From [Eubacterium] infirmum (GTDB lineage: Bacteria > Bacillota > Clostridia > Peptostreptococcales > Anaerovoracaceae), in contig UGGN01000001.1 of the NCBI GenBank assembly GCA_900450455.1, forward strand, positions 744,001 to 808,000: a stretch of DNA of 64,000 bases, in the 5' to 3' direction. Position 1 is the first letter of the stretch. Every line of letters begins with the position of its first letter. The position numbers were made by a program, and so were the translations under genes. The notes under the pieces were generated by a model that saw only the letters and a list, made by a program, of their open reading frames with translations, made no database searches and was not told where the DNA came from. Positions 1-64,000 of the stretch are shown piece by piece.

Positions 1-2
1 AT

Positions 3-887
3 GTGATTACCAAGCTCCTTAGCCTGCGCTTTGACTACATATTCTTTACGGGAAGCGTACGCGTGGGTAAAATTGTCATGGAAGCCGCTGCAAAGAACCT
101 TACTCCTGTTACGCTTGAGCTGGGTGGAAAGAGTCCGGTATTCATAGATGAAAACTTTGATATCAAGCTTGCGGCAAAGCGCATAGCGTGGGGAAAGTTT
201 CTGAATAACGGACAGACCTGCATAGCGCCGGACTACGTGCTGGTTCATGAGAGCATAAAGCTTGCTTTGATAGAGGAACTCAAAACCGTAATCCACGAGC
301 ACTACGGCGAAAATATAAAGGAAAATCCGGACTACGGTCGTATAATAAATGAGAAGCAGGCGGGAAGACTTGCAAAAATACTAGAAAGTGATAAGGAATT
401 CGTTGTCTTCGGCGGGGACTTTGATGTAGAACAAAGGTATATAGCGCCGAGCCTACTTGATTTAGGTGAGCTTGGCGATTCCCATATAAGCGAAAGTGCA
501 GCCATGGAGGATGAAATCTTCGGACCTATACTTCCAATAATTTCATATGGGAATTTGGATAATGCTGTCGATAAGGTTAGAGACGGCGAAAAGCCTCTTG
601 CAATGTATATTTTCTCAAAGGATAAAGAATATATAGAGAGTGTAAAGAGCAGAATATCAAGTGGAAATATTACAATTAACGACACTGTGAAGCATGTTTC
701 TATAGATAGCCTGCCTTTTGGTGGAGTAGGTCATTCGGGTATGGGTTCCTATCACGGGAAATACAGCATAGAGACATTTTCGCATAGACGTGGCATCTAC
801 AGGAACAAAGCAAGATTCAACATCAAGCAGATTGCCCCACCATATAATGAAAAGGCCTTCGAATTTTTGAGAAAGCTGTTTAAGTAA
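3..887 (+). CDS. Aldehyde dehydrogenase, C-terminal part (cut by window edge)
   Basis: NAD(P)-dependent oxidation of an aldehyde to a carboxylate; the substrate cannot be told. The visible part begins inside the cofactor-binding domain (FFTGSVRVG), contains the general-base Glu in ELGGKSP (fragment residue 39) and the catalytic Cys in NNGQTC (residue 73), and ends with the usual PFGGVGHSGMG segment. The class-3-like family is about 455 residues long and 294 are seen, so roughly 160 N-terminal residues lie outside the window; the GTG at position 3 is probably an internal Val codon. The next gene follows after 30 bases. The family is certain, the physiological role is open. Confidence 0.93.
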   Translation: MITKLLSLRFDYIFFTGSVRVGKIVMEAAAKNLTPVTLELGGKSPVFIDENFDIKLAAKRIAWGKFLNNGQTCIAPDYVLVHESIKLALIEELKTVIHEHYGENIKENPDYGRIINEKQAGRLAKILESDKEFVVFGGDFDVEQRYIAPSLLDLGELGDSHISESAAMEDEIFGPILPIISYGNLDNAVDKVRDGEKPLAMYIFSKDKEYIESVKSRISSGNITINDTVKHVSIDSLPFGGVGHSGMGSYHGKYSIETFSHRRGIYRNKARFNIKQIAPPYNEKAFEFLRKLFK

Positions 888-917
888 TAGTGCGAGGGAA
901 GGAAGGACAATTTAGAG

Positions 918-1571
918 ATGAGCAAGGGAAAGCCAAGTAGAGAAGAGCTTCTAAATTTGATAAGAAATAATACTGAGTTAAATCACAGGCTCATGTGTGA
1001 CTGCGATATTTATTTTTTAGAGCAAAATCAGGACACGGAATTTCAGGGTCATGGAGAGATATTTTCTATGGAGGGAGAGGTATTTGCGCGTGACGGTAGT
1101 GGTGGCGAATTTCTTTTCCTTGAGGATGGAAGCATTGGTCTTATAAGCAGTGAAGGTGCTGTAGGCAGAGTTTCTGAAAGCTTAGATAAGCTTCTTGAGT
1201 TTTTAATCTGTGCCGGATGTATATCTGATTTCAATTGCAAATATTTCTATTGCAATGAGGAGCTTATTAAGAACTTTTGTGAAAAGTATATAGAAAAGCA
1301 AAGGGCGGATTGTCAGAAAGAGGGCTTTAGCTGGGATGAGAGCAGAGCTTCTTTGGCAAAAGAAATGTCGCTGGATTTCAATCCAAGCAGCTTCGCTGAG
1401 CTTGCGATGGAATTCTATAAATCCGCGACAAGAGAGCCCTTATTCACATGTAGATTTGGAAGTGGCGACGATGCATATGTATGCGACGGCATAATGTCTG
1501 ACATCGTCGGGCTTTGGACGAAAGAGCTCGTTGAAATGAGCGAGGAAGAGATACTAGCAATGGCTAAATAA
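918..1571 (+). CDS. Hypothetical protein, possible SUKH-superfamily immunity-like protein
   Basis: An acidic soluble protein of 217 residues with no signal peptide or membrane segment. Residues about 46-95 (GEVFARDGSGGEFLFLEDG, then a GSIGLISSEG strand and an LDKLLEFLI helix) resemble the core of SMI1/KNR4 (SUKH) proteins, in which a small beta sheet is followed by a helix. That resemblance is mine by eye. The start has an AGGAAGG ribosome site 11 bases upstream. It is the first of four closely spaced genes, one with a clear SMI1 domain, which supports an immunity or protein-binding role without proving it. The toxin or partner is unknown. Confidence 0.5.
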   Translation: MSKGKPSREELLNLIRNNTELNHRLMCDCDIYFLEQNQDTEFQGHGEIFSMEGEVFARDGSGGEFLFLEDGSIGLISSEGAVGRVSESLDKLLEFLICAGCISDFNCKYFYCNEELIKNFCEKYIEKQRADCQKEGFSWDESRASLAKEMSLDFNPSSFAELAMEFYKSATREPLFTCRFGSGDDAYVCDGIMSDIVGLWTKELVEMSEEEILAMAK

Positions 1572-1585
1572 TCAAGGAGAAAGTT

Positions 1586-1999
1586 ATGGAACTACGAATT
1601 CCTGAAGAGGGCAAAGCAGTCTATGTAGGTGAGGATGAAATCCTTTTAGCATACTATGGCAGTGAAATTGAGTTGCGTTTCAAAACCGAGCCGCCGCATG
1701 GCGATAGAATATATTCGGCAAGGCTTCCAATGCTGAACAAAGATTTACCCTTTTGTCTATATGGAAGAAATTTAGTTTTTCTGGATGCCTACTATCTGAT
1801 TGCAGAAACTGTTGAAACGGGGACGTGGTCGCCTATCACGAGCATGATAATCAATATACATAGCGGAAGCTATGCAGGCCTTGGAAGCTGGTATACGGAT
1901 GTAGAGCTTAAACATAGGGGCTTTAAGTTAAAGAATAGCTTTGATGGCAATTCGCTAAGGCTTAAAGACATAGATAAACTCGAATGGATAAAGTTTTGA
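1586..1999 (+). CDS. Hypothetical protein, unrecognised
   Basis: A soluble protein of 137 residues, probably mostly beta strand, with no signal peptide, membrane helix or motif I can name. AAGGAGAAAG sits just upstream of the ATG, and the gene lies 14 bases after one small gene and 9 bases before an SMI1/KNR4 gene, so it is very likely co-transcribed with both. By position it could be another immunity-type protein. No function is assigned. Confidence 0.6.
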   Translation: MELRIPEEGKAVYVGEDEILLAYYGSEIELRFKTEPPHGDRIYSARLPMLNKDLPFCLYGRNLVFLDAYYLIAETVETGTWSPITSMIINIHSGSYAGLGSWYTDVELKHRGFKLKNSFDGNSLRLKDIDKLEWIKF

Positions 2000-2008
2000 G
2001 GAGGATGA

Positions 2009-3535
2009 ATGAAGGCTTTTGATAATTTTGATTGGGATGCATTTTGGTATAATGATAGCAATAAGTTAATTTACTTCAAGGGTGGAAAGCTCAAAGAAGA
2101 AGATATAGGGCGTGTTGAGGAGGAATTTGGATATAAGCTCCCTGACTCATATATAGAACTACTGAGGAGTCAAAACGGTGGAGCACCTTTTTACACTCTT
2201 TGCTACTATGAAGAGGATGGTGAGTTTATCCCGGTTTATTTAACCGCTATTTACGGAGTGGATCCTAAACTTGAGTATTCCATCTGCGGAGATAGTGGGG
2301 CAAAGATGATATATGAGAAGTGGGGATACCCGGATATAGGACTTCCTATTGCTTTCACCATAAACGACGGTCATGAGATGGTATTCCTTGATTACAGCGA
2401 TTGCGGATCAACGGGAGAGCCTAAGGTAGTGCTGATAGATCAGAAAAACGACTACAAGAAAACTTTACTTGCAGAGAACTTTGAGGTGTTCATAAAAAGT
2501 CTCCGCAAATACCTAACTATGGTAACTATTGATGAGTTTAAGGCTTTGAGTGAAGATGAAAAGGCTTTCTTTATAGAAAGACTAAACGATGAGTTTGAGA
2601 CAAAACGAGTAGTTGAGTATCTAAGTGCCATAGGAGTTGAAAACTTGAGCAGCAGACTTCTTGGAGCGCTGGCTCGTGCGTACAACAATGATAGAAAGTT
2701 TAAGAAAGCTATTGGAATCATGGACCTTATTCCGGAATCAGACAGAGATGCAATCTGGTACTATAGATACGGATATATCTATACCTACAGGCGATTCCCA
2801 AATACTGAAAAGTATATGCTGAAAGCACTTGAAATGTTTGATAAGGCGGTTGATATTGCCAAGGACAAAGAAGTCATAGACTGGTGTATAGAGCCTATAG
2901 AATGCAGCGGTATCGAGGGATTTCTCATGGAACACAAAACCGAGTTTCCTAAGATTTATGCAGAATATGTAAATTATAAAAAAACAAAGCTTGACAAGCC
3001 TGATGAGTATGATGCCGAGTATGAAAAGAGGTGGCAATATACTACAAGGGTATCAAAGAAGATAGCTGGTCACTATGGGGTGAATTGGATATTCGATCAG
3101 CATAAATATTCTCGATATGCCTTTGCTGTGGAATTTGATTATGCCATGATAGAAAGCTTCGGCGAAGACTGGCATGCGCAAGACATAAATACGCCTATAA
3201 ATGCAGATGAGCTACTTGTAGTATATAGGGCATGGATAAAGAACAAGGATCAGCTTAATGAGAATGAAATGCTTTTCAATAAAGGAGAGCTTATAGAAGA
3301 GCGTGATAATGAGATGCAGCAGGTAGAGATAATGGCTTATCTAAAGCCTGATGATGGAATCAGCTTTAGCTTAGAGGAATTGATGTTCAAAATCCATAAT
3401 CTCATGGCTAATAAAGAACTTCGCGGCAATGTAAGCTTTGAGGGATTTGACAATATAGGTTTCTTCGATAAGAAAACCGGAAAAGAGGATAGAGCAAACG
3501 GACTGCCGACGATATTAGTATGCTGTGGTATCTGA
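2009..3535 (+). CDS. SMI1/KNR4 (SUKH) domain protein with helical repeat region
   Basis: A protein of 508 residues in three parts. Residues about 20-165 form a recognisable SMI1/KNR4 domain: EEFGYKLPDSYIELLRSQNGG near the start, a long middle with conserved aromatic residues, and a helix that closes the domain. Residues about 170-300 are helical and TPR-like. The C-terminal 150 residues form an unassigned domain ending IPTxLVCCGI-like. SUKH proteins are widely found as immunity proteins to secreted toxins, and also as general interaction modules. GAGGAGG lies five bases before the ATG; an out-of-frame ATG at 2005 is ignored. The gene ends 106 bases before the DUF1877 gene. Confidence 0.8.
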   Translation: MKAFDNFDWDAFWYNDSNKLIYFKGGKLKEEDIGRVEEEFGYKLPDSYIELLRSQNGGAPFYTLCYYEEDGEFIPVYLTAIYGVDPKLEYSICGDSGAKMIYEKWGYPDIGLPIAFTINDGHEMVFLDYSDCGSTGEPKVVLIDQKNDYKKTLLAENFEVFIKSLRKYLTMVTIDEFKALSEDEKAFFIERLNDEFETKRVVEYLSAIGVENLSSRLLGALARAYNNDRKFKKAIGIMDLIPESDRDAIWYYRYGYIYTYRRFPNTEKYMLKALEMFDKAVDIAKDKEVIDWCIEPIECSGIEGFLMEHKTEFPKIYAEYVNYKKTKLDKPDEYDAEYEKRWQYTTRVSKKIAGHYGVNWIFDQHKYSRYAFAVEFDYAMIESFGEDWHAQDINTPINADELLVVYRAWIKNKDQLNENEMLFNKGELIEERDNEMQQVEIMAYLKPDDGISFSLEELMFKIHNLMANKELRGNVSFEGFDNIGFFDKKTGKEDRANGLPTILVCCGI

Positions 3536-3641
3536 TATTTTAGTTTTGATATAGCAAAAGTCTATGGGAAGCCTTGACGGAGAAATATACTATGGCTATA
3601 ATTTGGTTAGTTATTGCATATTAAAATAAGGAGAATTTAAG

Positions 3642-4154
3642 ATGGGATTGAGAGCTAATTATCAGCTTGTAAACGACCAAGAATTAAAAAAAATAATGAA
3701 CCCGGACCTGGATCCGGAGGAGCTGCTCGAGGATCTGGAGGATCTTGCTGAGGAAGAAGATGTACTTCTCGATATCGATAAGATGTGGGATGTACTACAC
3801 TTTGTTTTAACCGGTGTGAGTACAGATGAACCGCAGGCTGAGAACCCGCTCAGCGAAGCAATTTTAGGTGTGTTACCGGCAGAAGATTTAGATGATTATG
3901 TCGCTGTTACCGAAAAGGATAGGGTGGCTGAGATCCTGTCTGCACTTAAGAGCTTTGATATAGAAGAGGCTCTAGGTAAGTTTGATATGGAAGCTTGCAA
4001 AGAGGCAGGACTTTACCCTAACATCTGGGATAAGGATGATGAAGAATTGGCCGATGAGCTTCTTGATGAAATAGAGGCCTGCTATAATGGACTGATTACC
4101 TTTTATACGATGGTGCTCGAGGCAGAAGGTAACGTTGTCGTAACAATTCTATAG
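3642..4154 (+). CDS. DUF1877 (YfbM-like) family protein
   Basis: A very acidic protein of 170 residues. The segment DIDKMWDVLHFVLTGV near residue 45, followed by PLSEAILG and a YV..V...RV.EI..AL pattern, matches the DUF1877/YfbM family, whose biochemical role is not established. Family members often occur among SUKH-type immunity genes in accessory clusters, which fits the three genes upstream. An AAGGAGAA ribosome site precedes the ATG. It is followed by a strong hairpin with a T-run, so it probably ends the transcript. Confidence 0.78.
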   Translation: MGLRANYQLVNDQELKKIMNPDLDPEELLEDLEDLAEEEDVLLDIDKMWDVLHFVLTGVSTDEPQAENPLSEAILGVLPAEDLDDYVAVTEKDRVAEILSALKSFDIEEALGKFDMEACKEAGLYPNIWDKDDEELADELLDEIEACYNGLITFYTMVLEAEGNVVVTIL

Positions 4155-4187
4155 TAATATAGCTAAGCAAAAGGGACTTCAATAGTG

Positions 4188-4240
4188 AAGTGCACCCCAA
4201 AAGTTAAACGCAAAACTAACTTTTGGAGGTGTACTTTTTT
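4188..4240. repeat. Long hairpin with T-run; IS3-end-like and terminator-like
   Basis: A nearly perfect inverted repeat of 19 base pairs with one bulged base. The arms contain GTGCACCCCAAAAGTT and AACTTTTGGAGGTGTAC and are followed by six T. It works on paper as an intrinsic terminator for the DUF1877 gene and lies between that gene and the convergent LysR gene. The arm sequence resembles the terminal repeats of IS3-family (IS150-group) elements, and a related hairpin occurs at 48103-48145. No transposase remnant is next to it. Confidence 0.6.
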
Positions 4241-4277
4241 ATGTCCGCTTAAAAGTAAAGTGGCTGATTATATCAAT

Positions 4278-5198
4278 TTATTCATTGTACTCGTCGCTTT
4301 TACCATCAGCGTATCCTATTTCAGCAAGAACGGAGCCGAGGTTTTCTTCAAAGAATTCGAGGAATTTTTGGCTTGCAACCGATGCTGCGTTTCTATCTTT
4401 GATGGTTAGTACTATATCCCTGTAGAACTGAGGAACGGTTGGCTTATTGATTACCTTGTAAGGTGTCTTTGTGAGCACGAGTTTACCCATATATCCAAGG
4501 CAAAGTCTGTTCTCAATCATAGAAAGTATTAGGGAATTATCCTTGCTCGAGTGTACGATATTAGGGCTAATGTTTATTTGCCTTAGAATGCCGGCTGCCT
4601 CCTTTGGGGTACCTTCATCCACTATTATCATAGGAGTTTCCTCGAATATTTCGACCGGAATATCCTTTCTATTTGCATAGACCCCTTCTTCGCTCATGAC
4701 GGCAACAAAAGGGTCTCGGCAGACATGAATTGACTCAAAGCCCGGAAGTGTAGGGGAGTCAATGAAACCGAAGTCGATAGTCCCCTTCGCAAGCCAGGAT
4801 TCAATTGCCATGTTGTCCCCTTCGCGGATTTCTATATTTATGTTAGGATATGTATCCTTAAAAGCTTTAATTATAGGCATGAGTATGTGGCAGGAAACAC
4901 TGGAAAATGTACCGAGGACTATGCGACCGGATTCTATACCTTTGAGCTTGGATGCCTGCGTGTATATATTCTGCTCTGCATTGCTAAGCGCCTCAATATA
5001 TGGAAGCATGTATTTACCGTCGGAGGTTAGCCAGATGCCTGTCTGACTGCGGTTTAGCAAGGTGAGTTGTAGTTCCTTTTCCAAAGAACTGATAATCTGA
5101 CTTACTGCAGACTGGGAGTAGTTGCACTCAGCCGCCGCCTTGGACATACTACCTAATTCGATTACTTTAAGAAACATCGCGTATTTTGAAAAAACCAT
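4278..5198 (-). CDS. LysR-family transcriptional regulator
   Basis: A protein of 306 residues with an N-terminal winged helix-turn-helix (GSMSKAAAECNYSQSAVSQ, then a SLEKELQ recognition region) and a periplasmic-binding-fold effector domain from about residue 88. LysR proteins bind T-N11-A dyads and usually control a divergent gene and themselves. The ATG at 5198 is preferred over the GTG at 5204, because the GGAGG site (minus strand) lies five to six bases before the ATG and would overlap the GTG. The divergent ABC exporter operon has a perfect T-N11-A dyad over its promoter, so that operon is the likely target. The effector is unknown. Confidence 0.92.
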   Translation of the reverse strand: MVFSKYAMFLKVIELGSMSKAAAECNYSQSAVSQIISSLEKELQLTLLNRSQTGIWLTSDGKYMLPYIEALSNAEQNIYTQASKLKGIESGRIVLGTFSSVSCHILMPIIKAFKDTYPNINIEIREGDNMAIESWLAKGTIDFGFIDSPTLPGFESIHVCRDPFVAVMSEEGVYANRKDIPVEIFEETPMIIVDEGTPKEAAGILRQINISPNIVHSSKDNSLILSMIENRLCLGYMGKLVLTKTPYKVINKPTVPQFYRDIVLTIKDRNAASVASQKFLEFFEENLGSVLAEIGYADGKSDEYNE

Positions 5199-5323
5199 AC
5201 TCACCTCCGAATTTTACTATATTGCATATTCTATCACTAAAATGTGTCAAACAGGAGAATATTTCAGTAATTTACACAAATAATTATACAAAATATATTA
5301 GAAATTTTGAACTAAGATATTAA

Positions 5324-5354
5324 AACAATTTATATTGGACAAACATAAATTGTT
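5324..5354. promoter_or_regulatory. Inverted repeat with T-N11-A spacing, candidate LysR operator
   Basis: AACAATTTAT and ATAAATTGTT form a perfect 10-base dyad separated by 11 bases, the classic LysR-box geometry. It lies in the 230-base gap between the divergent LysR gene and the ABC exporter and overlaps the -35 element of the exporter promoter. Binding there would be expected to affect the exporter. Assignment to this LysR protein is inference. Confidence 0.6.
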
Positions 5355-5378
5355 CAAGGTAGGTCTATATGCTAATAT
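5350..5378 (+). promoter_or_regulatory. Promoter of the ABC exporter operon
   Basis: TTGTTC at 5350-5355, a 17-base spacer and TAATAT at 5373-5378. The predicted transcription start near 5385 lies downstream of the ATG at 5369, which supports the later ATG at 5429 as the true exporter start. Confidence 0.6.
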
Positions 5379-5428
5379 ATGAATATAGATATAATCTTTT
5401 AGGTAGTATTATTCAAAGGGAATATAAA

Positions 5429-6145
5429 ATGAAACTAATTTTAAATAATATAGAAAAGAATTTTGGAGAAAAGATTGTTTTGAGGGGCTGTAGTTGCGAG
5501 TTTGAGCAAGGAAAAATTTATGGACTTCTCGGAAGAAACGGTGCCGGAAAGACGACGCTCTTCAATTCGATATATGGAGAATATAAGGATGTGAGGGGGC
5601 AAGCTTTGATAGAAGATTGCGATAAGCAACGTATACTTAAGAGCGATGATGTAGAGCTGATTTATGCGCAACCTATGCTTCCCGAATTTCTTACAGGCTA
5701 TGAATTTATCAAGTTCTATTGCGATGTGCATGCTAAGGGAAATGATATTAATATTCCTGAGCTTTTTGCATGCTTAAGTTTTGACACAAAGGATGCAAAC
5801 AGGATAATAAAGGGTTATTCGTCAGGAATGAAGAGCAAGCTTCACATTATGACTCTTCTCATATCAAAGCCGAAAATTATGCTTCTCGACGAGCCTTTGA
5901 CCTCGCTTGATGTTGTTGTTGCGGAGGAAATCAAGAACATTTTACTAAGTTTCAAGTCTGATCATATAATAATTCTTTCGACTCACATCATGCAGCTTGC
6001 GAAGGACATGTGCGATGAGATTGTGCTTCTTAAGGACGGTAAACTTAAAGAGTTGACATCGCTTGATAAGAACTCTGTAGACTACGAACAAGCTATAATT
6101 TCGAGTCTTATAGATGACGGGTCTCAAGATGGTAGCGAGGTTTAA
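5429..6145 (+). CDS. ABC transporter ATP-binding protein
   Basis: The ATPase half of an ABC exporter, 238 residues. It has a Walker A motif (GRNGAGKTT, near residue 36), a signature in the form YSSGMKSKL instead of LSGGQ, a Walker B motif (IMLLDEP) and a switch His in STHIMQ. The ATG at 5429 has AAAGGGAA seven bases upstream and matches the start of the ABC fold; an in-frame ATG at 5369 lies upstream of the predicted transcript start. The permease gene begins one base after the stop, so the two are translationally coupled and very likely form one transporter. The substrate is unknown. Confidence 0.93.
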   Translation: MKLILNNIEKNFGEKIVLRGCSCEFEQGKIYGLLGRNGAGKTTLFNSIYGEYKDVRGQALIEDCDKQRILKSDDVELIYAQPMLPEFLTGYEFIKFYCDVHAKGNDINIPELFACLSFDTKDANRIIKGYSSGMKSKLHIMTLLISKPKIMLLDEPLTSLDVVVAEEIKNILLSFKSDHIIILSTHIMQLAKDMCDEIVLLKDGKLKELTSLDKNSVDYEQAIISSLIDDGSQDGSEV

Positions 6146-6146
6146 T

Positions 6147-7766
6147 ATGGGATTGAAACAAACCTATAAAACTATCATGAGTGTAAATTCGGCGGTTTTG
6201 TGTAATAATTTAATCTATTTTCTGAGAAGGATTCCGCTGATTAAAAACATAATAAGCGAGACACTCTATGCGGCATACGGGACAAAGGATGCTATAAAAG
6301 TATTTGCAGTAATACTAAATTTTTTTAAGTCGGTGTTTGGTACAGTTATATACCTGGGAATATTCTTCTATGTACCATTGCTCTCTGCAAAAAGCAATAA
6401 TATCAATATCAGCGACAAAGATGTTTTGCTTTGCTGTCTGACGATATTCTTCTTCATGAATTATTTAGCCGGTGGAGTATTCATGCACGAGCTTAAGCCT
6501 AATGCCAATGATAGAACTATGATGCTTCTCAGATACTTGAAATTAAACCCAAAAAGTTATTACATTTCCCAGACCATAGTAGGATATATATCAAAGGTGT
6601 TGACTATGTTTGTTCCTATGCTAATAGGCGCGAAACTAATTGGACTAGGGCTTGTTAATGTGCCAATTCTTTTGATTGGCATGATTTCAATGAGAATCTT
6701 TATCGATGGCTTGGAACTTCTACCTTTTAATATGTGGATTAATGACAAGACTGCAGCGCAAGTGGTGAAATACATGACGGTGACAATTCTTTGCTTTGCA
6801 GGGGCATATTTGCAGATTTTCTTCACAGGCATAAGAAGAATTGAGCAAATCTACATCCCATATATTGTAAGCCCTGTAGCTATTCCGGTATACCTTTTGA
6901 TTGCGGTAATCGGACTTTTGCTTATAAAGCGATTTGATGACTATACGGAGCTTGTAAGACGAGAGTTTAAGGAACTTGAAACGGTTGCAGAAATCAAAGT
7001 GGGAGCAAACGCCAAGGCCATGGTACTCAAAGAAGATGAACTCGATATGCATGAGAGAAAAAGTGCTTCTAAGAAGAGTGGCTATGCATATCTGGATGCG
7101 ATGTTCATGCAAAGGCATAGAAAACTATTTTTTAAGAGAGCTGTCAGGTTTGCAATTATAGCTTTTGTACTTCCGTTAGCTTTAGGAATCTTTAGTAAGC
7201 TTACAGGGAAGAATCTAATGGCTGATCTTATAGGACCAATTGGTATATGGATATTTATTATTTATGTTATAGCTTTTAAGGAGAATTATACAAAGGCACT
7301 TTTTAATAACATAGATAAGTATATGCTTTGTTACAAGTGGTACAGAAGACCGGGGGCGATTTTAAGCAGCTATTTTATCAGGCTGAAATCAAGCTTTTTG
7401 ATGAATGGTTTAATTACACTTCCTCTTATTTTCGGGATTGTAATTGGAGGAATGTTGTCCTCGGTGAGAATAAAATCGATTTTGCTGCTTGTGGTAATGC
7501 TTGTGATATTGACACTGTTTTATTCAGTGCACTATCTGACTATGTACTACATGCTTCAGCCATATACTGATCAATCAAAGATAAAAAGCCCGATATATTC
7601 GATATCTAATACCTTTATCTACGCGTTCAGCCTTGTAATGATGCAGATAAAAAGTGTTCCTATGTGGCTATACTTACTAATTTGTGCTGTGGTGCTCATA
7701 TATATGCTTGTGTCATTTTCTATGATGAAAAGGCTTGCGCCTAAGACCTTTAAGCGCAAGGAATAA
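6147..7766 (+). CDS. ABC exporter membrane subunit
   Basis: A polytopic membrane protein of 539 residues with about 10-12 hydrophobic segments in two blocks, for instance around residues 50-70, 90-115, 145-210 and 330-530. A soluble charged loop of roughly 90 residues (near 275-325) lies between the blocks. This is the general plan of large ABC-2-like exporter permeases that pair with a single ATPase. The ATG at 6147 is chosen because a GCGAGG site precedes it and it falls one base after the ATPase stop; in-frame starts at 6114 and 6129 lie inside the ATPase gene. Export of a peptide, lipid or drug is possible. Confidence 0.82.
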   Translation: MGLKQTYKTIMSVNSAVLCNNLIYFLRRIPLIKNIISETLYAAYGTKDAIKVFAVILNFFKSVFGTVIYLGIFFYVPLLSAKSNNINISDKDVLLCCLTIFFFMNYLAGGVFMHELKPNANDRTMMLLRYLKLNPKSYYISQTIVGYISKVLTMFVPMLIGAKLIGLGLVNVPILLIGMISMRIFIDGLELLPFNMWINDKTAAQVVKYMTVTILCFAGAYLQIFFTGIRRIEQIYIPYIVSPVAIPVYLLIAVIGLLLIKRFDDYTELVRREFKELETVAEIKVGANAKAMVLKEDELDMHERKSASKKSGYAYLDAMFMQRHRKLFFKRAVRFAIIAFVLPLALGIFSKLTGKNLMADLIGPIGIWIFIIYVIAFKENYTKALFNNIDKYMLCYKWYRRPGAILSSYFIRLKSSFLMNGLITLPLIFGIVIGGMLSSVRIKSILLLVVMLVILTLFYSVHYLTMYYMLQPYTDQSKIKSPIYSISNTFIYAFSLVMMQIKSVPMWLYLLICAVVLIYMLVSFSMMKRLAPKTFKRKE

Positions 7767-7795
7767 TTTACTTAATAGCTGATTTATGGTATAGT
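7767..7795 (+). promoter_or_regulatory. Promoter of the OmpR-type regulator
   Basis: TTTACT at 7767-7772, a 17-base spacer and TATAGT at 7790-7795. The transcript would begin near 7802, so the regulator has its own promoter and cannot start at the ATG at 7801. Confidence 0.65.
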
Positions 7796-7827
7796 AGGGT
7801 ATGTATTTTATAGAATTGGAGGTAGTG

Positions 7828-8523
7828 ATGGTAAATATTCTTGTATGCGATGACGACAAGGAAATAGCGGGTGCTTTAGAGATATATCTACGTAACGAAG
7901 GCTACAACGTATTTAAAGCATACGATGGAATGGAAGCCCTGAATATCGTCAAGAAGAACCGGATTCATCTGATTTTGATGGATGTAATGATGCCAAATCT
8001 CGATGGAATCCAGGCAACGATGAAGATTCGTGAGGAAAACAATATCCCTATCATCATGCTTTCAGCTAAGAGTGAGGACTATGACAAGATAATCGGCCTA
8101 AATGTTGGTGCGGACGACTACATTACAAAGCCGTTCAATCCGCTTGAGTTAATAGCTAGAGTCAAGTCACACCTGAGAAGGTTTACAAGGCTTGGTAGCA
8201 TGGATGCCGAGGGCAAGGAAGGTATCTATACCAGCGGAGGTCTTGAAGTTGATGACAATGAGAAGAAAATCACTGTTGACGGGGAACTGATTCCTGTAAC
8301 TCCAACTGAATTCGGAATTCTAAAACTGCTGACTCAGAACGCAGGTAAGGTTTTTTCGATTGAGCAAATCTACGAGAGCGTTTGGAATGAATCAGCCTAT
8401 AATCCGGAAAATACCGTGGCTGTACACATCCGAAGGATTCGTGAGAAGATAGAGATCAACCCTAAGAATCCTAAGTACCTCAAGGTCGTTTGGGGAATAG
8501 GATATAAGGTAGAGAAACTATAA
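7828..8523 (+). CDS. OmpR/PhoB-family response regulator (orphan)
   Basis: A DNA-binding response regulator of 231 residues. The receiver domain (1-120) has the acidic DDD pocket near the start, the phospho-accepting Asp in LILMDVMMP, the Ser in MLSAKSED and the Lys in YITKPF. A C-terminal winged helix (about 130-230) is of OmpR type. The ATG at 7828 follows TTGGAGGTAG. The receiver looks like those of VanR/VncR-like regulators. No kinase gene adjoins it; the nearest unpaired kinase in the window is at 48186-49886. It lies just downstream of the ABC exporter but has its own promoter, so a link to that transporter is only possible. Confidence 0.93.
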   Translation: MVNILVCDDDKEIAGALEIYLRNEGYNVFKAYDGMEALNIVKKNRIHLILMDVMMPNLDGIQATMKIREENNIPIIMLSAKSEDYDKIIGLNVGADDYITKPFNPLELIARVKSHLRRFTRLGSMDAEGKEGIYTSGGLEVDDNEKKITVDGELIPVTPTEFGILKLLTQNAGKVFSIEQIYESVWNESAYNPENTVAVHIRRIREKIEINPKNPKYLKVVWGIGYKVEKL

Positions 8524-8542
8524 CAGCTTTATTAAGTATATG

Positions 8543-8578
8543 AAAAGTGCGATGACGAAAAATAGTCATCGCACTTTT
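8543..8578. terminator. Bidirectional intrinsic terminator
   Basis: AAAAGTGCGATGAC and its exact complement enclose an eight-base loop, giving a 14-pair stem flanked by A-run and T-run. It separates two convergent transcripts, the OmpR-type regulator and the NarL-type operon. Confidence 0.88.
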
Positions 8579-8592
8579 ACATATGTTAGTTT

Positions 8593-9246
8593 TTATTTCA
8601 TGTCCTTCTCGTCCTGTTCGGGTTTGTCTTTGATTACAAAGAGGTTTCCCTTTGCTGCCCTAATAGCCAGTGCAGTCCTATTTGGAAGCCCTGTCTTTTC
8701 CAACAGGTTTTTGATGTGCCAATCCACCGTTCTTCCCGAGATGTCGAGCTTTTCGGAGATCTGTCTGCTGCTTAGTCCGTTTACAATCTCTCGCAAAATA
8801 TCGCATTCCGTCTTGGTGAATTTATCACTTCGGGCAAAGCCGATATGTACCGCGGGCGAGTTATCCGGAAAGATATGCTCTCCTTGCATGGTGCGATCGA
8901 TAACATCCATCAGGGCTTCCTCTGAGGCATCCTTGTACCATATACTATCGGCACCTGCCTCCTTTGCATTAACAAGGCATTCCGTATCCAGCATGGAGGT
9001 AACGATAATGATTTTGATATTTGGACTCATATCCTTGAGTTTTGCAGTAGCCTCAATTCCATCCATCATGCCATTTACCGCAATATCCATCAAAACCAGT
9101 TGCACGGGATTTGTCTTGCAAAGTTGAACGGCAACATCCGCTGCCGTAACTGAAGGAAGAAGTTCATAGTGTCCCTCTTGTGAAAGCAGAGTTTCCATAT
9201 ATTCACGGTGGATTCGCTGATCCTCAACTATAAGTACCTTTGTCAT
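8593..9246 (-). CDS. NarL/LuxR-family response regulator
   Basis: A protein of 217 residues with an N-terminal receiver domain (phospho-Asp in LVLMDIAVNG) and a C-terminal LuxR-type helix-turn-helix near residues 150-205 (LREIVNGLSSRQISEKLDIS). It acts as a DNA-binding output protein. Its ATG overlaps the stop of the upstream kinase gene by four bases, so it is the last gene of a three-gene operon and its kinase is almost certainly the preceding protein. The target genes are not visible; no obvious output gene adjoins. Confidence 0.93.
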   Translation of the reverse strand: MTKVLIVEDQRIHREYMETLLSQEGHYELLPSVTAADVAVQLCKTNPVQLVLMDIAVNGMMDGIEATAKLKDMSPNIKIIIVTSMLDTECLVNAKEAGADSIWYKDASEEALMDVIDRTMQGEHIFPDNSPAVHIGFARSDKFTKTECDILREIVNGLSSRQISEKLDISGRTVDWHIKNLLEKTGLPNRTALAIRAAKGNLFVIKDKPEQDEKDMK

Positions 9247-10523
9247 TTTATATCATCCTCCTTTCCGGGCATTGTAATTATAAGTTCAAAACGGGGTAAT
9301 GATCGTATCTCTACTTTGCCACCGATGCGTTCTGCATAGTTTATTACGTTGATAAGACCGCCACGTGGAACAATTTCGCTCTTTGGTGCAATGCCGTTGT
9401 TATGAATGTAGAGAATCTCATTATGTTTCGTTTTCTTAGTATCAGCATACAATTTTGTCGCTTTTGCGTGCTGTGCTGCATTTAGAAGACAGTTTCGAAT
9501 CGCCAGAAAAAATACCTGCTTTGTTTTCATTGTCTCGGGCATTTCCCCGCTAAGGATGAGCTCTATGTTTAAAGCGGCAGCATCTCGAAAGAGGTCGCCG
9601 GTCGCGTCGCGCCCTTGGTCAGGATCCTCGTTATCTCTACGGATCGCAGCCACGGTCTTAATCCATCTTTTAAGTATTATGTTTATGTCTTGCTGTGGAT
9701 AGGGTGAGAGTAAGGTTCTTCGGATTGCCGTTAGACCTTCACCCATCACATCATGCCATTTGGTTTTGATTGCAAGCATTTCTTCTTCCTTGGCGAGTTG
9801 ATAGACATTTTCTCGTAACTTTCGGATTTCAACCGATAATTTTCTTAATTCTTTATTCTGCACTTCCAGTTTCTTCTCACGATCTATCAGTTCTGTGACC
9901 TCAGAGAAGTATATTGCTGTAAAATGCTCTCCGTCCGCTGTGACAAGTTCTTCTTCGGAAAAACGCCAGGCGGAGGCGTTCGAGAGGCGGTACACATCGT
10001 CTCTTTCCTTCAAATCTGATCGCTGCGTAAGCATCCTTTGAAAATCATCATAGGTCAGAAAAACTTTACTGAACATGAGGATGGAAATTTCAAACATAAG
10101 CCGGTTACAAAGCATGGATTGTCCATTATGTCGGAAGCAGACAAGACCCATCGGCATCTCATCCAAAGCCTCCTTAATACTATTTTCCGTTATGGTTTTT
10201 CTTTCCAGCATACAGTCCTGCAGTAGGGCATAAGCACTGCCGACAAAGATAATTGCAGTTATAATCAAAAGAGGAATGATAGGTAACGTTATCCTATGTT
10301 CTTCCCGGCTTACTGTATTCAGTTGCATGATATGATCATTCTGTAAAACAACATATAAAGCGAAGCAGAAGAGCAGAGCCATAGCTCCGGCGACAGCCTG
10401 CTTAAACCGGCGCTTCTTTCTTATGAGACGCATCAACAGAAGGACAAGTATCAGGATGGTTAGAAGCAAAAAAACCAGATAAGATACGCGGGAACGATAG
10501 CTGCATTCGTATAACATCGTCAT
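9243..10523 (-). CDS. Sensor histidine kinase partner of the NarL-type regulator
   Basis: A protein of 426 residues with three membrane segments (near residues 12-32, 40-60 and 82-103), a PAS-like region (about 120-215), a coiled coil, a dimerisation helix with the probable phospho-His in KWHDVMGEGL, and a C-terminal ATPase domain with the N-box RNCLLNAAQHA and one glycine box (RGGLINV). This matches kinases that serve NarL-type regulators. Its start overlaps the upstream gene by four bases and its stop overlaps the regulator start. The signal is unknown; the multi-pass protein upstream may modulate it. Confidence 0.88.
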   Translation of the reverse strand: MTMLYECSYRSRVSYLVFLLLTILILVLLLMRLIRKKRRFKQAVAGAMALLFCFALYVVLQNDHIMQLNTVSREEHRITLPIIPLLIITAIIFVGSAYALLQDCMLERKTITENSIKEALDEMPMGLVCFRHNGQSMLCNRLMFEISILMFSKVFLTYDDFQRMLTQRSDLKERDDVYRLSNASAWRFSEEELVTADGEHFTAIYFSEVTELIDREKKLEVQNKELRKLSVEIRKLRENVYQLAKEEEMLAIKTKWHDVMGEGLTAIRRTLLSPYPQQDINIILKRWIKTVAAIRRDNEDPDQGRDATGDLFRDAAALNIELILSGEMPETMKTKQVFFLAIRNCLLNAAQHAKATKLYADTKKTKHNEILYIHNNGIAPKSEIVPRGGLINVINYAERIGGKVEIRSLPRFELIITMPGKEDDIK

Positions 10524-12187
10524 TTTACATCACCACCTTTCGGCAGAGAAAGAGTCACAATCCATGAATCGCCATCATGTTCCAGCTGTGCTTCATTCGG
10601 GAGCTCAGATGACTTCAGTACATTTGCTGAAGCAAATCTGTAAACGGCGTGCATAATACCGCTCGATTCTTTGATTTGTATAAAAGCAAAACGTATATCG
10701 GGCAATAGAGCTTCAAGTGCTGCTTCAAAGCTGTCATAGAAGAGGAAAGCGGTGTTTAGGGAAAGAGATTCTTTTTCACCCAATGAAAAGTCAATATAAC
10801 ACTCCGTTCGCATAAGTTCAAGATTATTAAGTGATTCTGAAAAAGATAATCTCAGCTCCGATGCTTTAACACTTCCGTCTTTATCACCGGCAAATATCAT
10901 GTTGCCCTTTCTCTTTATATATGAACCGAGCACGGCGGCTTTGGCAAGGAGATAACGCCTGGTTGTCGCATCAGTTTCTTCGCCATACCGGGCTAGTGTT
11001 TCATGTAGCAGTTTGTTCTGCTTTGCAGTTGCTGCCTGCGAAAGATCATATAGGCGGTTCTTCTCCTGTGCTTTAGAAATGGCAAGCTCTGTTTTGCTGT
11101 TTTCCTTATCAAGCTCATTGCGGGCGGAAAGCTCATTTTTGTTTCGTACAAGCTCTTCCAAACTTTTGGTGAGTGCGGAAATGTCCTCACTCCAAACGAA
11201 ATGACCGGGATGGAGACGGCACCCCTTGAGTATTGTGTTTTGATCTATTGTAAATGTGCCGGCTTCGGTGTTTTTAAGTGCTTCCAAATTCGGGATTCTG
11301 GCACCGGCCGAGGCGTAGCAGACAGACCAGTCGTCGTCTGTGATGAGCATGTCCTTGTTCGAAGCCTCAAACACCTTTGCATAGCCTGTGTTGACGGGAA
11401 TCATGCCGGCCGTAATACAAGCTTGTATCAGTCCTATAGCAGCGATACAGGTAAAACTCGTGTAATCGCCGAACAAAAACTTCCAAGCATTCGGGAAGAA
11501 AAAGTGCATACCAAAATAGGCGGCGATGACAAGAAGCACGAGAAGCGGCAGCAGTGCCGGTCTTTTTCTACCCGGAACCTTGGCACGTGTGGTGATGATG
11601 AGAAGTGTCATTACGGTGAGGAATATAATCCACATCATGACAAACTTATATCCGTGGCCGCGCGTATAGGGTTCTCCGATGCTTTCCCAAAACATTTTGT
11701 GGAGCGGATTTGTAGATACAAAGATAATTGCAGTCACGGAAATGCCGGATACAAAAATAAGTAGAAGTGTAGGAATGCGGTACCGATCGCTTTTTCTCGT
11801 ATAGAGAGATGCGAAAAAGCCGAAGGTGGGAATCAGAATAAAGCAGAAATTGAAACCGTGTACGAGAATAAGATTCAGGAGATCTCCATTGACTGTAAGT
11901 TCAAATTTTACAGTGCGAAGAAACAGCCAAATTATGCAGCAAACAGCCATGGCGTTAAGATAAAATCGAAGTTGTCTGCTGATAATCTTACCGGAAATAG
12001 ACGCACTCCATCCTGCGCACAGACCGATATAAATAAAAGGACGCAAAAGACCTAGGGCAGTGCTCAGATACGGTGACGGGGAAATACTGAGAAACGGAAG
12101 GCGACACATCCAAGCGGTAAAGAGAAGTGCAGAAACGAGCAAGATGTTTCTGCGTCCGGACTGAGCCTTTGTATAGTCCTGCTTCAT
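10520..12187 (-). CDS. Multi-pass (7TM-type) kinase-like protein with degenerate ATPase domain
   Basis: A protein of 555 residues. About eight hydrophobic segments fill the first 270 residues, in the manner of histidine-kinase 7TM sensor domains. A PAS-like segment follows (LITDDDWSVCYAS), then a long coiled coil (about 335-395). The last 150 residues resemble a kinase ATPase domain, but the N-box is only DSFEAALEALL and no glycine box is seen, so catalysis is doubtful. The ATG at 12187 has AAAGGAGAA eight bases upstream; a longer in-frame start at 12214 lacks this. It is the first gene of the overlapping operon and may be a membrane sensor that controls the kinase encoded next. Confidence 0.75.
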   Translation of the reverse strand: MKQDYTKAQSGRRNILLVSALLFTAWMCRLPFLSISPSPYLSTALGLLRPFIYIGLCAGWSASISGKIISRQLRFYLNAMAVCCIIWLFLRTVKFELTVNGDLLNLILVHGFNFCFILIPTFGFFASLYTRKSDRYRIPTLLLIFVSGISVTAIIFVSTNPLHKMFWESIGEPYTRGHGYKFVMMWIIFLTVMTLLIITTRAKVPGRKRPALLPLLVLLVIAAYFGMHFFFPNAWKFLFGDYTSFTCIAAIGLIQACITAGMIPVNTGYAKVFEASNKDMLITDDDWSVCYASAGARIPNLEALKNTEAGTFTIDQNTILKGCRLHPGHFVWSEDISALTKSLEELVRNKNELSARNELDKENSKTELAISKAQEKNRLYDLSQAATAKQNKLLHETLARYGEETDATTRRYLLAKAAVLGSYIKRKGNMIFAGDKDGSVKASELRLSFSESLNNLELMRTECYIDFSLGEKESLSLNTAFLFYDSFEAALEALLPDIRFAFIQIKESSGIMHAVYRFASANVLKSSELPNEAQLEHDGDSWIVTLSLPKGGDVK

Positions 12188-12318
12188 GACGTTTTCTCCT
12201 TTCGCAAATATCAAAATACAAAAGGCATATCTTCAATACTTTGGAAAAATATAAATATTTAAATACATTATATCACAAAGTATGGAGCGAATGCATAGCC
12301 AAACTGGCGCTTATATTA

Positions 12319-12347
12319 TTTACTTTGTATGAGGAAGTGTATATAAT
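12319..12347 (+). promoter_or_regulatory. Promoter of yhaM
   Basis: TTTACT at 12319-12324, a 17-base spacer and TATAAT at 12342-12347. The rest of the 200-base gap between the divergent transcripts is A+T-rich, with no other clear signal. Confidence 0.65.
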
Positions 12348-12375
12348 TAAAATAAGATAGATTTGGAGGTATAGG

Positions 12376-12399
12376 ATGCCCAAGGGCATTTGTAGATGA
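12376..12399 (+). CDS. Possible seven-codon leader peptide before yhaM
   Basis: A perfect GGAGG (12365-12369) stands six bases before an ATG that reads MPKGICR and stops one base before the yhaM ATG. The yhaM start itself has no good ribosome site, so reinitiation after this tiny frame is a reasonable way for yhaM to be translated. The codons also form a small ATGCCC/GGGCAT dyad. This may be chance; no expression evidence exists. Confidence 0.35.
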   Translation: MPKGICR

Positions 12400-12400
12400 T

Positions 12401-13375
12401 ATGAAAGAATACTATATTAATGAGCTGAAGAGCAATATGGAGATAATCGATTTTTTTATGGTCAAGTCGATAGGAATCAAGGTCGGATCTAACAACAAGC
12501 AGTATCTTGATTTGCATCTTGCCGATAACACCGGTGAGGTCAGCGCCAAGAAATGGGATGTCTCTGAGGGAGAGCAACCTGCACTTTCTGCGATTAAGGA
12601 GGGTAACATTGTCAAGGTAAAGGCACAGGTTACCGAGTGGAACGGAATGAAGCAGCTGAGAGTTCTCAGAATACGCAAGTCCACAGAGGCTGATGTACTT
12701 GAGCTATCCGATTTTATAAAGGCTGCACCGGAGCAACCGGAGGAAATGTATAGGTTCATAACAGACTGCGCTAATGAAATTAAGGACGATGACCTTAGAG
12801 GGATAACGAGCAAACTTCTTAAGGATAACAAGGATAGACTTTGGTATTATCCTGCTGCATCGAGAAATCACCATGCGGAGTATGCAGGTCTTCTCTGGCA
12901 TATGAAAAGAATGATTATGTCCGGTAAAGCACTTTGCAAGATTTACAATTTTCTAAATGAGGATCTTGTGGTTACAGGAGTAATCATCCACGACATGGAG
13001 AAACTCAATGAGATTGATGCAAGCGAAAACGGAATAGCTTCGGGATACTCTATGAAGGGGCAGCTACTTGGACATATAGTTCAGGGAGTTACCATGATAG
13101 ATGAGCTTTGCAAAGAACTTGGAATAGATGAAGAAAAAGCAATTGTACTTGAACATATGATTCTAACCCATCACTATGAACCGGAGTTCGGAAGTCCTAA
13201 GAAACCTATGTTCCCTGAGGCGGAGATTCTTCACTATCTGGACGTGATGGATGCGAGGATGTTCGATATGGAAGAAGCACTTGACGGGGTTGGCCCGGGT
13301 GGTTTTAGCGAAAGAATTAGAGTGCTTGATAATAGAAGAGTATATAGACCTTTGTTTACTAATAAAGAAGAGTAG
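12401..13375 (+). CDS. yhaM: 3'-5' exoribonuclease YhaM
   Basis: A cytoplasmic RNase of 324 residues that trims RNA 3' ends. Residues about 15-90 form an OB fold (LDLHLADNTGEVSAKKWD) and residues about 155-300 an HD metal-dependent domain, with His residues in HHAEYAGLLWH and the HD pair in VIIHDMEKL. Length and domain order match B. subtilis YhaM. The in-frame sequence upstream has no alternative start before a stop codon at 12353, so the ATG at 12401 is the only good start, despite its weak ribosome site. recD2 follows 54 bases later on the same strand. Confidence 0.93.
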   Translation: MKEYYINELKSNMEIIDFFMVKSIGIKVGSNNKQYLDLHLADNTGEVSAKKWDVSEGEQPALSAIKEGNIVKVKAQVTEWNGMKQLRVLRIRKSTEADVLELSDFIKAAPEQPEEMYRFITDCANEIKDDDLRGITSKLLKDNKDRLWYYPAASRNHHAEYAGLLWHMKRMIMSGKALCKIYNFLNEDLVVTGVIIHDMEKLNEIDASENGIASGYSMKGQLLGHIVQGVTMIDELCKELGIDEEKAIVLEHMILTHHYEPEFGSPKKPMFPEAEILHYLDVMDARMFDMEEALDGVGPGGFSERIRVLDNRRVYRPLFTNKEE

Positions 13376-13429
13376 TTTACAATATAGGGTGAGAATATAT
13401 AATTAGAATACTAACGGTGATTTAATAGC

Positions 13430-15682
13430 ATGCATATGATTGAAGGCAATATTGCCGAGATTATTTTTAGAAATGAAGAGAACGGGTATACCGTCGCCAT
13501 TCTGGAGCTTGAGGATGAGTACTGTACGGTGGTTGGCAATTTGCCAAGCTGCAATAAGGGAAGCAGATTCAAACTGATAGGTAGCGAAAAGGCACATCCG
13601 GTTTATGGTGAGCAGTTTGCGTTTGATGAGTTTGAGGAGGTCTTGCCTCAGGGCGTAAGGGCTATATTTAATTTTTTGTCTTCAGGAGTAATCAAGGGAA
13701 TTGGACCTTCTACTGCTGCTGCAATCATAGATAAATTTGGAGAAGATACTCTTACGGTCATGGAGGAAAATCCGGACAGGCTTATCGAGGTGAACGGAAT
13801 CGGCGAAAAGACTTTGGCGAAGATTACGGAATCATTTTCTGCACATAGACAGTTTGCTGAAATCTCTCTTGCCTTTCAAAAATACGGAATTTCATCGGCT
13901 CAGGCATTAAAGCTGTTTAAACAGTTCGGCGTATATTCAGTCGACATCATCGAGGAGAACCCATACAGGCTTATCGATGAGGTTAGGGGATTTGGTTTTC
14001 GCAAGGCTGATTTGATTGCAGAGAAGATGGGTGTGAGCCGTGATAGCGATATAAGAATTAAGAGCGGAATCAAATACGCTCTTTCCTTTTTTGCGGGAGA
14101 AGGCAATACATATATGCCTAAAGTGGAACTCTGCGACCGGGTTTGCGAACTGCTCGATGTATCTGAGGAACTCATTGAAGAGAGCCTCATAGAGATGGCC
14201 TTTGACGGCACGCTCAAGATAGACAGACTTGATACTCAGGAGGTTATATATCTATATAGCTTTTTTAGCGCTGAGCAGAAGGTTTGCAGAAATCTGCTTA
14301 GACTCAGTGAGGCAAGACTTAAACCGCTTTCGACCGATATAGAAAACCTTATCAGAGATAGCGAAGTAAGTAGCGGTATTGAACTTTCGGATCAGCAAAA
14401 GAGTGCAGTCATCAATTCTGTAAATCACGGTATTTCTGTAATAACCGGTGGTCCGGGTACGGGTAAGACAACAATCATAAATGCTATTATCAGGATTTCT
14501 GAGGCGAGCGGTCTCAAGACTGCAATTGCTGCACCGACAGGTCGAGCAGCAAAGCGTATAACTGAAACCAGTGGGCACTATGCTTCCACTATTCATAGGC
14601 TTTTAGAGTACTATTTTTCAGATGAGACAGGTGAGATGGTCTTCGGAAAGTGCGATGACGATAAGCTCGAATACGATGTTTTGATAGTCGATGAATCTTC
14701 GATGATAGATCTTCTTTTGATGAAGGCTCTCACAGATGCGCTTCAGACCGGGACTAGACTTATTTTGATAGGTGACTGCGATCAGCTTCCTCCGGTAGGT
14801 GCGGGCGATGTTCTTCGCGACCTGATTGAGAGCGAGTTTGTGTTTACGACAAAGCTCAGCTCCATATTTAGACAGGCTGAAGAAAGTCTAATAATAGTCA
14901 ATGCTCACAGGATAAACTCGGGAGAATACCCTTATGTAAACGAGAAGGAAAAGGATTTCTTCTTTATGGAACGAGGCGACGAGCAGAGCATTGTCAGTCT
15001 GATTAGCGAACTTGCTACAACGAGGCTTTCTGCTTATTACGATGGAATAGACCCTATTAAAGATATACAGGTTCTGACTCCTGTGCGCAAGGGTACGCTT
15101 GGCACAGCAAGTCTCAATGCGCAGCTTCAAAAGATACTAAATCCACCGGATTCTCTGAAAACTGAGAAGAAAATAGGAGATAGGCTTTTTAGAGAAGGTG
15201 ACAAGGTCATGCAGACCAGAAACAACTACCGGATTGGTTGGAAAAAGAGATGTGACTTCAGTGAGGGGCAGGGTGTTTTTAACGGAGATATTGGATACAT
15301 ACACTATATCGACAACGATGTCGGACAGATGACAGTTATTTTTGATGAGGATCGATTTGTAAAATATGAGTTTGGACAACTTGATGAAGTCGAGCTTGCC
15401 TATGCTATGACGGTTCATAAGAGTCAAGGTAGCGAATTCCCTATAGTAGTCATGCCTGTATCGTGGTTTCCACCTATGCTTGCGACCCGTAACCTCCTTT
15501 ACACTGCGGTGACTAGAGGCAAGAAAGTTGTTATACTATGTGGAATGCAAAGGCGTATGGAGGCTATGGTTGACAACAACCGTATAAAGCTTAGATTTTC
15601 AGGGCTTAAGCATAGGCTTAGGGCTCTTATAGGAAGGAGTATAATAGGCTCAAATACAGAAGCTTTGGGAAATGAGATTTGA
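13430..15682 (+). CDS. recD2: RecD2-type ATP-dependent 5'-3' DNA helicase
   Basis: A superfamily 1B helicase of 750 residues of the RecD2 type, which works without RecB/RecC. The N-terminal region holds an OB-like part and helix-hairpin-helix repeats (about 80-200). The motor has Walker A in GGPGTGKTT near residue 341, Walker B in IVDESSMID, a GDCDQLPPVG motif III, and the C-terminal AMTVHKSQGSEF motif typical of the SH3-containing domain. RecD2 helps in replication-fork upkeep and mismatch repair in Firmicutes. The last base of the stop is the first base of the next gene's ATG. Confidence 0.96.
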   Translation: MHMIEGNIAEIIFRNEENGYTVAILELEDEYCTVVGNLPSCNKGSRFKLIGSEKAHPVYGEQFAFDEFEEVLPQGVRAIFNFLSSGVIKGIGPSTAAAIIDKFGEDTLTVMEENPDRLIEVNGIGEKTLAKITESFSAHRQFAEISLAFQKYGISSAQALKLFKQFGVYSVDIIEENPYRLIDEVRGFGFRKADLIAEKMGVSRDSDIRIKSGIKYALSFFAGEGNTYMPKVELCDRVCELLDVSEELIEESLIEMAFDGTLKIDRLDTQEVIYLYSFFSAEQKVCRNLLRLSEARLKPLSTDIENLIRDSEVSSGIELSDQQKSAVINSVNHGISVITGGPGTGKTTIINAIIRISEASGLKTAIAAPTGRAAKRITETSGHYASTIHRLLEYYFSDETGEMVFGKCDDDKLEYDVLIVDESSMIDLLLMKALTDALQTGTRLILIGDCDQLPPVGAGDVLRDLIESEFVFTTKLSSIFRQAEESLIIVNAHRINSGEYPYVNEKEKDFFFMERGDEQSIVSLISELATTRLSAYYDGIDPIKDIQVLTPVRKGTLGTASLNAQLQKILNPPDSLKTEKKIGDRLFREGDKVMQTRNNYRIGWKKRCDFSEGQGVFNGDIGYIHYIDNDVGQMTVIFDEDRFVKYEFGQLDEVELAYAMTVHKSQGSEFPIVVMPVSWFPPMLATRNLLYTAVTRGKKVVILCGMQRRMEAMVDNNRIKLRFSGLKHRLRALIGRSIIGSNTEALGNEI

Positions 15683-16386
15683 TGGGGAAAACCGAAAACG
15701 AAGATATGTTAAACTTGAAGGCAAGACTCGGCCTCAGGTATGCGGCTAATAAGCTGGCAGAGTTGGTGTTTCCACCGAGACTATACTGCGCCTGTTGTGG
15801 GAATATAATAGATGGTACCAGGACTTATTCTCTATGTGACCACTGCATGGAACATTTCAGGTGGGACACAGGAAGCGGCATCAGCCGTGGAGGGCTGCGT
15901 CTAATTAGGTGCGTGAGCTATGGAATCTACGAGAGGAGCCTTATCTTTGATTTAAAGTATAAGGGAAAGAAGCATGTGGCCAGAGTCATAGCTGAGATAA
16001 TGGCAGATAAGCTTTTGTCACTCGGTCTTGAGATAGACTATCTCGTGCCTGTCCCCATGTTTAAGGCCAAGGAGAAGCAACGCGGTTTCAACCAGACGAA
16101 GCTTATTGCTGATTTTCTCTCAAAGGAGCTTACATGTGAGGTGGCTGACTACCTTGTGCGAACGAGGCAGACGAGGCCTATGCGAGGTCTCAGCGAGGAA
16201 CAACGTGCAGAGAATATTAAAGATAGCATCGTACTTTCTTCGGATTTTGATGGATTCAGTAAGGGTACCAAAGTCGCTGTGATAGATGACTTTTACACAA
16301 CCGGAAGCACGGCGAGAGAATGTCTTAGCGCACTTGAAGGTAGCGGTGCAGAGGAGATTATCTTTCTTGCCTTTGCAAGCCGTTAG
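15682..16386 (+). CDS. comFC: ComFC-like phosphoribosyltransferase-fold protein
   Basis: A protein of 234 residues with an N-terminal zinc-ribbon (CACCG and CDHC, near residues 36-58) and a type I phosphoribosyltransferase domain carrying the PRPP motif VAVIDDFYTTGST near residue 200. The family includes ComFC, needed for DNA uptake in competent Firmicutes, and GntX. The ATG at 15682 overlaps the recD2 stop by one base; a TTG three bases earlier is less likely. The operon with recD2 fits a role in DNA processing, but no other competence gene is visible. Confidence 0.85.
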   Translation: MGKTENEDMLNLKARLGLRYAANKLAELVFPPRLYCACCGNIIDGTRTYSLCDHCMEHFRWDTGSGISRGGLRLIRCVSYGIYERSLIFDLKYKGKKHVARVIAEIMADKLLSLGLEIDYLVPVPMFKAKEKQRGFNQTKLIADFLSKELTCEVADYLVRTRQTRPMRGLSEEQRAENIKDSIVLSSDFDGFSKGTKVAVIDDFYTTGSTARECLSALEGSGAEEIIFLAFASR

Positions 16387-16410
16387 TCTGTTATAATAAA
16401 ACATAAAATA

Positions 16411-16441
16411 TCGCTCTCAGGCAAGCCGGGGAGCGTTTTTT
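16411..16441 (+). terminator. Intrinsic terminator after comFC-like gene
   Basis: A CGCTC/GAGCG stem extended by a G-T pair, followed by six T. It ends the yhaM/recD2/comFC-like run before the riboswitch leader. Confidence 0.75.
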
Positions 16442-16486
16442 GTTGAATCATCCAAGAATAAATGTTATAATTTTGATGAAATTTTA

Positions 16487-16584
16487 AAAACAATTTCAGG
16501 GGAATTGAGTGAAAATCTCAAACGGTCCCGCCACTGTGATGAGAATCCTGTATTCTCAGAGTCAGATTACCTGTGTTGTTTGTT
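16487..16584 (+). promoter_or_regulatory. Cobalamin (B12) riboswitch
   Basis: The leader carries the cobalamin-aptamer core: GGGGAATTGAGTGAAAATC, then ACGGTCCCGCCACTGTGA, a GAGAATCCTGTATTCTC stem, and the 3' B12 box in the form AGTCAGATTACCTG. An AAACAA/TTGTTT pairing closes the aptamer. The terminator at 16650-16673 is a ready expression platform, so cobalamin binding should stop transcription of the surface-protein gene at 16707. The ends are estimated from the closing helix. Confidence 0.9.
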
Positions 16585-16649
16585 TAAGTCTTATTCTACG
16601 AGCGATGGAAAAGGATTTGCGCGGATTTATATATGATGCCGACTATTTT

Positions 16650-16673
16650 GCAACCTCGTAAGGTTGCTTTTTT
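16650..16673 (+). terminator. Riboswitch-linked terminator
   Basis: GCAACCT and AGGTTGC with a four-base loop, followed by six T, 65 bases after the cobalamin aptamer and 33 bases before the surface-protein start. This is the expected off-switch of a transcriptional riboswitch. Confidence 0.88.
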
Positions 16674-16706
16674 AATGCGTTTGTAGATGGAAAATAGGAG
16701 GAAAAG

Positions 16707-19328
16707 GTGTTTACAGAAAGAAGAAGGAATTTAGCTAGATTTGCAGTAGTATTTCTAATGCTTATGCTCGTTTTGACTGCAAGCATGCCTAACCGCTTCG
16801 CTTATGCTACGGGCGAGCAGTATTCCGAGGCAGAGATATCCGAGGCTAATAAGGCACTTGATGATTTTCTGGCAGGAAGGAATAGCTATCTGATTACGAA
16901 TGGGGGTAGCTGGAACCCTGAAAAGGAATACGGAAGAATGAAGAGCGATGACGGCCTTACCTACACTATAGGCTATAAGATGTCGGTTGGTAATGAGGCG
17001 GATTTTGTGAGCCTTAACTTTAACTTCAACAGATTCGATAAGCATAGGGCTACAGTTTTCTTTGAGGGTAGTGCGCTTGACGCAAAGACTGCTCCTAACG
17101 GAAGCCAAAACACTATTAAAATAAAGAGAAGACCTAAGACGCAAGATATTGTTGTAAATGCAAGGCTTGCATTGTTCAGAAAGAACTCTATTAACACCCA
17201 CGTTCAGCAGGGAAAGGTGGATCCGATAGCGGAGAGGAATATCAAAATCATATTAAAGGCGCCAAAACACGAAAATGCACCTGTAAGGGTTTCTGTCAAA
17301 GTTTTTGATAAGGAGAGCAATCAGGAAATTTTGAAGGGCACGAGTAATCTGGCTGTAAACGTTTACGAGGATCAGGCGAGAAAGAAAATCGTATATAACT
17401 TGGATGCTAAGTACGACTACAACTTGGAGAAAAATAAGACCTACTACATAAGTGCAAAGGCAGATGGCTATGAGGACCTCTTTGAGGATTTCACTCCCAA
17501 GGAGCGTGGAGAACACAAGGTTCTTTTAACAAAGAAAAATGAGAACTCAAATGAAAGTGAGATATGGAACTTTGATAAGGATACGAAGACATTAAAGGGA
17601 TTCAAGGGTGGAGAAAAATATGATAATAATCAAGTTCTCGAAATTCCGGCGAGCATAGACGGAGTAAGTGTCGAAAAGATAGATAAGAATGCATTCAAAT
17701 ATGCACTTTGGGGATCAAATGTAAAAAATACAATTACTGAGCTTCATCTTCCGGCGAGTGTAAAGAGCATAGAAGCTGAGGCTTTCAAAGGTCATAAAAC
17801 GCTTACTAAGCTGAGCTTTGAAGATAAATCTAAGCTTGAGAAAATAGGTGATTCAGCTTTTATGTCCGCAAGCCTTGAGGGGCTTGTTTTACCAAGCAGC
17901 GTCAAGGAAGTCGGAGACGATGCGTTCAGCATGAATAATATAAAAGCGCTGACACTTCCTGAAGGTATTGAAAAGCTTGGCAGAGGTGCCTTCGGATGCA
18001 ATTTGATAGAGAAGGTTATACTTCCAAGCACACTTAAGGAACTTCCTAAGACTGCAAACGGAGTTTTCTACAAGAATTTCAGTGAGAAGCTTAAAGGAAA
18101 GGCATATAAGGGTCAGCTCAGATACGTTCAAGTATTTGACAAGAGTGGAATTGCAACTGCATTCAACACGGGTGGAGTTGTTAATCCGGTTCCCGTGACA
18201 ATCAAATATGTAAATCAGTTTGGTGAGAGAATACGTGAAGACGAAGTGGTCTACGGCTGTAATTATCAAACAACATATGAGAATTATGGCAAGGTTACGC
18301 TAGGCAAAGGAGACAATTCATTCCTTGATAACTACAGCGGGTCAAACGGAACTAATAGTGGAAATACCGCTACTGAGATTTTCAAGCAGGAGAAGATTGC
18401 GAATGCTATTATTGGTCAAAACTATTTTAGAGAAGGTCAGGAATATGTATTTAGCAAAGATAGTGCCCCTTATATCAAAGGTCACATAAGACCACAAGAG
18501 GACGTTAGAAAAACGATCACAAGTAAGGACAATGTGATTGAATATGTATACCAAACTAAAGAGAAAATCGTAGTAGATAAATCAGAGCTCAAAAAAACAA
18601 TTAAGGTAGCAGAGGCATCAAAGAAAAACATCAAAATCAGTGTTGACGGTAAGGATATCGTGCCATCGGAAAAGTGGACGACATCTGCGGCTGTAGAATC
18701 GTTAGACACTGCGATAAATACAGCGAAATCAGTCGATGGAGACACGAAAGTAAGACAGGAGGCTGTGGACAAGGCAAAGGCCGATTTAGAGGAGGCGATG
18801 AAAAACTTCGAGTTAAGCTTTAAGCAAGGTACAAAGGAAGAATCAAAGCCGGCCGAACCTGAAAAGCCGAAGCCGGGCGAGGTAGAACCATCAAAACCGG
18901 TCGAACCTGAAAAGCCAAATCCCGCTAAGCCTGAGGCATCAAAGCCGGACGAAGCGAAAAAAACTAATACGGATAAGGCTGTAGAGACTCCAAAGAAGAG
19001 TTCAAAGACCGGAACAAATAGCAGTTTAACTGCTCGAAACAATATGACCGGTAATACGGTGATGATGCCGAGACAGTCTAAATTGACGCCTGAAAAGAAG
19101 GCCGATACCGATATCGTTAAGAAAGCAGATGAAAGCAAATCAAAAACGGCATTGAAAGCGTCTGACAAGAATACTGAGAGCAAGGCTGTCCTCGAACATG
19201 ATGCCGAAAACAAGGATGAAAAGACATCGGATAATATTCCTATGTACATAAAGTTTATAGGTGCAATTGCTATTTTATCAATTGCGGTAGTTCTATATAA
19301 ATTTATCATGGCAGCAAAGCAAAAGTAA
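16707..19328 (+). CDS. B12-regulated BspA-type surface protein with C-terminal membrane anchor
   Basis: A secreted protein of 873 residues. A signal peptide (about 1-35) precedes an unrecognised domain (about 36-270). BspA-type leucine-rich repeats (LRR_5 pattern such as LHLPASVKSIEAEAFKG, about 285-470) follow, then a beta-rich segment, a FIVAR-like helical stretch (about 620-705), a Pro/Glu/Lys-rich wall-spanning region with repeated EPEKP units (about 708-760) and a membrane helix at 847-868 with a short basic tail. No LPXTG motif is present. The GTG start has AGGAGG five bases upstream. The cobalamin riboswitch in front makes it a candidate for corrinoid capture or B12-responsive adhesion; this is inference. 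It is monocistronic. Confidence 0.85.
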   Translation: MFTERRRNLARFAVVFLMLMLVLTASMPNRFAYATGEQYSEAEISEANKALDDFLAGRNSYLITNGGSWNPEKEYGRMKSDDGLTYTIGYKMSVGNEADFVSLNFNFNRFDKHRATVFFEGSALDAKTAPNGSQNTIKIKRRPKTQDIVVNARLALFRKNSINTHVQQGKVDPIAERNIKIILKAPKHENAPVRVSVKVFDKESNQEILKGTSNLAVNVYEDQARKKIVYNLDAKYDYNLEKNKTYYISAKADGYEDLFEDFTPKERGEHKVLLTKKNENSNESEIWNFDKDTKTLKGFKGGEKYDNNQVLEIPASIDGVSVEKIDKNAFKYALWGSNVKNTITELHLPASVKSIEAEAFKGHKTLTKLSFEDKSKLEKIGDSAFMSASLEGLVLPSSVKEVGDDAFSMNNIKALTLPEGIEKLGRGAFGCNLIEKVILPSTLKELPKTANGVFYKNFSEKLKGKAYKGQLRYVQVFDKSGIATAFNTGGVVNPVPVTIKYVNQFGERIREDEVVYGCNYQTTYENYGKVTLGKGDNSFLDNYSGSNGTNSGNTATEIFKQEKIANAIIGQNYFREGQEYVFSKDSAPYIKGHIRPQEDVRKTITSKDNVIEYVYQTKEKIVVDKSELKKTIKVAEASKKNIKISVDGKDIVPSEKWTTSAAVESLDTAINTAKSVDGDTKVRQEAVDKAKADLEEAMKNFELSFKQGTKEESKPAEPEKPKPGEVEPSKPVEPEKPNPAKPEASKPDEAKKTNTDKAVETPKKSSKTGTNSSLTARNNMTGNTVMMPRQSKLTPEKKADTDIVKKADESKSKTALKASDKNTESKAVLEHDAENKDEKTSDNIPMYIKFIGAIAILSIAVVLYKFIMAAKQK

Positions 19329-19340
19329 TCTTAATAAGTC

Positions 19341-19383
19341 CAACGAAGAGGGGGTGGTCATCCGGGCTGCCCTCTTTTCGTTG
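19341..19383 (+). terminator. Stem-loop at the end of the surface-protein transcript
   Basis: CAACGAAGAGGG pairs with CCCTC...TTCGTTG across an 17-base loop, with two unpaired T. The T-run lies inside the stem rather than after it. The last bases overlap the -35 element of the next promoter. Confidence 0.6.
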
Positions 19384-19409
19384 ACAAAGCCTTGAGATTT
19401 TGATAAAAA
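19381..19409 (+). promoter_or_regulatory. Promoter of the raiA-type RNA
   Basis: TTGACA at 19381-19386 and TAAAAA at 19404-19409 with a 17-base spacer. The predicted start at about 19416 coincides with the first base of the closing helix of the structured RNA. Confidence 0.6.
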
Positions 19410-19416
19410 TTAGATA

Positions 19417-19599
19417 CGGCATTTTGTTTGTGTCTGTGGAGGAAGATCCATGCCAGCTATGGGCGAAAGGATCCACGTAAACCGTGAGAAGAACTTGCGG
19501 TGATCATGGCATAGCTTAGAAGTAAGTCCTCGGAGAAACTCCGGTCAAGGCAAGTGTGGGGGCAAAGACCAGGTCAGGCAAATAAGATGCTGTTTTTTT
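19417..19599 (+). ncRNA. raiA RNA: Structured RNA of probable raiA class
   Basis: About 180 bases without a reading frame, rich in G and A with several local stems. Bases 19417-19430 pair without a break with 19579-19592 (14 pairs, some G-U), closing the whole element, and a run of seven T follows at once, so the helix also serves as a terminator. A promoter starts exactly at the 5' arm. The gene downstream is hpf (also called raiA), the known location of the raiA RNA motif in Firmicutes. I considered SRP RNA, RNase P RNA, 6S RNA and tmRNA, and none fit. The class assignment rests on position, size and shape and needs a covariance-model search. Confidence 0.75.
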
Positions 19600-19685
19600 G
19601 TTGCTTTTTTCACACAAAAATTAAAATCTTTTCACAATTTCTAAGGTAGTTTTGTGGAAAAGGTGGTATAATATAGAAAATCGTA

Positions 19686-19726
19686 GCTTTGCTATGATGC
19701 ATAACTGTACATCCTTATAGCAAAGC
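19686..19726 (+). promoter_or_regulatory. Hairpin in the hpf 5' leader
   Basis: GCTTTGCTAT and ATAGCAAAGC form a perfect 10-pair stem with a 21-base loop. It lies between a TATAAT at 19667-19672 and the AAGGAGG site of hpf, ending five bases before that site. It could affect translation or stability; no T-run follows. Confidence 0.5.
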
Positions 19727-19742
19727 AGTAAAGGAGGCATTT

Positions 19743-20270
19743 ATGAATATCAGAATTACAGGAAAAAACTTTAACACTTATAGGCATTTAGAGGAGACTA
19801 TTGATAAGAAGTTTGAGAAACTAGGCAAGTATTTTTCCGACGATATTGATGTCAATATTGTTATTTCAAAGGAACGAGGCAAAGACAAGATTGAGGTTAA
19901 TATAAATGCTAAAGGAGCAAGGTTCAGAACGGAGCAGGTTTGCGATGACATTTACGAGGGCATCGATAAAGCTACAGATAAGCTTGCTTCACAGATGTCA
20001 AGGCTGAAGGGCAAGTTGCAAAAACGCTATCATGAAAATAAATCTGTCAAGTTCGAAGCAATCCCTGATCTTGCGAAAGATAGCATCGTAGATAAGCACA
20101 TTGTTAAAACCAAGGTTTTAGATCTTGTGCCAATGGATGAGAAAGAAGCCGCACTCGAGATGGAGATGATTGATCACGACTTCTTCGTTTTCATAAATGA
20201 CAAGACCGACAAGGTAAACGTCGTTTATAAGAGAAGAGATGGCAACTACGGCTTGCTTGATACGAAGTAA
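19743..20270 (+). CDS. hpf: Long-form ribosome hibernation promoting factor
   Basis: A protein of 175 residues that dimerises 70S ribosomes into inactive 100S particles in slow growth. The N-terminal domain (1-100) has the S30EA/YfiA fold with the basic helix KATDKLASQMSRLKGKLQK. The C-terminal domain (about 120-173, LVPMDEKEAALEMEMIDHDFF) is the dimerisation part found in the long form. AAGGAGG precedes the ATG. A structured RNA and a leader hairpin lie upstream and a strong terminator downstream, so it is monocistronic. Confidence 0.95.
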   Translation: MNIRITGKNFNTYRHLEETIDKKFEKLGKYFSDDIDVNIVISKERGKDKIEVNINAKGARFRTEQVCDDIYEGIDKATDKLASQMSRLKGKLQKRYHENKSVKFEAIPDLAKDSIVDKHIVKTKVLDLVPMDEKEAALEMEMIDHDFFVFINDKTDKVNVVYKRRDGNYGLLDTK

Positions 20271-20382
20271 TAAAATCGGAGTGATATTCCTCGCGATTTT
20301 ATATAGATAATTTAATAAATTAATTGCGGACAGAATCCGGATGTTTGATTTGGAATGGCTCTGCTGTGAATAGTTATTAGGA

Positions 20383-20426
20383 GACTATGCCATAATCGAA
20401 AAAATCGATTGTTGCATAGTCTTTTT
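20383..20426 (+). terminator. Intrinsic terminator after hpf
   Basis: GACTATGC pairs with GCATAGTC and an inner ATCGA/TCGAT stem continues it; five T follow. Another weaker stem (TAAAATCG with CGATTTTA) directly follows the hpf stop. The remainder of the 227-base gap holds the cdaA promoter. Confidence 0.88.
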
Positions 20427-20440
20427 ATTGGGCTAAAGTA

Positions 20441-20469
20441 TTGAATTTTAGCAAGTTTTTTAGTAAAAT
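20441..20469 (+). promoter_or_regulatory. Promoter of the cdaA-glm operon
   Basis: TTGAAT at 20441-20446, a 17-base spacer and TAAAAT at 20464-20469, just after the terminator and 28 bases before the cdaA start. Confidence 0.65.
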
Positions 20470-20497
20470 TATATAAAATATCAAAGGGGACAAAGGC

Positions 20498-21346
20498 ATG
20501 AAGGATTTTATTAATAACCTCACGACAGGGTTTGGAATTAAAGATGTACTCGATATCCTGATCGTAGCTTTAATTGTATATAAAGTGCTCGATTTTATCA
20601 GAGAAACCAGAGCGCAACAGCTCGTCAAGGGTCTCTTTGTTTTAGTAGCAGCATTTCTAGTTTCCGATGCCTTACACCTATACACTCTCAACTGGATTCT
20701 CAGAGGAACTATGACAATCGGAGTCGTAGCCTTGATTATTTTGTTTCAACCTGAACTCAGACGTGGACTCGAGTACATGGGCCGCGGCAGATTTATGCCT
20801 AATAAACTCAATCGGATAAATAGCGATAAATCCAAAAAAATGATAGACGAATTTGTCAAAGCCGCAGATGAGTGCTCTGCAAATATGACAGGCGTTTTGC
20901 TTGTTATTGAGCGCGAGGTTTCGCTTGGAGATATCGCTGATACGGGAACGATTATAGATGCGGAAATATCGGCACAAATGATAGGAAATATCTTCTACAA
21001 GGGAGCACCTCTTCACGATGGTGCGGCTATTGTGCGTGGAGATAGGATATATGCTGCGGGGTGTGTTTTGCCTCTCACAGATAACAAGGATCTGAATAAG
21101 GACCTTGGTACAAGACATAGGGCAGGTATAGGAATAACTGAGAATTCCGATGCGGTGACCATAATAGTTAGCGAGGAGAACGGTGTAATTTCAGTTGCTC
21201 AGGGTGGCAGGCTCACTAGATTCCTGGATAGTAAGGGGCTTGAAAAGCTGCTTATCAATCTGTACCTTTCGAACGAAAATGATGAGAAGAGACCTATATC
21301 ATTTCTCAAGAATGTGGTAGGAGGCAAGCAGAATGACAAGAAATAA
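20498..21346 (+). CDS. cdaA: Diadenylate cyclase CdaA
   Basis: A membrane enzyme of 282 residues that makes c-di-AMP from two ATP. Three hydrophobic helices (about 15-35, 42-60 and 68-88) precede the DAC domain, which has the catalytic DGA at 174-176 and the RHR motif at 206-208. c-di-AMP controls potassium and osmolyte uptake and cell-wall balance. The stop lies 14 bases inside cdaR, whose product binds and tunes CdaA. The order cdaA-cdaR-glmM-glmS is the conserved Firmicute arrangement. Confidence 0.97.
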   Translation: MKDFINNLTTGFGIKDVLDILIVALIVYKVLDFIRETRAQQLVKGLFVLVAAFLVSDALHLYTLNWILRGTMTIGVVALIILFQPELRRGLEYMGRGRFMPNKLNRINSDKSKKMIDEFVKAADECSANMTGVLLVIEREVSLGDIADTGTIIDAEISAQMIGNIFYKGAPLHDGAAIVRGDRIYAAGCVLPLTDNKDLNKDLGTRHRAGIGITENSDAVTIIVSEENGVISVAQGGRLTRFLDSKGLEKLLINLYLSNENDEKRPISFLKNVVGGKQNDKK

Positions 21347-22535
21347 ACGTCTAAATGTCGCAATAGCGATTGCTATTGCCATAGCACTTTGGATATATGT
21401 GGTCGGTGAGCTTGATCCTTCATCGGTTAAGAAAATCAAGAACATACCGATAACGCCACTTCATACAGAGGTTCTCTCGGATAGAGGTCTTGCTGTAAGC
21501 TCGATGACATCACAGATGCTGGACATAGAGGTTAGCGGATCAAGAAAAGCGATAGCGAACTTGGAGCCAGGAGATATTTCAGCGACCGTCGATTTGGCAT
21601 CGGCATCAAAGGGCGAAAACGAGGTGCATATATCAGTAAGAGTACCTAACGGAATAACTATAAACAACAAGAGTATTAACAATATAAAAGTTACGGTAGA
21701 GTCACTGGTTAGTAAATCAGTACCTGTAAAAATCGTTTATAATGGTTCCTTCAAAGACGACGAAGAAGGGACGACTGTATCGGTACAGAATAAAGAGGTA
21801 GAGGTTACCGGTGCAGAGTCGATAGTTGAACTTGTAAGTTATGCAAGGGGTACGGTTGATGCATCAAGAGTTAAAGACGAGGAGAGCACAAACACGTGTA
21901 AGCTAATCCCGGTTAGCAAAGATGGAAACAAAGTCGAGAACGTAACTCTTTCTAAGAAATCAACAACAGTAAGCACTATACTATCAAAGACAAAGACTGT
22001 AGCACTAAATGTTGCAATAAGTGATTACTCGTCTGATGGAGCAACGCGAAAAACGACTGTACCAAAGAAAGTAATAATAGCAGGAAGGTCCGACGTGCTC
22101 AAGTCGATAACTAGTGTAAGTGCAGACGATGTAGATATTTCGAATATCTCAAAGAACACGGATATAGATTTAGAATTTTCATCACTTCCTGAGGGCGTTA
22201 AAATTTCAGAGAAGAACAGTAAGCTTGTGGTTAAGGTGACAGTAACTCAGCTTGGCGAAAAAGTGATAAAAATCGCCAAGAGTGAGATTAAGATATCGGG
22301 AGAGCAAAGCAATCTCAAGTACGAAATTCAGGATTTAAGCTTTGTAACTCTTACGGTTACGGGAGATGAGGATGCGGTAGCCAAGCTCAAGTCAAGTGAT
22401 TTTGAACTTGTAATAGACGTATCAAATGCGCAAAAAGGCGATAATCAGATTCAGCTCAGCGTAAATGGCGACACGAAGAACTTTTCGGTGGGACTTGACC
22501 CGCAGTTCGTAAACGTAAAGGTGAGCAGCAAGTAA
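21333..22535 (+). CDS. cdaR: CdaA regulatory protein CdaR (YbbR repeats)
   Basis: An extracytoplasmic protein of 400 residues anchored by one N-terminal helix (about 8-25), followed by four YbbR-type beta domains (roughly 40-110, 125-205, 215-300 and 310-395). CdaR interacts with CdaA in the membrane and modulates c-di-AMP production. A GGAGG site lies within the end of cdaA, with which the gene overlaps by 14 bases. glmM begins 32 bases after the stop. Confidence 0.94.
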   Translation: MTRNKRLNVAIAIAIAIALWIYVVGELDPSSVKKIKNIPITPLHTEVLSDRGLAVSSMTSQMLDIEVSGSRKAIANLEPGDISATVDLASASKGENEVHISVRVPNGITINNKSINNIKVTVESLVSKSVPVKIVYNGSFKDDEEGTTVSVQNKEVEVTGAESIVELVSYARGTVDASRVKDEESTNTCKLIPVSKDGNKVENVTLSKKSTTVSTILSKTKTVALNVAISDYSSDGATRKTTVPKKVIIAGRSDVLKSITSVSADDVDISNISKNTDIDLEFSSLPEGVKISEKNSKLVVKVTVTQLGEKVIKIAKSEIKISGEQSNLKYEIQDLSFVTLTVTGDEDAVAKLKSSDFELVIDVSNAQKGDNQIQLSVNGDTKNFSVGLDPQFVNVKVSSK

Positions 22536-22567
22536 TAGGCTTTAGGAATAGCTAGGAAGGAAGAGAT

Positions 22568-23920
22568 ATGGGTAGATTATTCGGCACAGACGGTGTGAGA
22601 GGTGTGGCAAATTCCGAACTGACACCGGAGCTTGCATTTAACCTGGGTAAGGCAGGTGCAGCTGTATTGAGTCAAGGTAACAAAAGGCCCGTAATTGTTA
22701 TAGGCAAGGACACAAGACTTTCGGGAGATATGCTCGAAAATGCTTTGGCAGCCGGAATACTCGCAGTCGGTGGAAATGTAATCAAAGTTGGAGTAATCCC
22801 GACTCCTGCGGTTGCCTACCTGACGAGATATTATCGTGCCGATGCAGGAATCGTAATATCCGCATCGCATAATCCATTTGAATATAACGGAATCAAGTTT
22901 TTCAACGGACAAGGCTATAAACTCGACGATTCAATAGAAGAAAAAATCGAGGACATAATCATGAGGGGTATCGATGCTAATGCTCACGTTACAGGTGATC
23001 AAATCGGCAGATGTCTGGAGGCTGAGGAGTCAGCTATTGAGCTTTATTGCAATTCACTCCTTGAGACCATAGATATAAGTTTGGAAGGAATGAAGCTGGT
23101 GCTTGACTGTGCAAACGGAGCCGCCTTTGAAACAGCACCTAAGGTTTATAGAAAGCTTGGTGCAGACATTACGGTCATCGGAGATGAACCTAACGGAATA
23201 AACATAAACGAGGCGATAGGCTCAACTCACCCAGAGAAACTTCAACGCGAGGTTATAAGCTGTCAGGCCGACCTCGGACTTGCCTATGACGGAGATGCTG
23301 ACAGACTCATAGTAGTCGACGAGAAGGGCAATGTAATTGACGGAGATAGGACAATCTGTATCTGCGCAAAGATGCTCAAAGATGCCGGTGAGCTAGGAGT
23401 TAACAAAGTCACAACAACTGTAATGAGCAATCTCGGCTTTCACAAATATGTCAAGGAAGTTATAGGCGCTGAAATAGAGGTTACCGGTGTTGGAGATAGA
23501 TATGTTCTGGAGTCCATGCTAAACACAGGAAGTGTAATCGGTGGAGAGCAGTCAGGACACATAATCTTTAAGAATTACACGACGACCGGAGACGGTACAC
23601 TTTCGTCGCTCCAGTTTGTCAAGGCTCTTGTTGCCAGTGGAAAGAAGGCTTCGGAATTATCGGAGGAAATCGAGCTTTTCCCACAGGTTTTGGTAAATGC
23701 AAGAGTAAACAACGATAATAAGAAAATCTTCATGAACGACGAAGAGGTTAAGCAGAAAATCGCTGATGTGGAGGCACAGATTGGTGAAGAAGGACGCGTT
23801 CTCATAAGACCTTCAGGTACAGAACCTCTCGTTAGAGTCATGATTGAGGGCAAGGATACGGAAGTGATAAATGAATTAGCTGAGGATCTTGCAGCACTGA
23901 TTAGCAGGAAGTTTCACTAA
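22568..23920 (+). CDS. glmM: Phosphoglucosamine mutase GlmM
   Basis: A cytoplasmic enzyme of 450 residues that converts glucosamine 6-phosphate to glucosamine 1-phosphate for UDP-GlcNAc and peptidoglycan. The phosphoserine loop ISASHNPFEYNG lies near residue 100, the metal-binding DGDADR loop near residue 240, the sugar loop GGEQSGH near residue 325 and the phosphate-binding RPSGTEPLVR near the end. It is full length. GlmM also binds CdaA in other Firmicutes, which explains the operon. Confidence 0.97.
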   Translation: MGRLFGTDGVRGVANSELTPELAFNLGKAGAAVLSQGNKRPVIVIGKDTRLSGDMLENALAAGILAVGGNVIKVGVIPTPAVAYLTRYYRADAGIVISASHNPFEYNGIKFFNGQGYKLDDSIEEKIEDIIMRGIDANAHVTGDQIGRCLEAEESAIELYCNSLLETIDISLEGMKLVLDCANGAAFETAPKVYRKLGADITVIGDEPNGININEAIGSTHPEKLQREVISCQADLGLAYDGDADRLIVVDEKGNVIDGDRTICICAKMLKDAGELGVNKVTTTVMSNLGFHKYVKEVIGAEIEVTGVGDRYVLESMLNTGSVIGGEQSGHIIFKNYTTTGDGTLSSLQFVKALVASGKKASELSEEIELFPQVLVNARVNNDNKKIFMNDEEVKQKIADVEAQIGEEGRVLIRPSGTEPLVRVMIEGKDTEVINELAEDLAALISRKFH

Positions 23921-23977
23921 TAAAAGTCGTACCGGGCAAATCAAAAGATTGCCTAGGAGATAAGGAAGGAATATATT

Positions 23978-25816
23978 ATGTGCGGAATAGTAGGCTATGT
24001 AGGATATGATGAAGCCGCCGGCAAAATCATAGAAGGTCTAAAAAAATTAGAATATAGAGGATATGACTCATCAGGAATAGCTGTTCTAAGCGATAAGGGT
24101 ATAGAGCTTAACAAGTGCAAGGGAGAGATTGAAAATCTTGAGAACATGATAGCCGGCAGAGTTCCTAGCGGAACATGCGGTATCGGACACACAAGGTGGG
24201 CGACGCACGGAGCACCATCTGATGTAAACTCTCATCCTCATATGGATCAGAGCGGCAGAGTTGCCCTTGTTCATAACGGAATCGTAGAAAACTATGTAGA
24301 GCTCAAAGAAGCTCTCATTAAAGAACATGGAATAAAGTTCAAGTCTGAGACTGATAGCGAGGTAATAGCTCAGCTCGTCGGAGTTAAATACAATTCAAAC
24401 GGTGGAGACCTTGAGAAAGCCGTTTATGACGCAACAAAGGAAATGCGCGGAACATATGCCATAGGTGTTATCGCAGAAAATACCCCTGACAAGATAGTCG
24501 CTTACCGTAAGGAAGCGCCTTTGATTGCAGGCATTGGTAGGAAGAGCAACTTCATTGCTTCAGATATTCCGGCTTTGCTGAAGTATACAAACGATATATT
24601 TTTGATAGAAAACGACGAGATGGTAGTTTGCACTCCTGATTCAATAACTATCAAGGATAAGGACGGCAAGGAAGTTAAGCGCGAGGCTATGAAGATTACA
24701 TGGAGCGTTGAGGATGCCGAGAAGGGTGGATACGAGCACTTCATGCTAAAGGAGATTAATGAGCAACCTAAGGTTGTTGCAGAGACCCTAAACCGTCGTA
24801 TTGATGAGGATGGAAAGATTAAGCTTGACGGAATCAATCTGACAAAAGAAGAACTCGACAAGTACAACAAAATATATATCGTGGCTTGCGGAACTGCTTA
24901 CCACGCAGGTCTTGTGGGTAAGTATGTGATTGAAAAGATGGCGGGAATCGCTGTTGAGGTCGACGTGGCTTCAGAATTCAGATATAGAGATCCTTTCATA
25001 GATGGAAATACCCTTTTCATAGCAATAAGCCAGTCGGGAGAAACTCTGGATACTTTGATGTCACTACGATTGGCAAAGGAAAAAGGTGCTAGGGTTCTAT
25101 CGGTTGTAAACGTAGTAGGAAGTTCGATTGCCAGAGAATCAGATGATGTATTCTACACATGGGCAGGTCCTGAGATTGCGGTTGCTTCAACAAAGGCATA
25201 CACAACTCAGCTCGTTTGCATGTATTTGATTGCACTTTACCTTGGCGATATACGTGGAACGCTAACAGAAGAGTATCGCGAATTTATTCTTGGGGAACTT
25301 CAGCAGATTCCGGAGAAGATTCAGGAAATACTCGAGGAATCCCCATACATCGAAAAGCTTGCAAAGAGGCTTTACAACAAGACTCAGGTATTCTTCATCG
25401 GAAGAGGACTTGACTCTGCAGTTGCTTACGAGGGCTCGCTCAAGCTCAAGGAAATTTCATATATCAACTCATTTGCGATAGCTGCAGGTGAGCTGAAGCA
25501 CGGGACCATTGCTTTGATGGAACCTGATACAGTTGTTGTTGCCATGGCGACACAGGATAGACTCTTTGAGAAGATGTATTCAAATATAATTGAAGTTAAG
25601 GCTCGTCTTGCACATGTCGTTTCGATTGCCAAGGCCGGCAATGAGCAGATTAAGGATGCAAGTTCAGAGGTTGTCTACATTCCAAGCTGTGATGATGAAG
25701 TTTCACCGCTTCTTTCCGTAATACCTCTACAGATATTTGCGTATTATGTGGCTAAGGAAAAGGGCGAGAGCATAGACAAGCCAAGGAACCTGGCAAAGAG
25801 TGTTACAGTAGAGTAG
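23978..25816 (+). CDS. glmS: Glutamine-fructose-6-phosphate aminotransferase GlmS
   Basis: An enzyme of 612 residues that makes glucosamine 6-phosphate from fructose 6-phosphate and glutamine. Cys2 after Met1 is the glutaminase nucleophile (CGIVGYVG), the N-terminal domain runs to about residue 230, and two SIS sugar-isomerase domains fill the rest (SQSGETLDT, ASTKAYTTQ, LKHGTIALME). It ends with the conserved KPRNLAKSVTVE. Only 57 bases separate it from glmM, with a small hairpin (near 23934-23954) but no room for a glmS ribozyme. Confidence 0.97.
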   Translation: MCGIVGYVGYDEAAGKIIEGLKKLEYRGYDSSGIAVLSDKGIELNKCKGEIENLENMIAGRVPSGTCGIGHTRWATHGAPSDVNSHPHMDQSGRVALVHNGIVENYVELKEALIKEHGIKFKSETDSEVIAQLVGVKYNSNGGDLEKAVYDATKEMRGTYAIGVIAENTPDKIVAYRKEAPLIAGIGRKSNFIASDIPALLKYTNDIFLIENDEMVVCTPDSITIKDKDGKEVKREAMKITWSVEDAEKGGYEHFMLKEINEQPKVVAETLNRRIDEDGKIKLDGINLTKEELDKYNKIYIVACGTAYHAGLVGKYVIEKMAGIAVEVDVASEFRYRDPFIDGNTLFIAISQSGETLDTLMSLRLAKEKGARVLSVVNVVGSSIARESDDVFYTWAGPEIAVASTKAYTTQLVCMYLIALYLGDIRGTLTEEYREFILGELQQIPEKIQEILEESPYIEKLAKRLYNKTQVFFIGRGLDSAVAYEGSLKLKEISYINSFAIAAGELKHGTIALMEPDTVVVAMATQDRLFEKMYSNIIEVKARLAHVVSIAKAGNEQIKDASSEVVYIPSCDDEVSPLLSVIPLQIFAYYVAKEKGESIDKPRNLAKSVTVE

Positions 25817-25825
25817 GAGATAGAG

Positions 25826-26395
25826 ATGAAATACGAACAGATAAGGAAACAAGCTGAGGAGGCTATCAAAGAGTTTTTAGAGAAAACGCATTTGAAGGAA
25901 GGCGACATATTTGTTGTGGGCTGTTCGTCCAGTGAAATAAAGGGTGAAAGCATCGGTAGAGGTTCAGACATCAATGCTGCAGAGGCGGTTTACGAGGCTA
26001 TCTGCCCTGTACTTAAAGAAAGAGGTATCTACCTGGCTGCCCAATGCTGCGAGCATCTTAATCGTGCTATCATCGTGGAGAGGAAGGCTTTGCGAGGAAA
26101 TGAGGAAATCGTAAATGTTGTTCCTCAGCTTCATGCAGGGGGATCTTTTTCGGTAACATGCTATAAGAATTTTAAGGACCCGGTTGCAGTGGAGTACATC
26201 AAAGCAGATGCCGGAATGGACATAGGTGACACTTTGATTGGAATGCATCTGAGAGCTGTTGCCGTTCCTGTGCGCATATCTGTGAAGCAGATTGGAGAGG
26301 CACACCTCGTATGTGCTCGCACAAGACCTAAGTTCATAGGTGGAGATAGAGCTGTCTATGACAATCACCTGTCGGGTGGAGATATTCCAAGATAG
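25826..26395 (+). CDS. TIGR01440 (YwlG/DUF436) family protein
   Basis: A protein of 189 residues with the family pattern VVGCSSSEIKGESIGRGSD near residue 30 and a conserved CCEHLNRA near residue 72. The family is widespread in Firmicutes and has no settled biochemical function. The ATG follows GTAGGAGAT. It starts nine bases after glmS and ends 18 bases before nadE, so it is probably co-transcribed with both. Confidence 0.88.
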   Translation: MKYEQIRKQAEEAIKEFLEKTHLKEGDIFVVGCSSSEIKGESIGRGSDINAAEAVYEAICPVLKERGIYLAAQCCEHLNRAIIVERKALRGNEEIVNVVPQLHAGGSFSVTCYKNFKDPVAVEYIKADAGMDIGDTLIGMHLRAVAVPVRISVKQIGEAHLVCARTRPKFIGGDRAVYDNHLSGGDIPR

Positions 26396-26413
26396 GTGAC
26401 AGCGGAGGAAACA

Positions 26414-27187
26414 ATGTACGAATTTGATGCACGAAAAACAAAGGATGAAATTGTTGATTGGATAAAGGATTTCTTCGATGCCAACGGTAAGGACTGCAAA
26501 GCTGTCGTTGCAATAAGTGGAGGAAAGGACAGCTCAGTTACTGCAGCTTTATGCGTTGAGGCGCTTGGCAAGGAGAGGGTGTTTGGCGTTTTGCTTCCAA
26601 ACGGCATTCAAGCTGATATTGACATGTCAATGCTTCTTGTAAACCACCTTGAAATAGAATATTCAGTTATAAATATCAAGGATTCCTTTGATGGGCTCAC
26701 CGATGAGCTTAAGCAAAAGCTCCCCGTAGAGCTTAGCAAGCAGACTTTGACGAACCTCCCTGCAAGACTGAGAATGGCGGCGACTTATGCGGTTTCTCAA
26801 TCTCTTAACGGAAGAGTTGCAAACACTTGCAATCTGTCTGAGGACTGGGTAGGGTATTCGACTCGCTATGGAGATGCGGCAGGTGACTTCAGCCCGCTTT
26901 CCCGACTCACGGTTCAGGAGGTTAAGGCTGTAGGAAGAGAGCTAGGGCTTCCTGAGGTTTTGGTGGACAAGGTTCCAATCGACGGGCTTTCGGGGCTTAC
27001 AGATGAGCAGAATCTTGGTTTTAGCTACGAGGTATTGGACAAATATCTGCGCACCGGAGTTTGCTATAATACCGAAATCAAGGCTTTGATAGATAGAAAA
27101 CGAAAGGCTAATAAGTTCAAGCTTGAACTTATGCCGGCTTTTGAATACGATGCACCTATACTGGCGGATGACGAGAACAGTAGGTAG
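26414..27187 (+). CDS. nadE: Ammonia-dependent NAD+ synthetase
   Basis: An ATP-pyrophosphatase of 257 residues that amidates deamido-NAD to NAD+. The P-loop AISGGKDSS lies near residue 35. An N-terminal glutaminase domain is absent, so ammonia is the likely nitrogen source. Conserved blocks TCNLSEDWVGYSTRYGD and DGLSGLTDEQ are present. The ATG at 26414 has GGAGGAA five bases upstream; a GTG at 26396 that abuts the previous stop is less likely. murE starts seven bases after the stop. Confidence 0.93.
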   Translation: MYEFDARKTKDEIVDWIKDFFDANGKDCKAVVAISGGKDSSVTAALCVEALGKERVFGVLLPNGIQADIDMSMLLVNHLEIEYSVINIKDSFDGLTDELKQKLPVELSKQTLTNLPARLRMAATYAVSQSLNGRVANTCNLSEDWVGYSTRYGDAAGDFSPLSRLTVQEVKAVGRELGLPEVLVDKVPIDGLSGLTDEQNLGFSYEVLDKYLRTGVCYNTEIKALIDRKRKANKFKLELMPAFEYDAPILADDENSR

Positions 27188-27193
27188 GGAAAG

Positions 27194-28678
27194 ATGAAAT
27201 TAGAAAAGCTTTTTAATGAATATAAGGGTAGCGAGCAGGGGGAGCAGAATATTGCTTCCCTTGTTATCGATTCGAGAAAGGCAAGCGAAGGCTCCCTTTT
27301 CTTTGCTGTAAAGGGACTTGAGGCTGATGGACATGCCTATATTCCGATGGCCATTGAAAAGGGCGCGGTTGCAATCGTTTGCAGCGATAAGCAGGAAGAA
27401 CGCGAGGGCATCGCTTATATATATCGAGATGACGTAATTGGAGAAATAGGCAGATGCAGCAGTGCTTTCTATGGAAATCCCGGCGCGAAGATGACAATGT
27501 ACGGCGTAACCGGAACAAACGGAAAGAGTACGACGACCTGTATTATCAAAGATCTTCACGAGAAGGCCTCGGGAAAAGCTTGTGGGTACATGGGAACCAT
27601 CGCTGTTAGGTACGGCGATGTAGACGAAAAGCCTAGCCTGACAACGCCGGATGCAATAGAGATAAACGACTATCTATCAAAGATGGAAAAAGCAGGCATG
27701 AAGAGTGTCTCAATGGAGGTGAGCTCTCACGGACTTGCGCTTAGAAGAACTGAAGGACTTGACTTTGATGTGGCCATATTTACGAATTTCTCATGGGATC
27801 ACCTCGATTTTCATAAGACGATGGAAGCATATTTCGAGGCGAAAAAGAGTCTTTTCACAGGCCTTAAGCCGGAAGCTACAGCGATACTAAACCTCGATGA
27901 TGATAGTTTTGAGAAGCTAAAAGAAGCTTGTAAATGTAAGGTTCTAAGCTATGGTGTAAATGCTGAAGCCGACTACTGCATAAAGGACTTATACATGAGT
28001 GCAAGCGGTTCGGAATTCGACCTGATTCTATCGGAAAAAGCCTGCGGAAAACCTAAGGGCGAAAGCTACCACATAAGGACAAACATTACAGCAGCATATA
28101 ATATATCAAACTTAACTGCTGCTATTGCCGGACTTCATTGTCAGGGCTTTGATATGGAAAAGCTAATAGAAGCATGTGTAGACGTAAAGCAGGTAGATGG
28201 ACGTATGGAGCGCGTGCAAAATGAGCTAGGTATAGATTTGATTATTGATTATGCCCACACTCCTGATGGCTTTGATAAGATATTTGAGTTTGCACGCAGT
28301 GTAAAAAATCCTGATGGCAGGCTTTATGCAGTATTTGGCTCTGCAGGAAAGCGAGACAAAGAGAAACGACACGTTCTCGGAAGAATAGCGAGTGTGAACT
28401 GTGACTATATCATTTTGACGGAAGAAGATCCTAGAGACGAAGCTGCTTGCGATATTGCAAATCAGATAGCTCTGGAAATACCAAAGGAGTCTTACGAATT
28501 TATCGACAATAGATATGAAGCTATATCAAAGGCCATAGCTATGGCAAAAGCAGGAGATATGGTTTTGGTGCTTGGCAAGGGTGATGAAAGGTATCTTGAG
28601 CGCTCAAAGGGCAAGGAAAGCTGGATGGGCGACGAAAAGGCGGCAGCTGAGATTGCTGCTAAAATTGCAAGAGTGTAG
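27194..28678 (+). CDS. murE: UDP-N-acetylmuramyl-tripeptide synthetase MurE
   Basis: A Mur ligase of 494 residues that adds the third amino acid to the peptidoglycan stem peptide. The ATP loop GVTGTNGKST is at 104-113, the central motif HGLALRRTEGLDFDVAIFTN follows near residue 178, and the C-terminal domain has HTPDGFDK near residue 353. The substrate-selecting site reads EEDPRDE (around 410-416); the retained Arg is the hallmark of diaminopimelate enzymes (DNPR in E. coli), but the DNP-to-EDP change leaves the amino acid open. The gene ends before a strong bidirectional terminator. Confidence 0.93.
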   Translation: MKLEKLFNEYKGSEQGEQNIASLVIDSRKASEGSLFFAVKGLEADGHAYIPMAIEKGAVAIVCSDKQEEREGIAYIYRDDVIGEIGRCSSAFYGNPGAKMTMYGVTGTNGKSTTTCIIKDLHEKASGKACGYMGTIAVRYGDVDEKPSLTTPDAIEINDYLSKMEKAGMKSVSMEVSSHGLALRRTEGLDFDVAIFTNFSWDHLDFHKTMEAYFEAKKSLFTGLKPEATAILNLDDDSFEKLKEACKCKVLSYGVNAEADYCIKDLYMSASGSEFDLILSEKACGKPKGESYHIRTNITAAYNISNLTAAIAGLHCQGFDMEKLIEACVDVKQVDGRMERVQNELGIDLIIDYAHTPDGFDKIFEFARSVKNPDGRLYAVFGSAGKRDKEKRHVLGRIASVNCDYIILTEEDPRDEAACDIANQIALEIPKESYEFIDNRYEAISKAIAMAKAGDMVLVLGKGDERYLERSKGKESWMGDEKAAAEIAAKIARV

Positions 28679-28710
28679 GCATTCTAAATCTTTTACTTCA
28701 TGAAAAATAA

Positions 28711-28747
28711 GGGGCTACCTAGGTCATGTGACTTGGGAAGCCCTTTT
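28711..28747. terminator. Bidirectional intrinsic terminator
   Basis: GGGCT and AGCCC arms continue through CTAGGTCA/TGACTTGG with one mismatch, flanked by an A-rich run and TTTT. It separates murE from the convergent EEP-fold gene. Confidence 0.85.
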
Positions 28748-28755
28748 CTCTTGAT

Positions 28756-29862
28756 TTATTTGAGTTTAAATTTTAGAACGACCGGATTATGGTCGGTGTT
28801 CTTAAAGCCCATCTGCTTTGTTTCAAGCGATGTGACCTCAATATTTGATGAAACGATGAATCCGTCGATTATGTAGAATTGGAACTTGTTAGTGTTTAGA
28901 CTTGTAAGCGGCTTGTCAAGGCTTCTGCAACTTGCTGTCTTTGTATCCATCAAAAACTGCCACGACTTGTCAAACTTATCCGTGTCTAGAACAGGTGGCT
29001 TCCATGTTCCGTTAAATTGTTTGATTATGGATGTGTCAGTTCCTGAGAATGTCTGATTGAAATCTCCGCCGGCTATAACATAGTTACCCTTATCAGCCTC
29101 CGCCTGAAGGTATTTTCGCAGCATCTCCGCCTGCGCTTTTTTGCCATCTCCGTCGTCATATGCCTCCAGATGCAGGTTTACGATGACCAGTTCCTTGTCA
29201 GAACCCTCTATAGGTAAGCGGTTGATACTGAGGCATCTTTTGAGGTTTGCAACTCTCGTAGGCCACTTGAATGGGCAAGGCAGCTGAACTCTGGTCGCCT
29301 CCGAAATCTTGCTCTTGCTCAAGGTCATGATTCCGGCGTTAACTTTTCCTATAGGAGGTATAGGGTAAGGAATAAACTTGACCTTGAAGTTCTCGGCAAA
29401 GCTCGATTGATAATCCTGATTAAGTAACTCGCTTTGCAGCTTTGATGCCTCGTTTATATAGGAACTTCGTTTCGCATCCGTATCCACTTCCTGAAGTAGA
29501 ATGAAATCCGGATTGATTGAATTCAGCTCAGATGATATCCCTTTCAAATTCTTGTTTACTCCATCCTTGTCAGCCGTGTCTACACTCTTGCCGCCGTCCA
29601 TGAAGAAGTCTGCATCTGAACCGAGCGCGCCGTAGCCGATATTCCAGGAAACAGCTGTCATTTCTCTTGATTTATTGACGGAATTTGTTTGGCTCTTTCC
29701 TGTGAGCCTTAGAGGCACTTCCTTGTCAGGGTTGAACTCTGTCAAAGTGAGATATCCTATTAGTGCAGAAAAAACCAGCACTATGATTAGGATTATTAAA
29801 AGTAAGCATATTATGATTTTCTGCCAAAGTTTTCTCTTTTTAAATTTTTTTTCTTTTGTCAT
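28756..29862 (-). CDS. Membrane-anchored endonuclease/exonuclease/phosphatase (EEP) fold protein
   Basis: A protein of 368 residues with a basic N-terminus and one membrane helix (about 16-38), so that the catalytic domain is probably outside the cell. EEP-fold landmarks are visible: SWNIGYGA (about 73), LLQEVD with the metal-binding Glu (about 125), NLHLEAYDDG with a catalytic His (about 230), GGDFNQTF (about 265) and the final TDHNPVV. These metal-dependent enzymes cleave phosphodiesters in DNA, phosphoinositides or sphingomyelin; the substrate here is not known. The gene is monocistronic. Confidence 0.88.
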   Translation of the reverse strand: MTKEKKFKKRKLWQKIIICLLLIILIIVLVFSALIGYLTLTEFNPDKEVPLRLTGKSQTNSVNKSREMTAVSWNIGYGALGSDADFFMDGGKSVDTADKDGVNKNLKGISSELNSINPDFILLQEVDTDAKRSSYINEASKLQSELLNQDYQSSFAENFKVKFIPYPIPPIGKVNAGIMTLSKSKISEATRVQLPCPFKWPTRVANLKRCLSINRLPIEGSDKELVIVNLHLEAYDDGDGKKAQAEMLRKYLQAEADKGNYVIAGGDFNQTFSGTDTSIIKQFNGTWKPPVLDTDKFDKSWQFLMDTKTASCRSLDKPLTSLNTNKFQFYIIDGFIVSSNIEVTSLETKQMGFKNTDHNPVVLKFKLK

Positions 29863-30068
29863 AACACCAAATTGGCACCGCTACTTTGTGCCGTTTACCT
29901 CTTTCATTTATTTTGCTATGCTGTGTGCATAGTATTTTAAATAGTTTACGCAAGTTAAATGATAACATGTTAGGTATTATCTTGGCAATGAATTTAATGA
30001 GCTTAAAACAACATATATAGTAATGAGTATACATTTGTGTCGATTTTTTAAAAGAATTATTAAAAATA

Positions 30069-30096
30069 TTTACCCCACCAAAAAATATGGTAAAAT
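30069..30096 (+). promoter_or_regulatory. Probable promoter of the lipoprotein gene; rest of the 303-base gap
   Basis: TTTACC at 30069-30074 and TAAAAT at 30091-30096 with a 16-base spacer. The gap between the divergent EEP and lipoprotein genes (29863-30165) is very A+T-rich and otherwise holds only a small CTATGC/GCATAG hairpin at 29916-29932; I see no further gene in it. Confidence 0.5.
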
Positions 30097-30165
30097 TATG
30101 TATATAATAAAAAACAAAATGCATACAATGTTAATCCTGTCCGGTGTAGAAGGAAGGTGAGGTAG

Positions 30166-30939
30166 ATGAAGAAGATATACGGTTTGGCAGCACTGATGCT
30201 CTGTATTCTGATTGTACTTTCGGGATGTGGCAAAAGTGAAAAAAAGACGGAGGAGAGTAAGAATAAGTCAATTACAACAAGCGAGAGCTACATAGACAAA
30301 CTGAAAATTGACAAAAAGAATCTGACCTACACTAAGGTAATTCCGGAGTATACCTTTGATGTCAGCAATGTTACGGAACTCAGCAAGCATGCGACACATG
30401 TATTTATAGGCAGGGTGGATAGTATAGACGGCTGTAGCACGACTGTCGGAAGCGGAGAATTTTCGCCCGTTCCCGAAGAATACGGTAAAATAAGTGTTAT
30501 AAAGAGCATCAAGGGAGAGATTAAAAACAAAAGCATCAAATATGCAAGACCGGGGGGAGTCATATCCGTAGCGGAATACGAGAAGTATGCTCTGGAGGAA
30601 GCTGTCAAAGAGGAAGCTGTCAAAAATGAAGAAGAGAATAGGAAGGCTTCAGGCAAAGAGAACTTTGATAAGAAAAGAAGCTTCTATGAAATGAGACATG
30701 ACGGTGATATAAAGATTGAGACAGGCAAGACCTATCTATTCTTTGCGATGTACAATAGGGAAACGGGATATTATTTCATATTTGGCAATCAGTACGGAAG
30801 TAGGGAGATAAGCGGTATGAGTGGCGATGATAAGAAGGCTTTTATTAAGTCCTTGGATAAGGATGAACTCAAGCTGAGGGATAATGACACAGGAAAGAAT
30901 GAGTCGCTGAAAAACTTCATAGAAAAGTATTTTTCATAG
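30166..30939 (+). CDS. Hypothetical lipoprotein
   Basis: A secreted lipoprotein of 257 residues with a basic start, a hydrophobic stretch and the lipobox LSGC (lipidated Cys21), followed by a Lys/Ser/Glu-rich linker to about residue 60. The mature part (about 60-235) has beta character, with AThVFIGRVDSI-like and GKTYLFFAM segments near 75 and 190. I do not recognise a family. AGAAGGAAGGTGAGG precedes the ATG. It is followed by a bidirectional terminator shared with rpsT and is monocistronic. Confidence 0.75.
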   Translation: MKKIYGLAALMLCILIVLSGCGKSEKKTEESKNKSITTSESYIDKLKIDKKNLTYTKVIPEYTFDVSNVTELSKHATHVFIGRVDSIDGCSTTVGSGEFSPVPEEYGKISVIKSIKGEIKNKSIKYARPGGVISVAEYEKYALEEAVKEEAVKNEEENRKASGKENFDKKRSFYEMRHDGDIKIETGKTYLFFAMYNRETGYYFIFGNQYGSREISGMSGDDKKAFIKSLDKDELKLRDNDTGKNESLKNFIEKYFS

Positions 30940-31000
30940 TATTTTTCAAGACAGGTTATGTCAAAATTGGCTCTATAAGTTCGAAATAAAAAAAATAAAA

Positions 31001-31033
31001 AAGGCTTTAACTCACAGAGGTTAAAGTCTTTTT
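31001..31033. terminator. Bidirectional intrinsic terminator
   Basis: AAGGCTTTAAC pairs with GTTAAAGTCTT around a short loop, with an A-run before and five T after. It serves the lipoprotein gene on one strand and rpsT on the other. Between it and rpsT lies a GCGATGG/CCATCGC hairpin (near 31062-31084) in the rpsT 3' region. Confidence 0.85.
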
Positions 31034-31138
31034 GTATTATACGCTTAAGCGTTATTTACGTGGCGATGGGAGACACATCCATCGCATTTGCTCATTGCAT
31101 GTGTATTTAACTTATACACTGGTGGGGACGGGTGAGAC

Positions 31139-31411
31139 TTATTTCGCTGACTTTGCAGCGTTGAATCTCTTCGTTATACGGGAAACCTTTCTTGAAGCTG
31201 CGTGCTTATTGATGGAACCCTTTGATGCTGCTTGCATAAGCTTCTTTTCTGCTAAAGTAAGCTTCTCTGCTGCTACGTTCATGTCGCCTGATACAACTGC
31301 CTCATCGAACTGACGAAGAGCTTCCTTGACATGGTCCTTAACACGTCTGTTTCTTGCGGTCTTCTTGTCTATAACTTTGATTCTTTTTTTTGCGGATTTG
31401 ATATTTGCCAT
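31139..31411 (-). CDS. rpsT: 30S ribosomal protein S20
   Basis: A basic helical protein of 90 residues that binds 16S rRNA early in 30S assembly. The start MANIKSAKKRI and the Lys/Arg-rich body with RNRRVKDHVKEA and NKHAASRKVSRI are typical. It is full length and alone on its strand, with its own promoter at 31475-31503. The ribosome site is a modest TGGGG. Confidence 0.97.
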   Translation of the reverse strand: MANIKSAKKRIKVIDKKTARNRRVKDHVKEALRQFDEAVVSGDMNVAAEKLTLAEKKLMQAASKGSINKHAASRKVSRITKRFNAAKSAK

Positions 31412-31474
31412 AATTTTTACCCCACTATTCTTTAATCTTTAGCAATACTAATTTAATTCGCATATACGCAGAGT

Positions 31475-31503
31475 ATTATATATGATTAAATCGTTCAATG
31501 CAA
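31475..31503 (-). promoter_or_regulatory. Promoter of rpsT
   Basis: On the minus strand TTGCAT, a 17-base spacer and TATAAT. It gives a leader of about 60 bases ahead of rpsT. Confidence 0.65.
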
Positions 31504-31633
31504 GTGATTTTACATTATTTTCTCTACTTACCTTGAATTTCCTTTGATTTTGTTATGGGAATTTTTGTGCAGAGATATTGATTTTAGGGTATAATAAAAT
31601 GTATACATAAATTTGAATCAGGAGGAGTATAGG

Positions 31634-33937
31634 ATGCCAATCAGAGTTCCGAACAATCTACCGGCTGTCGAAACGCTAACAAACGAGAACGTATTTGTAA
31701 TGACAGATAGCCGTGCTATAACTCAGGACATCAGACCTTTGCAAATTTTGATTCTCAATCTGATGCCAACAAAGATAGATACAGAGACGCAGCTTACAAG
31801 ACTTTTGGGAAACTCACCCCTTCAGGTTGAACTTGAGTTACTCCAAACCGCGAGCCATAAATCGCAGAACACACCTGAGGAGCATATGCTCGCCTTCTAT
31901 AAGAGTTTTGAGCAGGTTAAGCAGAATTACTACGACGGTATGATAGTTACAGGTGCACCTGTTGAGCTTATGGAATTTGAGGAAGTCGAGTATTGGGATG
32001 AGCTTTGCGAGATTATGGAATGGTCAAAGTCGCATGTTCACAGCACCTTTTACATCTGCTGGGGTGCACAGGCCGGTCTCTACTACCACTACGGAATTAA
32101 GAAACATGTGCTTGCAGAGAAACTCTCGGGAGTTTACAAGCACCATTTGAGATATAAGACGGGAATGCTTTTTAGAGGCTTTGATGATATTTTCTACGTG
32201 CCTCATTCCAGAAACACAGATGTCGATGTAGAAGCTGTCGAGGCCTGTAAGGATATCAAAGTTGTAGCTGAATCGGATGAGGCAGGAATTTTTGCTATAA
32301 AGTCTAACGATGACAAGCAGATTTTCATAATGGGTCACTCAGAGTATGATGCTGACACGCTTAAGAAAGAATATGAGAGAGATGTAAAGCAGGGGAAAAA
32401 TCCTAATGTACCTTGCAACTACTACCCTGATGATGACCCAGGTAAGGAGCCTCAGGTGGTTTGGCGTTCCTGCGCAAATCTTTTGTTCTCAAACTGGCTA
32501 AACTACTTCGTGTATCAGTCGACTCCTTATGATATCAATAGCATTCAGCAGGAGGCGAGCAAGGCAATTAATTTAGAAAAATCAGATCTCACAGTATCAA
32601 AGTTTGGTGGAACCTCGCTTGCGGGCGCAGACAGGTTCAGAGCCGCAAAAGAAATAATCGAGGCGGATAAAAACCGCAAGTTTGTCGTGGTTTCTGCACC
32701 GGGTAAGCGCGATGCACGGGATAACAAGGTGACGGATCTTCTTGTTGAACTTGCAGATAGTGCCTGCGTTGGAGGAGGCATAAATCTGGATATAGATCAT
32801 GCGAGGAATCTTCTGTCAGAGATAAAAGAAAGATTTGTCGAGATAGAGGCGGAACTCCGTACGGGGGTGGACGTAGATGCAGAGTTCACCAAAATAGAGC
32901 ATGACATCTTCGAGAATGGACAAGGGAGGGCTTATATTACAAGTCGAGGCGAGTACATGAACGGAATACTGATGGCGGCATATCTCGGTGAGCCATGGCA
33001 GTTTGTCGATGCAAAGGATATAGTTTTCTTTGATAATGATGGCAAGCTTCTTCTCAAGGAAACGATCAAGGCAATATCAGATAGATGCGCCAAGCTTCCT
33101 AGGGCGGTTATCCCCGGTTTTTATGGAAGTCTTGCAGAGGATGGAAGCATCGAGACCTTCAGCAGAGGCGGTTCGGATATTTCGGCATCGCTTGTTGCAG
33201 CGGCTCTTCATGCAGATCTATATGAGAACTGGACCGATGTTTCGGGTATTTTGATGGCTGATCCCGGCATTGTTAGAAACCCTGTTACAGTTCCTGTTAT
33301 GACATATAAGGAGTTAAGGGAACTTTCGTATTTAGGTGCTACGGTCATGCACCCTGATGTAGTTGAACCTGTTGTCAAACTGGGAATTCCAATTATTATC
33401 AAGAACACGATGAACCCTGATGCTACAGGAACCCTGGTAGTAAAGGATAAAAAGTACTACAAAGAGAGCATGGAAATTGCGGGTATTTCAGGAAAGCGTG
33501 GCTTTGTAGTAATAAAGCTTGAGAAGACCGGACTTAACGACGATACCAAGCTTCGCCAAAGCATTTTGGACTTCTTTACCGAGAACTCTGTTAATATTAC
33601 AAATATAATTGCGGGCATAGATTCGCTGATTCTTCTCGTGCCTAAGGATAACTTTGAGAAGACGAATTTGAGCTTCTTCGAAATGGAGGCTAATATCCGC
33701 AAGATGGCAGGTGGAATTAAAATCGATATAACCAAGGATATAGCGGTTATCGGCGTTGTCGGTAGAGAGCTTGGCAGCTCACCGACAGTCGTCATCAAAA
33801 CTCTTTCAGCACTTGCAGGAAGACGTATAGATGTCAAGCTTATAGATCATGGCCAGGGGCAGATAAGCATTCTTATAGCTGTAGCGGCAACCGACTATGC
33901 AGAGGCTATCAGATCGATTTACGGTCGATTTGTATAA
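31634..33937 (+). CDS. metA-lysC: Fused homoserine O-acyltransferase (MetA) and aspartokinase
   Basis: One uninterrupted frame of 767 residues. Residues 1-300 are a complete MetA: start [11 protein letters not shown], nucleophile Cys142 (CWGAQAG), His235 and Glu237 in GHSEYD, and Glu111, the residue known to favour acetyl-CoA over succinyl-CoA. A linker of about 18 residues leads to a full aspartokinase: KFGGTS at 323-328, [24 protein letters not shown] and two C-terminal ACT domains (about 630-767). The first enzyme phosphorylates aspartate; MetA acylates homoserine for methionine. The ATG at 31634 has AGGAGG upstream; a TTG at 31613 would overlap that site. A TATAAT lies at 31590-31595. The fusion is unusual. 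Confidence 0.95.
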
Positions 33938-34039
33938 TCTCACTTTGATGTGAAACTATATGATTGAAACGAGTTAAAACAGTATAAATTAAAACAGTAT
34001 AGATGAAATAATATAAGAGAAAATCTAGGAATTAAAATC

Positions 34040-34483
34040 ATGCAGATAATGGATAGAATCAAAGATTGCAACGGGTGTTCGGCTTGCATCGTAGGATGCA
34101 AAGATTCTGCAATCAAAATGGAATATGACGGCGAAAAGAAGTTCCCTTTGATTAACGAAGGAGCGTGTAGCAAGTGTAATAACTGCGTACTTTACTGTCC
34201 GCTTTACATGCCGGTCGAACTTCCTAAACTGGAGGACTTCTATGAGTATAATAATGAGTTTTATCACAGAGATATGCCAAAGGTATACAGACAAACTATG
34301 CGAGACCTTAGGGACGGTAAACAGGTTACATTTGCCGGAACACTTTGTCAGATAGCGGGACTTAAAGCCTTGATGGGTGATAAGCTCAATGAGAATTTGA
34401 GCCTGAAACCACTATACTGTGATCCCGAAAATCCCGAAAGGGAAGAGTGCAGGTCTTGCGAATTTGTCAGTCAGCAGTATTAG
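34040..34483 (+). CDS. Small iron-sulfur protein related to the F420-hydrogenase beta family
   Basis: A protein of 147 residues. Two 4Fe-4S clusters are indicated by CNGCSACIVGC near residue 12 and CSKCNNCVLYC near residue 45. The rest (VTFAGTLCQIAGLKALMG near residue 96, then CDPENPEREECRSC) recalls the start of the coenzyme F420 hydrogenase/dehydrogenase beta family, which is normally 300-400 residues long. It is thus either a miniature member or a decayed one, though the frame is clean. It sits 14 bases before an AEC transporter gene. The electron partner is unknown. Confidence 0.65.
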   Translation: MQIMDRIKDCNGCSACIVGCKDSAIKMEYDGEKKFPLINEGACSKCNNCVLYCPLYMPVELPKLEDFYEYNNEFYHRDMPKVYRQTMRDLRDGKQVTFAGTLCQIAGLKALMGDKLNENLSLKPLYCDPENPEREECRSCEFVSQQY

Positions 34484-34497
34484 AATAGGTTGGACGG

Positions 34498-35439
34498 ATG
34501 TTAAACAGTTTTGTAATTGCCTTTGAAGCTGTGGTACCTATGTTTATTTTGGTCGGCATTGGAATGCTGGTCAGAAAATCAGGTCTAATTACAAAGGATG
34601 AAAATCGCAAGTTTAATAAAATCGCTTTTAAGGTGTTCTTTTCGGCTTTGATGTTCAACAGTATATATAGCAACGGCATAGACAAAGCGGTCAACTATAG
34701 ACTTATGCTTTATGGTATAATAGCGGTGCTGACCGTTTACATTTTGACTACAATCTTTGTTCTCAGGGTAGAGAGCTCCAACCCGACCAGAGGCTCGTTG
34801 ATTCAGGCTATATATCGAAGCAACTTTGTCATTATGGGACTTCCTATAGTCTCGAGCATCAGCGGTGCAGGAGAGCTTGCGGGGGCAGCTTTGATGATTG
34901 CGGTAATCATACCGATATACAATATCGTGGCAATTTTGACATTGGAGTATTATGGTGGCGGCAAGGCGAATCTGAAGGATATGATGATCAAGCTTGCTAA
35001 GAATCCTATGCTCGAAGGTGCGTTACTGGGTATTTTAAGCGTTGTGCTGGGAATAAAGCTGCCGATATTTCTGGAAAAGCTGGTTTCCGATATGGCGGCG
35101 GTTGCAATACCTCTCACACTGGTAATCCTTGGTATATCGTTTGAGTTTTCACAGATAAAAGAATGTGGTCGCAATCTGTTTTTTGCTGTAGTCGGAAGGC
35201 TCATAGCAGTACCGGCATTTGCACTTACTGCAGCAGCTTTGATAGGGTTTAGGGGGGCAGACTTTGTAACTTTGATTGCTATATTTGCCTCACCGTCTGC
35301 GATAGCGTCGTACACAATGGCTGAGAATATGAACTGTGATGGGGTATTGGCCGGTAATTCTCTTATAGTTTCATCCCTGTTTTCGAGCATAACAATGTTT
35401 TTTTGGATTTTCCTATTCAAAAGCTTAGGCATTTTCTAG
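34498..35439 (+). CDS. AEC-family transporter
   Basis: A membrane protein of 313 residues with about ten hydrophobic helices in two blocks, characteristic of the auxin-efflux-carrier (AEC) family; conserved Pro/Gly positions include YRSNFVIMGLP near residue 105. Bacterial members are often carriers for malate, lactate or other organic acids. It lies between a small Fe-S gene and mrp on the same strand. A second, divergent member occurs at 36915-37859. Confidence 0.9.
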   Translation: MLNSFVIAFEAVVPMFILVGIGMLVRKSGLITKDENRKFNKIAFKVFFSALMFNSIYSNGIDKAVNYRLMLYGIIAVLTVYILTTIFVLRVESSNPTRGSLIQAIYRSNFVIMGLPIVSSISGAGELAGAALMIAVIIPIYNIVAILTLEYYGGGKANLKDMMIKLAKNPMLEGALLGILSVVLGIKLPIFLEKLVSDMAAVAIPLTLVILGISFEFSQIKECGRNLFFAVVGRLIAVPAFALTAAALIGFRGADFVTLIAIFASPSAIASYTMAENMNCDGVLAGNSLIVSSLFSSITMFFWIFLFKSLGIF

Positions 35440-35487
35440 GAATATAGTTGATAATATAGAGTAGATATAGACAGAAAGGAGAATTTT

Positions 35488-36309
35488 ATGTCAAGTTGTA
35501 ATAGTGATTGCGGTTCATGTGGAAAGGACTGCGGAAATAGAGATACAGGAATTCCAATCGCTGAAATGAATGTTAATAGTGACGTTAGAAAGGTCATAGG
35601 AGTAGTTAGCGGTAAGGGTGGCGTAGGTAAGTCATCGGTTACATCGATGCTTGCTGTTGCAGCGGCACGCGCAGGAAAGAGCGTTGCAATCCTTGACGGA
35701 GATATTACCGGACCCTCAATTCCTAATACATTTGGGCTGGAGCAGCGCGCTGAGGGAGACGGAAAGACTCTGTTCCCTGTAATAACCAAGGAAGGCATCA
35801 AGGTTATGTCGGTCAACCTGCTACTAGAGAACAAGACAGATCCTGTTGTTTGGAGAGGGCCGGTTCTAGGCGGAGTTATCACTCAGTTCTGGAGCGATGT
35901 AATTTGGGGAGATGTAGATGTGATGTTTGTCGACATGCCTCCCGGAACAGGAGATGTTGCACTTACAGTATACCAGTCGTTACCGATTGACGGTATCGTA
36001 GTCGTAGCATCACCTCAGCAACTGGTTGGAATGATAGTAGAAAAGGCAACTAAGATGGCTGATATGATGAGCATTCCAATTCTTGGATTAGTTGAAAATA
36101 TGTCATACTTCAAATGTCCTGACTGCGGAGGAGAGCATAAGATTTTTGGAGACAGCCATATCGATGAGATTGCAGCAAAGCATGGTATTAAGAATATCGC
36201 AAAGCTTCGCATTGACCCTGAGCTTGCAAAGGTATGCGACGAGGGAAGAATAGAAGACTATAAATGTGAGGATATCGAGCCTCTAGCAAAGATTCTCATA
36301 GAAGACTAA
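35488..36309 (+). CDS. mrp: Mrp/NBP35-type P-loop ATPase (Fe-S cluster carrier)
   Basis: A protein of 273 residues with the deviant Walker A motif GKGGVGKSS near residue 43 and Walker B-like FVDMPPGTGD near residue 148. A Cys-rich N-terminus (SCNSDCGSCGKDC) and CPDCGG near residue 210, of which the latter is the CxxC used to bridge a 4Fe-4S cluster in the dimer. The family carries and transfers Fe-S clusters. AGAAAGGAG precedes the ATG. An intrinsic terminator follows. Confidence 0.93.
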   Translation: MSSCNSDCGSCGKDCGNRDTGIPIAEMNVNSDVRKVIGVVSGKGGVGKSSVTSMLAVAAARAGKSVAILDGDITGPSIPNTFGLEQRAEGDGKTLFPVITKEGIKVMSVNLLLENKTDPVVWRGPVLGGVITQFWSDVIWGDVDVMFVDMPPGTGDVALTVYQSLPIDGIVVVASPQQLVGMIVEKATKMADMMSIPILGLVENMSYFKCPDCGGEHKIFGDSHIDEIAAKHGIKNIAKLRIDPELAKVCDEGRIEDYKCEDIEPLAKILIED

Positions 36310-36330
36310 GAACAAAAACTAGATGTTTAA

Positions 36331-36365
36331 GGGCAGGACCATGTTTAAGGTTCTGTTCTTTTTTT
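36331..36365 (+). terminator. Intrinsic terminator after mrp
   Basis: GGCAGGACC and GGTTCTGTT form a stem around an eight-base loop, followed by a T-run. Confidence 0.8.
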
Positions 36366-36375
36366 AAAAAAAGTA

Positions 36376-36404
36376 TTGACAGTTAAGTTAGTCTTTGCTA
36401 ATAT
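36376..36404 (+). promoter_or_regulatory. Promoter of the DUF2325 gene
   Basis: TTGACA at 36376-36381, a 17-base spacer and TAATAT at 36399-36404. An 18-base palindrome lies nine bases downstream, over the expected transcription start. Confidence 0.7.
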
Positions 36405-36412
36405 AATCATAC

Positions 36413-36430
36413 AGTTAGTTATAACTAACT
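36413..36430. promoter_or_regulatory. Perfect 18-base palindrome, candidate operator
   Basis: AGTTAGTTATAACTAACT is a perfect palindrome covering the predicted start of transcription. Its shape recalls operators of DtxR-type metal-dependent repressors (TTAGG-type arms), which would imply repression by iron or manganese. The repressor gene is not in the window. Confidence 0.6.
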
Positions 36431-36530
36431 GATAAGAGCTTAATATGAGTGGAGCTACCTCTGATTTATAGCTTTGGTCACATTTAACTCGAATTATATA
36501 TCACTTTAATTCTCGATTGGAGGGCGTGAG

Positions 36531-36812
36531 GTGAGTGTCGTAATAATTGGAGGTAATGAATGTATGAGCCATAGATACGAGCAAATTTGCGGAGAGTACG
36601 GATGTAGCGCTAAGGTTTATACAAAAGAGAAGGGCGCTATTAAGAAGAAAATCGGTTCTCCGGACATGCTCATTTGCTTTACAGGAACTGTATCACATAA
36701 GATGGTTAACGCTGCAAAAACAGCAGCAAAAAAAGAGGGTATTCCTGTAGCACACTGTCACAGTAGCAGTGCTACGGCTTTAGCAGAATTACTAAAAGAG
36801 TTAACGCAATAG
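36531..36812 (+). CDS. DUF2325 family protein
   Basis: A small cytoplasmic protein of 93 residues, start MSVVIIGGNECM, with a Rossmann-like beta-alpha pattern and conserved Cys/His residues (CFTGTVSH near residue 50, VAHCHSSS near residue 74). DUF2325 proteins are often linked to iron-uptake loci such as feo in Clostridia; their biochemical role is not known. The GTG start has GGAGGG six bases upstream. A strong promoter with a palindrome and a 100-base leader with no other gene precede it; a bidirectional terminator follows. Confidence 0.85.
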   Translation: MSVVIIGGNECMSHRYEQICGEYGCSAKVYTKEKGAIKKKIGSPDMLICFTGTVSHKMVNAAKTAAKKEGIPVAHCHSSSATALAELLKELTQ

Positions 36813-36876
36813 CATATTTTATATGCGTCAAACGGTAGAAAATAATTTTTCCTTTTGGCTTTACAATTCACACAAT

Positions 36877-36907
36877 AAAAAAACGCATGTATATAGTGCG
36901 TTTTTTT
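36877..36907. terminator. Bidirectional intrinsic terminator
   Basis: Seven A, CGCA, a nine-base loop, TGCG and seven T make an 11-pair stem between the convergent DUF2325 and AEC genes. Confidence 0.85.
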
Positions 36908-36914
36908 ATTTGTG

Positions 36915-37859
36915 CTAAATTCCATATATTTTACTCAAAAGCGTTGCTGCAATAGGCAAGGTTATCAGTGAAAATGTTGTTGTTAACGCTACTCCTTCTG
37001 CAACGAGATCTGCATTGTGTCCTTCTTTTGCGGCAACTCCGACTGAGGCAACTGCACAAGGAAAACATGATGAAAATACGAGAGTAAGCTTTGCTCCCGA
37101 TGAGATTGGCAGCCAGTTTACTGCAAGGAAGGTTATAAGCGGAACAAGGATAAGGTTTATCAAAGAAGCTTTGATAAGATCTTTGTTCTTTAGTATAGAC
37201 ATAACATTGCTTCCGGCAAGTTGTATTCCGACAATAATCATCGAAAGCGGGATTGTTGCATCGCCAATCAAAGATAGAAAATCAATGACCGGATTTGGCA
37301 AGTGTATCCCTGAGAACAGTATAACAACACCTATCAGTGCAGCAACTATACAAGGGTTAAGAGCTGACTTGATTGTCTGCTTAAGATCATAATTACTGTC
37401 ACGTCCGATGTTCATCTGGAATATTGCAATTAAATATAGGTAGATATTCAGAGGAATATTTGCAATTACGATAAGGAAGAATATGTAATCTCCGAAAATC
37501 GCTTTTGTTATAGGAAAGCCCATGAACCCCGTGTTTACTGCAGTCATGACTACCATGAGAACGCCAATGTCTGCAGAAGGAGTATTCTTTAGCAATTTGC
37601 TCAAAAAATATGCGATTAAAGGCATGACAATAAAGAAAACAGTAGCTCCTATAAGCACTGTAATCGTATCGCTAAATAGTTCGCGGTTCAACTTTCCTGT
37701 TGCCATAGCATGAAGAATCATTGCAGGGGATGTAATAAGAATCAAAAGGTCCACTAGGTATTTATTTGATTCGGAGGGCAGAATGCCGCGCTTATTTGCA
37801 AATAAGCCGACGAAAATCATTGCAAAGATGACCAGAATTTTTATTAAGATGGTTAACAT
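36915..37859 (-). CDS. AEC-family transporter (second copy)
   Basis: A membrane protein of 314 residues with about ten helices and the AEC pattern (MGFPITKAIFG near residue 113, VGIQLAG near 215, CAVASVGVAAKEGHN near 275). The ATG at 37859 is preferred because AGGAGA sits four bases before it, while the upstream ATG at 37871 precedes that site. It differs strongly from the AEC protein at 34498, so it is a separate lineage rather than a recent duplicate. Organic-acid transport is likely; the neighbouring gene for a hydroxy-acid dehydrogenase on the other strand would suit lactate or glycolate. Confidence 0.9.
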   Translation of the reverse strand: MLTILIKILVIFAMIFVGLFANKRGILPSESNKYLVDLLILITSPAMILHAMATGKLNRELFSDTITVLIGATVFFIVMPLIAYFLSKLLKNTPSADIGVLMVVMTAVNTGFMGFPITKAIFGDYIFFLIVIANIPLNIYLYLIAIFQMNIGRDSNYDLKQTIKSALNPCIVAALIGVVILFSGIHLPNPVIDFLSLIGDATIPLSMIIVGIQLAGSNVMSILKNKDLIKASLINLILVPLITFLAVNWLPISSGAKLTLVFSSCFPCAVASVGVAAKEGHNADLVAEGVALTTTFSLITLPIAATLLSKIYGI

Positions 37860-38062
37860 GGTTCTCCTCATATTCTTATTGTAATGATATGTATTATAGC
37901 ATAAAATATTTATAAGAAGAAGTTTTGATACAGCATGTTTTTACTTAGGAGTTGTAATTAAGATGATGGCAAGACGAGTACGGTGAATTTGAAGAATAGC
38001 TGCAGTGCATAATTTGACATAACTGGCTAAGTTTGTTAAATTTGAATCGGAGGAAGAAATAC

Positions 38063-39046
38063 ATGGGAAATTTATGTAAGCTATGTAAGGTTTGTGATGG
38101 AAAGGCATGTAAGAATACTATTCCTGGTCCGGGAGCAAAGGGAACCGGAGATGTCGCAATTAGAAATTTTGAAAAGTGGCGTGATGTACGCGTAAATATG
38201 GATACGCTCGTTGAAAAAAAGACGATAAGTACTGATTTCAAGCTTTTCGGTAAAGAGTTTTCCGCTCCGATATTTGCAGGACCTATTGGTGCCGTAAAAA
38301 TGCACTATAGCGATGAATACGATGACAGAAGCTTCAACAAGGTTTTGATTAAAGCATGTAATGAGGCAGGAATTGCCGCTTTTACGGGTGATGGAATGGA
38401 TGACGATCAGATGGTTTCAGGCTGCGAGGCCGTGAAGGAAGCCGATGGGCGTGGAATTCCAACGATTAAACCTTGGAACATCGAGATGATTAAGAAAAAA
38501 ATCGAACTTACCAAGGAGGCTAATGCCTTTGCGGTAGCGATGGATATAGATGCTGCAGGACTTCCATTTTTGAAGAATTTTACACCTCCGGCAGGCAGCA
38601 AGTCAGTCGAGCAACTTAGAGAGATTGTTAAGCTTCTTGACGTACCTTTCATAGTTAAGGGGATAATGACACCTAAAGCGGCGCTAAAGGCAAAGGAAGC
38701 CGGAGCTAGTGCAATAGTTGTTAGCAATCATGGAGGTAGAGTTCTCGATCAGTGTCCGGCAACTGCAGAGGTCTTAGAGGACATAGTTAAGGCTACCAAC
38801 GGTTCTATGAAAATCTTTGTCGACGGAGGTATAAGAACGGGTGTTGATGTTTTCAAAGCACTTGCGCTTGGAGCAGACGCCGTAATTATGGCAAGACCGT
38901 TTGTAAGTTCGGTCTATGTCGGAGCAGGTGAGGCTGTAAAGGCGTTTGCCGAAAAGCTTAAGAGCGAGCTTGAGGATACGATGGCTATGTGCGGAGCCTA
39001 TTCGCTTGATGACATCAGTCGCGATATGGTCAGCATTTTTAAATAA
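38063..39046 (+). CDS. FMN-dependent alpha-hydroxy-acid oxidizing protein
   Basis: A TIM-barrel flavoenzyme of 327 residues. Landmarks: the phosphate-binding/substrate block AGPIGAVKMH near residue 80, the FMN Lys in PFIVKGIMTP (about 205), the catalytic His in VVSNHGGRVLD (about 225) and FVDGGIRTGVDVFKALALGA (about 262). Relatives oxidise L-lactate, glycolate or other 2-hydroxy acids. The N-terminus has a Cys-rich stretch (CKLCKVCDGKAC), a feature of clostridial members. The ATG at 38063 follows CGGAGGAAG; a TTG at 38033 is too far upstream of it. rdgB starts 19 bases after the stop. Confidence 0.9.
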   Translation: MGNLCKLCKVCDGKACKNTIPGPGAKGTGDVAIRNFEKWRDVRVNMDTLVEKKTISTDFKLFGKEFSAPIFAGPIGAVKMHYSDEYDDRSFNKVLIKACNEAGIAAFTGDGMDDDQMVSGCEAVKEADGRGIPTIKPWNIEMIKKKIELTKEANAFAVAMDIDAAGLPFLKNFTPPAGSKSVEQLREIVKLLDVPFIVKGIMTPKAALKAKEAGASAIVVSNHGGRVLDQCPATAEVLEDIVKATNGSMKIFVDGGIRTGVDVFKALALGADAVIMARPFVSSVYVGAGEAVKAFAEKLKSELEDTMAMCGAYSLDDISRDMVSIFK

Positions 39047-39065
39047 CTTTTGATATGGAGAAAGA

Positions 39066-39668
39066 ATGAAAACTATAATTGCTGCGTCGAAAAACGAGCA
39101 TAAGATAAGGGAAATAACTGCGATAACTGAGAAGTACGGTATGAAAGTTATTTCAAGGGATGAAGCGGGAATACCCGATTTTGAGATAGAAGAAGACGGT
39201 GAAACCTTTGAGGAAAACTCCTATAAAAAGGCCTATGAGATAATGAAGTACTCCAATGAGATAACTATAGCTGACGACTCAGGATTAGAAGTGGAGTATT
39301 TAAACGGAGAGCCCGGCGTTTACTCGGCCAGATATGCAGGGGACAATGCAAATGATAAGAAAAATAATGAAAAACTTTTGTGCATGCTCGATGGAGTGAC
39401 ATATACCGATAGACGTGCTAAATTCGTTTCCGTTATAACTGTTGTTTTCCCTGATGGGGAGACATTGGTTGCAAGGGGCGAGTGTTCGGGTCACATAATA
39501 GATAGAGAAGAAGGGGAGTTTGGCTTTGGCTATGATCCTCTATTTATCCCAAACGGATATCAGAGGACATTTGGGCAAATGAATGAAGAGACAAAGAACA
39601 AAATCAGCCATAGAGCAAAGGCTCTTGAAGAAATGGAGAGATTGCTGAGTGAAAGAGGCGGGATATAG
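39066..39668 (+). CDS. rdgB: XTP/dITP diphosphatase (RdgB/HAM1)
   Basis: A pyrophosphatase of 200 residues that removes non-canonical purine nucleotides (ITP, dITP, XTP) from the pool. Typical motifs are IIAASKNEHKIREI at the start, ADDSGLEV near residue 68 with the catalytic Asp, GEPGVYSARYAG, and EFGFGYDPLFIP near residue 150, with SHRAKAL close to the end. It is full length. The following membrane-protein gene begins 13 bases downstream. Confidence 0.95.
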   Translation: MKTIIAASKNEHKIREITAITEKYGMKVISRDEAGIPDFEIEEDGETFEENSYKKAYEIMKYSNEITIADDSGLEVEYLNGEPGVYSARYAGDNANDKKNNEKLLCMLDGVTYTDRRAKFVSVITVVFPDGETLVARGECSGHIIDREEGEFGFGYDPLFIPNGYQRTFGQMNEETKNKISHRAKALEEMERLLSERGGI

Positions 39669-39681
39669 AAATAGTGAGCAT

Positions 39682-40503
39682 ATGACAATCAAGAAAAAGT
39701 TTTTTCGAATGATATATCTAGGCATCAAAGAGTATCAGGATCCATACTATCAGGGAATCCCTGAGCAGATTGCCTTCTATTTTATATTGTCAATTTTTCC
39801 AAGCATAGTTCTGCTGACACAACTTCTAGGTGTTTTCAACCTCTCGATAGATCTGATGCAAAATTGGTTTGAGAAGAACTTTTCGAGTGAGGCGATGTCA
39901 TTTTTAAACAAAATATTTGAGTTTCATCCGCAGACGACGACCAATTTCTTTCTGATTTTGATGGCAATCTGGGCGGCATCGAGAATACAGTTCATACTGC
40001 TTAGAGTACTGAATTACAGTTATTCGGACGGACAGGAATTCGGCAATTTTTGGCTTGACAGATTGCGTTCAATGATGGCTGTTGTAGTCACGGTAATCGC
40101 TATGGTATTCATTGTAATCGTTCTCGGATACGGAGAACTTGTTCTGGAATTTCTAGCAACTCGCCTGCAGATAAATAGCAAGGTCGACTGGATTTGGACA
40201 TTCCTTCGTTGGCCTATTGCAGGGGCTCTGTACTTCTTTATAATATTTCTGAATTACTATATGTTACCAAAGTGTAAACTAAAGGCGAGGAGCGTGGTTC
40301 CGGGCACTATATTCTGTGCAGTCGGAATGCTCGTTGTTACGATATTCTACTCGAGATATACAACTAGAGCAGTGACCAATAATATTCTTTATGGGTCCAT
40401 GGCAAGCTTGTCAATTTTGATGTTCTGGTTATACTTTATATCCTGGGTGTTTGTTCTTGGAATCATCCTGAACAAGGTTTGGGCTGATATGAAGGATCAG
40501 TAA
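39682..40503 (+). CDS. YihY/BrkB family membrane protein
   Basis: A membrane protein of 273 residues with about six hydrophobic helices in the YihY/UPF0761 pattern: an amphipathic start, AFYFILSIFPSIVLL near residue 30 and repeated long helices up to the C-terminus. The family is poorly characterised; earlier links to serum resistance or RNase BN are not general. The ATG at 39682 is chosen since the GTG at 39649 lies inside rdgB, but neither has a strong ribosome site, so the start is uncertain. Confidence 0.88.
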   Translation: MTIKKKFFRMIYLGIKEYQDPYYQGIPEQIAFYFILSIFPSIVLLTQLLGVFNLSIDLMQNWFEKNFSSEAMSFLNKIFEFHPQTTTNFFLILMAIWAASRIQFILLRVLNYSYSDGQEFGNFWLDRLRSMMAVVVTVIAMVFIVIVLGYGELVLEFLATRLQINSKVDWIWTFLRWPIAGALYFFIIFLNYYMLPKCKLKARSVVPGTIFCAVGMLVVTIFYSRYTTRAVTNNILYGSMASLSILMFWLYFISWVFVLGIILNKVWADMKDQ

Positions 40504-40508
40504 ATGTT

Positions 40509-40550
40509 AAAAAACCGCTATGCGTGCTCTAAGCAGCGTATAGCGGTTTT
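40509..40550. terminator. Bidirectional intrinsic terminator
   Basis: AAAACCGCTATGCGTGC and its complement form a long stem with one unpaired base and a five-base loop, flanked by A and T runs. It separates the convergent YihY-family gene and serA. Confidence 0.88.
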
Positions 40551-40575
40551 ATCGTTATAGTCAAAGTGGACTCTA

Positions 40576-41739
40576 TCAGTCTGTCGTCAAGACGCGCACG
40601 CGCAGAACTTCAGGAACCTTTGGAATCTCAGCAATATTGTCATCCGTTGCAAGCAGTGCATATCCGTATTCACCACGTGTAGCACCTGCTATAGCAGTGA
40701 TATTTTTGTCTGCGAACATTGCAGCGGCAAGCTTTACCGGGTATGGTTCGTTTTTCGTTATTATAGCAACTCTGGTCTGATTTCCGATGGGACCAAGGTT
40801 GACAGTCGGGAAGTTAACAGAGTTCTTAATGTTTCCATTCTCAAGGTAATCCATGATTTCCTCTGCAGCCATCATAGCGCAGTTGTCTTCAGCTTCCTCT
40901 GTGGATGCACCGAGGTGAGGCATGCAAACAACGTCCTCTCTTCCGATAATGCCGTTTGTGGCAAAGTCCGTGATATACTTAGAAACCTTTCCTGATTCCA
41001 AGGCGTCTATCATAGCGGATTCGTCAATTAGCTTGTCTCTTGAAAAGTTAAGAAAAATAGCACCCGGCTTAATGTTTGAAAGAAGCTCAGCATTGAACAT
41101 TCCATTTGTGCTTGGGAGCGATGGAAGGTGAAGGCTGACATAGTCAGACTTTGCCAAAGCTACCTCAGGTTTCGCCTCAATCTTAACCGATGCGTCAAGG
41201 CGAAGTGCTGAGGGTACTCCAATGTAAGGGTCGTAGCCTATTACATTCATGCCTAGGTCTACTGCGGCATTGCATACCAAAATTCCGATTGCACCAAGAC
41301 CGAAGACGGATATGGTTTTTCCTTTAAGCTCGCTTCCTGCGAACTTACTTTTACCCTTCTCGACCTCCTTGCCGATGTTATCGCTCTCATTTCCGGCAAA
41401 AGCGTTTGTCCAAGCGATGGCCTTATCCAAATTTCTTGCTGCCAGAACCAGCGCTCCGACAACCAGCTCTTTAACCGCATTAGCATTTGCACCCGGGGTA
41501 TTGAAAACTACGATTCCCCGGTCAGCACATGATTCTAAAGGAATATTATTTACACCGGCACCGGCTCTTGCGATGGATAGAAGTGACTCGTCAAACTTCA
41601 TATCGTGCATAGCCTGACTGCGTACGAGAACTCCGGCAGAACCGTCTATCCCGTTTGTACCGTCTGCTATCTCATAGGCGTCTGTAAAGCGAGCAAGCCC
41701 CGCCGGGGAAATTTTGTTAAGCGTTGAAATCTTATACAT
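40576..41739 (-). CDS. serA: D-3-phosphoglycerate dehydrogenase
   Basis: First enzyme of serine synthesis, 387 residues, oxidising 3-phosphoglycerate to 3-phosphohydroxypyruvate. The NAD fold has VFGLGAIG near residue 145, the catalytic Arg lies in NFSRDKLID near residue 233, and the His lies in MPHLGAST near residue 280. A short C-terminal ACT-like domain (about 320-385) could allow serine feedback. The minus-strand GGAGG site lies six bases before the ATG. serC, the next pathway enzyme, is divergent across a 190-base gap. Confidence 0.92.
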   Translation of the reverse strand: MYKISTLNKISPAGLARFTDAYEIADGTNGIDGSAGVLVRSQAMHDMKFDESLLSIARAGAGVNNIPLESCADRGIVVFNTPGANANAVKELVVGALVLAARNLDKAIAWTNAFAGNESDNIGKEVEKGKSKFAGSELKGKTISVFGLGAIGILVCNAAVDLGMNVIGYDPYIGVPSALRLDASVKIEAKPEVALAKSDYVSLHLPSLPSTNGMFNAELLSNIKPGAIFLNFSRDKLIDESAMIDALESGKVSKYITDFATNGIIGREDVVCMPHLGASTEEAEDNCAMMAAEEIMDYLENGNIKNSVNFPTVNLGPIGNQTRVAIITKNEPYPVKLAAAMFADKNITAIAGATRGEYGYALLATDDNIAEIPKVPEVLRVRVLTTD

Positions 41740-41836
41740 TTATAGCCTCCTAAGCATTTATATTTAATCCTTAAGCTTTGTTGTAAGCTTCACTGAAATA
41801 TAGCACTAAAGTCACTCAAATTATTATAGCACCGCA

Positions 41837-41865
41837 TTGCGTAGCTTTCAATATAGTGATAAAAT
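41837..41865 (+). promoter_or_regulatory. Promoter of the serC-apgM operon
   Basis: TTGCGT at 41837-41842, a 17-base spacer and TAAAAT at 41860-41865. An AGGAGG follows at once but has no start codon in range. Confidence 0.6.
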
Positions 41866-41929
41866 AAGGAGGATTTATAACTAGAATCAAAACTCGATTT
41901 ATATAATATAAGCTAAAGGAGAAATAAAC

Positions 41930-43012
41930 ATGGGAAAAAGGGTTTTTAACTTCTCGGCGGGACCATCCGTATTGCCGCTTGAGGTGATGGAGGATGCTGC
42001 AGCCAATTTGACTAATTATAAGGGCTGTGGACAGTCTGTTATGGAGATGAGCCACAGATCGAAGGATTTTCAGCAAATCATAGATGATGCTGAGGCAAAT
42101 CTCAGAAAGCTTATGAACATACCCGACAATTATAAGGTCCTATTCCTTCAGGGCGGCGGAACACTACAGTTTTCAATGGTGCCTATTAACCTTTTGAGAA
42201 ACTCCAGGAAGGCTGACTACATAGTAACCGGAAACTGGGCAAAGAAGGCTGCTGAGGAGGCTGAGAAATTCGGTGATATCAAGGTAATTGCAAGTTCTAA
42301 GGATGAGAACTATACATACATTCCTAAGATAAATAGAGACGATATTAGAGATGATGCAGATTATGTTTATATCTGCCTTAACAACACTATCTTTGGCTCA
42401 CACTTTCCATACATCCCGGAGACGGGAGATATTCCTCTGGTTGCAGACATGTCAAGCTGTATACTTTCAGAGGAAGTTGATGTAAGCAAGTTTGGACTGA
42501 TTTACGCAGGAGCGCAGAAGAACATTGCACCTGCAGGAGTCACCATCGTTATCATTAGGGAGGATCTTCTGGGTTTTGCACCTGAGAATACTCCAATTTA
42601 CCTTGATTACAAGACACATGCAGATAAGGATTCGATGTACAATACTCCACCTTGCTTTACAATATACATAGCAGGAGAGGTATTTAAGTACCTTGACCGA
42701 CTGGGTGGTATCAAAAAGATTCACGAAATCAATGTCAAGAAGGCAAATATGCTATACGACTACATTGATTCAAGCGATTTCTATAAAGCACCTGTTCGCA
42801 AAGAGGATCGCTCTCTCATGAACGTTGTTTTCGTTACGGGAGATGAAGCTCTTGACAAGAAGTTTATCGCAGAGGCGAAGGAGAGAGGACTTATTAACCT
42901 TTCAGGTCACAGAATACTTGGTGGAATGCGTGCAAGCATATATAATGCCATGCCTGTTGAGGGCGTAGAAGCTTTGATAGAATTCATGAAAGAATTTAAG
43001 GAGGCTAATTAA
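41930..43012 (+). CDS. serC: Phosphoserine aminotransferase
   Basis: A PLP enzyme of 360 residues that converts 3-phosphohydroxypyruvate and glutamate to phosphoserine. The start RVFNFSAGPSVLPLEVMEDA is diagnostic, the PLP Lys lies in YAGAQKNIAPAG near residue 200, and HRILGGMRASIYNAMP closes the substrate site. AAAGGAGAAA precedes the ATG. apgM begins two bases after the stop, so the two are coupled. Confidence 0.96.
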   Translation: MGKRVFNFSAGPSVLPLEVMEDAAANLTNYKGCGQSVMEMSHRSKDFQQIIDDAEANLRKLMNIPDNYKVLFLQGGGTLQFSMVPINLLRNSRKADYIVTGNWAKKAAEEAEKFGDIKVIASSKDENYTYIPKINRDDIRDDADYVYICLNNTIFGSHFPYIPETGDIPLVADMSSCILSEEVDVSKFGLIYAGAQKNIAPAGVTIVIIREDLLGFAPENTPIYLDYKTHADKDSMYNTPPCFTIYIAGEVFKYLDRLGGIKKIHEINVKKANMLYDYIDSSDFYKAPVRKEDRSLMNVVFVTGDEALDKKFIAEAKERGLINLSGHRILGGMRASIYNAMPVEGVEALIEFMKEFKEAN

Positions 43013-43014
43013 GC

Positions 43015-44238
43015 ATGAAATATCTGATTGTAGTGCCGGACGGCTCAGGAGATGACGAAATTGCGTCACTTGGGGGCAAGACACCGCTTGAAGTATCTAA
43101 CATACCGAATATTAACAAGCTGGCCAGTAGGGCACTCGTTGGGATGGTCAGAACTATTCCGCCGGGGATTCCGCCGGGAAGCGATGCAGCTAATTTAGGG
43201 CTCATGGGCTACGACGCAAGGACAGATCTTGCAGGTAGATCTCCACTTGAGGTCATCAGCATCGGGATAGAGATGCAACCTGATGATGTCGCCTTTCGTA
43301 CCAATTTTATCACCGTAGATGGAGATGGCAAGTACGAGGATATGACCATCGTAAACCACGATGCGGGCTGCATTTCATCTGAGGAATCGGCTGAACTTAT
43401 CAAAGCTTTGAACGAGGAGTTCGGCTCAGATATGCTAAAATTTTATACGGGAACACAGTATAGACACTGCCTTCTTGTGCACGGTGGTAGAACGGATTAC
43501 GAGACTGTACCGCCACATGATCATATAAACAAGAGGGTCGGAGACTGGCTTCCTCAGGGTGATGATGCGGACTTCCTAATCGACATGATGAGAAGAAGCT
43601 ACGAAATAATGAACGAGCATCCGGTTAACCAAAAACGTAGGGGAAAGGGACTTCCACCGGCAAACTCCATTTGGATATGGGGACAGGGCAAAAGGCCTAA
43701 GCTTGTAAACTTCGAGGATAAGTACTCCGTCAAAGGTAGTGTTATCAGTGCGATTGACCTTATCAGAGGCATTGCTATGTACGCAGGACTTGGGACGGTT
43801 ATAGTTCCGGGTGCAACGGGAAGCCTTGATACAAATTACGAGGGTAAGGCGCAGGCGGCACTGAAACTCTTTGATGACGGAAACGACTTTGTCTATGTGC
43901 ATGTTGAAGGACCTGATGAATCATCTCACGCCGGTTCGCTCGAGGATAAGATTGCATGCATAGAGAACATAGATTCAAGGATAGTAAAACCTATAGTTGA
44001 GGGCCTTAGAGAAAGAGGTGAGGACTTTAGAGTTCTAATTGCACCTGACCATAGGACTCCTTTGGCAATCCGCACGCATTCAAGCGAGCCGGTGCCATTT
44101 GTTATCTACGATAGCAAAAACGAGCTTTTAGAGGATGATAGCAAACAGTTTAACGAGCGTGCGGCTACAGCTACCGGAGTCTATGTAGATGAGGCGTTTA
44201 AGCTCACCGATATACTTTTTGAAAAGCTAAAGTATTAG
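43015..44238 (+). CDS. apgM: Archaeal-type cofactor-independent phosphoglycerate mutase
   Basis: An alkaline-phosphatase-fold enzyme of 407 residues. The start LIVVPDGSGDD holds a metal-binding Asp, the catalytic-Ser region reads PPGSDAANLGLMGYD near residue 57, and the C-terminal metal site reads VEGPDESSHAGS and APDHRTPLAIRTHSSEPVP. These mark the ApgM (COG3635) family, which interconverts 2- and 3-phosphoglycerate. Some members have been proposed to act as homoserine kinase. Coupling to serC favours 3-phosphoglycerate supply to serine synthesis; a homoserine-kinase role cannot be excluded. Confidence 0.9.
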   Translation: MKYLIVVPDGSGDDEIASLGGKTPLEVSNIPNINKLASRALVGMVRTIPPGIPPGSDAANLGLMGYDARTDLAGRSPLEVISIGIEMQPDDVAFRTNFITVDGDGKYEDMTIVNHDAGCISSEESAELIKALNEEFGSDMLKFYTGTQYRHCLLVHGGRTDYETVPPHDHINKRVGDWLPQGDDADFLIDMMRRSYEIMNEHPVNQKRRGKGLPPANSIWIWGQGKRPKLVNFEDKYSVKGSVISAIDLIRGIAMYAGLGTVIVPGATGSLDTNYEGKAQAALKLFDDGNDFVYVHVEGPDESSHAGSLEDKIACIENIDSRIVKPIVEGLRERGEDFRVLIAPDHRTPLAIRTHSSEPVPFVIYDSKNELLEDDSKQFNERAATATGVYVDEAFKLTDILFEKLKY

Positions 44239-44296
44239 CTTTTATAGCATGCCTCTACACGCACAGGGGTAAATATGATGGAGATATTGAGAATAC

Positions 44297-45820
44297 ATGA
44301 GTAGAAACAAAAGAACAAAGGTATACCTAAGTGTATTGCTCATTTTGATGATGCTTTTCACATATTGTTTTGCTTTCGCTGAGGACGAGGTGACACAGCC
44401 TGCCGAAAACGAAGCCGAGCAAACTAATGAAGCAGGAGAGAAACCGGCAGAAAATCAGGCTGAGAATCAGCAGAGCGAGGAGCAAAAAGCCGGCGAAACT
44501 GAACTGAATAAAGCCGGTGAAGCTCAATTGGGCATGAATAACAATGTCGATAAAGGCGAGGTAAAGGTTGACAAGGACGGTAAGCCTGAACTCAAGTCGG
44601 GTTCTGCAATAATCTACTGCAAGAATACCGGAGAAAAGGTATATGCCAAGTCTGAGAAAAAAAAGTTTTCTCCTTACAGCTTGACTAAGCTTATGACGGC
44701 CATTTTGGTTACGCAGAAGCTTTCACTGGATGCCAAGGTTACCATATCTGCAGAGGCGGCAAAGCTCAGTAATAAGGAAAAGGGGATTAAGCTAAAAGAG
44801 GGCGAGACACTCACAGTTGATCAGCTGCTTCATGCTATGCTGATTTTATCAGATAACGGTGCGGCGTATGCCTTGGGTGAGGCAGTCTCAGGAAGCATGG
44901 ATGAGTTTGTCAAGCTGATGAATGAGACATCAAAGAATATAGGTTGCAAGGATACGCTGTTTGCAACATCTAATGGTTTGATCGATGATATATCGATGGA
45001 GTATACTACTGCTTCAGACTTTCTTGAGATAGCTAAGGTTGCCTTCGGAAACAAGACAATTCTAAAGGTGTCCGGAATCAAAGCATATACGATACCTAAG
45101 AACGAGATGAGTGAAGCTCGTACTATAAAAAATAGCAACAGGCTTCTATCCGGAACAAAATCGGGGTATATATCAGGTAAGCTGGGATATATCAGTGATA
45201 ACAAGAGCTCTATAACAATGGTTTACAATCAAAACGGGATGGAGCTTATTATGGTTTCTCTCGGGGTGGGCAAGAATACACGCTATTCCATTTGTGAGAA
45301 GATGGTTGCTTATGCCAAGAACAAGATTAAGGGTATAGAGGTTGTCCCAAAGGGTAAGGTTCTGGGAAAGGCGCGCGTTAAGCACGGTGTGAAGACGAGG
45401 GTCGAGGTGGAATCTGCAACTTCAGCAATGGCTTATCTGCCGGCTCAGGGTTCAAAGGATCTGATTAAGACTGAGGTCGTTTTGAAGAGCGACGTCGAGG
45501 CTCCCGTCAAAAAGGGAGACGTTATGGGAAGCTACCGTATCTATGTTTCAGATGAGCAGGTAAATGAGGTAGAGCTCATATCTACGGAGTCGGTAGGCAC
45601 GGGATGGATTCCTTCATACATAGGGATTTCAAATAAAACGACCATAATAGTTGTTTTTGTATTCTTTTTCATTGTATTCTTTTTGATAGTAAGAGCTATT
45701 AACAAGACTAAAACCAGGGCTCGCAAGCGTAGATTACGCAAGGAACGAATCAAGCAACTGGCAATGGAAGAGCTCATGAGGGAACACGAACGGAATAATA
45801 GATACAATCGCTATAGATAG
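44297..45820 (+). CDS. D-alanyl-D-alanine carboxypeptidase (low-molecular-weight PBP)
   Basis: A peptidoglycan carboxypeptidase of 507 residues, S11 family. After a signal sequence (about 1-28) comes an acidic Gln/Glu-rich linker (to about residue 95). The penicillin-binding motifs are SxxK at 128-131 (SLTK), SDN at 185-187 (SGN is usual, SDN is allowed) and KSG near residue 288 in GTKSGYISG. A C-terminal beta domain follows, then a membrane helix (about 455-475) and an Arg-rich cytoplasmic tail. It trims D-Ala from the stem peptide. The tail with about ten Arg residues is longer than usual. Confidence 0.92.
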   Translation: MSRNKRTKVYLSVLLILMMLFTYCFAFAEDEVTQPAENEAEQTNEAGEKPAENQAENQQSEEQKAGETELNKAGEAQLGMNNNVDKGEVKVDKDGKPELKSGSAIIYCKNTGEKVYAKSEKKKFSPYSLTKLMTAILVTQKLSLDAKVTISAEAAKLSNKEKGIKLKEGETLTVDQLLHAMLILSDNGAAYALGEAVSGSMDEFVKLMNETSKNIGCKDTLFATSNGLIDDISMEYTTASDFLEIAKVAFGNKTILKVSGIKAYTIPKNEMSEARTIKNSNRLLSGTKSGYISGKLGYISDNKSSITMVYNQNGMELIMVSLGVGKNTRYSICEKMVAYAKNKIKGIEVVPKGKVLGKARVKHGVKTRVEVESATSAMAYLPAQGSKDLIKTEVVLKSDVEAPVKKGDVMGSYRIYVSDEQVNEVELISTESVGTGWIPSYIGISNKTTIIVVFVFFFIVFFLIVRAINKTKTRARKRRLRKERIKQLAMEELMREHERNNRYNRYR

Positions 45821-45836
45821 AGAATAGGGCGATAAA

Positions 45837-47675
45837 ATGTTTGATATTAAAGAAAATCTAAAAAAACTCCCGGACACCCCGGGAGTTTATATGCATAAGG
45901 ACAAATTAGGGCAGGTCATTTATGTCGGGAAGGCTATTTCACTGAGAAATAGAGTTCGTCAGTATTTCCAAAGCTACGGCAAGTCTACTGCAAAACTCAG
46001 GGCACTGACGTCGAATATAGCGGAGTTTGACTATATCACATGTGCGACTGAAATGGAGGCTCTTATATTAGAGTGCAATCTAATCAAAAAATACATGCCT
46101 AAGTACAATGTCCTTCTTCGAGATGATAAGACGTATCCATATATTGTCGTAACACTTAGCGAGAAATACCCAAGGGTTATGAAGACGAGAATCATCAAAA
46201 GGGACGGCAATAAGTATTTCGGTCCGTACAGTGATGTCGGCGCAGTAAATTTGATTATAGAGTTACTTAATAATGTCTACGGGCTAAAGCGCTGCTCGGC
46301 ACAGGATTTTCCGCCGGGATTCAGGCCGTGTCTTAACTATCACATTGAACAGTGCAAGGGAATCTGTACAGGTAATATAAGTGAAGAAGAGTATCGCAGG
46401 TCGATTGATGGGGTTATTGATTTTCTTTCGGGTAAGAAATCAAAGCTTGTCGAAAGCCTTAAGCAAAAGATGCAGGCGGCCTCAGAGGAGTTGAGATTCG
46501 AGGATGCGGCAAGATATCGTGACGCCATCGCAGCAGCTGAGGAGCTGTCAGAAACTCAAAGAGTCACTATGGCAGGCAATAATGATATGGATATAGTTCT
46601 TCCGGTGAAGGATCTGGAAAATGCCTTCATCGCTTTGTTTACGGTCAGAAACGGAAAACTCGTAGGAAGGGAATCATTTCGGGTTCAGGAAGGCATAAGC
46701 GAAAACCGTAGGGAGATGACGGCTGAATTTATAAAACAGTATTACAGTAGGTGGGCCGAGGTTCCTCACGAAATCATAGTTGAGGAACTCCCGGAGGAAT
46801 CCTCTTTGATAGAGGAATTTCTATCTCAGGGAAGTCATAAAGTGAGGATAAGCGTTCCAAAGCGCGGTGAAAAGCTGAACATGCTAAAACTTGCGCAACA
46901 CGACAGGCTTGAGATGAGCAAGACAATAAGTGAAAAGAATAAATCAAAGGCCGAAAAGCAGCAGGAGCTCAGAAAGGAAATAAGGGCCGCTCTGTTGGAG
47001 GGAAATATTGATATAGAACCCAAGGGGGAGAGTTATCGTATTGAATCATACGATATATCTAATACCAATGGAATCGACTCGGTCGGTGCTATGGTCGTCT
47101 TTGAGGGAACAAATAAAATCCGAAAGGATTACCGCAGATTTAAGATAAAGACTATTGAAGGACCGGATGACTATGGTAGCCTTCAGGAGATGATTTATAG
47201 GCGTTTTAGCAGAGCTCAAAAGGGTGATCCTGCCTTTGCGATACTTCCGGACTGTATATTTATGGACGGTGGTAGAGGCCAGGTTACCGCCGCGAAAAAA
47301 GTTCTCAGTGCACTCCGGATTGACGTCCCTGTAATAGGCCTTGTTAAGGATGACAGTCACAGGACAAGGGGCATAATGTTTGAGGACGGAAGCGAGATAA
47401 GTCTTAAAGATAGACCTCTACTATTTGCCTACGCGGGAACAATTCAGGAAGAAGTCCACAGGTTTGCGATAGAGTATCACAGAAATCTCAGAGGAAAGAA
47501 GACGATAAGCTCTATTCTTGATGAGATTAAGGGCATAGGTCCGAGAAGGAGAAATGCACTTCTTGCACACTTTGGTTCAATTGAAAAAATCAAAAAGGCA
47601 AGCCTCTCAGAACTGAGCGAGGTTGACGGCATGAGTCAGGAAGCCGCAAGAAACGTACTCGAGTTTTTCAAATAG
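45837..47675 (+). CDS. uvrC: UvrABC excinuclease subunit C
   Basis: The incision subunit of nucleotide-excision repair, 612 residues. The N-terminal GIY-YIG nuclease has GVYMHKDKLGQVIYVGKA (about 15-32). A UvrB-binding UVR motif (LRFEDAARYRDAI) lies near residue 220, the RNase H-like endonuclease follows (ISNTNGIDSVGAMVVFEG, near 405) and tandem helix-hairpin-helix motifs close it (IKGIGPRRRNALLAHFGS). Full length. It starts 16 bases after the carboxypeptidase gene. Confidence 0.97.
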   Translation: MFDIKENLKKLPDTPGVYMHKDKLGQVIYVGKAISLRNRVRQYFQSYGKSTAKLRALTSNIAEFDYITCATEMEALILECNLIKKYMPKYNVLLRDDKTYPYIVVTLSEKYPRVMKTRIIKRDGNKYFGPYSDVGAVNLIIELLNNVYGLKRCSAQDFPPGFRPCLNYHIEQCKGICTGNISEEEYRRSIDGVIDFLSGKKSKLVESLKQKMQAASEELRFEDAARYRDAIAAAEELSETQRVTMAGNNDMDIVLPVKDLENAFIALFTVRNGKLVGRESFRVQEGISENRREMTAEFIKQYYSRWAEVPHEIIVEELPEESSLIEEFLSQGSHKVRISVPKRGEKLNMLKLAQHDRLEMSKTISEKNKSKAEKQQELRKEIRAALLEGNIDIEPKGESYRIESYDISNTNGIDSVGAMVVFEGTNKIRKDYRRFKIKTIEGPDDYGSLQEMIYRRFSRAQKGDPAFAILPDCIFMDGGRGQVTAAKKVLSALRIDVPVIGLVKDDSHRTRGIMFEDGSEISLKDRPLLFAYAGTIQEEVHRFAIEYHRNLRGKKTISSILDEIKGIGPRRRNALLAHFGSIEKIKKASLSELSEVDGMSQEAARNVLEFFK

Positions 47676-47793
47676 GCAAATAAGTAATTTGTTGAATAAA
47701 AGCCCTTATACAGTTGCTTTAAAATATGTTTGGTGATATAGTTAAGCAGAGGTGTCAATCGGGCGCCGATGATGTTAATAACCGGAGGTAAAG

Positions 47794-48066
47794 ATGTCAG
47801 ATAAGAAGCAGTCCGTTCAGGACGAAGCTGCAATCATCACATTGGAATTTGATGACGGCGAAGTTATTGAATGTGAAGAGATGGGAATTTTTGATTACGA
47901 CGGCAAGGACTACATCGCACTTATTCCGCTAGATGGAAGTGATGATGTATATATTTACGGATACAAGGAAGTTGGAGAGGACGAGTTCGAACTTGTTGAC
48001 ATCGAAGACGACTCATTGTTTGCCAAGGTAGTTGAAGAGTTCGACACCATTATGGATGGAGAATAG
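47794..48066 (+). CDS. DUF1292 family protein
   Basis: A small acidic protein of 90 residues with the DUF1292 (YrzB-type) pattern: ITLEFDDGEVIECEEMGIF, KDYIALIPLDG and VYIYGYKE. The function of the family is unknown; it is widespread in Firmicutes near cell-cycle and translation genes. CGGAGG lies six bases before the ATG. The 118-base gap before it shows no clear promoter. A hairpin of IS-end type follows it. Confidence 0.88.
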   Translation: MSDKKQSVQDEAAIITLEFDDGEVIECEEMGIFDYDGKDYIALIPLDGSDDVYIYGYKEVGEDEFELVDIEDDSLFAKVVEEFDTIMDGE

Positions 48067-48102
48067 GAACAATTTAGCAAGTAAGACCTCATCGCAATGA
48101 AC

Positions 48103-48145
48103 TGACCCCCAGAAGTTGGACCAATACTCTAACTTTTGGGGGTCA
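48103..48145. repeat. Hairpin resembling an IS3-family terminal repeat
   Basis: TGACCCCCAGAAGTT pairs with AACTTTTGGGGGTCA (15 pairs, one G-T) around a 13-base loop. The left arm closely resembles IS150-group ends. The element at 4188-4240 has the same core (CCCCAAAAGTT with AACTTTTGG). No T-run follows and no transposase frame is adjacent. It sits between the convergent DUF1292 and sensor-kinase genes. Confidence 0.55.
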
Positions 48146-48185
48146 TCTAATTTCTAACTGTTTTATGAATCTACACTTGCAGCAG

Positions 48186-49886
48186 CTACGCTTTTTTCAT
48201 GTAGACGCTTGCCTTAAATAGATCACCATCTATCTCTATTTCGAATTTCCCGTGCATGAGTTTTACAAGATCTTTAGCAATACTGAGTCCAAGACCGCTT
48301 CCATCGGTATTTCTGGAAATATCGCCGCGCCTAAATCTTTCCATAAGCTCGTCAGGATTGATATTAAGCGGAGAACTTGAAATATTTTTAATCTCTACAA
48401 CATAGTAGGTATCGGCTTCATATAGATTTATGTATGCTCTGCTTCCGGAAACCGAATACTTGCAGACATTTGTAAAGAGATTGTCAATAACCCTCCAAAG
48501 CTGCTGTCCATCAGCGTAGACGAATGCGCTTTCCAGGTCTGTATTCATGATAGGCGTTATATCGTTGTTATTAAATGAATCTGCTTCCTCAGCAATGGCT
48601 TGCTTTACAAGAGAAACCATCTCAATTTTTGTAAGCTCAACAGGTATATCACCGCTGGAAATCTTAGCTGCCTCAAAGAGGTCGTCGGTAAGCTTTGACA
48701 GTCTATTTGTCTTGTCTGTTATTATGTTCAGATACTCCGGCGCCTTCTCGCTATCAAGCCCCTCGAATCTAAGCAGATCGAGATATGAAACCATGGAGGT
48801 AAGAGGAGTTCTAAGGTCGTGCGAAACATGTGAGATAAGCTCAGATTTAAGCCTTTGATTATGAAGCTCGTTTGCAACTACGATTTCCTGAGCGTCAGCT
48901 ATCGAGTTTATGTCCATAGAGAGCCTATCCAGCTCGCCGTTAGAATAGATAGGGATGTTGTAGTCGTAGTTTCCTGCTTTGACCTCGCGAATGCCTCGCT
49001 TGAGTTCAGCATACTTTCTAAGTTGCACGGGAACGAATGCGAAGATTAAAATGAGAACGATGAACGCGCCCCATCCGGTTGCGGCAAGCAAGGTACAAAG
49101 AATTAAAACTCCTATTATCTTGGCAAAGAGATATTTTTCTCCGCCGGCAAGTCTAAATACATGGTTTAACACGTATCCCAGGATGGTTCTTTTTAGAAGT
49201 TCTCCACGCTTGATTTTCTTTGATAGTGAATGAATGGTCATGATGTCTAAAAAGAATATCACAAAAGCTATTGTCAGGCTCAAAACCAGTTGTACCCAGT
49301 GTGGTTCGACAAATATGCCGGAGCCGTCGTATGAATTTAGGTTTTCCTCAATAAATTTCTTGATCGTGTCCTTATTAGGAACCGAGTTAAAGGCCTGTTT
49401 GAACACAGCAGCTATAGGTTTATCCAGCAGATGGCTCCTGTAGATCCAGATGCGAATAAGTTCATCTGATATGAATATACCGGCACTTGCAACTGTTGCA
49501 AACGCTAGCTGAATATCTGAAAAAATCCTATCAAACCAGTTTAGTCTGATTTTGCCGTCTGAATCGAATTCACCGGCCATCATCACAGAGGGAACAAAGG
49601 TAATCGGTACAAGAACGAGAGCAGGAATCAATATAATCCATGGAATACCGAGATACTTACCCATACGCATGTCAGAAAAGTTTACGTTTTTCATGTCCTC
49701 TGAATAGTAGGCGGCACTGAAGACAGATGATACAGAGAGTATGTAAACCGTCAGTGCAAATACCGTTAGGATTGAAATCAAAAAACCAACGGTAGAAGCT
49801 ATGTAAGTCACGCGCCTTCGTCTATTTAAATCGTTCAAATTCTCAGCACTGAGCCCGCTGATATCCGAGATATGTTCCTTTCTCAT
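48186..49886 (-). CDS. Sensor histidine kinase, VanS-like (orphan)
   Basis: A membrane kinase of 566 residues with five or six hydrophobic segments in the first 290 residues and a HAMP-like linker (about 300-340). The dimerisation helix has the phospho-His in SHVSHDLRTPLTSM near residue 360. The ATPase domain has the N-box VIDNLFTNVCKYS and the G-box GSGLGLSIAKDLV. The ATG at 49886 has GGAG upstream; an ATG at 49898 is less likely. No regulator gene adjoins. The unpaired VanR-like regulator at 7828 is a natural candidate partner. Confidence 0.9.
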   Translation of the reverse strand: MRKEHISDISGLSAENLNDLNRRRRVTYIASTVGFLISILTVFALTVYILSVSSVFSAAYYSEDMKNVNFSDMRMGKYLGIPWIILIPALVLVPITFVPSVMMAGEFDSDGKIRLNWFDRIFSDIQLAFATVASAGIFISDELIRIWIYRSHLLDKPIAAVFKQAFNSVPNKDTIKKFIEENLNSYDGSGIFVEPHWVQLVLSLTIAFVIFFLDIMTIHSLSKKIKRGELLKRTILGYVLNHVFRLAGGEKYLFAKIIGVLILCTLLAATGWGAFIVLILIFAFVPVQLRKYAELKRGIREVKAGNYDYNIPIYSNGELDRLSMDINSIADAQEIVVANELHNQRLKSELISHVSHDLRTPLTSMVSYLDLLRFEGLDSEKAPEYLNIITDKTNRLSKLTDDLFEAAKISSGDIPVELTKIEMVSLVKQAIAEEADSFNNNDITPIMNTDLESAFVYADGQQLWRVIDNLFTNVCKYSVSGSRAYINLYEADTYYVVEIKNISSSPLNINPDELMERFRRGDISRNTDGSGLGLSIAKDLVKLMHGKFEIEIDGDLFKASVYMKKA

Positions 49887-50055
49887 CAAAATCTCCAATA
49901 TTAATCCGATATTAAAAAGTAAAACTTACTATAATAAAACTATAGTACACTTTTATTACAAAACTATAAACATAATTATAAAGAATTTATTACTTTTATA
50001 TTCTGATTTTGATGTTATAATCAAATAAAGTTTTTCGAAAGGAATAAAGTGCAAA

Positions 50056-50439
50056 ATGAAGGTAGGAATAAAGAATCAGATAAAGAAGACGGTATCTAGC
50101 GATTTAACAGCAAAGGCAATGGGAAGCGGAAGGCTAGATGTTTTCGCAACACCGGCTATGGTGGCTATGATGGAAGAGGCGGCTCACACATCGGTTGAGG
50201 CAGAATTGGAGGAAGGTCAGGGAACAGTCGGAACGTCTATGACCGTGTCACACCTTGCAGCAACTCCGGTAGGCATGGAGGTTACATGCGAGAGTGAGCT
50301 TATCGAGGTCGATGGAAGAAAGCTGGTATTTGAGATTAAAGCAATGGACAAAGCAGGCCTTATCGGCGAAGCAAAGCACGAGCGCTTCATCATCGATAGC
50401 GAAAAGTTCCTCGCAAAGACAAAGGCAAAGCTAAAATAG
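50056..50439 (+). CDS. FlK-like hotdog-fold thioesterase
   Basis: A protein of 127 residues in the hotdog fold, close to the fluoroacetyl-CoA thioesterase FlK family. The pattern ATPAMVAMMEEAAH contains the Thr and the Glu that form the FlK catalytic set, and SHLAATPVGM supplies the His. Related proteins hydrolyse acyl-CoA in housekeeping roles; fluoroacetate is not implied. A TATAAT at 50016-50021 and an AAAGGAA ribosome site precede the ATG. It is monocistronic with a strong terminator behind it. Confidence 0.85.
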   Translation: MKVGIKNQIKKTVSSDLTAKAMGSGRLDVFATPAMVAMMEEAAHTSVEAELEEGQGTVGTSMTVSHLAATPVGMEVTCESELIEVDGRKLVFEIKAMDKAGLIGEAKHERFIIDSEKFLAKTKAKLK

Positions 50440-50471
50440 ATTATAGATAGTTTAATCGAATTAAGACGAGC

Positions 50472-50513
50472 AAAACCGCTGCACCAACGAATAAGGTGTG
50501 GCGGCTTTATTTT
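50472..50513. terminator. Bidirectional intrinsic terminator
   Basis: AACCGC/GCGGCTT and GCACC/GGTGT make one long stem with a small mismatch, between the convergent thioesterase and mutM genes, with A and T runs at the flanks. Confidence 0.8.
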
Positions 50514-50548
50514 ACGTAAGATGCCATTATTAGACGGGCAATCAAAGT

Positions 50549-51400
50549 CTAGTGCTGGCAGTTAGGACAAAAGCAGGAGCTTCTTCCCGCTATTTTTAAC
50601 TTTTCTATCTCGGCTCCACAGATTTTACACTTCTTGCCTGCCTTTTGATAGACATTCATATCTTCAAGGTCCGAATATTGCTCGCTTGCTCCAAGCATAT
50701 AGGCTTCGATTGAGCTTCGGTTTGCCTTAATTGCATGGGCAATAACCTCATTTATTGCATCGTGTAATAAATGGGCGCGTTCATCGCTTATATCACAAGC
50801 TCTGGTCTGAGGAAGAATGCCTGCCTTGAAGAGTATTTCATCTGAGTATATGTTTCCAATTCCTGAAATCACACTTTGATCTATCAGAACTGTCTTGACC
50901 TGTCTCTGAGTTTTTGCAAGTTGTTTGCAAAGATAATCTTCGCTGAATTCTGCACTTAAAGGTTCAGGCCCGAGTCTATTTATACCGCAACTTGTGTAAT
51001 TCTCTCCATTCCCATAAAACCAAAGTCTGCCGAATTTCCTCTGATCGCAGAAGAATAGTCCGGTGCCGTCATCAAAGTTAAAAATCACGCGCGCATGCCT
51101 GGGTAACCCGTTTTCGTCCGACTTGATGATTAGGTTTGAAGAGCCGTCAATGTAAATCAGGTTTCCCGTCATGCGAAGGTGGATTATCAGTTTTGATGTG
51201 TCGTCAAATTTAAAAATCAGATACTTGGCTTTTCGGCCGACGCTAAGGATTTTTCTGCCGAGAAGCGCCTTGCCGAAAAGTGCGGGCTCAGGTTTTGCGA
51301 TAGCCTTTATATCAATGATTTCCGATTTTGATATTCTTTTATTTAAAACTCGTTTTTCGAGCATGCTTCTTATCGATTCGACCTCTGGTAGCTCCGGCAT
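50549..51400 (-). CDS. mutM: Formamidopyrimidine-DNA glycosylase
   Basis: A base-excision repair enzyme of 283 residues that removes 8-oxoguanine and formamidopyrimidines and nicks the site. Pro2 and Glu3 in MPELPEVE are the catalytic residues, Lys is in GRKAKYLIF near residue 57, and a helix-two-turn-helix (SVISGIGNIYSDEIL) lies near residue 165. The C-terminal zinc finger has CKICG and CPNCQ. The ATG at 51400 has AGGAGG seven bases upstream on the minus strand and matches the required N-terminus; a longer frame at 51439 would bury Pro2. Confidence 0.96.
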   Translation of the reverse strand: MPELPEVESIRSMLEKRVLNKRISKSEIIDIKAIAKPEPALFGKALLGRKILSVGRKAKYLIFKFDDTSKLIIHLRMTGNLIYIDGSSNLIIKSDENGLPRHARVIFNFDDGTGLFFCDQRKFGRLWFYGNGENYTSCGINRLGPEPLSAEFSEDYLCKQLAKTQRQVKTVLIDQSVISGIGNIYSDEILFKAGILPQTRACDISDERAHLLHDAINEVIAHAIKANRSSIEAYMLGASEQYSDLEDMNVYQKAGKKCKICGAEIEKLKIAGRSSCFCPNCQH

Positions 51401-51569
51401 GACTTCCTCCTGAACAATATTTTCTAAAGCATAACACAAAATCGGTTCGCTGTAAAAATATGCATAAGTCTCACTTAAATTGAAGTAAAGGATTATTTAT
51501 TTGTAAGATGAAAAATGGTATTATATTCATGTGTTTTTGTCACGATATTTTACAGGAGATAAATATTTG

Positions 51570-52844
51570 ATGAATAATTTTAAAGTTGAAGCTATAGATA
51601 TTCTAGAGCTCGCTAAGGAGGCGGATGAACTTTTTTCAGGTGGTGAAGCTGCGTGCAGCATCCAGAGGCGTCAATGCAAGCTTTTGGTAGATAAGCTAAG
51701 CAATAGCAACATGACGATTTCCGTCATAGGGCAGTTCAAAAGGGGAAAGAGTACCTTAAGCAACTGTATACTTGGGAAGAATTACATGCCCGTCGGAATA
51801 GTCCCGATTACCTCGGCAGTAACCAAAGTCGTCTACGGGAGACAGTCCGCAGAGGTTTGTTTTGAAAATGGTGAGGTTAGGCCTGTCGAGATAGATGATC
51901 TTTCTGCATATATAAGCGAGCAGGAGAACGCTCAAAATAAACTGGGAGTAAAGGAAGTTGTCATACACAGCGAGTCCGATTTTCTGAAGAACGGAATCAC
52001 ATATGTTGACACACCGGGAGTCGGTTCTTTTCATAAGAACAATACTGAGGTCGCATACGATTATATGAAGGAGAGCGATGCGGTAATATTCTTACTCTCA
52101 GTAGATAGCCCGATAAATCAAATAGAGATAGATTTTTTGCAGAGTACCAAGGAATACGCAGGAAAATTCTACTTCGCCGTAAACAAAATTGATACGGTGA
52201 GCGCGGGGGATTTGGAGGCGTATACGGGGTACTGTGCAGGTCTTTTGAGCGAGATAATGGAAACAAGTGCGATAAAGCTAATGCCTGTCAGTGCCAAAAC
52301 CGGCGAGGGGGTAGAAGCGTTAAAGTCTGCTATCTTAAGGGACTTGAGTGCCTCGATAAGGGAAATTATGCAGGAGTCAACGAGAAAGAAACTGATAGAT
52401 ATAATCGGATCTGCACTTAAGGAACTTCAGTTTTACAGAAGTGCAATGTCCATGCCATACGAGGAGCTTGATAAAAATTTTGCTGAGCTTTCGGACTTCA
52501 TGAACGAACGAATAGCAGGTGCAGAGGAGCATGTAGGGATGTTTGCCTTGAGGCTGAACGAACTTAGACTTCGCATATCAAAGAAGATATTTGAGCTCTT
52601 TGATATAGAGTACAGCTTTGATATAGAGGAACTTCCTGCAGGACTTAGCAATATGTCAAAAGAGGAATATCTACAACGGGTTAAGGAATTGTGTGACGAT
52701 ATGCAGGGAAAGCTTTCGGCAGTGCTTTTATATAAAGAGGATAATGCTTATGCGGTAATTAGAAGGATAGAGGATACAAATAAGCTTACTCGTCGTTTGC
52801 GCTCGCTGAAAAATAGAGTTGAGAGATCTGCACTTAAATATTAA
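51570..52844 (+). CDS. Dynamin-family GTPase-like protein
   Basis: A protein of 424 residues. The GTPase domain has a P-loop GQFKRGKST at 54-62, a switch I Thr in VPITSAVTKV, a G3 motif DTPGVGS near residue 148, and a G4-like NKID near residue 210. The C-terminal half is helical with coiled-coil character. This is the plan of bacterial dynamin-like proteins that act at membranes, but the protein is short compared with 600-1200 residues and has no membrane segment. The ATG at 51570 has AGGAG 11 bases upstream; a GTG at 51531 is less likely. Confidence 0.85.
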   Translation: MNNFKVEAIDILELAKEADELFSGGEAACSIQRRQCKLLVDKLSNSNMTISVIGQFKRGKSTLSNCILGKNYMPVGIVPITSAVTKVVYGRQSAEVCFENGEVRPVEIDDLSAYISEQENAQNKLGVKEVVIHSESDFLKNGITYVDTPGVGSFHKNNTEVAYDYMKESDAVIFLLSVDSPINQIEIDFLQSTKEYAGKFYFAVNKIDTVSAGDLEAYTGYCAGLLSEIMETSAIKLMPVSAKTGEGVEALKSAILRDLSASIREIMQESTRKKLIDIIGSALKELQFYRSAMSMPYEELDKNFAELSDFMNERIAGAEEHVGMFALRLNELRLRISKKIFELFDIEYSFDIEELPAGLSNMSKEEYLQRVKELCDDMQGKLSAVLLYKEDNAYAVIRRIEDTNKLTRRLRSLKNRVERSALKY

Positions 52845-52907
52845 CGGTTAGACACAACAAAAGATAAGATTAATTGGAAAAAACCACAAAGTATTTACAA
52901 AAACTTT

Positions 52908-52936
52908 TGCAAAGTAAAGTGTTTTGTGGTAGAATA
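52908..52936 (+). promoter_or_regulatory. Promoter of the opp operon
   Basis: TTGCAA at 52908-52913, a 17-base spacer and TAGAAT at 52931-52936. The transcript would carry a leader of about 175 bases before oppB. Confidence 0.65.
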
Positions 52937-52939
52937 AAA

Positions 52940-53040
52940 TTCGCTTTTATTTTTTCAACGGTTTTGAGCGCAATATGTGATGAAGAAGTGATTAAATTTT
53001 GTTGAAAAAGCTCATAAATGAACGTTTTTTATTGCGAATC
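52940..53040 (+). promoter_or_regulatory. Nested inverted repeats in the opp leader
   Basis: ATTCGC at 52940-52945 pairs with GCGAAT at 53035-53040, and inside this TTTTTCAAC at 52952-52960 pairs with GTTGAAAAA at 53002-53010. The leader could fold into a two-level structure. It fits no riboswitch class that I know, and A+T-richness makes chance pairing possible. Confidence 0.35.
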
Positions 53041-53118
53041 AAGGCAAAATAGGTTATTATAAAAGTTAACCAGAAGATGTGAAAAATAAGCAAACCAAAA
53101 GGAAAAGGTGATGAAATA

Positions 53119-54048
53119 ATGAATTCAAGGACTTTGCTCTATATTCTGAAGAGAATATTAATCGCAATTGTGACCGTTTGGGTTGTAATCACTATTACTT
53201 TTTTTGTAATGAGATTAGTTCCGGGCGGTCCGTTCATAGGAGAAAAGGCAACTTCTGCAGAAGTAAGAGCTCAATTAGAGTCTAAATACGGGCTTGATAA
53301 ACCTGTTATGGAGCAGTACACGACATATCTGAAAGGTATTGTTACTCAGTTTGACTTCGGTCCTTCCCTAAAGCAGAGAGGACGTCAGGTAATAGACGTG
53401 CTTGCTGATGGATTTGCAGTATCAGCAAAACTAGGTATTACGGCAGCTATATTTGCTTTGATATTAGGTGTAGGGCTTGGTGCCGTGGCGGCGCTGAAGA
53501 GAAACAAGCTGGTGGATAAGTTTATCATGGTTTTGACAACGGCTATGGTATCCATGCCGTCGTTCATAATGGGTATTTTTTTACTCATGCTGTTTTCAAT
53601 CAAACTCGGAGTGCTTCCGGCAAATGGAGATGCAGAGGGGGGCTTGATTCTTCCCGTTGTGACTTTGATGTTATATCCTATGGCATATATAACACGTTTG
53701 ACGCGTTCATCAATGCTTGATGTTTTGGGTCAAGACTATATTCGTACAGCAAAGGCTAAGGGTGTTTCGAACCGTGATATCATTTTGAAACATGCGCTTA
53801 AGAACTCTCTTATCCCTGTAATCACATACTTTGGACCTATGCTGGCATATATCGTTACAGGGTCACTTGTTGTTGAGAAGATATTCGCAGTGCCGGGTAT
53901 CGGACGAGCATTCGTAAATAGTATAACAGGTCGTGATTACCCTTTGATTATGGGTACAACGATCATACTAGCTGCACTCATTGTAATAATGAACCTTGTC
54001 AGCGATATACTTTACAAGATTGCAGATCCACGTATCACTTTAGAATAG
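53119..54048 (+). CDS. oppB: Oligopeptide ABC transporter permease OppB
   Basis: An inner-membrane permease of 309 residues with six helices and the conserved cytoplasmic loop DYIRTAKAKGVSNRDIILKHAL near residue 210 that docks to the ATPases. The start has an RRILIAIVTVWVV membrane helix and VPGGPF, common to the DppB/OppB family. It heads an operon of five genes with short spacing. Substrate range (oligopeptides) follows from family. Confidence 0.95.
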   Translation: MNSRTLLYILKRILIAIVTVWVVITITFFVMRLVPGGPFIGEKATSAEVRAQLESKYGLDKPVMEQYTTYLKGIVTQFDFGPSLKQRGRQVIDVLADGFAVSAKLGITAAIFALILGVGLGAVAALKRNKLVDKFIMVLTTAMVSMPSFIMGIFLLMLFSIKLGVLPANGDAEGGLILPVVTLMLYPMAYITRLTRSSMLDVLGQDYIRTAKAKGVSNRDIILKHALKNSLIPVITYFGPMLAYIVTGSLVVEKIFAVPGIGRAFVNSITGRDYPLIMGTTIILAALIVIMNLVSDILYKIADPRITLE

Positions 54049-54058
54049 AGAGGGCACA

Positions 54059-55123
54059 ATGGATAATATTACAAATAAGTTAAGTATGCATGTAGATATG
54101 AATAATTTCATACCTGCTACGCCTGAGGAAAAGGCATATATGGTGCAGATGCGTGAGTCATCCACATTCTTTAAGGATGGTGTTAAGCGTCTTGTTAAGA
54201 ATAAGGTTGCTCTTGTCAGTCTTATTATAATAGTAGTTATAACCTTGGCAGCTCTAGTACTTCCGGTATTTTGGCCATATTCATATGATGCACAGTTAGG
54301 CGTAAAAAAGGGAGAACCGGTAGATTCGAGCTACAACAATATTCCTCCTATGGAGTACGGCAGAACTGAGAAGATGAAGATAAGCCAGGGAGACAAGGTC
54401 TTTCCTCATATATTCGGTACAGATGAACGCGGAAGAGATTACTTTATCCGTGTGGTATATGGAACAAGAATTTCACTTGCGGTAGGTTTTTTTGCAAGTA
54501 TCATAGTTTTAGTAATCGGTATGACAATCGGTTCTATCGCAGGATATGTCGGTGGCAAAGTTGACATGATTCTGATGAGAATGGTAGATGTAATATATTC
54601 GCTTCCTGATATGCTTATGGTTATACTCTTAGCCTCGGTACTGAAGGTAGCGCTTGGTAATGTTTTAGATGGTACCATACTTGAGAAAATCGGAAGCAAT
54701 ATCGTCAGTCTTTTCGTCGTATTCGCTTTGCTATATTGGGTATCGATGGCAAGACTTATCAGAGGTCAGATTCTGTCACTAAGAGAGCAGGAGTATGTTC
54801 TTGCAGCTCAGGCAACAGGAGCTAAGCCCGGTTGGATTATCAAGAAACATCTGATACCTAACTGTATCAGCGTTATCATAATATCGACGGCACTACAGAT
54901 TCCAAGTGCTATATTCACAGAGAGCTTCCTCTCGTTCCTAGGACTCGGTGTTAACGCACCAATGCCTTCACTTGGTTCTTTAGCTGCGGATGCTCTTAAC
55001 GGAATTTCATCATATCCGTCGCATTTGATTATTCCGGCAATAGTTATTTCTTTAATCGTACTTTCGCTAAACCTATTCGGTGACGGATTGCGCGACGCAT
55101 TTGATCCTAAGCTAAACGCTTAA
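54059..55123 (+). CDS. oppC: Oligopeptide ABC transporter permease OppC
   Basis: The second permease, 354 residues, with an N-terminal cytoplasmic tail, a first helix at about 55-80, a large loop with the FGTDERGRDYFIRVVYGTR block and a C-terminal permease domain. It carries the EAA-type loop REQEYVLAAQATGAKPGWII near residue 240. It follows oppB by ten bases and precedes oppD by 14. The tail of about 50 residues is slightly longer than usual. Confidence 0.95.
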   Translation: MDNITNKLSMHVDMNNFIPATPEEKAYMVQMRESSTFFKDGVKRLVKNKVALVSLIIIVVITLAALVLPVFWPYSYDAQLGVKKGEPVDSSYNNIPPMEYGRTEKMKISQGDKVFPHIFGTDERGRDYFIRVVYGTRISLAVGFFASIIVLVIGMTIGSIAGYVGGKVDMILMRMVDVIYSLPDMLMVILLASVLKVALGNVLDGTILEKIGSNIVSLFVVFALLYWVSMARLIRGQILSLREQEYVLAAQATGAKPGWIIKKHLIPNCISVIIISTALQIPSAIFTESFLSFLGLGVNAPMPSLGSLAADALNGISSYPSHLIIPAIVISLIVLSLNLFGDGLRDAFDPKLNA

Positions 55124-55137
55124 GAGAGGAGTATAAA

Positions 55138-56181
55138 ATGGCTTTATTAGAAGTAAAAGATTTACATACATCCTTTTTTACAGATGCAGGCGAGGTCAAA
55201 GCAGTAAACGGTGTTTCTTTCAATTTGGAACGCGGTAAAGTTTTGGGAATCGTTGGAGAGTCAGGATCAGGTAAGTCGGTAACGGTTTACTCAGTGCTCC
55301 AAATTTTGGCATCTGCAGGCAAGATTGTCGGCGGGTCGGTCAAATTTGACGGACAGGAGCTTGTAGGCGCCGGCGAAAAAGTAATGAAGAACATAAGAGG
55401 TAATAAGATTTCAATTATATTCCAGGATCCTATGACCTCACTTAATCCAACATATACAGTAGGGCATCAGCTGATGGAGGCTATACTTCTACACACTGAT
55501 AGAGATAAGAAGCAGGCTTATGAGAGAGCGGTTGAGATGCTCAAACTCGTAAATGTAAATGATCCAGAGAAACGTATGAAACAGTATCCGTTTGAGTTCT
55601 CAGGTGGAATGCGTCAGCGTGTAATGATAGCTATGGCACTGGCATGTGAGCCGGATATTCTGATAGCCGACGAACCGACAACAGCTCTTGACGTTACAAT
55701 TCAGGCTCAGATTCTTGAGCTTATGAAGGACCTGCAAGAGCAGCTGGGAATGGCAATTATAATGATTACGCATGATCTTGGAGTTGTAGCTCAGATGTGC
55801 GACGAGGTTGTCGTAATGTATGCCGGTTCGTACTGTGAGAGAGGAACTGCTGAGGAAATTTTCTACAATCCTAAGCATGAATACACTAAGGGGCTCCTAA
55901 ATTCAATACCGAATGTAAGTAATCTCGGGCAGAAATTGCAGCCTATCTCGGGCACACCGATAGACCTTTTGAATCTACCGAAGGGATGTCCATTCGCTCC
56001 GAGATGTGAAAATGCGATGAAAATTTGTATTTCAGAGGCGCCTGAGAGCATGGATATAAACTCAGAACATAAGGCATCATGTTGGATGAATGTCAAAGAG
56101 AAGTTGGAGAATGGCGAGCCTGTAAGCCTAGGTGAGACCACAGCTCCAATTGAGGAGAAAGGCGGTGCAGATAATGAGTGA
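55138..56181 (+). CDS. oppD: Oligopeptide ABC transporter ATPase OppD
   Basis: An ATPase of 347 residues with Walker A ([10 protein letters not shown], near residue 38), signature FSGGMRQR (about 155), Walker [13 protein letters not shown] (about 176) and the C-terminal oligopeptide-family region [13 protein letters not shown], whose Cys residues may hold an Fe-S cluster in relatives. AGAGGAG precedes the ATG. It pairs with OppF as a heterodimer. Confidence 0.96.
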
Positions 56182-57166
56182 TAATATCAAAACAGAACAG
56201 CCGCTTATTCAGGTAAAGAACCTAAAGCAGTACTTTGACATAAACATGGGATGGTTCAAAAGAAAACCACTCAAGGCGGTTGATGATGTAAGTTTCAATA
56301 TAAATAAAGGTGAAACACTTGGACTTGTTGGTGAGTCAGGTTGCGGAAAGACAACTGTGGGTAGAACGATACTTCACCTTTACAAGCCTACATCAGGAGA
56401 AGTCATATATAACGGAAATGCGATTAAGACAAAGGCAGACATCAAGAAGTTTAGGGAAAAAGCGACTATGGTGTTTCAGGACCCATATTCCTCTCTGAAC
56501 CCAAGGATGACAGTATCTGATATAATCGGAGAGCCTTTGGACGTACATAAGCTGTATGAGAATAAGAAAGAAAGAGAAGAAAAGATTCTTGAGCTGATGG
56601 ATCATGTCGGACTTAACAGCGAACATGCAGCTAGATATGCTCATGAGTTTTCAGGTGGACAGAGACAGCGTATAGGTATTGCCAGATCTTTAGCTGTAAA
56701 CCCTGACTTTATCGTCTGTGACGAACCGGTTTCAGCTCTGGACGTATCGATTCAAGCTCAGGTAATTAATATGTTTGATGAGCTTCAGGACAAGCTGGGA
56801 CTAACATATTTGTTCATAGCACATGACCTGCTCGTTGTTAGACATATAAGCGATAGAATCGCAGTGATGTATATAGGAAAGATGGTAGAGCTTGCCGATG
56901 CAGAGTCAATCTACACAAGGCCGCTCCACCCATATTCACAGTCCTTGCTTTCGGCAGTTCCGGTACCGGATCCAAAGATAGCCAGGGCAAATAAGCGTAT
57001 AGTTCTTAAGGGCGATATTCCGAGTCCTCTCAACGCACCTTCAGGATGCCCATTCCGAACAAGGTGTCAGTATGCGAAGCCAATATGTGCTGAGCAGGTA
57101 CCTGAATTCCAGGAAGTTGAGAAGGGACATTTTGTCGCATGTCACAGAGTTAAGGAGATTAACTAA
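56174..57166 (+). CDS. oppF: Oligopeptide ABC transporter ATPase OppF
   Basis: The second ATPase, 330 residues, with Walker A GESGCGKTTVG, signature EFSGGQRQRIG, Walker B FIVCDEPVSALD and SGCPFRTRCQYA at the C-terminus. The ATG at 56174 overlaps the oppD stop by eight bases and gives the expected start ahead of LIQVKNLKQYF; a longer frame to 56132 lies inside oppD. Confidence 0.95.
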   Translation: MSDNIKTEQPLIQVKNLKQYFDINMGWFKRKPLKAVDDVSFNINKGETLGLVGESGCGKTTVGRTILHLYKPTSGEVIYNGNAIKTKADIKKFREKATMVFQDPYSSLNPRMTVSDIIGEPLDVHKLYENKKEREEKILELMDHVGLNSEHAARYAHEFSGGQRQRIGIARSLAVNPDFIVCDEPVSALDVSIQAQVINMFDELQDKLGLTYLFIAHDLLVVRHISDRIAVMYIGKMVELADAESIYTRPLHPYSQSLLSAVPVPDPKIARANKRIVLKGDIPSPLNAPSGCPFRTRCQYAKPICAEQVPEFQEVEKGHFVACHRVKEIN

Positions 57167-57238
57167 TCTGTGAATCACTTGTTGGCTTAGGACCAAAGTC
57201 CTTGCTATAAAACATTTCATTGAAAAGGAGAAAGAATC

Positions 57239-59068
57239 ATGAAGAAGCAACACATGAAAAAAGCCCTTGTATCGGCTCTAGCTTTTGTCATGGTATTTGG
57301 ACTCGCAGCTTGCGGTAGCAAATCCGACAAAAAGTCAAAGCACGATGCTGACACGATCTCGGTCTGCATAGCTTCGGAACCGGAAACAATGGACCCGGCC
57401 AGAAACTCAACAGTTGATGGCGGAACAATGACTTTGCATTTATTCTCGGGACTTGCAAAGTGGGACACTGACAAGAACGGCAAACCTGTTCTAAAAGCTG
57501 ATATGGCAGAGAAGTTAGTTGATCCGGTAAAGAACGATGATGGCACCTATACTTACACATACAAGATAAGAAAAGGTGCTAAGTGGTCTGATGGTAAGCC
57601 TGTTACAGCGCACGACTTCGCATTCGCATGGAATCGTGCAGCATCAAGAGAGCTCGCAGCTGATTACTCAAACATGTTCCAGATTATCAAGGGTTATGAT
57701 GATATCTGGCCGGGAGAAGGCAAGGAAGCTGTAGAAGGTGCAAAGCTTGATGTTACAGCAACTGATGACAACACACTTAAGGTTGTTGTTAAGAACAAGG
57801 TTTCATACTGGAACGAGCTTCTTGCATTCCCTACATATCTTCCTGTAAGAGAGGATATCGTAAGCGATGAGTCATGGGCAACATCACCTAAGAAGTACGT
57901 TTCAAACGGTGCATACAAGCTAAAAGAGTGGAAGCACAATAGCTTAATCGTACTTGAAAAGAACGAAAACTACATCGATAAGAAGAATATCACAATGAAG
58001 ACAATCAAGTTCTATCTGTCAGATGATACAAACAACATGCTGACGAACTTCAAGAACGGCGATTGGCAGATGATTGACTCTATGCCAACAAATGAAATGG
58101 ACAGCCTGAAGAAGGAATACAAGGATGAATTCCATGTAGCAGATCAGCTTGGTACATATTACATGGCATGGAATATTAACAAGAGAATACTTCCTGAGGA
58201 CTCAACTCTGACAGGAGTTGAAGCTGAGAAGGCTCAGGCAGAGATTCGTCAGGCAATCAGCCTAATGATCGACCGTCAGTATATCGTAGATGAAATCGGT
58301 AAGGCTGACCAGATTCCTGCTTCTACATTCGTCGCTAAGGCATTGAAAGAGCCGGATGGAAAGAGCTTCGCATCAAAGGCGGGAACAAGCAAGGATTATG
58401 AAGGTTACTATGATGCATCTTCAAAAGCAGTTAAGAAGAACTACAAGAAGGCTATCGAAATCCTGAAGAAGTACTATAAGTATGATGAGAAGTCAGGCAA
58501 GTTTACAAACTTCCCAACGCTCACATATCTATACAACACAGATGATGCACACAAGGCAATCGGAGAATATATCCAGTCTGCACTTGGCAACGCAGGCATC
58601 AAGCTAAACCTTGAGAATCAGGAGTGGGCTACGTTCCTGACAACACGTAAGGCAGGAGATTTCACAATTTCACGTAACGGTTGGGTTGCAGACTATAACG
58701 ATCCTACAACATTCCTCGAGCTATGGCAGACCAACTCAGGAAATAACGACATTCAGTTCGGTAGAGCGGAGCACGCAGGTCTAGCTATGTATGACCTTGA
58801 TCTGACAAAGCTCGGTAAGGATATCAATGTTAAGAACGGTACATGGGCTCAGACATTCGATGTACTGATCGATACAATCAAGACAACATCAGACGACAAG
58901 GTTCGTTACAAGATGATGCACAAGGCAGAAGATCTACTTATGAGTACAGGTTGTATCACACCTCTGTACCACTATACAGATCCATATATGCTCGACAAGG
59001 ATGTAAAGGGATTCTACAAGACTCCACTTGGATTCACATTCTTCTGGCACTGCACATATGAAAATTAA
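57239..59068 (+). CDS. oppA: Oligopeptide-binding lipoprotein OppA
   Basis: A substrate-binding lipoprotein of 609 residues, SBP family 5. The signal sequence ends in LAAC with lipidated Cys25, then a charged linker. The mature part has the family start SEPETMDPARNST and the IRKGAKWSDGKPVTAHDFAFAW block near residue 115. It captures peptides outside the cell for OppBCDF. It is 72 bases after oppF and ends before a terminator. Codon choice is strongly biased, as expected for a highly expressed gene. Confidence 0.95.
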   Translation: MKKQHMKKALVSALAFVMVFGLAACGSKSDKKSKHDADTISVCIASEPETMDPARNSTVDGGTMTLHLFSGLAKWDTDKNGKPVLKADMAEKLVDPVKNDDGTYTYTYKIRKGAKWSDGKPVTAHDFAFAWNRAASRELAADYSNMFQIIKGYDDIWPGEGKEAVEGAKLDVTATDDNTLKVVVKNKVSYWNELLAFPTYLPVREDIVSDESWATSPKKYVSNGAYKLKEWKHNSLIVLEKNENYIDKKNITMKTIKFYLSDDTNNMLTNFKNGDWQMIDSMPTNEMDSLKKEYKDEFHVADQLGTYYMAWNINKRILPEDSTLTGVEAEKAQAEIRQAISLMIDRQYIVDEIGKADQIPASTFVAKALKEPDGKSFASKAGTSKDYEGYYDASSKAVKKNYKKAIEILKKYYKYDEKSGKFTNFPTLTYLYNTDDAHKAIGEYIQSALGNAGIKLNLENQEWATFLTTRKAGDFTISRNGWVADYNDPTTFLELWQTNSGNNDIQFGRAEHAGLAMYDLDLTKLGKDINVKNGTWAQTFDVLIDTIKTTSDDKVRYKMMHKAEDLLMSTGCITPLYHYTDPYMLDKDVKGFYKTPLGFTFFWHCTYEN

Positions 59069-59087
59069 GCTCGATATAGAGTGATTT

Positions 59088-59114
59088 AAGAGTCGGTTTT
59101 ATACCGGCTCTTTT
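59088..59114 (+). terminator. Terminator of the opp operon
   Basis: AAGAGTCGG pairs with CCGGCTCTT around a short loop with a T-run. It ends four bases before the -35 element of the next promoter. Confidence 0.85.
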
Positions 59115-59117
59115 GTA

Positions 59118-59146
59118 TTGACAGAAAGGGCATGCTTTGGTAGAAT
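59118..59146 (+). promoter_or_regulatory. Promoter of the thi operon
   Basis: Consensus TTGACA at 59118-59123, a 17-base spacer and TAGAAT at 59141-59146. Confidence 0.75.
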
Positions 59147-59160
59147 TTTCATAGAGTGTG

Positions 59161-59215
59161 AGAGACCACACGAAGGGGTGCACCACCTTGGGTGTACGTC
59201 TTTGTGTGGTCTTTT
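59161..59215 (+). terminator. Leader hairpin with T-run before thiS, possible attenuator
   Basis: An 11-pair outer stem (59161-59171 with 59204-59214, containing GACCACAC/GTGTGGTC) and a seven-pair inner stem (GTGCACC with GGTGTAC) lie right at the predicted transcript start, and a T-run follows. It would stop most transcripts before thiS unless relieved. It lacks the conserved TPP-riboswitch segments CTGAGA and ACCTGA. Confidence 0.6.
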
Positions 59216-59251
59216 GCTTTAGTATTAATAGGAGTATTAATAGGAGACATT

Positions 59252-59446
59252 ATGAAGCTTAATGGAGAAAAAATTGAATTTAGGGAAGGCATGACAGTGA
59301 GCGAACTTGTAGTTGAGATGGGATTTTCGGAGGCTATGGTGGCAGTTGAACTTAATCTTGATATTCTGCCTAGAGATAGTTTTTCAAGCACTGTACTCAA
59401 AGAAAATGATTGCATTGAAGTTGTTAGATTTGTCGGAGGTGGATGA
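59252..59446 (+). CDS. thiS: Thiamine biosynthesis sulfur-carrier ThiS
   Basis: A ubiquitin-like protein of 64 residues. Its C-terminal Gly is adenylated by ThiF and thiocarboxylated to deliver sulfur for the thiazole ring. It ends VRFVGGG, one Gly more than the usual GG. The ATG at 59252 has AGGAG six bases upstream; a 12-base unit (GTATTAATAGGA) is tandemly repeated just before it, so two ribosome sites exist. thiF overlaps its stop by four bases. Confidence 0.93.
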   Translation: MKLNGEKIEFREGMTVSELVVEMGFSEAMVAVELNLDILPRDSFSSTVLKENDCIEVVRFVGGG

Positions 59447-60126
59447 TGCAAAATGAGCATTTTATAGACGAAAAGGCGTATCCGAGCGAGGCTGAGTTTG
59501 ATGCGGTGAAAGATGAGCGTTTTTCTCCATATATCTACGAGAAATTGAAGAACTCTAAGGTGGCGATTGCCGGGCTTGGCGGTCTTGGTTCGCATATAGC
59601 AGTCATGCTTGCAAGGAGTGGAGTAGGACATCTTCACCTTGTGGACTTTGACAGGGTGGAACTGAGCAATCTTAACAGACAGGTCTATACCGTGGATGAG
59701 CTCGGTATGCTCAAGACGGAGGCTTTGAAGGGGATTCTACTAAAAATCAATCCATATATAAATGTAAGCTATAAAAATGTTAAGGTTTACAAAGATAATA
59801 TAAAGCCTGTGTTTAACGGGTTTGGGTTGGTATGTGAGGCCTTTGACGACCCGGAGGCCAAAGCTATGCTCGTAGGTGAACTTCTGTCAAATGGTGGAAG
59901 AACAATCATCGTCTCCGGAAGCGGTATGGCCGGCTACGGTGATGCAAACGATATAAAAACGGAGAAGAAGATGTCCGGACTTTACTTGTGCGGTGACGGA
60001 AAGAGCGATGCTTATGAAGGAGTTGGACTCATGGCACCGCGTGTGATGGTGTGTGCCGGACATCAGGCAAATATGATAGTGAGACTTATTTTAGGCGAAG
60101 AACAGGAAAGGACTGGTAAGCTATGA
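59443..60126 (+). CDS. thiF: Sulfur-carrier adenylyltransferase ThiF (family 2)
   Basis: An E1-like enzyme of 227 residues that adenylates ThiS. The nucleotide fold has [20 protein letters not shown] near residue 42, the Asp/Arg set lies in [13 protein letters not shown], and [10 protein letters not shown] follows. It is short (no C-terminal zinc module of the large MoeB type), as in the ThiF family 2 of anaerobes. Overlaps of four bases with thiS and thiG indicate tight coupling. Confidence 0.92.
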
Positions 60127-60902
60127 AGACAAACATGGATGGTGACAAGCTGATTATCGGCGGTTATGAGTTTAATTCAAGATTTATTTTAGGTTCAGGT
60201 AAGTATGATGTAGAGCTCATCAAGGCAGCGATTAAAGATGCAGGTGCTGAGATGATAACGCTGGCACTTAGGCGCGCAAACTCAAGCAGTGAGAACATTC
60301 TCGAGTATATTCCGGAGAATGTGACCTTGCTGCCGAACACTTCGGGGGCGAGGAATGCGGAGGAAGCTGTGAGGATAGCAAGGCTTGCGCGCGAGCTCGG
60401 ATGTGGTAACTTTGTTAAGATTGAGGTTATTAGGGATAGCAAATACCTTTTACCTGATAATCAGGAGACGATAAAGGCAACTGAAATACTTGCAAATGAC
60501 GGCTTTGTCGTTATGCCTTACATGTATCCGGACCTTAACGTGGCTAGGGATTTGGTTAATGCAGGAGCTTCCGCGATAATGCCGCTTGCTTCACCGATAG
60601 GATCGAATAGAGGTCTAGCGACAAAGGATTTCACACGGATTTTGATAGAGGAGATAGACCTTCCGATTATCGTTGATGCCGGAATCGGAAGTCCTTCTCA
60701 GGCATGTGAGGCCATGGAGATGGGAGCCGCTGCTATAATGGCAAACACAGCGATTGCGACATCAGGAGATATTACTGCAATGGCATCTGCTTTTGCTAAG
60801 GCGATAGAAGCAGGAAGGCTTGCATACCTCGCGGGGCTTGGCAGGGTTTTGGACAAGGGTGCATCTGCATCATCACCCCTTACAGGATTCTTGGCAGAGT
60901 AG
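60123..60902 (+). CDS. thiG: Thiazole synthase ThiG
   Basis: A TIM-barrel enzyme of 259 residues that assembles the thiazole from 1-deoxyxylulose 5-phosphate, ThiS-thiocarboxylate and dehydroglycine. It has FILGSGKY near residue 20, LALRRAN near 45, the Schiff-base Lys in [16 protein letters not shown] (about 99), [13 protein letters not shown] near 157 and [19 protein letters not shown] near 182. Full length. Confidence 0.96.
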
Positions 60903-60919
60903 CAGGAGGCAATTAAATA

Positions 60920-62104
60920 ATGAAGGTAGATGTAATAAAAGAGCATAATGCTGAGGAAAGATGTGACCATATGAGGTATATGGACGACATGGAGCAGATT
61001 TCACACGAGATTTTGAATAAGGTAATAGCCGAGGTAAATAGCTATAGAGCTGACGATTACACAGCTGGCGATGTTTTGCGAGCAATTGAAAGTGACAGCT
61101 GTAGTCCGGAGGATTTTAAGGCGCTGCTTTCACCGGCAGCTGAGCCATTTCTAGAGCAGATTGCGAGAAAGGCAAGACAAGAAACAAGAAAGCACTTCGG
61201 AAACTCCGTGTATTTTTTCACACCTATATACATTTCTAACTACTGCGAGAATTACTGTATTTACTGCGGTTTCAACTGTCACAATAAGATTAAAAGAGCA
61301 AAGCTTTCCATGAAAGAAATTCATGAGGAGATGAAAGCGATTGCAGATACAGGACTTGAAGAGATTCTCATTTTGACGGGTGAGAGCCGTAAGGCATCTG
61401 ATGTCAAGTACATAGGTGAGGCTTGTAAGATTGCGAGGAAGTATTTTAAGAACATCGGCATTGAAGTCTACCCTATGAATAGTGATGAGTACAGATACTT
61501 GCACGAGTGCGGTGCGGACTATGTTACGGTTTTCCAGGAGACATATAACTCAGATAAGTACGAGACCTTGCATTTAGCAGGTCATAAGAGGATTTTTCCC
61601 TATAGGTTTAATGCACAGGAGCGAGCTTTGATGGGTGGAATGAGAGGCGTTGCATTTGCGGCACTTTTAGGTCTTGATGATTTTAGGAAGGATGCGCTCG
61701 GAACGGGAATGCATGCCTACCTGATTCAGCGAAAGTATCCATGGGCTGAGATTTCAATTTCATGTCCCAGACTTCGTCCTATCATAAACAATGCGAGTAT
61801 TAATCCTAAGGATGTGCATGAGAAACAGCTACTTCAGATTATGTGTGCTTACAGGATTTTTCTTCCTTTTGCCGGAATGACGATTTCGACGAGAGAGCGT
61901 GCTGAATTTAGGGATAATGTTGTGGGGCTTGCTGCAACAAAAATCTCTGCCGGTGTAAGCACAGGTATCGGAAGCCACAGCGAGAGCGAGGACAAAGGGG
62001 ATGCACAGTTTGAAATAGCAGATACCAGAGGACTTGATGAGATTTACGAGAGCCTCAAAAAGCGCGGTATTCAGCCGGTGATGAACGACTATGTCTATGT
62101 TTAA
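60920..62104 (+). CDS. thiH: 2-iminoacetate (dehydroglycine) synthase ThiH
   Basis: A radical SAM tyrosine lyase of 394 residues that makes 2-iminoacetate for ThiG from tyrosine; the oxygen-free alternative to ThiO. The cluster motif CENYCIYCGFNC is near residue 110 (Cys-x3-Cys-x2-Cys), with GEILILTGESR near 155. An AGGAGG site is upstream. The stop lies inside the next gene (14-base overlap). Confidence 0.95.
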   Translation: MKVDVIKEHNAEERCDHMRYMDDMEQISHEILNKVIAEVNSYRADDYTAGDVLRAIESDSCSPEDFKALLSPAAEPFLEQIARKARQETRKHFGNSVYFFTPIYISNYCENYCIYCGFNCHNKIKRAKLSMKEIHEEMKAIADTGLEEILILTGESRKASDVKYIGEACKIARKYFKNIGIEVYPMNSDEYRYLHECGADYVTVFQETYNSDKYETLHLAGHKRIFPYRFNAQERALMGGMRGVAFAALLGLDDFRKDALGTGMHAYLIQRKYPWAEISISCPRLRPIINNASINPKDVHEKQLLQIMCAYRIFLPFAGMTISTRERAEFRDNVVGLAATKISAGVSTGIGSHSESEDKGDAQFEIADTRGLDEIYESLKKRGIQPVMNDYVYV

Positions 62105-62645
62105 AAGAATTGCGGTTACAAACCGAAGCCTATGCAGTGCAGGGCTGGAAGAACAGGTTGAAAAGATATGCAAAGAAAGACTTTGTGAAGCCTTGATACT
62201 CAGAGAAAAGGATCTCAGTGAGCAGGACTACCTAGGTCTAGCAATGACTATCAAAGCTGTTTGCAACGAATACGGCGTGGATTTCATTTGCAACAATATG
62301 CCGAGCGTAGCAGAAAAACTCGGATGTAAGATGCAGCTTTCATATCAAAGTTTTCTTGAGCAAAATTGGGAGAGAGACACGTATGTTTGGGTTTCGGTTC
62401 ATACCGTAGAAGAAGCAGTAAATGCTGAGAAGCTGGGAGCAAATGCTCTTATAGCAGGACATATATTTATGACTGATTGCAAGAAAGGGCTGGCGCCTCG
62501 CGGCCTGGATTTTCTAAAGGATATATGCAGGGCTGTTTCTATTCCTGTCTTTGCAATAGGTGGGATAGATGACAGCAATTCCGAAGCTGTAAAGCTTGCA
62601 GGTGCTCAGGGTGAGTGCCGAATGTCGTGGTATATGAGGTACTAG
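62091..62645 (+). CDS. tenI: TenI-like thiazole tautomerase
   Basis: A TIM-barrel protein of 184 residues of the ThiE/TenI family. The region VHTVEEAVNAEKLGANAL, then GHIFMTDCKKGLAPRGLDFL and FAIGGI is closer to TenI (GHxFxTDCKKG) than to ThiE (GPxFPTxTK), so aromatisation of the thiazole product is more likely than coupling to the pyrimidine. The C-terminus is short (ends MSWYMRY), about 20 residues less than typical. The start overlaps thiH; an ATG at 62097 is also possible. Annotation as thiE is the alternative. Confidence 0.75.
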   Translation: MSMFKRIAVTNRSLCSAGLEEQVEKICKERLCEALILREKDLSEQDYLGLAMTIKAVCNEYGVDFICNNMPSVAEKLGCKMQLSYQSFLEQNWERDTYVWVSVHTVEEAVNAEKLGANALIAGHIFMTDCKKGLAPRGLDFLKDICRAVSIPVFAIGGIDDSNSEAVKLAGAQGECRMSWYMRY

Positions 62646-62704
62646 TTTTGATGTGTAAACTTTGATATACTAGATTAGATGAAAGTATATTAGGAGTATG
62701 TATT

Positions 62705-62983
62705 ATGATTAAAATAGTTTATGAGGAGCAGAACCTTAGAACTGCAGCCTACGACGGGGATAAGCTCGCGGGCCGCTGCACATATGTAGTGAGAGATGGA
62801 CTTTGGGAGCTTGAGCACACAATCGTTGATCCGGCATATGGCGGTCAGGGTATTGCAGGAAAGCTTGTTCAGGAACTCGCTGCTCAAGCGAGAGAGCATG
62901 GCGTTAAGATTGTACCGGTTTGCTCATATGCGCTTAAGACATTTGAGAAAAACACTGAATATGCGGATGTGTGGGCGAAGTAA
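62705..62983 (+). CDS. Small GNAT-family acetyltransferase
   Basis: A protein of 92 residues, YjdJ-like. The acetyl-CoA motif is VDPAYGGQGIAGKLV near residue 40 and a CSYALKTF segment near residue 75 is typical of the family. Its acceptor is unknown. TTAGGAGT precedes the ATG. The last base of its stop is the first base of the rsmE start, so the two are coupled. Confidence 0.87.
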   Translation: MIKIVYEEQNLRTAAYDGDKLAGRCTYVVRDGLWELEHTIVDPAYGGQGIAGKLVQELAAQAREHGVKIVPVCSYALKTFEKNTEYADVWAK

Positions 62984-63702
62984 TGCAGCAGTATTTTAGC
63001 GATGTGCCAATTGAGATAGGCGATGAGTATATCTTTGATAAAAGGCAAGCCCACCATGCAAAGAACGTTGTAAGACTTGAGAACGAAAGAGTTAGGATAG
63101 TTCACGATGGCATCGGATATTTTGCCACTTGCTATAGCAGTGGCAAGGATTTTGTTGCCAAAATAGAGGAAAAGGACGATAGGGTAAACGAGATTGGAAC
63201 AGATATTACCCTTGCTGTTGCACTAATTCGCAAGGAAAAGTTTGAGCTTGTACTACAGAAAGCAACTGAGCTTGGCGTAACCAAAATCATACCATATACA
63301 TCTTCCAGATGTGTTGTAAAATACAAGAGAGAGAAGGGCGATAAGGTTTTGAGCCGATATCAGGATATCCTGCTGGAGGCCAGTGAGCAGTGTAAGAGAA
63401 ATTTAGTACCGGAGATTGTGGAGCCTGTTAAACTTACAGATTTAAAGAATTATTGTTCTGAGAAGAACCTGCTTCCTTACGAGAATGCCTATGGAAAATC
63501 AAAGTTTATAGGTGAAGTATTGGATGAAAAGAAATCTGTGACCATTGCTATTGGACCTGAGGGAGGATTTAGCGATGAAGAAGTTGAGATTCTTAAGGAA
63601 TTTGGCTTTGAGACAGTGACTCTTGGTCCTAGAATACTTCGCGCAGAAACTGCATCTATGTATGCATGTAGCGTGGTTTGTGACATATTGGAAAGAAAAT
63701 AA
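62983..63702 (+). CDS. rsmE: 16S rRNA m3U1498 methyltransferase
   Basis: A SPOUT-family methyltransferase of 239 residues that methylates U1498 of 16S rRNA. An N-terminal PUA-like domain (HHAKNVVRLENE) precedes a knotted domain with ALIRKEKFELVLQKATELGV near residue 85, IGPEGGFSDEEV near 190 and LGPRILRAETASMYA near 212. The ATG at 62983 overlaps the GNAT stop by one base; a GTG at 62971 is less likely. An intrinsic terminator follows at 63799. Confidence 0.94.
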   Translation: MQQYFSDVPIEIGDEYIFDKRQAHHAKNVVRLENERVRIVHDGIGYFATCYSSGKDFVAKIEEKDDRVNEIGTDITLAVALIRKEKFELVLQKATELGVTKIIPYTSSRCVVKYKREKGDKVLSRYQDILLEASEQCKRNLVPEIVEPVKLTDLKNYCSEKNLLPYENAYGKSKFIGEVLDEKKSVTIAIGPEGGFSDEEVEILKEFGFETVTLGPRILRAETASMYACSVVCDILERK

Positions 63703-63780
63703 TAGTCTGAAGCTGTCAAAATGGAGTTTCATGATGCTTCGGCATCTGCTAAGCATCAAAGCATTAAAAAGGGGGCTATA

Positions 63781-63890
63781 GGACAAAAAGTGTTGATGAA
63801 AATCGCCATGCGCATTGAGAATTCAATGTCTATGGCGATTTAATCTTTTTTGAAAGAAGATTAAGGGTGGACAAAAAGTGTTGATAAAAA
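63781..63890. repeat. Direct repeat pair (GGACAAAAAGTGTTGAT) near the IS start
   Basis: The 17-base unit occurs at 63781-63797 and again at 63869-63885, and the match continues for a few more bases with one mismatch. It lies 78 bases before the transposase start in the nearer copy, so it is a likely left terminal sequence of the element at the window edge. The farther copy may be a solo end left by a nested or partial insertion. Confidence 0.5.
63799..63850 (+). terminator. Intrinsic terminator with inner stem
   Basis: AAATCGCCAT pairs with ATGGCGATTT and an inner CATTGA/TCAATG stem continues it, followed by a T-run. It may end the rsmE transcript. It lies between two copies of a repeat of insertion-sequence type, so it may also belong to that element. 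Confidence 0.75.
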
Positions 63891-63928
63891 GTTTCTAATC
63901 TATTCAAATTTCAACGTTAAAACGTGGT

Positions 63929-63966
63929 ATATCTTCCTTAGAATCAGAGTTCTTGGAGGAAGATAT
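63929..63966 (+). promoter_or_regulatory. Hairpin that hides the transposase ribosome site
   Basis: ATATCTTCCT pairs perfectly with AGGAAGATAT, and an inner AGAA/TTCT pairing extends it. The right arm contains the GGAGGAAG ribosome site of the transposase frame at 63968. Such hairpins in IS elements block translation from read-through transcripts. Confidence 0.6.
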
Positions 63967-63967
63967 C

Positions 63968-64000
63968 ATGAAGCAAGTAAATTGTCCCGTTTGTGGATCT
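63968..64000 (+). CDS. Transposase N-terminus (cut by window edge)
   Basis: Eleven codons, MKQVNCPVCGS, continue past the window. The CPVCG start is that of a zinc-finger-type transposase N-terminus; IS1249/IS256-like or ISL3-like elements are possible. The leading hairpin, ribosome site and nearby repeat support an insertion sequence. The family cannot be decided from eleven residues. Confidence 0.55.
   Translation, partial: MKQVNCPVCGS

Follow-up and report, generated by a model that had tools for sequence, protein, structure and literature searches.

A MetA–aspartokinase fusion protein found in 12 genera and an ACT-less counterpart in other families

We describe a gene in which homoserine O-acetyltransferase (MetA) and a complete aspartokinase (AK) with its ACT domains are encoded in one frame, located in a stretch of 64,000 nt (the window) and conserved across 12 genera of one family (type F1). 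The reading that we favor, and consider reasonably probable, is that the enzyme is bifunctional and dedicated to methionine, and that it originated through loss of a stop codon in a metY–metA–AK operon. A second architecture, type F2, consists of MetA and the AK catalytic domain, at which the chain ends. Its MetA half has a separate ancestry, and the comparison of the two types bears on the explanations that can be offered for the join.

The fused gene and its two halves

The frame is open from 31613 to 33937, without a stop up to the terminal codon (33935-33937), and because an AGGAGG precedes the ATG by 8 nt we take the 767-aa reading to be correct (Table 1). The original prediction of a full MetA and a full aspartokinase with two ACT domains in a single frame is borne out by Pfam, by NCBIfam, and by alignment to a solved aspartokinase (PDB 3tvi).

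Table 1. Coordinates of the fused gene, its parts, and associated signals in the window
Feature	Position	Strand	Basis or remark
Shine-Dalgarno AGGAGG	31620..31625	+	8 nt 5' of ATG 31634; read in sequence
Fused metA·AK gene, type F1, 767 aa	31634..33937	+	ORF, Pfam, NCBIfam
MetA half, homoserine O-acetyltransferase, residues 1-304	31634..32545	+	HTS 2-299, NF047918, active-site residues, PDB relatives
Linker, residues 305-318	32546..32587	+	linker comparison, 42 distinct F1 and 14 F2 proteins
AGGAGG, then ATT codon (residue 312) 11 nt on	32550..32569	+	inside junction; ATG in near relative G011
Aspartokinase catalytic domain, residues 319-591	32588..33406	+	Pfam AA_kinase, TIGR00657, catalytic-type columns kept
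Regulatory ACT pair, approximately residues 604-766	33443..33931	+	ACT_9, 3tvi alignment, predicted secondary structure

The MetA half matches Pfam HTS over residues 2-299 (459.8 bits against a cut-off of 27; profile positions 1-298 of 298), and the residues named beforehand, Glu111, Cys142, His235, and Glu237, are all present in it. Use of acetyl-CoA had been predicted from Glu111, which we take to be a marker of the acetyl type, and NCBIfam agrees: the homoserine O-acetyltransferase model NF047918 is passed (484.3 bits; cut-off 460.5), and the succinyl-type model TIGR01001 stays at 464 bits below its cut-off of 495, so that the protein is not placed among the homoserine O-succinyltransferases. 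O-acetylhomoserine sulfhydrylase is also encoded in this genome, by a gene that passes TIGR01326 at 587.2 bits (cut-off 495.1). Set beside monofunctional MetA (NF047918; nearest solved relatives PDB 2h2w, 2ghr, and 2vdj), the half is equally whole, of the same length, and equipped with the same active-site residues, but it is followed by an entire C-terminal aspartokinase that those enzymes lack.

Within the C-terminal half, Pfam AA_kinase covers residues 319-591 (109 bits) and the aspartate kinase model TIGR00657 is passed (250.7 bits; cut-off 208.7). This half ends in a pair of ACT domains, of which the first is the less firmly supported: Pfam ACT_9 matches the second one only (residues 707-766, 32.2 bits), and the first is placed by the alignment to 3tvi, which runs end to end through the kinase and all of the ACT part. 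A beta-alpha-beta-beta-alpha pattern also occurs twice in residues 615-766 of an AlphaFold model, mostly at pLDDT 63-86 there, although this model, made from five sequences, is poor overall (mean pLDDT 49). The Clostridium-type aspartokinase (3tvi, presumably from Clostridium; PRK09034/NF006540) thus aligns over both kinase and ACT pair but has no MetA, and the fused protein scores 403.8 against the NF006540 cut-off of 434.

Lys323, Glu440, Arg511, and Asp515, to which we assign catalytic roles on the assumption that they correspond to those of E. coli aspartokinase III, are invariant in all 43 F1 and 14 F2 alignment rows, as are the four MetA residues; the 43 F1 rows represent 42 distinct proteins, the window's own being entered twice. 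Lys358 of the SAPGKR motif is substituted in 10 of the 43 F1 rows, by Arg in six of them. The linker is the least identical part of the protein between the window's genome (G000) and G011 (10 of 13 residues; 11 of 15 in another pair), and between the last matched MetA residue and the KFGG Lys there are 19-21 codons in F1 and 7-9 in F2. From the sequence of the junction, it is possible that its AGGAGG and ATT are a relic of the aspartokinase gene's own start.

Distribution and selection

A search for this domain architecture by lineage establishes the fusion as a recurrent trait of a lineage and not a one-off. Of 197 genomes sampled from the window's family, 31, belonging to 12 genera, carry F1: 30 have a full-length row and one (G144) has an 818-aa fusion confirmed separately. 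In the window's genus it is present in all five sampled genomes, the window's own included. From the order-level sample come eleven more genomes whose F1 is unbroken (ten with full-length rows, plus the confirmed G402). Across the family, order, class, and phylum samples and one scan of public contigs, F1 was found only in this family and in four public contigs that lack finer names. Coverage beyond the phylum consists of that scan, in which 80 kept loci yielded four fusions, all F1.

Several individual loci deserve mention. Two F1 proteins of 824 and 818 aa (L178, L150) contain additional residues within the kinase domain, where their matches span 337 and 310 residues, compared with 283, and G128 holds an F1 fusion together with an unfused metY–metA pair (L186, L155). 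In G407, an assembly of three contigs from the order-level sample, the F1 frame is broken inside the kinase (L177, 4108-6389), through either a sequencing error or a real loss. An apparent 906-aa fusion in L184 was rejected by eye, as it is MetA plus an upstream stretch resembling antisense translation.

The original prediction had raised an assembly error at the junction as a concern, for which raw reads were to be consulted. The same junction is repeated, at 93% identity, in the single-contig genome G011 and in dozens of genomes altogether, and this recurrence excludes a junction error without recourse to raw reads. That one half might be dead could be argued from the broken copy in G407 and from the replacement of Lys358, but the catalytic-type columns are kept and each domain evolves under constraint, and we regard artefact or inactivity as extremely improbable.

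The MetA, kinase, and ACT parts are all under purifying selection. Between G000 and G011, dN/dS is 0.024 for MetA, 0.049 for the AK catalytic domain, and 0.021 for the ACT region; five F1 pairs together span 0.010-0.029, 0.034-0.110, and 0.016-0.043, respectively, ratios that are rough because dS approaches or exceeds 1 in all but one of the pairs. The fused catalytic domain is 53.6% identical between G000 and G072, compared with 68% for the whole second aspartokinase of the same pair, and this lower conservation could reflect a relaxed function of the fused kinase.

Type F2 and the origins of the two architectures

F2 proteins of 589-608 aa, without ACT, occur in 14 genomes of four families other than the window's: two of the 11 genomes examined of family f10 (G205, G216), four of family f2 (G219, G252, G281, G318), seven of family f13 among the matches listed, and one of family f51 (G495). 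By sample, they were found in 6 of 345 genomes at the order level, 7 of 391 at the class level, and 2 of 398 at the phylum level. An ACT domain is absent by Pfam from all four of the 14 F2 proteins that were scanned. In 11 genomes the TIGR00657 match of the F2 kinase stops at position 284-293 of 442 and reaches 154-182 bits against the cut-off of 208.7, as expected because the ACT part is missing.

This second architecture bears on the idea, put forward in the original prediction, that ligands of the ACT pair act on the kinase and on the MetA joined to it alike, with one signal governing pathway entry and branch. Such allosteric coupling could be read from the strong purifying selection on the ACT region and from its match in every unbroken F1 protein compared. 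However, F2 has the join, on a MetA of separate ancestry, and has no ACT, so sharing of an ACT pair cannot explain such joins in general, and the poorly conserved linker gives no suggestion of a contact built between the halves. We therefore find it unlikely that coupling of this kind explains the fusion.

The F2 genes lie in compact surroundings. The gene metY is directly upstream in 10 of the 14, the order metY–F2–hom–asd is found in G216, G219, and G318, and metY–F2–asd is found in G495; in the first three, the whole route from aspartate to homocysteine is encoded together. The F2 gene overlaps hom by 14-20 nt at three loci (L169, L173, L174). For G219, G318, and G495, which are 96, 94, and 93% complete, no aspartokinase other than the F2 kinase was found, the remaining matches being below 27 bits.

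Two loci in related settings were also observed. G260 has metY–metA–hom (L308, 1501-3425; hom by eye) with no aspartokinase between, even though its MetA shares 74% identity with the corresponding half of the F2 protein of G216; the kinase was either lost or not yet inserted. In G250, an ACT-less aspartokinase piece stands in one frame with homoserine dehydrogenase (L312, 505-2187), and the N-terminal part of that kinase follows metA at another place of the contig (L311, 1020-1343), which points either to a third type of fusion or to scrambling of the contig.

A more speculative proposal concerns the regulation of F2. It is conceivable, though we think it doubtful, that the MetA dimer and the feedback ligands of MetA (methionine, S-adenosylmethionine [SAM]) hold and control the attached kinase and so replace the lost ACT pair. 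If so, the catalytic domain of one pathway step would act as the allosteric domain of another, this would be the sole control on aspartate entry in G219, G318, and G495, and F1 would be the form that still has both regulators.

The MetA halves of the two types do not share an origin. In a tree of 46 MetA rows, F1 forms one clade (100/99) and F2 belongs to another, which also contains five unfused MetA proteins; a common clade of F1 and F2 is rejected (AU p = 1.9e-9), and a FastTree of 197 MetA rows agrees with the separation. Among 104 kinase rows, F1 (99/98) and F2 (100/100) each form one group, but a tree of a 38-row kinase subset does not recover F1 as a single clade, and there the grouping of F1 with F2 is not rejected (p = 0.276). 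A single origin of F1 and F2 is consequently rejected by the MetA halves, though not by the kinase halves. The separate MetA ancestries imply two joins, or one join and a later replacement of the MetA half. On these sequence comparisons, relatives seem to have made the join a second time, without the ACT domain.

For reading these trees, the F1 and F2 groups were defined by architecture before the tests, and the 46-row MetA test followed the first MetA tree; the subsets (38 of 104 kinase rows, 46 of 197 MetA rows) were picked by hand. Proteins whose last 150 residues are identical to those of one kept were left out, as were the frame-broken L177 and L269, a duplicate of L169. Length excluded kinase matches shorter than 150 residues (L177, L179, L180, L272, L293) and MetA matches shorter than 270 residues (two pieces of L152); the divergent kinases of L179, L180, L272, and L293, being too short, are thus absent from the kinase trees.

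An unfused relative suggests how F1 may have come about. In G044, metY, metA, and AK follow in a row (metY also by eye), with metA and AK 6 nt apart, and a quick kinase tree groups the G044 kinase near F1 with modest support (83). Directly upstream of F1 genes, metY is found at three of 42 loci, all in genus g83 (L023, L024, L118), and L023 is the deepest of the 12 F1 rows in the 46-row MetA tree. The likely route is that the ancestor had a metY–metA–AK operon and that the stop codon between metA and AK was lost; G044 would represent the surviving unfused arrangement.

The same closeness of genes could be taken to mean that stop codons are easily lost in a tight metY–metA–AK–hom–asd operon and that the fusion is merely tolerated. 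The packing in G044, the overlaps between F2 and hom, and the in-frame kinase piece of G250 all fit such operon compaction, which we hold to be a possible, if secondary, explanation. Yet the MetA evidence points to two joins, the fusion persists in 12 genera, also where metY is undetected in the fetched flank (39 of 42 F1 loci), and purifying selection acts on all domains. These observations tell against a neutral join.

Pathway context, control, and meaning

Under the favored reading, the N-terminal half would convert homoserine and acetyl-CoA to O-acetylhomoserine and the C-terminal half would phosphorylate aspartate, and the fusion would most likely serve as a methionine-dedicated aspartokinase isozyme. 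The join would set pathway entry and commitment to the methionine branch at a one-to-one amount and expression, and a second, ordinary aspartokinase would supply the remainder of the aspartate family. A second aspartokinase is indeed present: the window's genome (1.9 Mb, 99.6% complete) has the fusion and one other, 41% alike. In 42 of 43 F1 genomes there are two or more aspartokinase matches, one of which is the fusion, and among 13 sampled family genomes without F1 there is one match in 10 and there are at least two in 3; the second match of G195 is weak.

The surroundings of the second aspartokinase complicate this division. In the window's genome it lies just after metK, and MetK is upstream in the fetched flank of 18 of 53 unfused aspartokinase rows; hom and asd flank the second aspartokinase in some genera. 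As the copy in the window's genome follows metK, it might also be linked to methionine or SAM, which would blur the division of labor.

The fusion stands apart from the other genes of its pathway. The original prediction noted that aspartate-semialdehyde and homoserine dehydrogenases are missing from the window, and reading of its ORFs by eye upholds this; the genome has matches to both at other places (C1:304492-305028 for homoserine dehydrogenase, C2:1442290-1442790 for aspartate-semialdehyde dehydrogenase), and hom, asd, and metY are all apart from the fusion and from one another. No other methionine genes were recognized beside the fusion among the ORFs of the window, also read by eye, which, like the scarcity of metY next to F1 genes, counts against the favored reading. 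The metY–F2–hom–asd clusters might favor a larger enzyme assembly, with Asd and Hom docked between the two halves. However, the steps joined are the first and the fourth and the two between are encoded by separate genes elsewhere, which makes channeling of intermediates, as originally suggested, very unlikely.

What the ACT pair senses can be approached through the genes present. No dapA match was found in the window's genome (control positive in 14 of 14), which makes lysine control of the fusion look unlikely. The gene is missing in 12 of 16 F1 genomes examined and present in 6 of 7 family genomes examined without F1, G044 being without it, a comparison of few unrelated rows that serves as a lead only. 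Asp340, Ser345, and Glu346, which we take to be lysine-binding positions in E. coli aspartokinase III, are not kept in the alignment to 3tvi and were given little weight. For the ACT pair, the ligand is probably an end product on the threonine/methionine side and not lysine.

At the level of RNA, no SAM riboswitch or T-box was found upstream of the fusion at the gathering threshold in the window and 20 F1 loci, a further point against dedication to methionine. A relaxed riboswitch search of 31380-31700 gave one match far under the cut-off (E 0.94), and a promoter/terminator scan gave no clear excess over shuffles. Elsewhere in the window, an AdoCbl riboswitch (16476-16620, 67.5 bits) precedes the gene of an 873-aa protein (16707-19328). 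By eye this protein appears to be exported, and it is an apparently atypical target for cobalamin control. A raiA RNA (19423-19586, 126 bits) lies just 5' of a 175-aa ORF that resembles, by eye, a ribosome hibernation factor.

Fusions of aspartokinase are standard examples when reasons for the joining of enzymes are discussed. ThrA and MetL (NF006959, NF007003) are likewise extra isozymes joined to a downstream pathway enzyme, and joins of this type are thought to give branch-specific control. Their partner, however, is homoserine dehydrogenase (step 3) at the C-terminus, whereas here it is MetA (step 4) at the N-terminus; the 767-aa protein has no Homoserine_dh domain by Pfam and stays far below the cut-offs of the fusion models (222.1 against 726; 111.6 against 582). 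The ask·lysA fusion (NF006515) also joins aspartokinase to a late branch enzyme through non-consecutive steps, but it belongs to the lysine branch, and in the MetA fusion, of the methionine branch, the partner is N-terminal; a LysA domain is absent from the 767-aa protein, which scores 120.3 bits against the NF006515 cut-off of 802. The MetA–aspartokinase protein is a further kind of aspartokinase join and a member of neither known type.

One earlier study describes the joins of aspartokinase with homoserine dehydrogenase and with diaminopimelate decarboxylase; for the former, its authors favor faster feedback over tunneling, and for the latter, faster feedback by the branch product is suggested (PMC1885841). 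The original prediction did not know a MetA–aspartokinase fusion as characterized, and among the matches listed from the open-licence literature we likewise found no description of one, which is not proof of absence. Among the best 25 of 27 NCBIfam matches for the 767-aa protein, no model spans both halves, and an automatic name is hence likely to cover one half only.

The two joins indicated by the MetA evidence, one with and one without ACT, constitute a natural experiment that separates shared allostery, dosage, and channeling as reasons for enzymes to join. F2, placed in a four-gene route from aspartate to homocysteine and carrying an ACT-less kinase, is in addition a candidate feedback-free part for methionine production.
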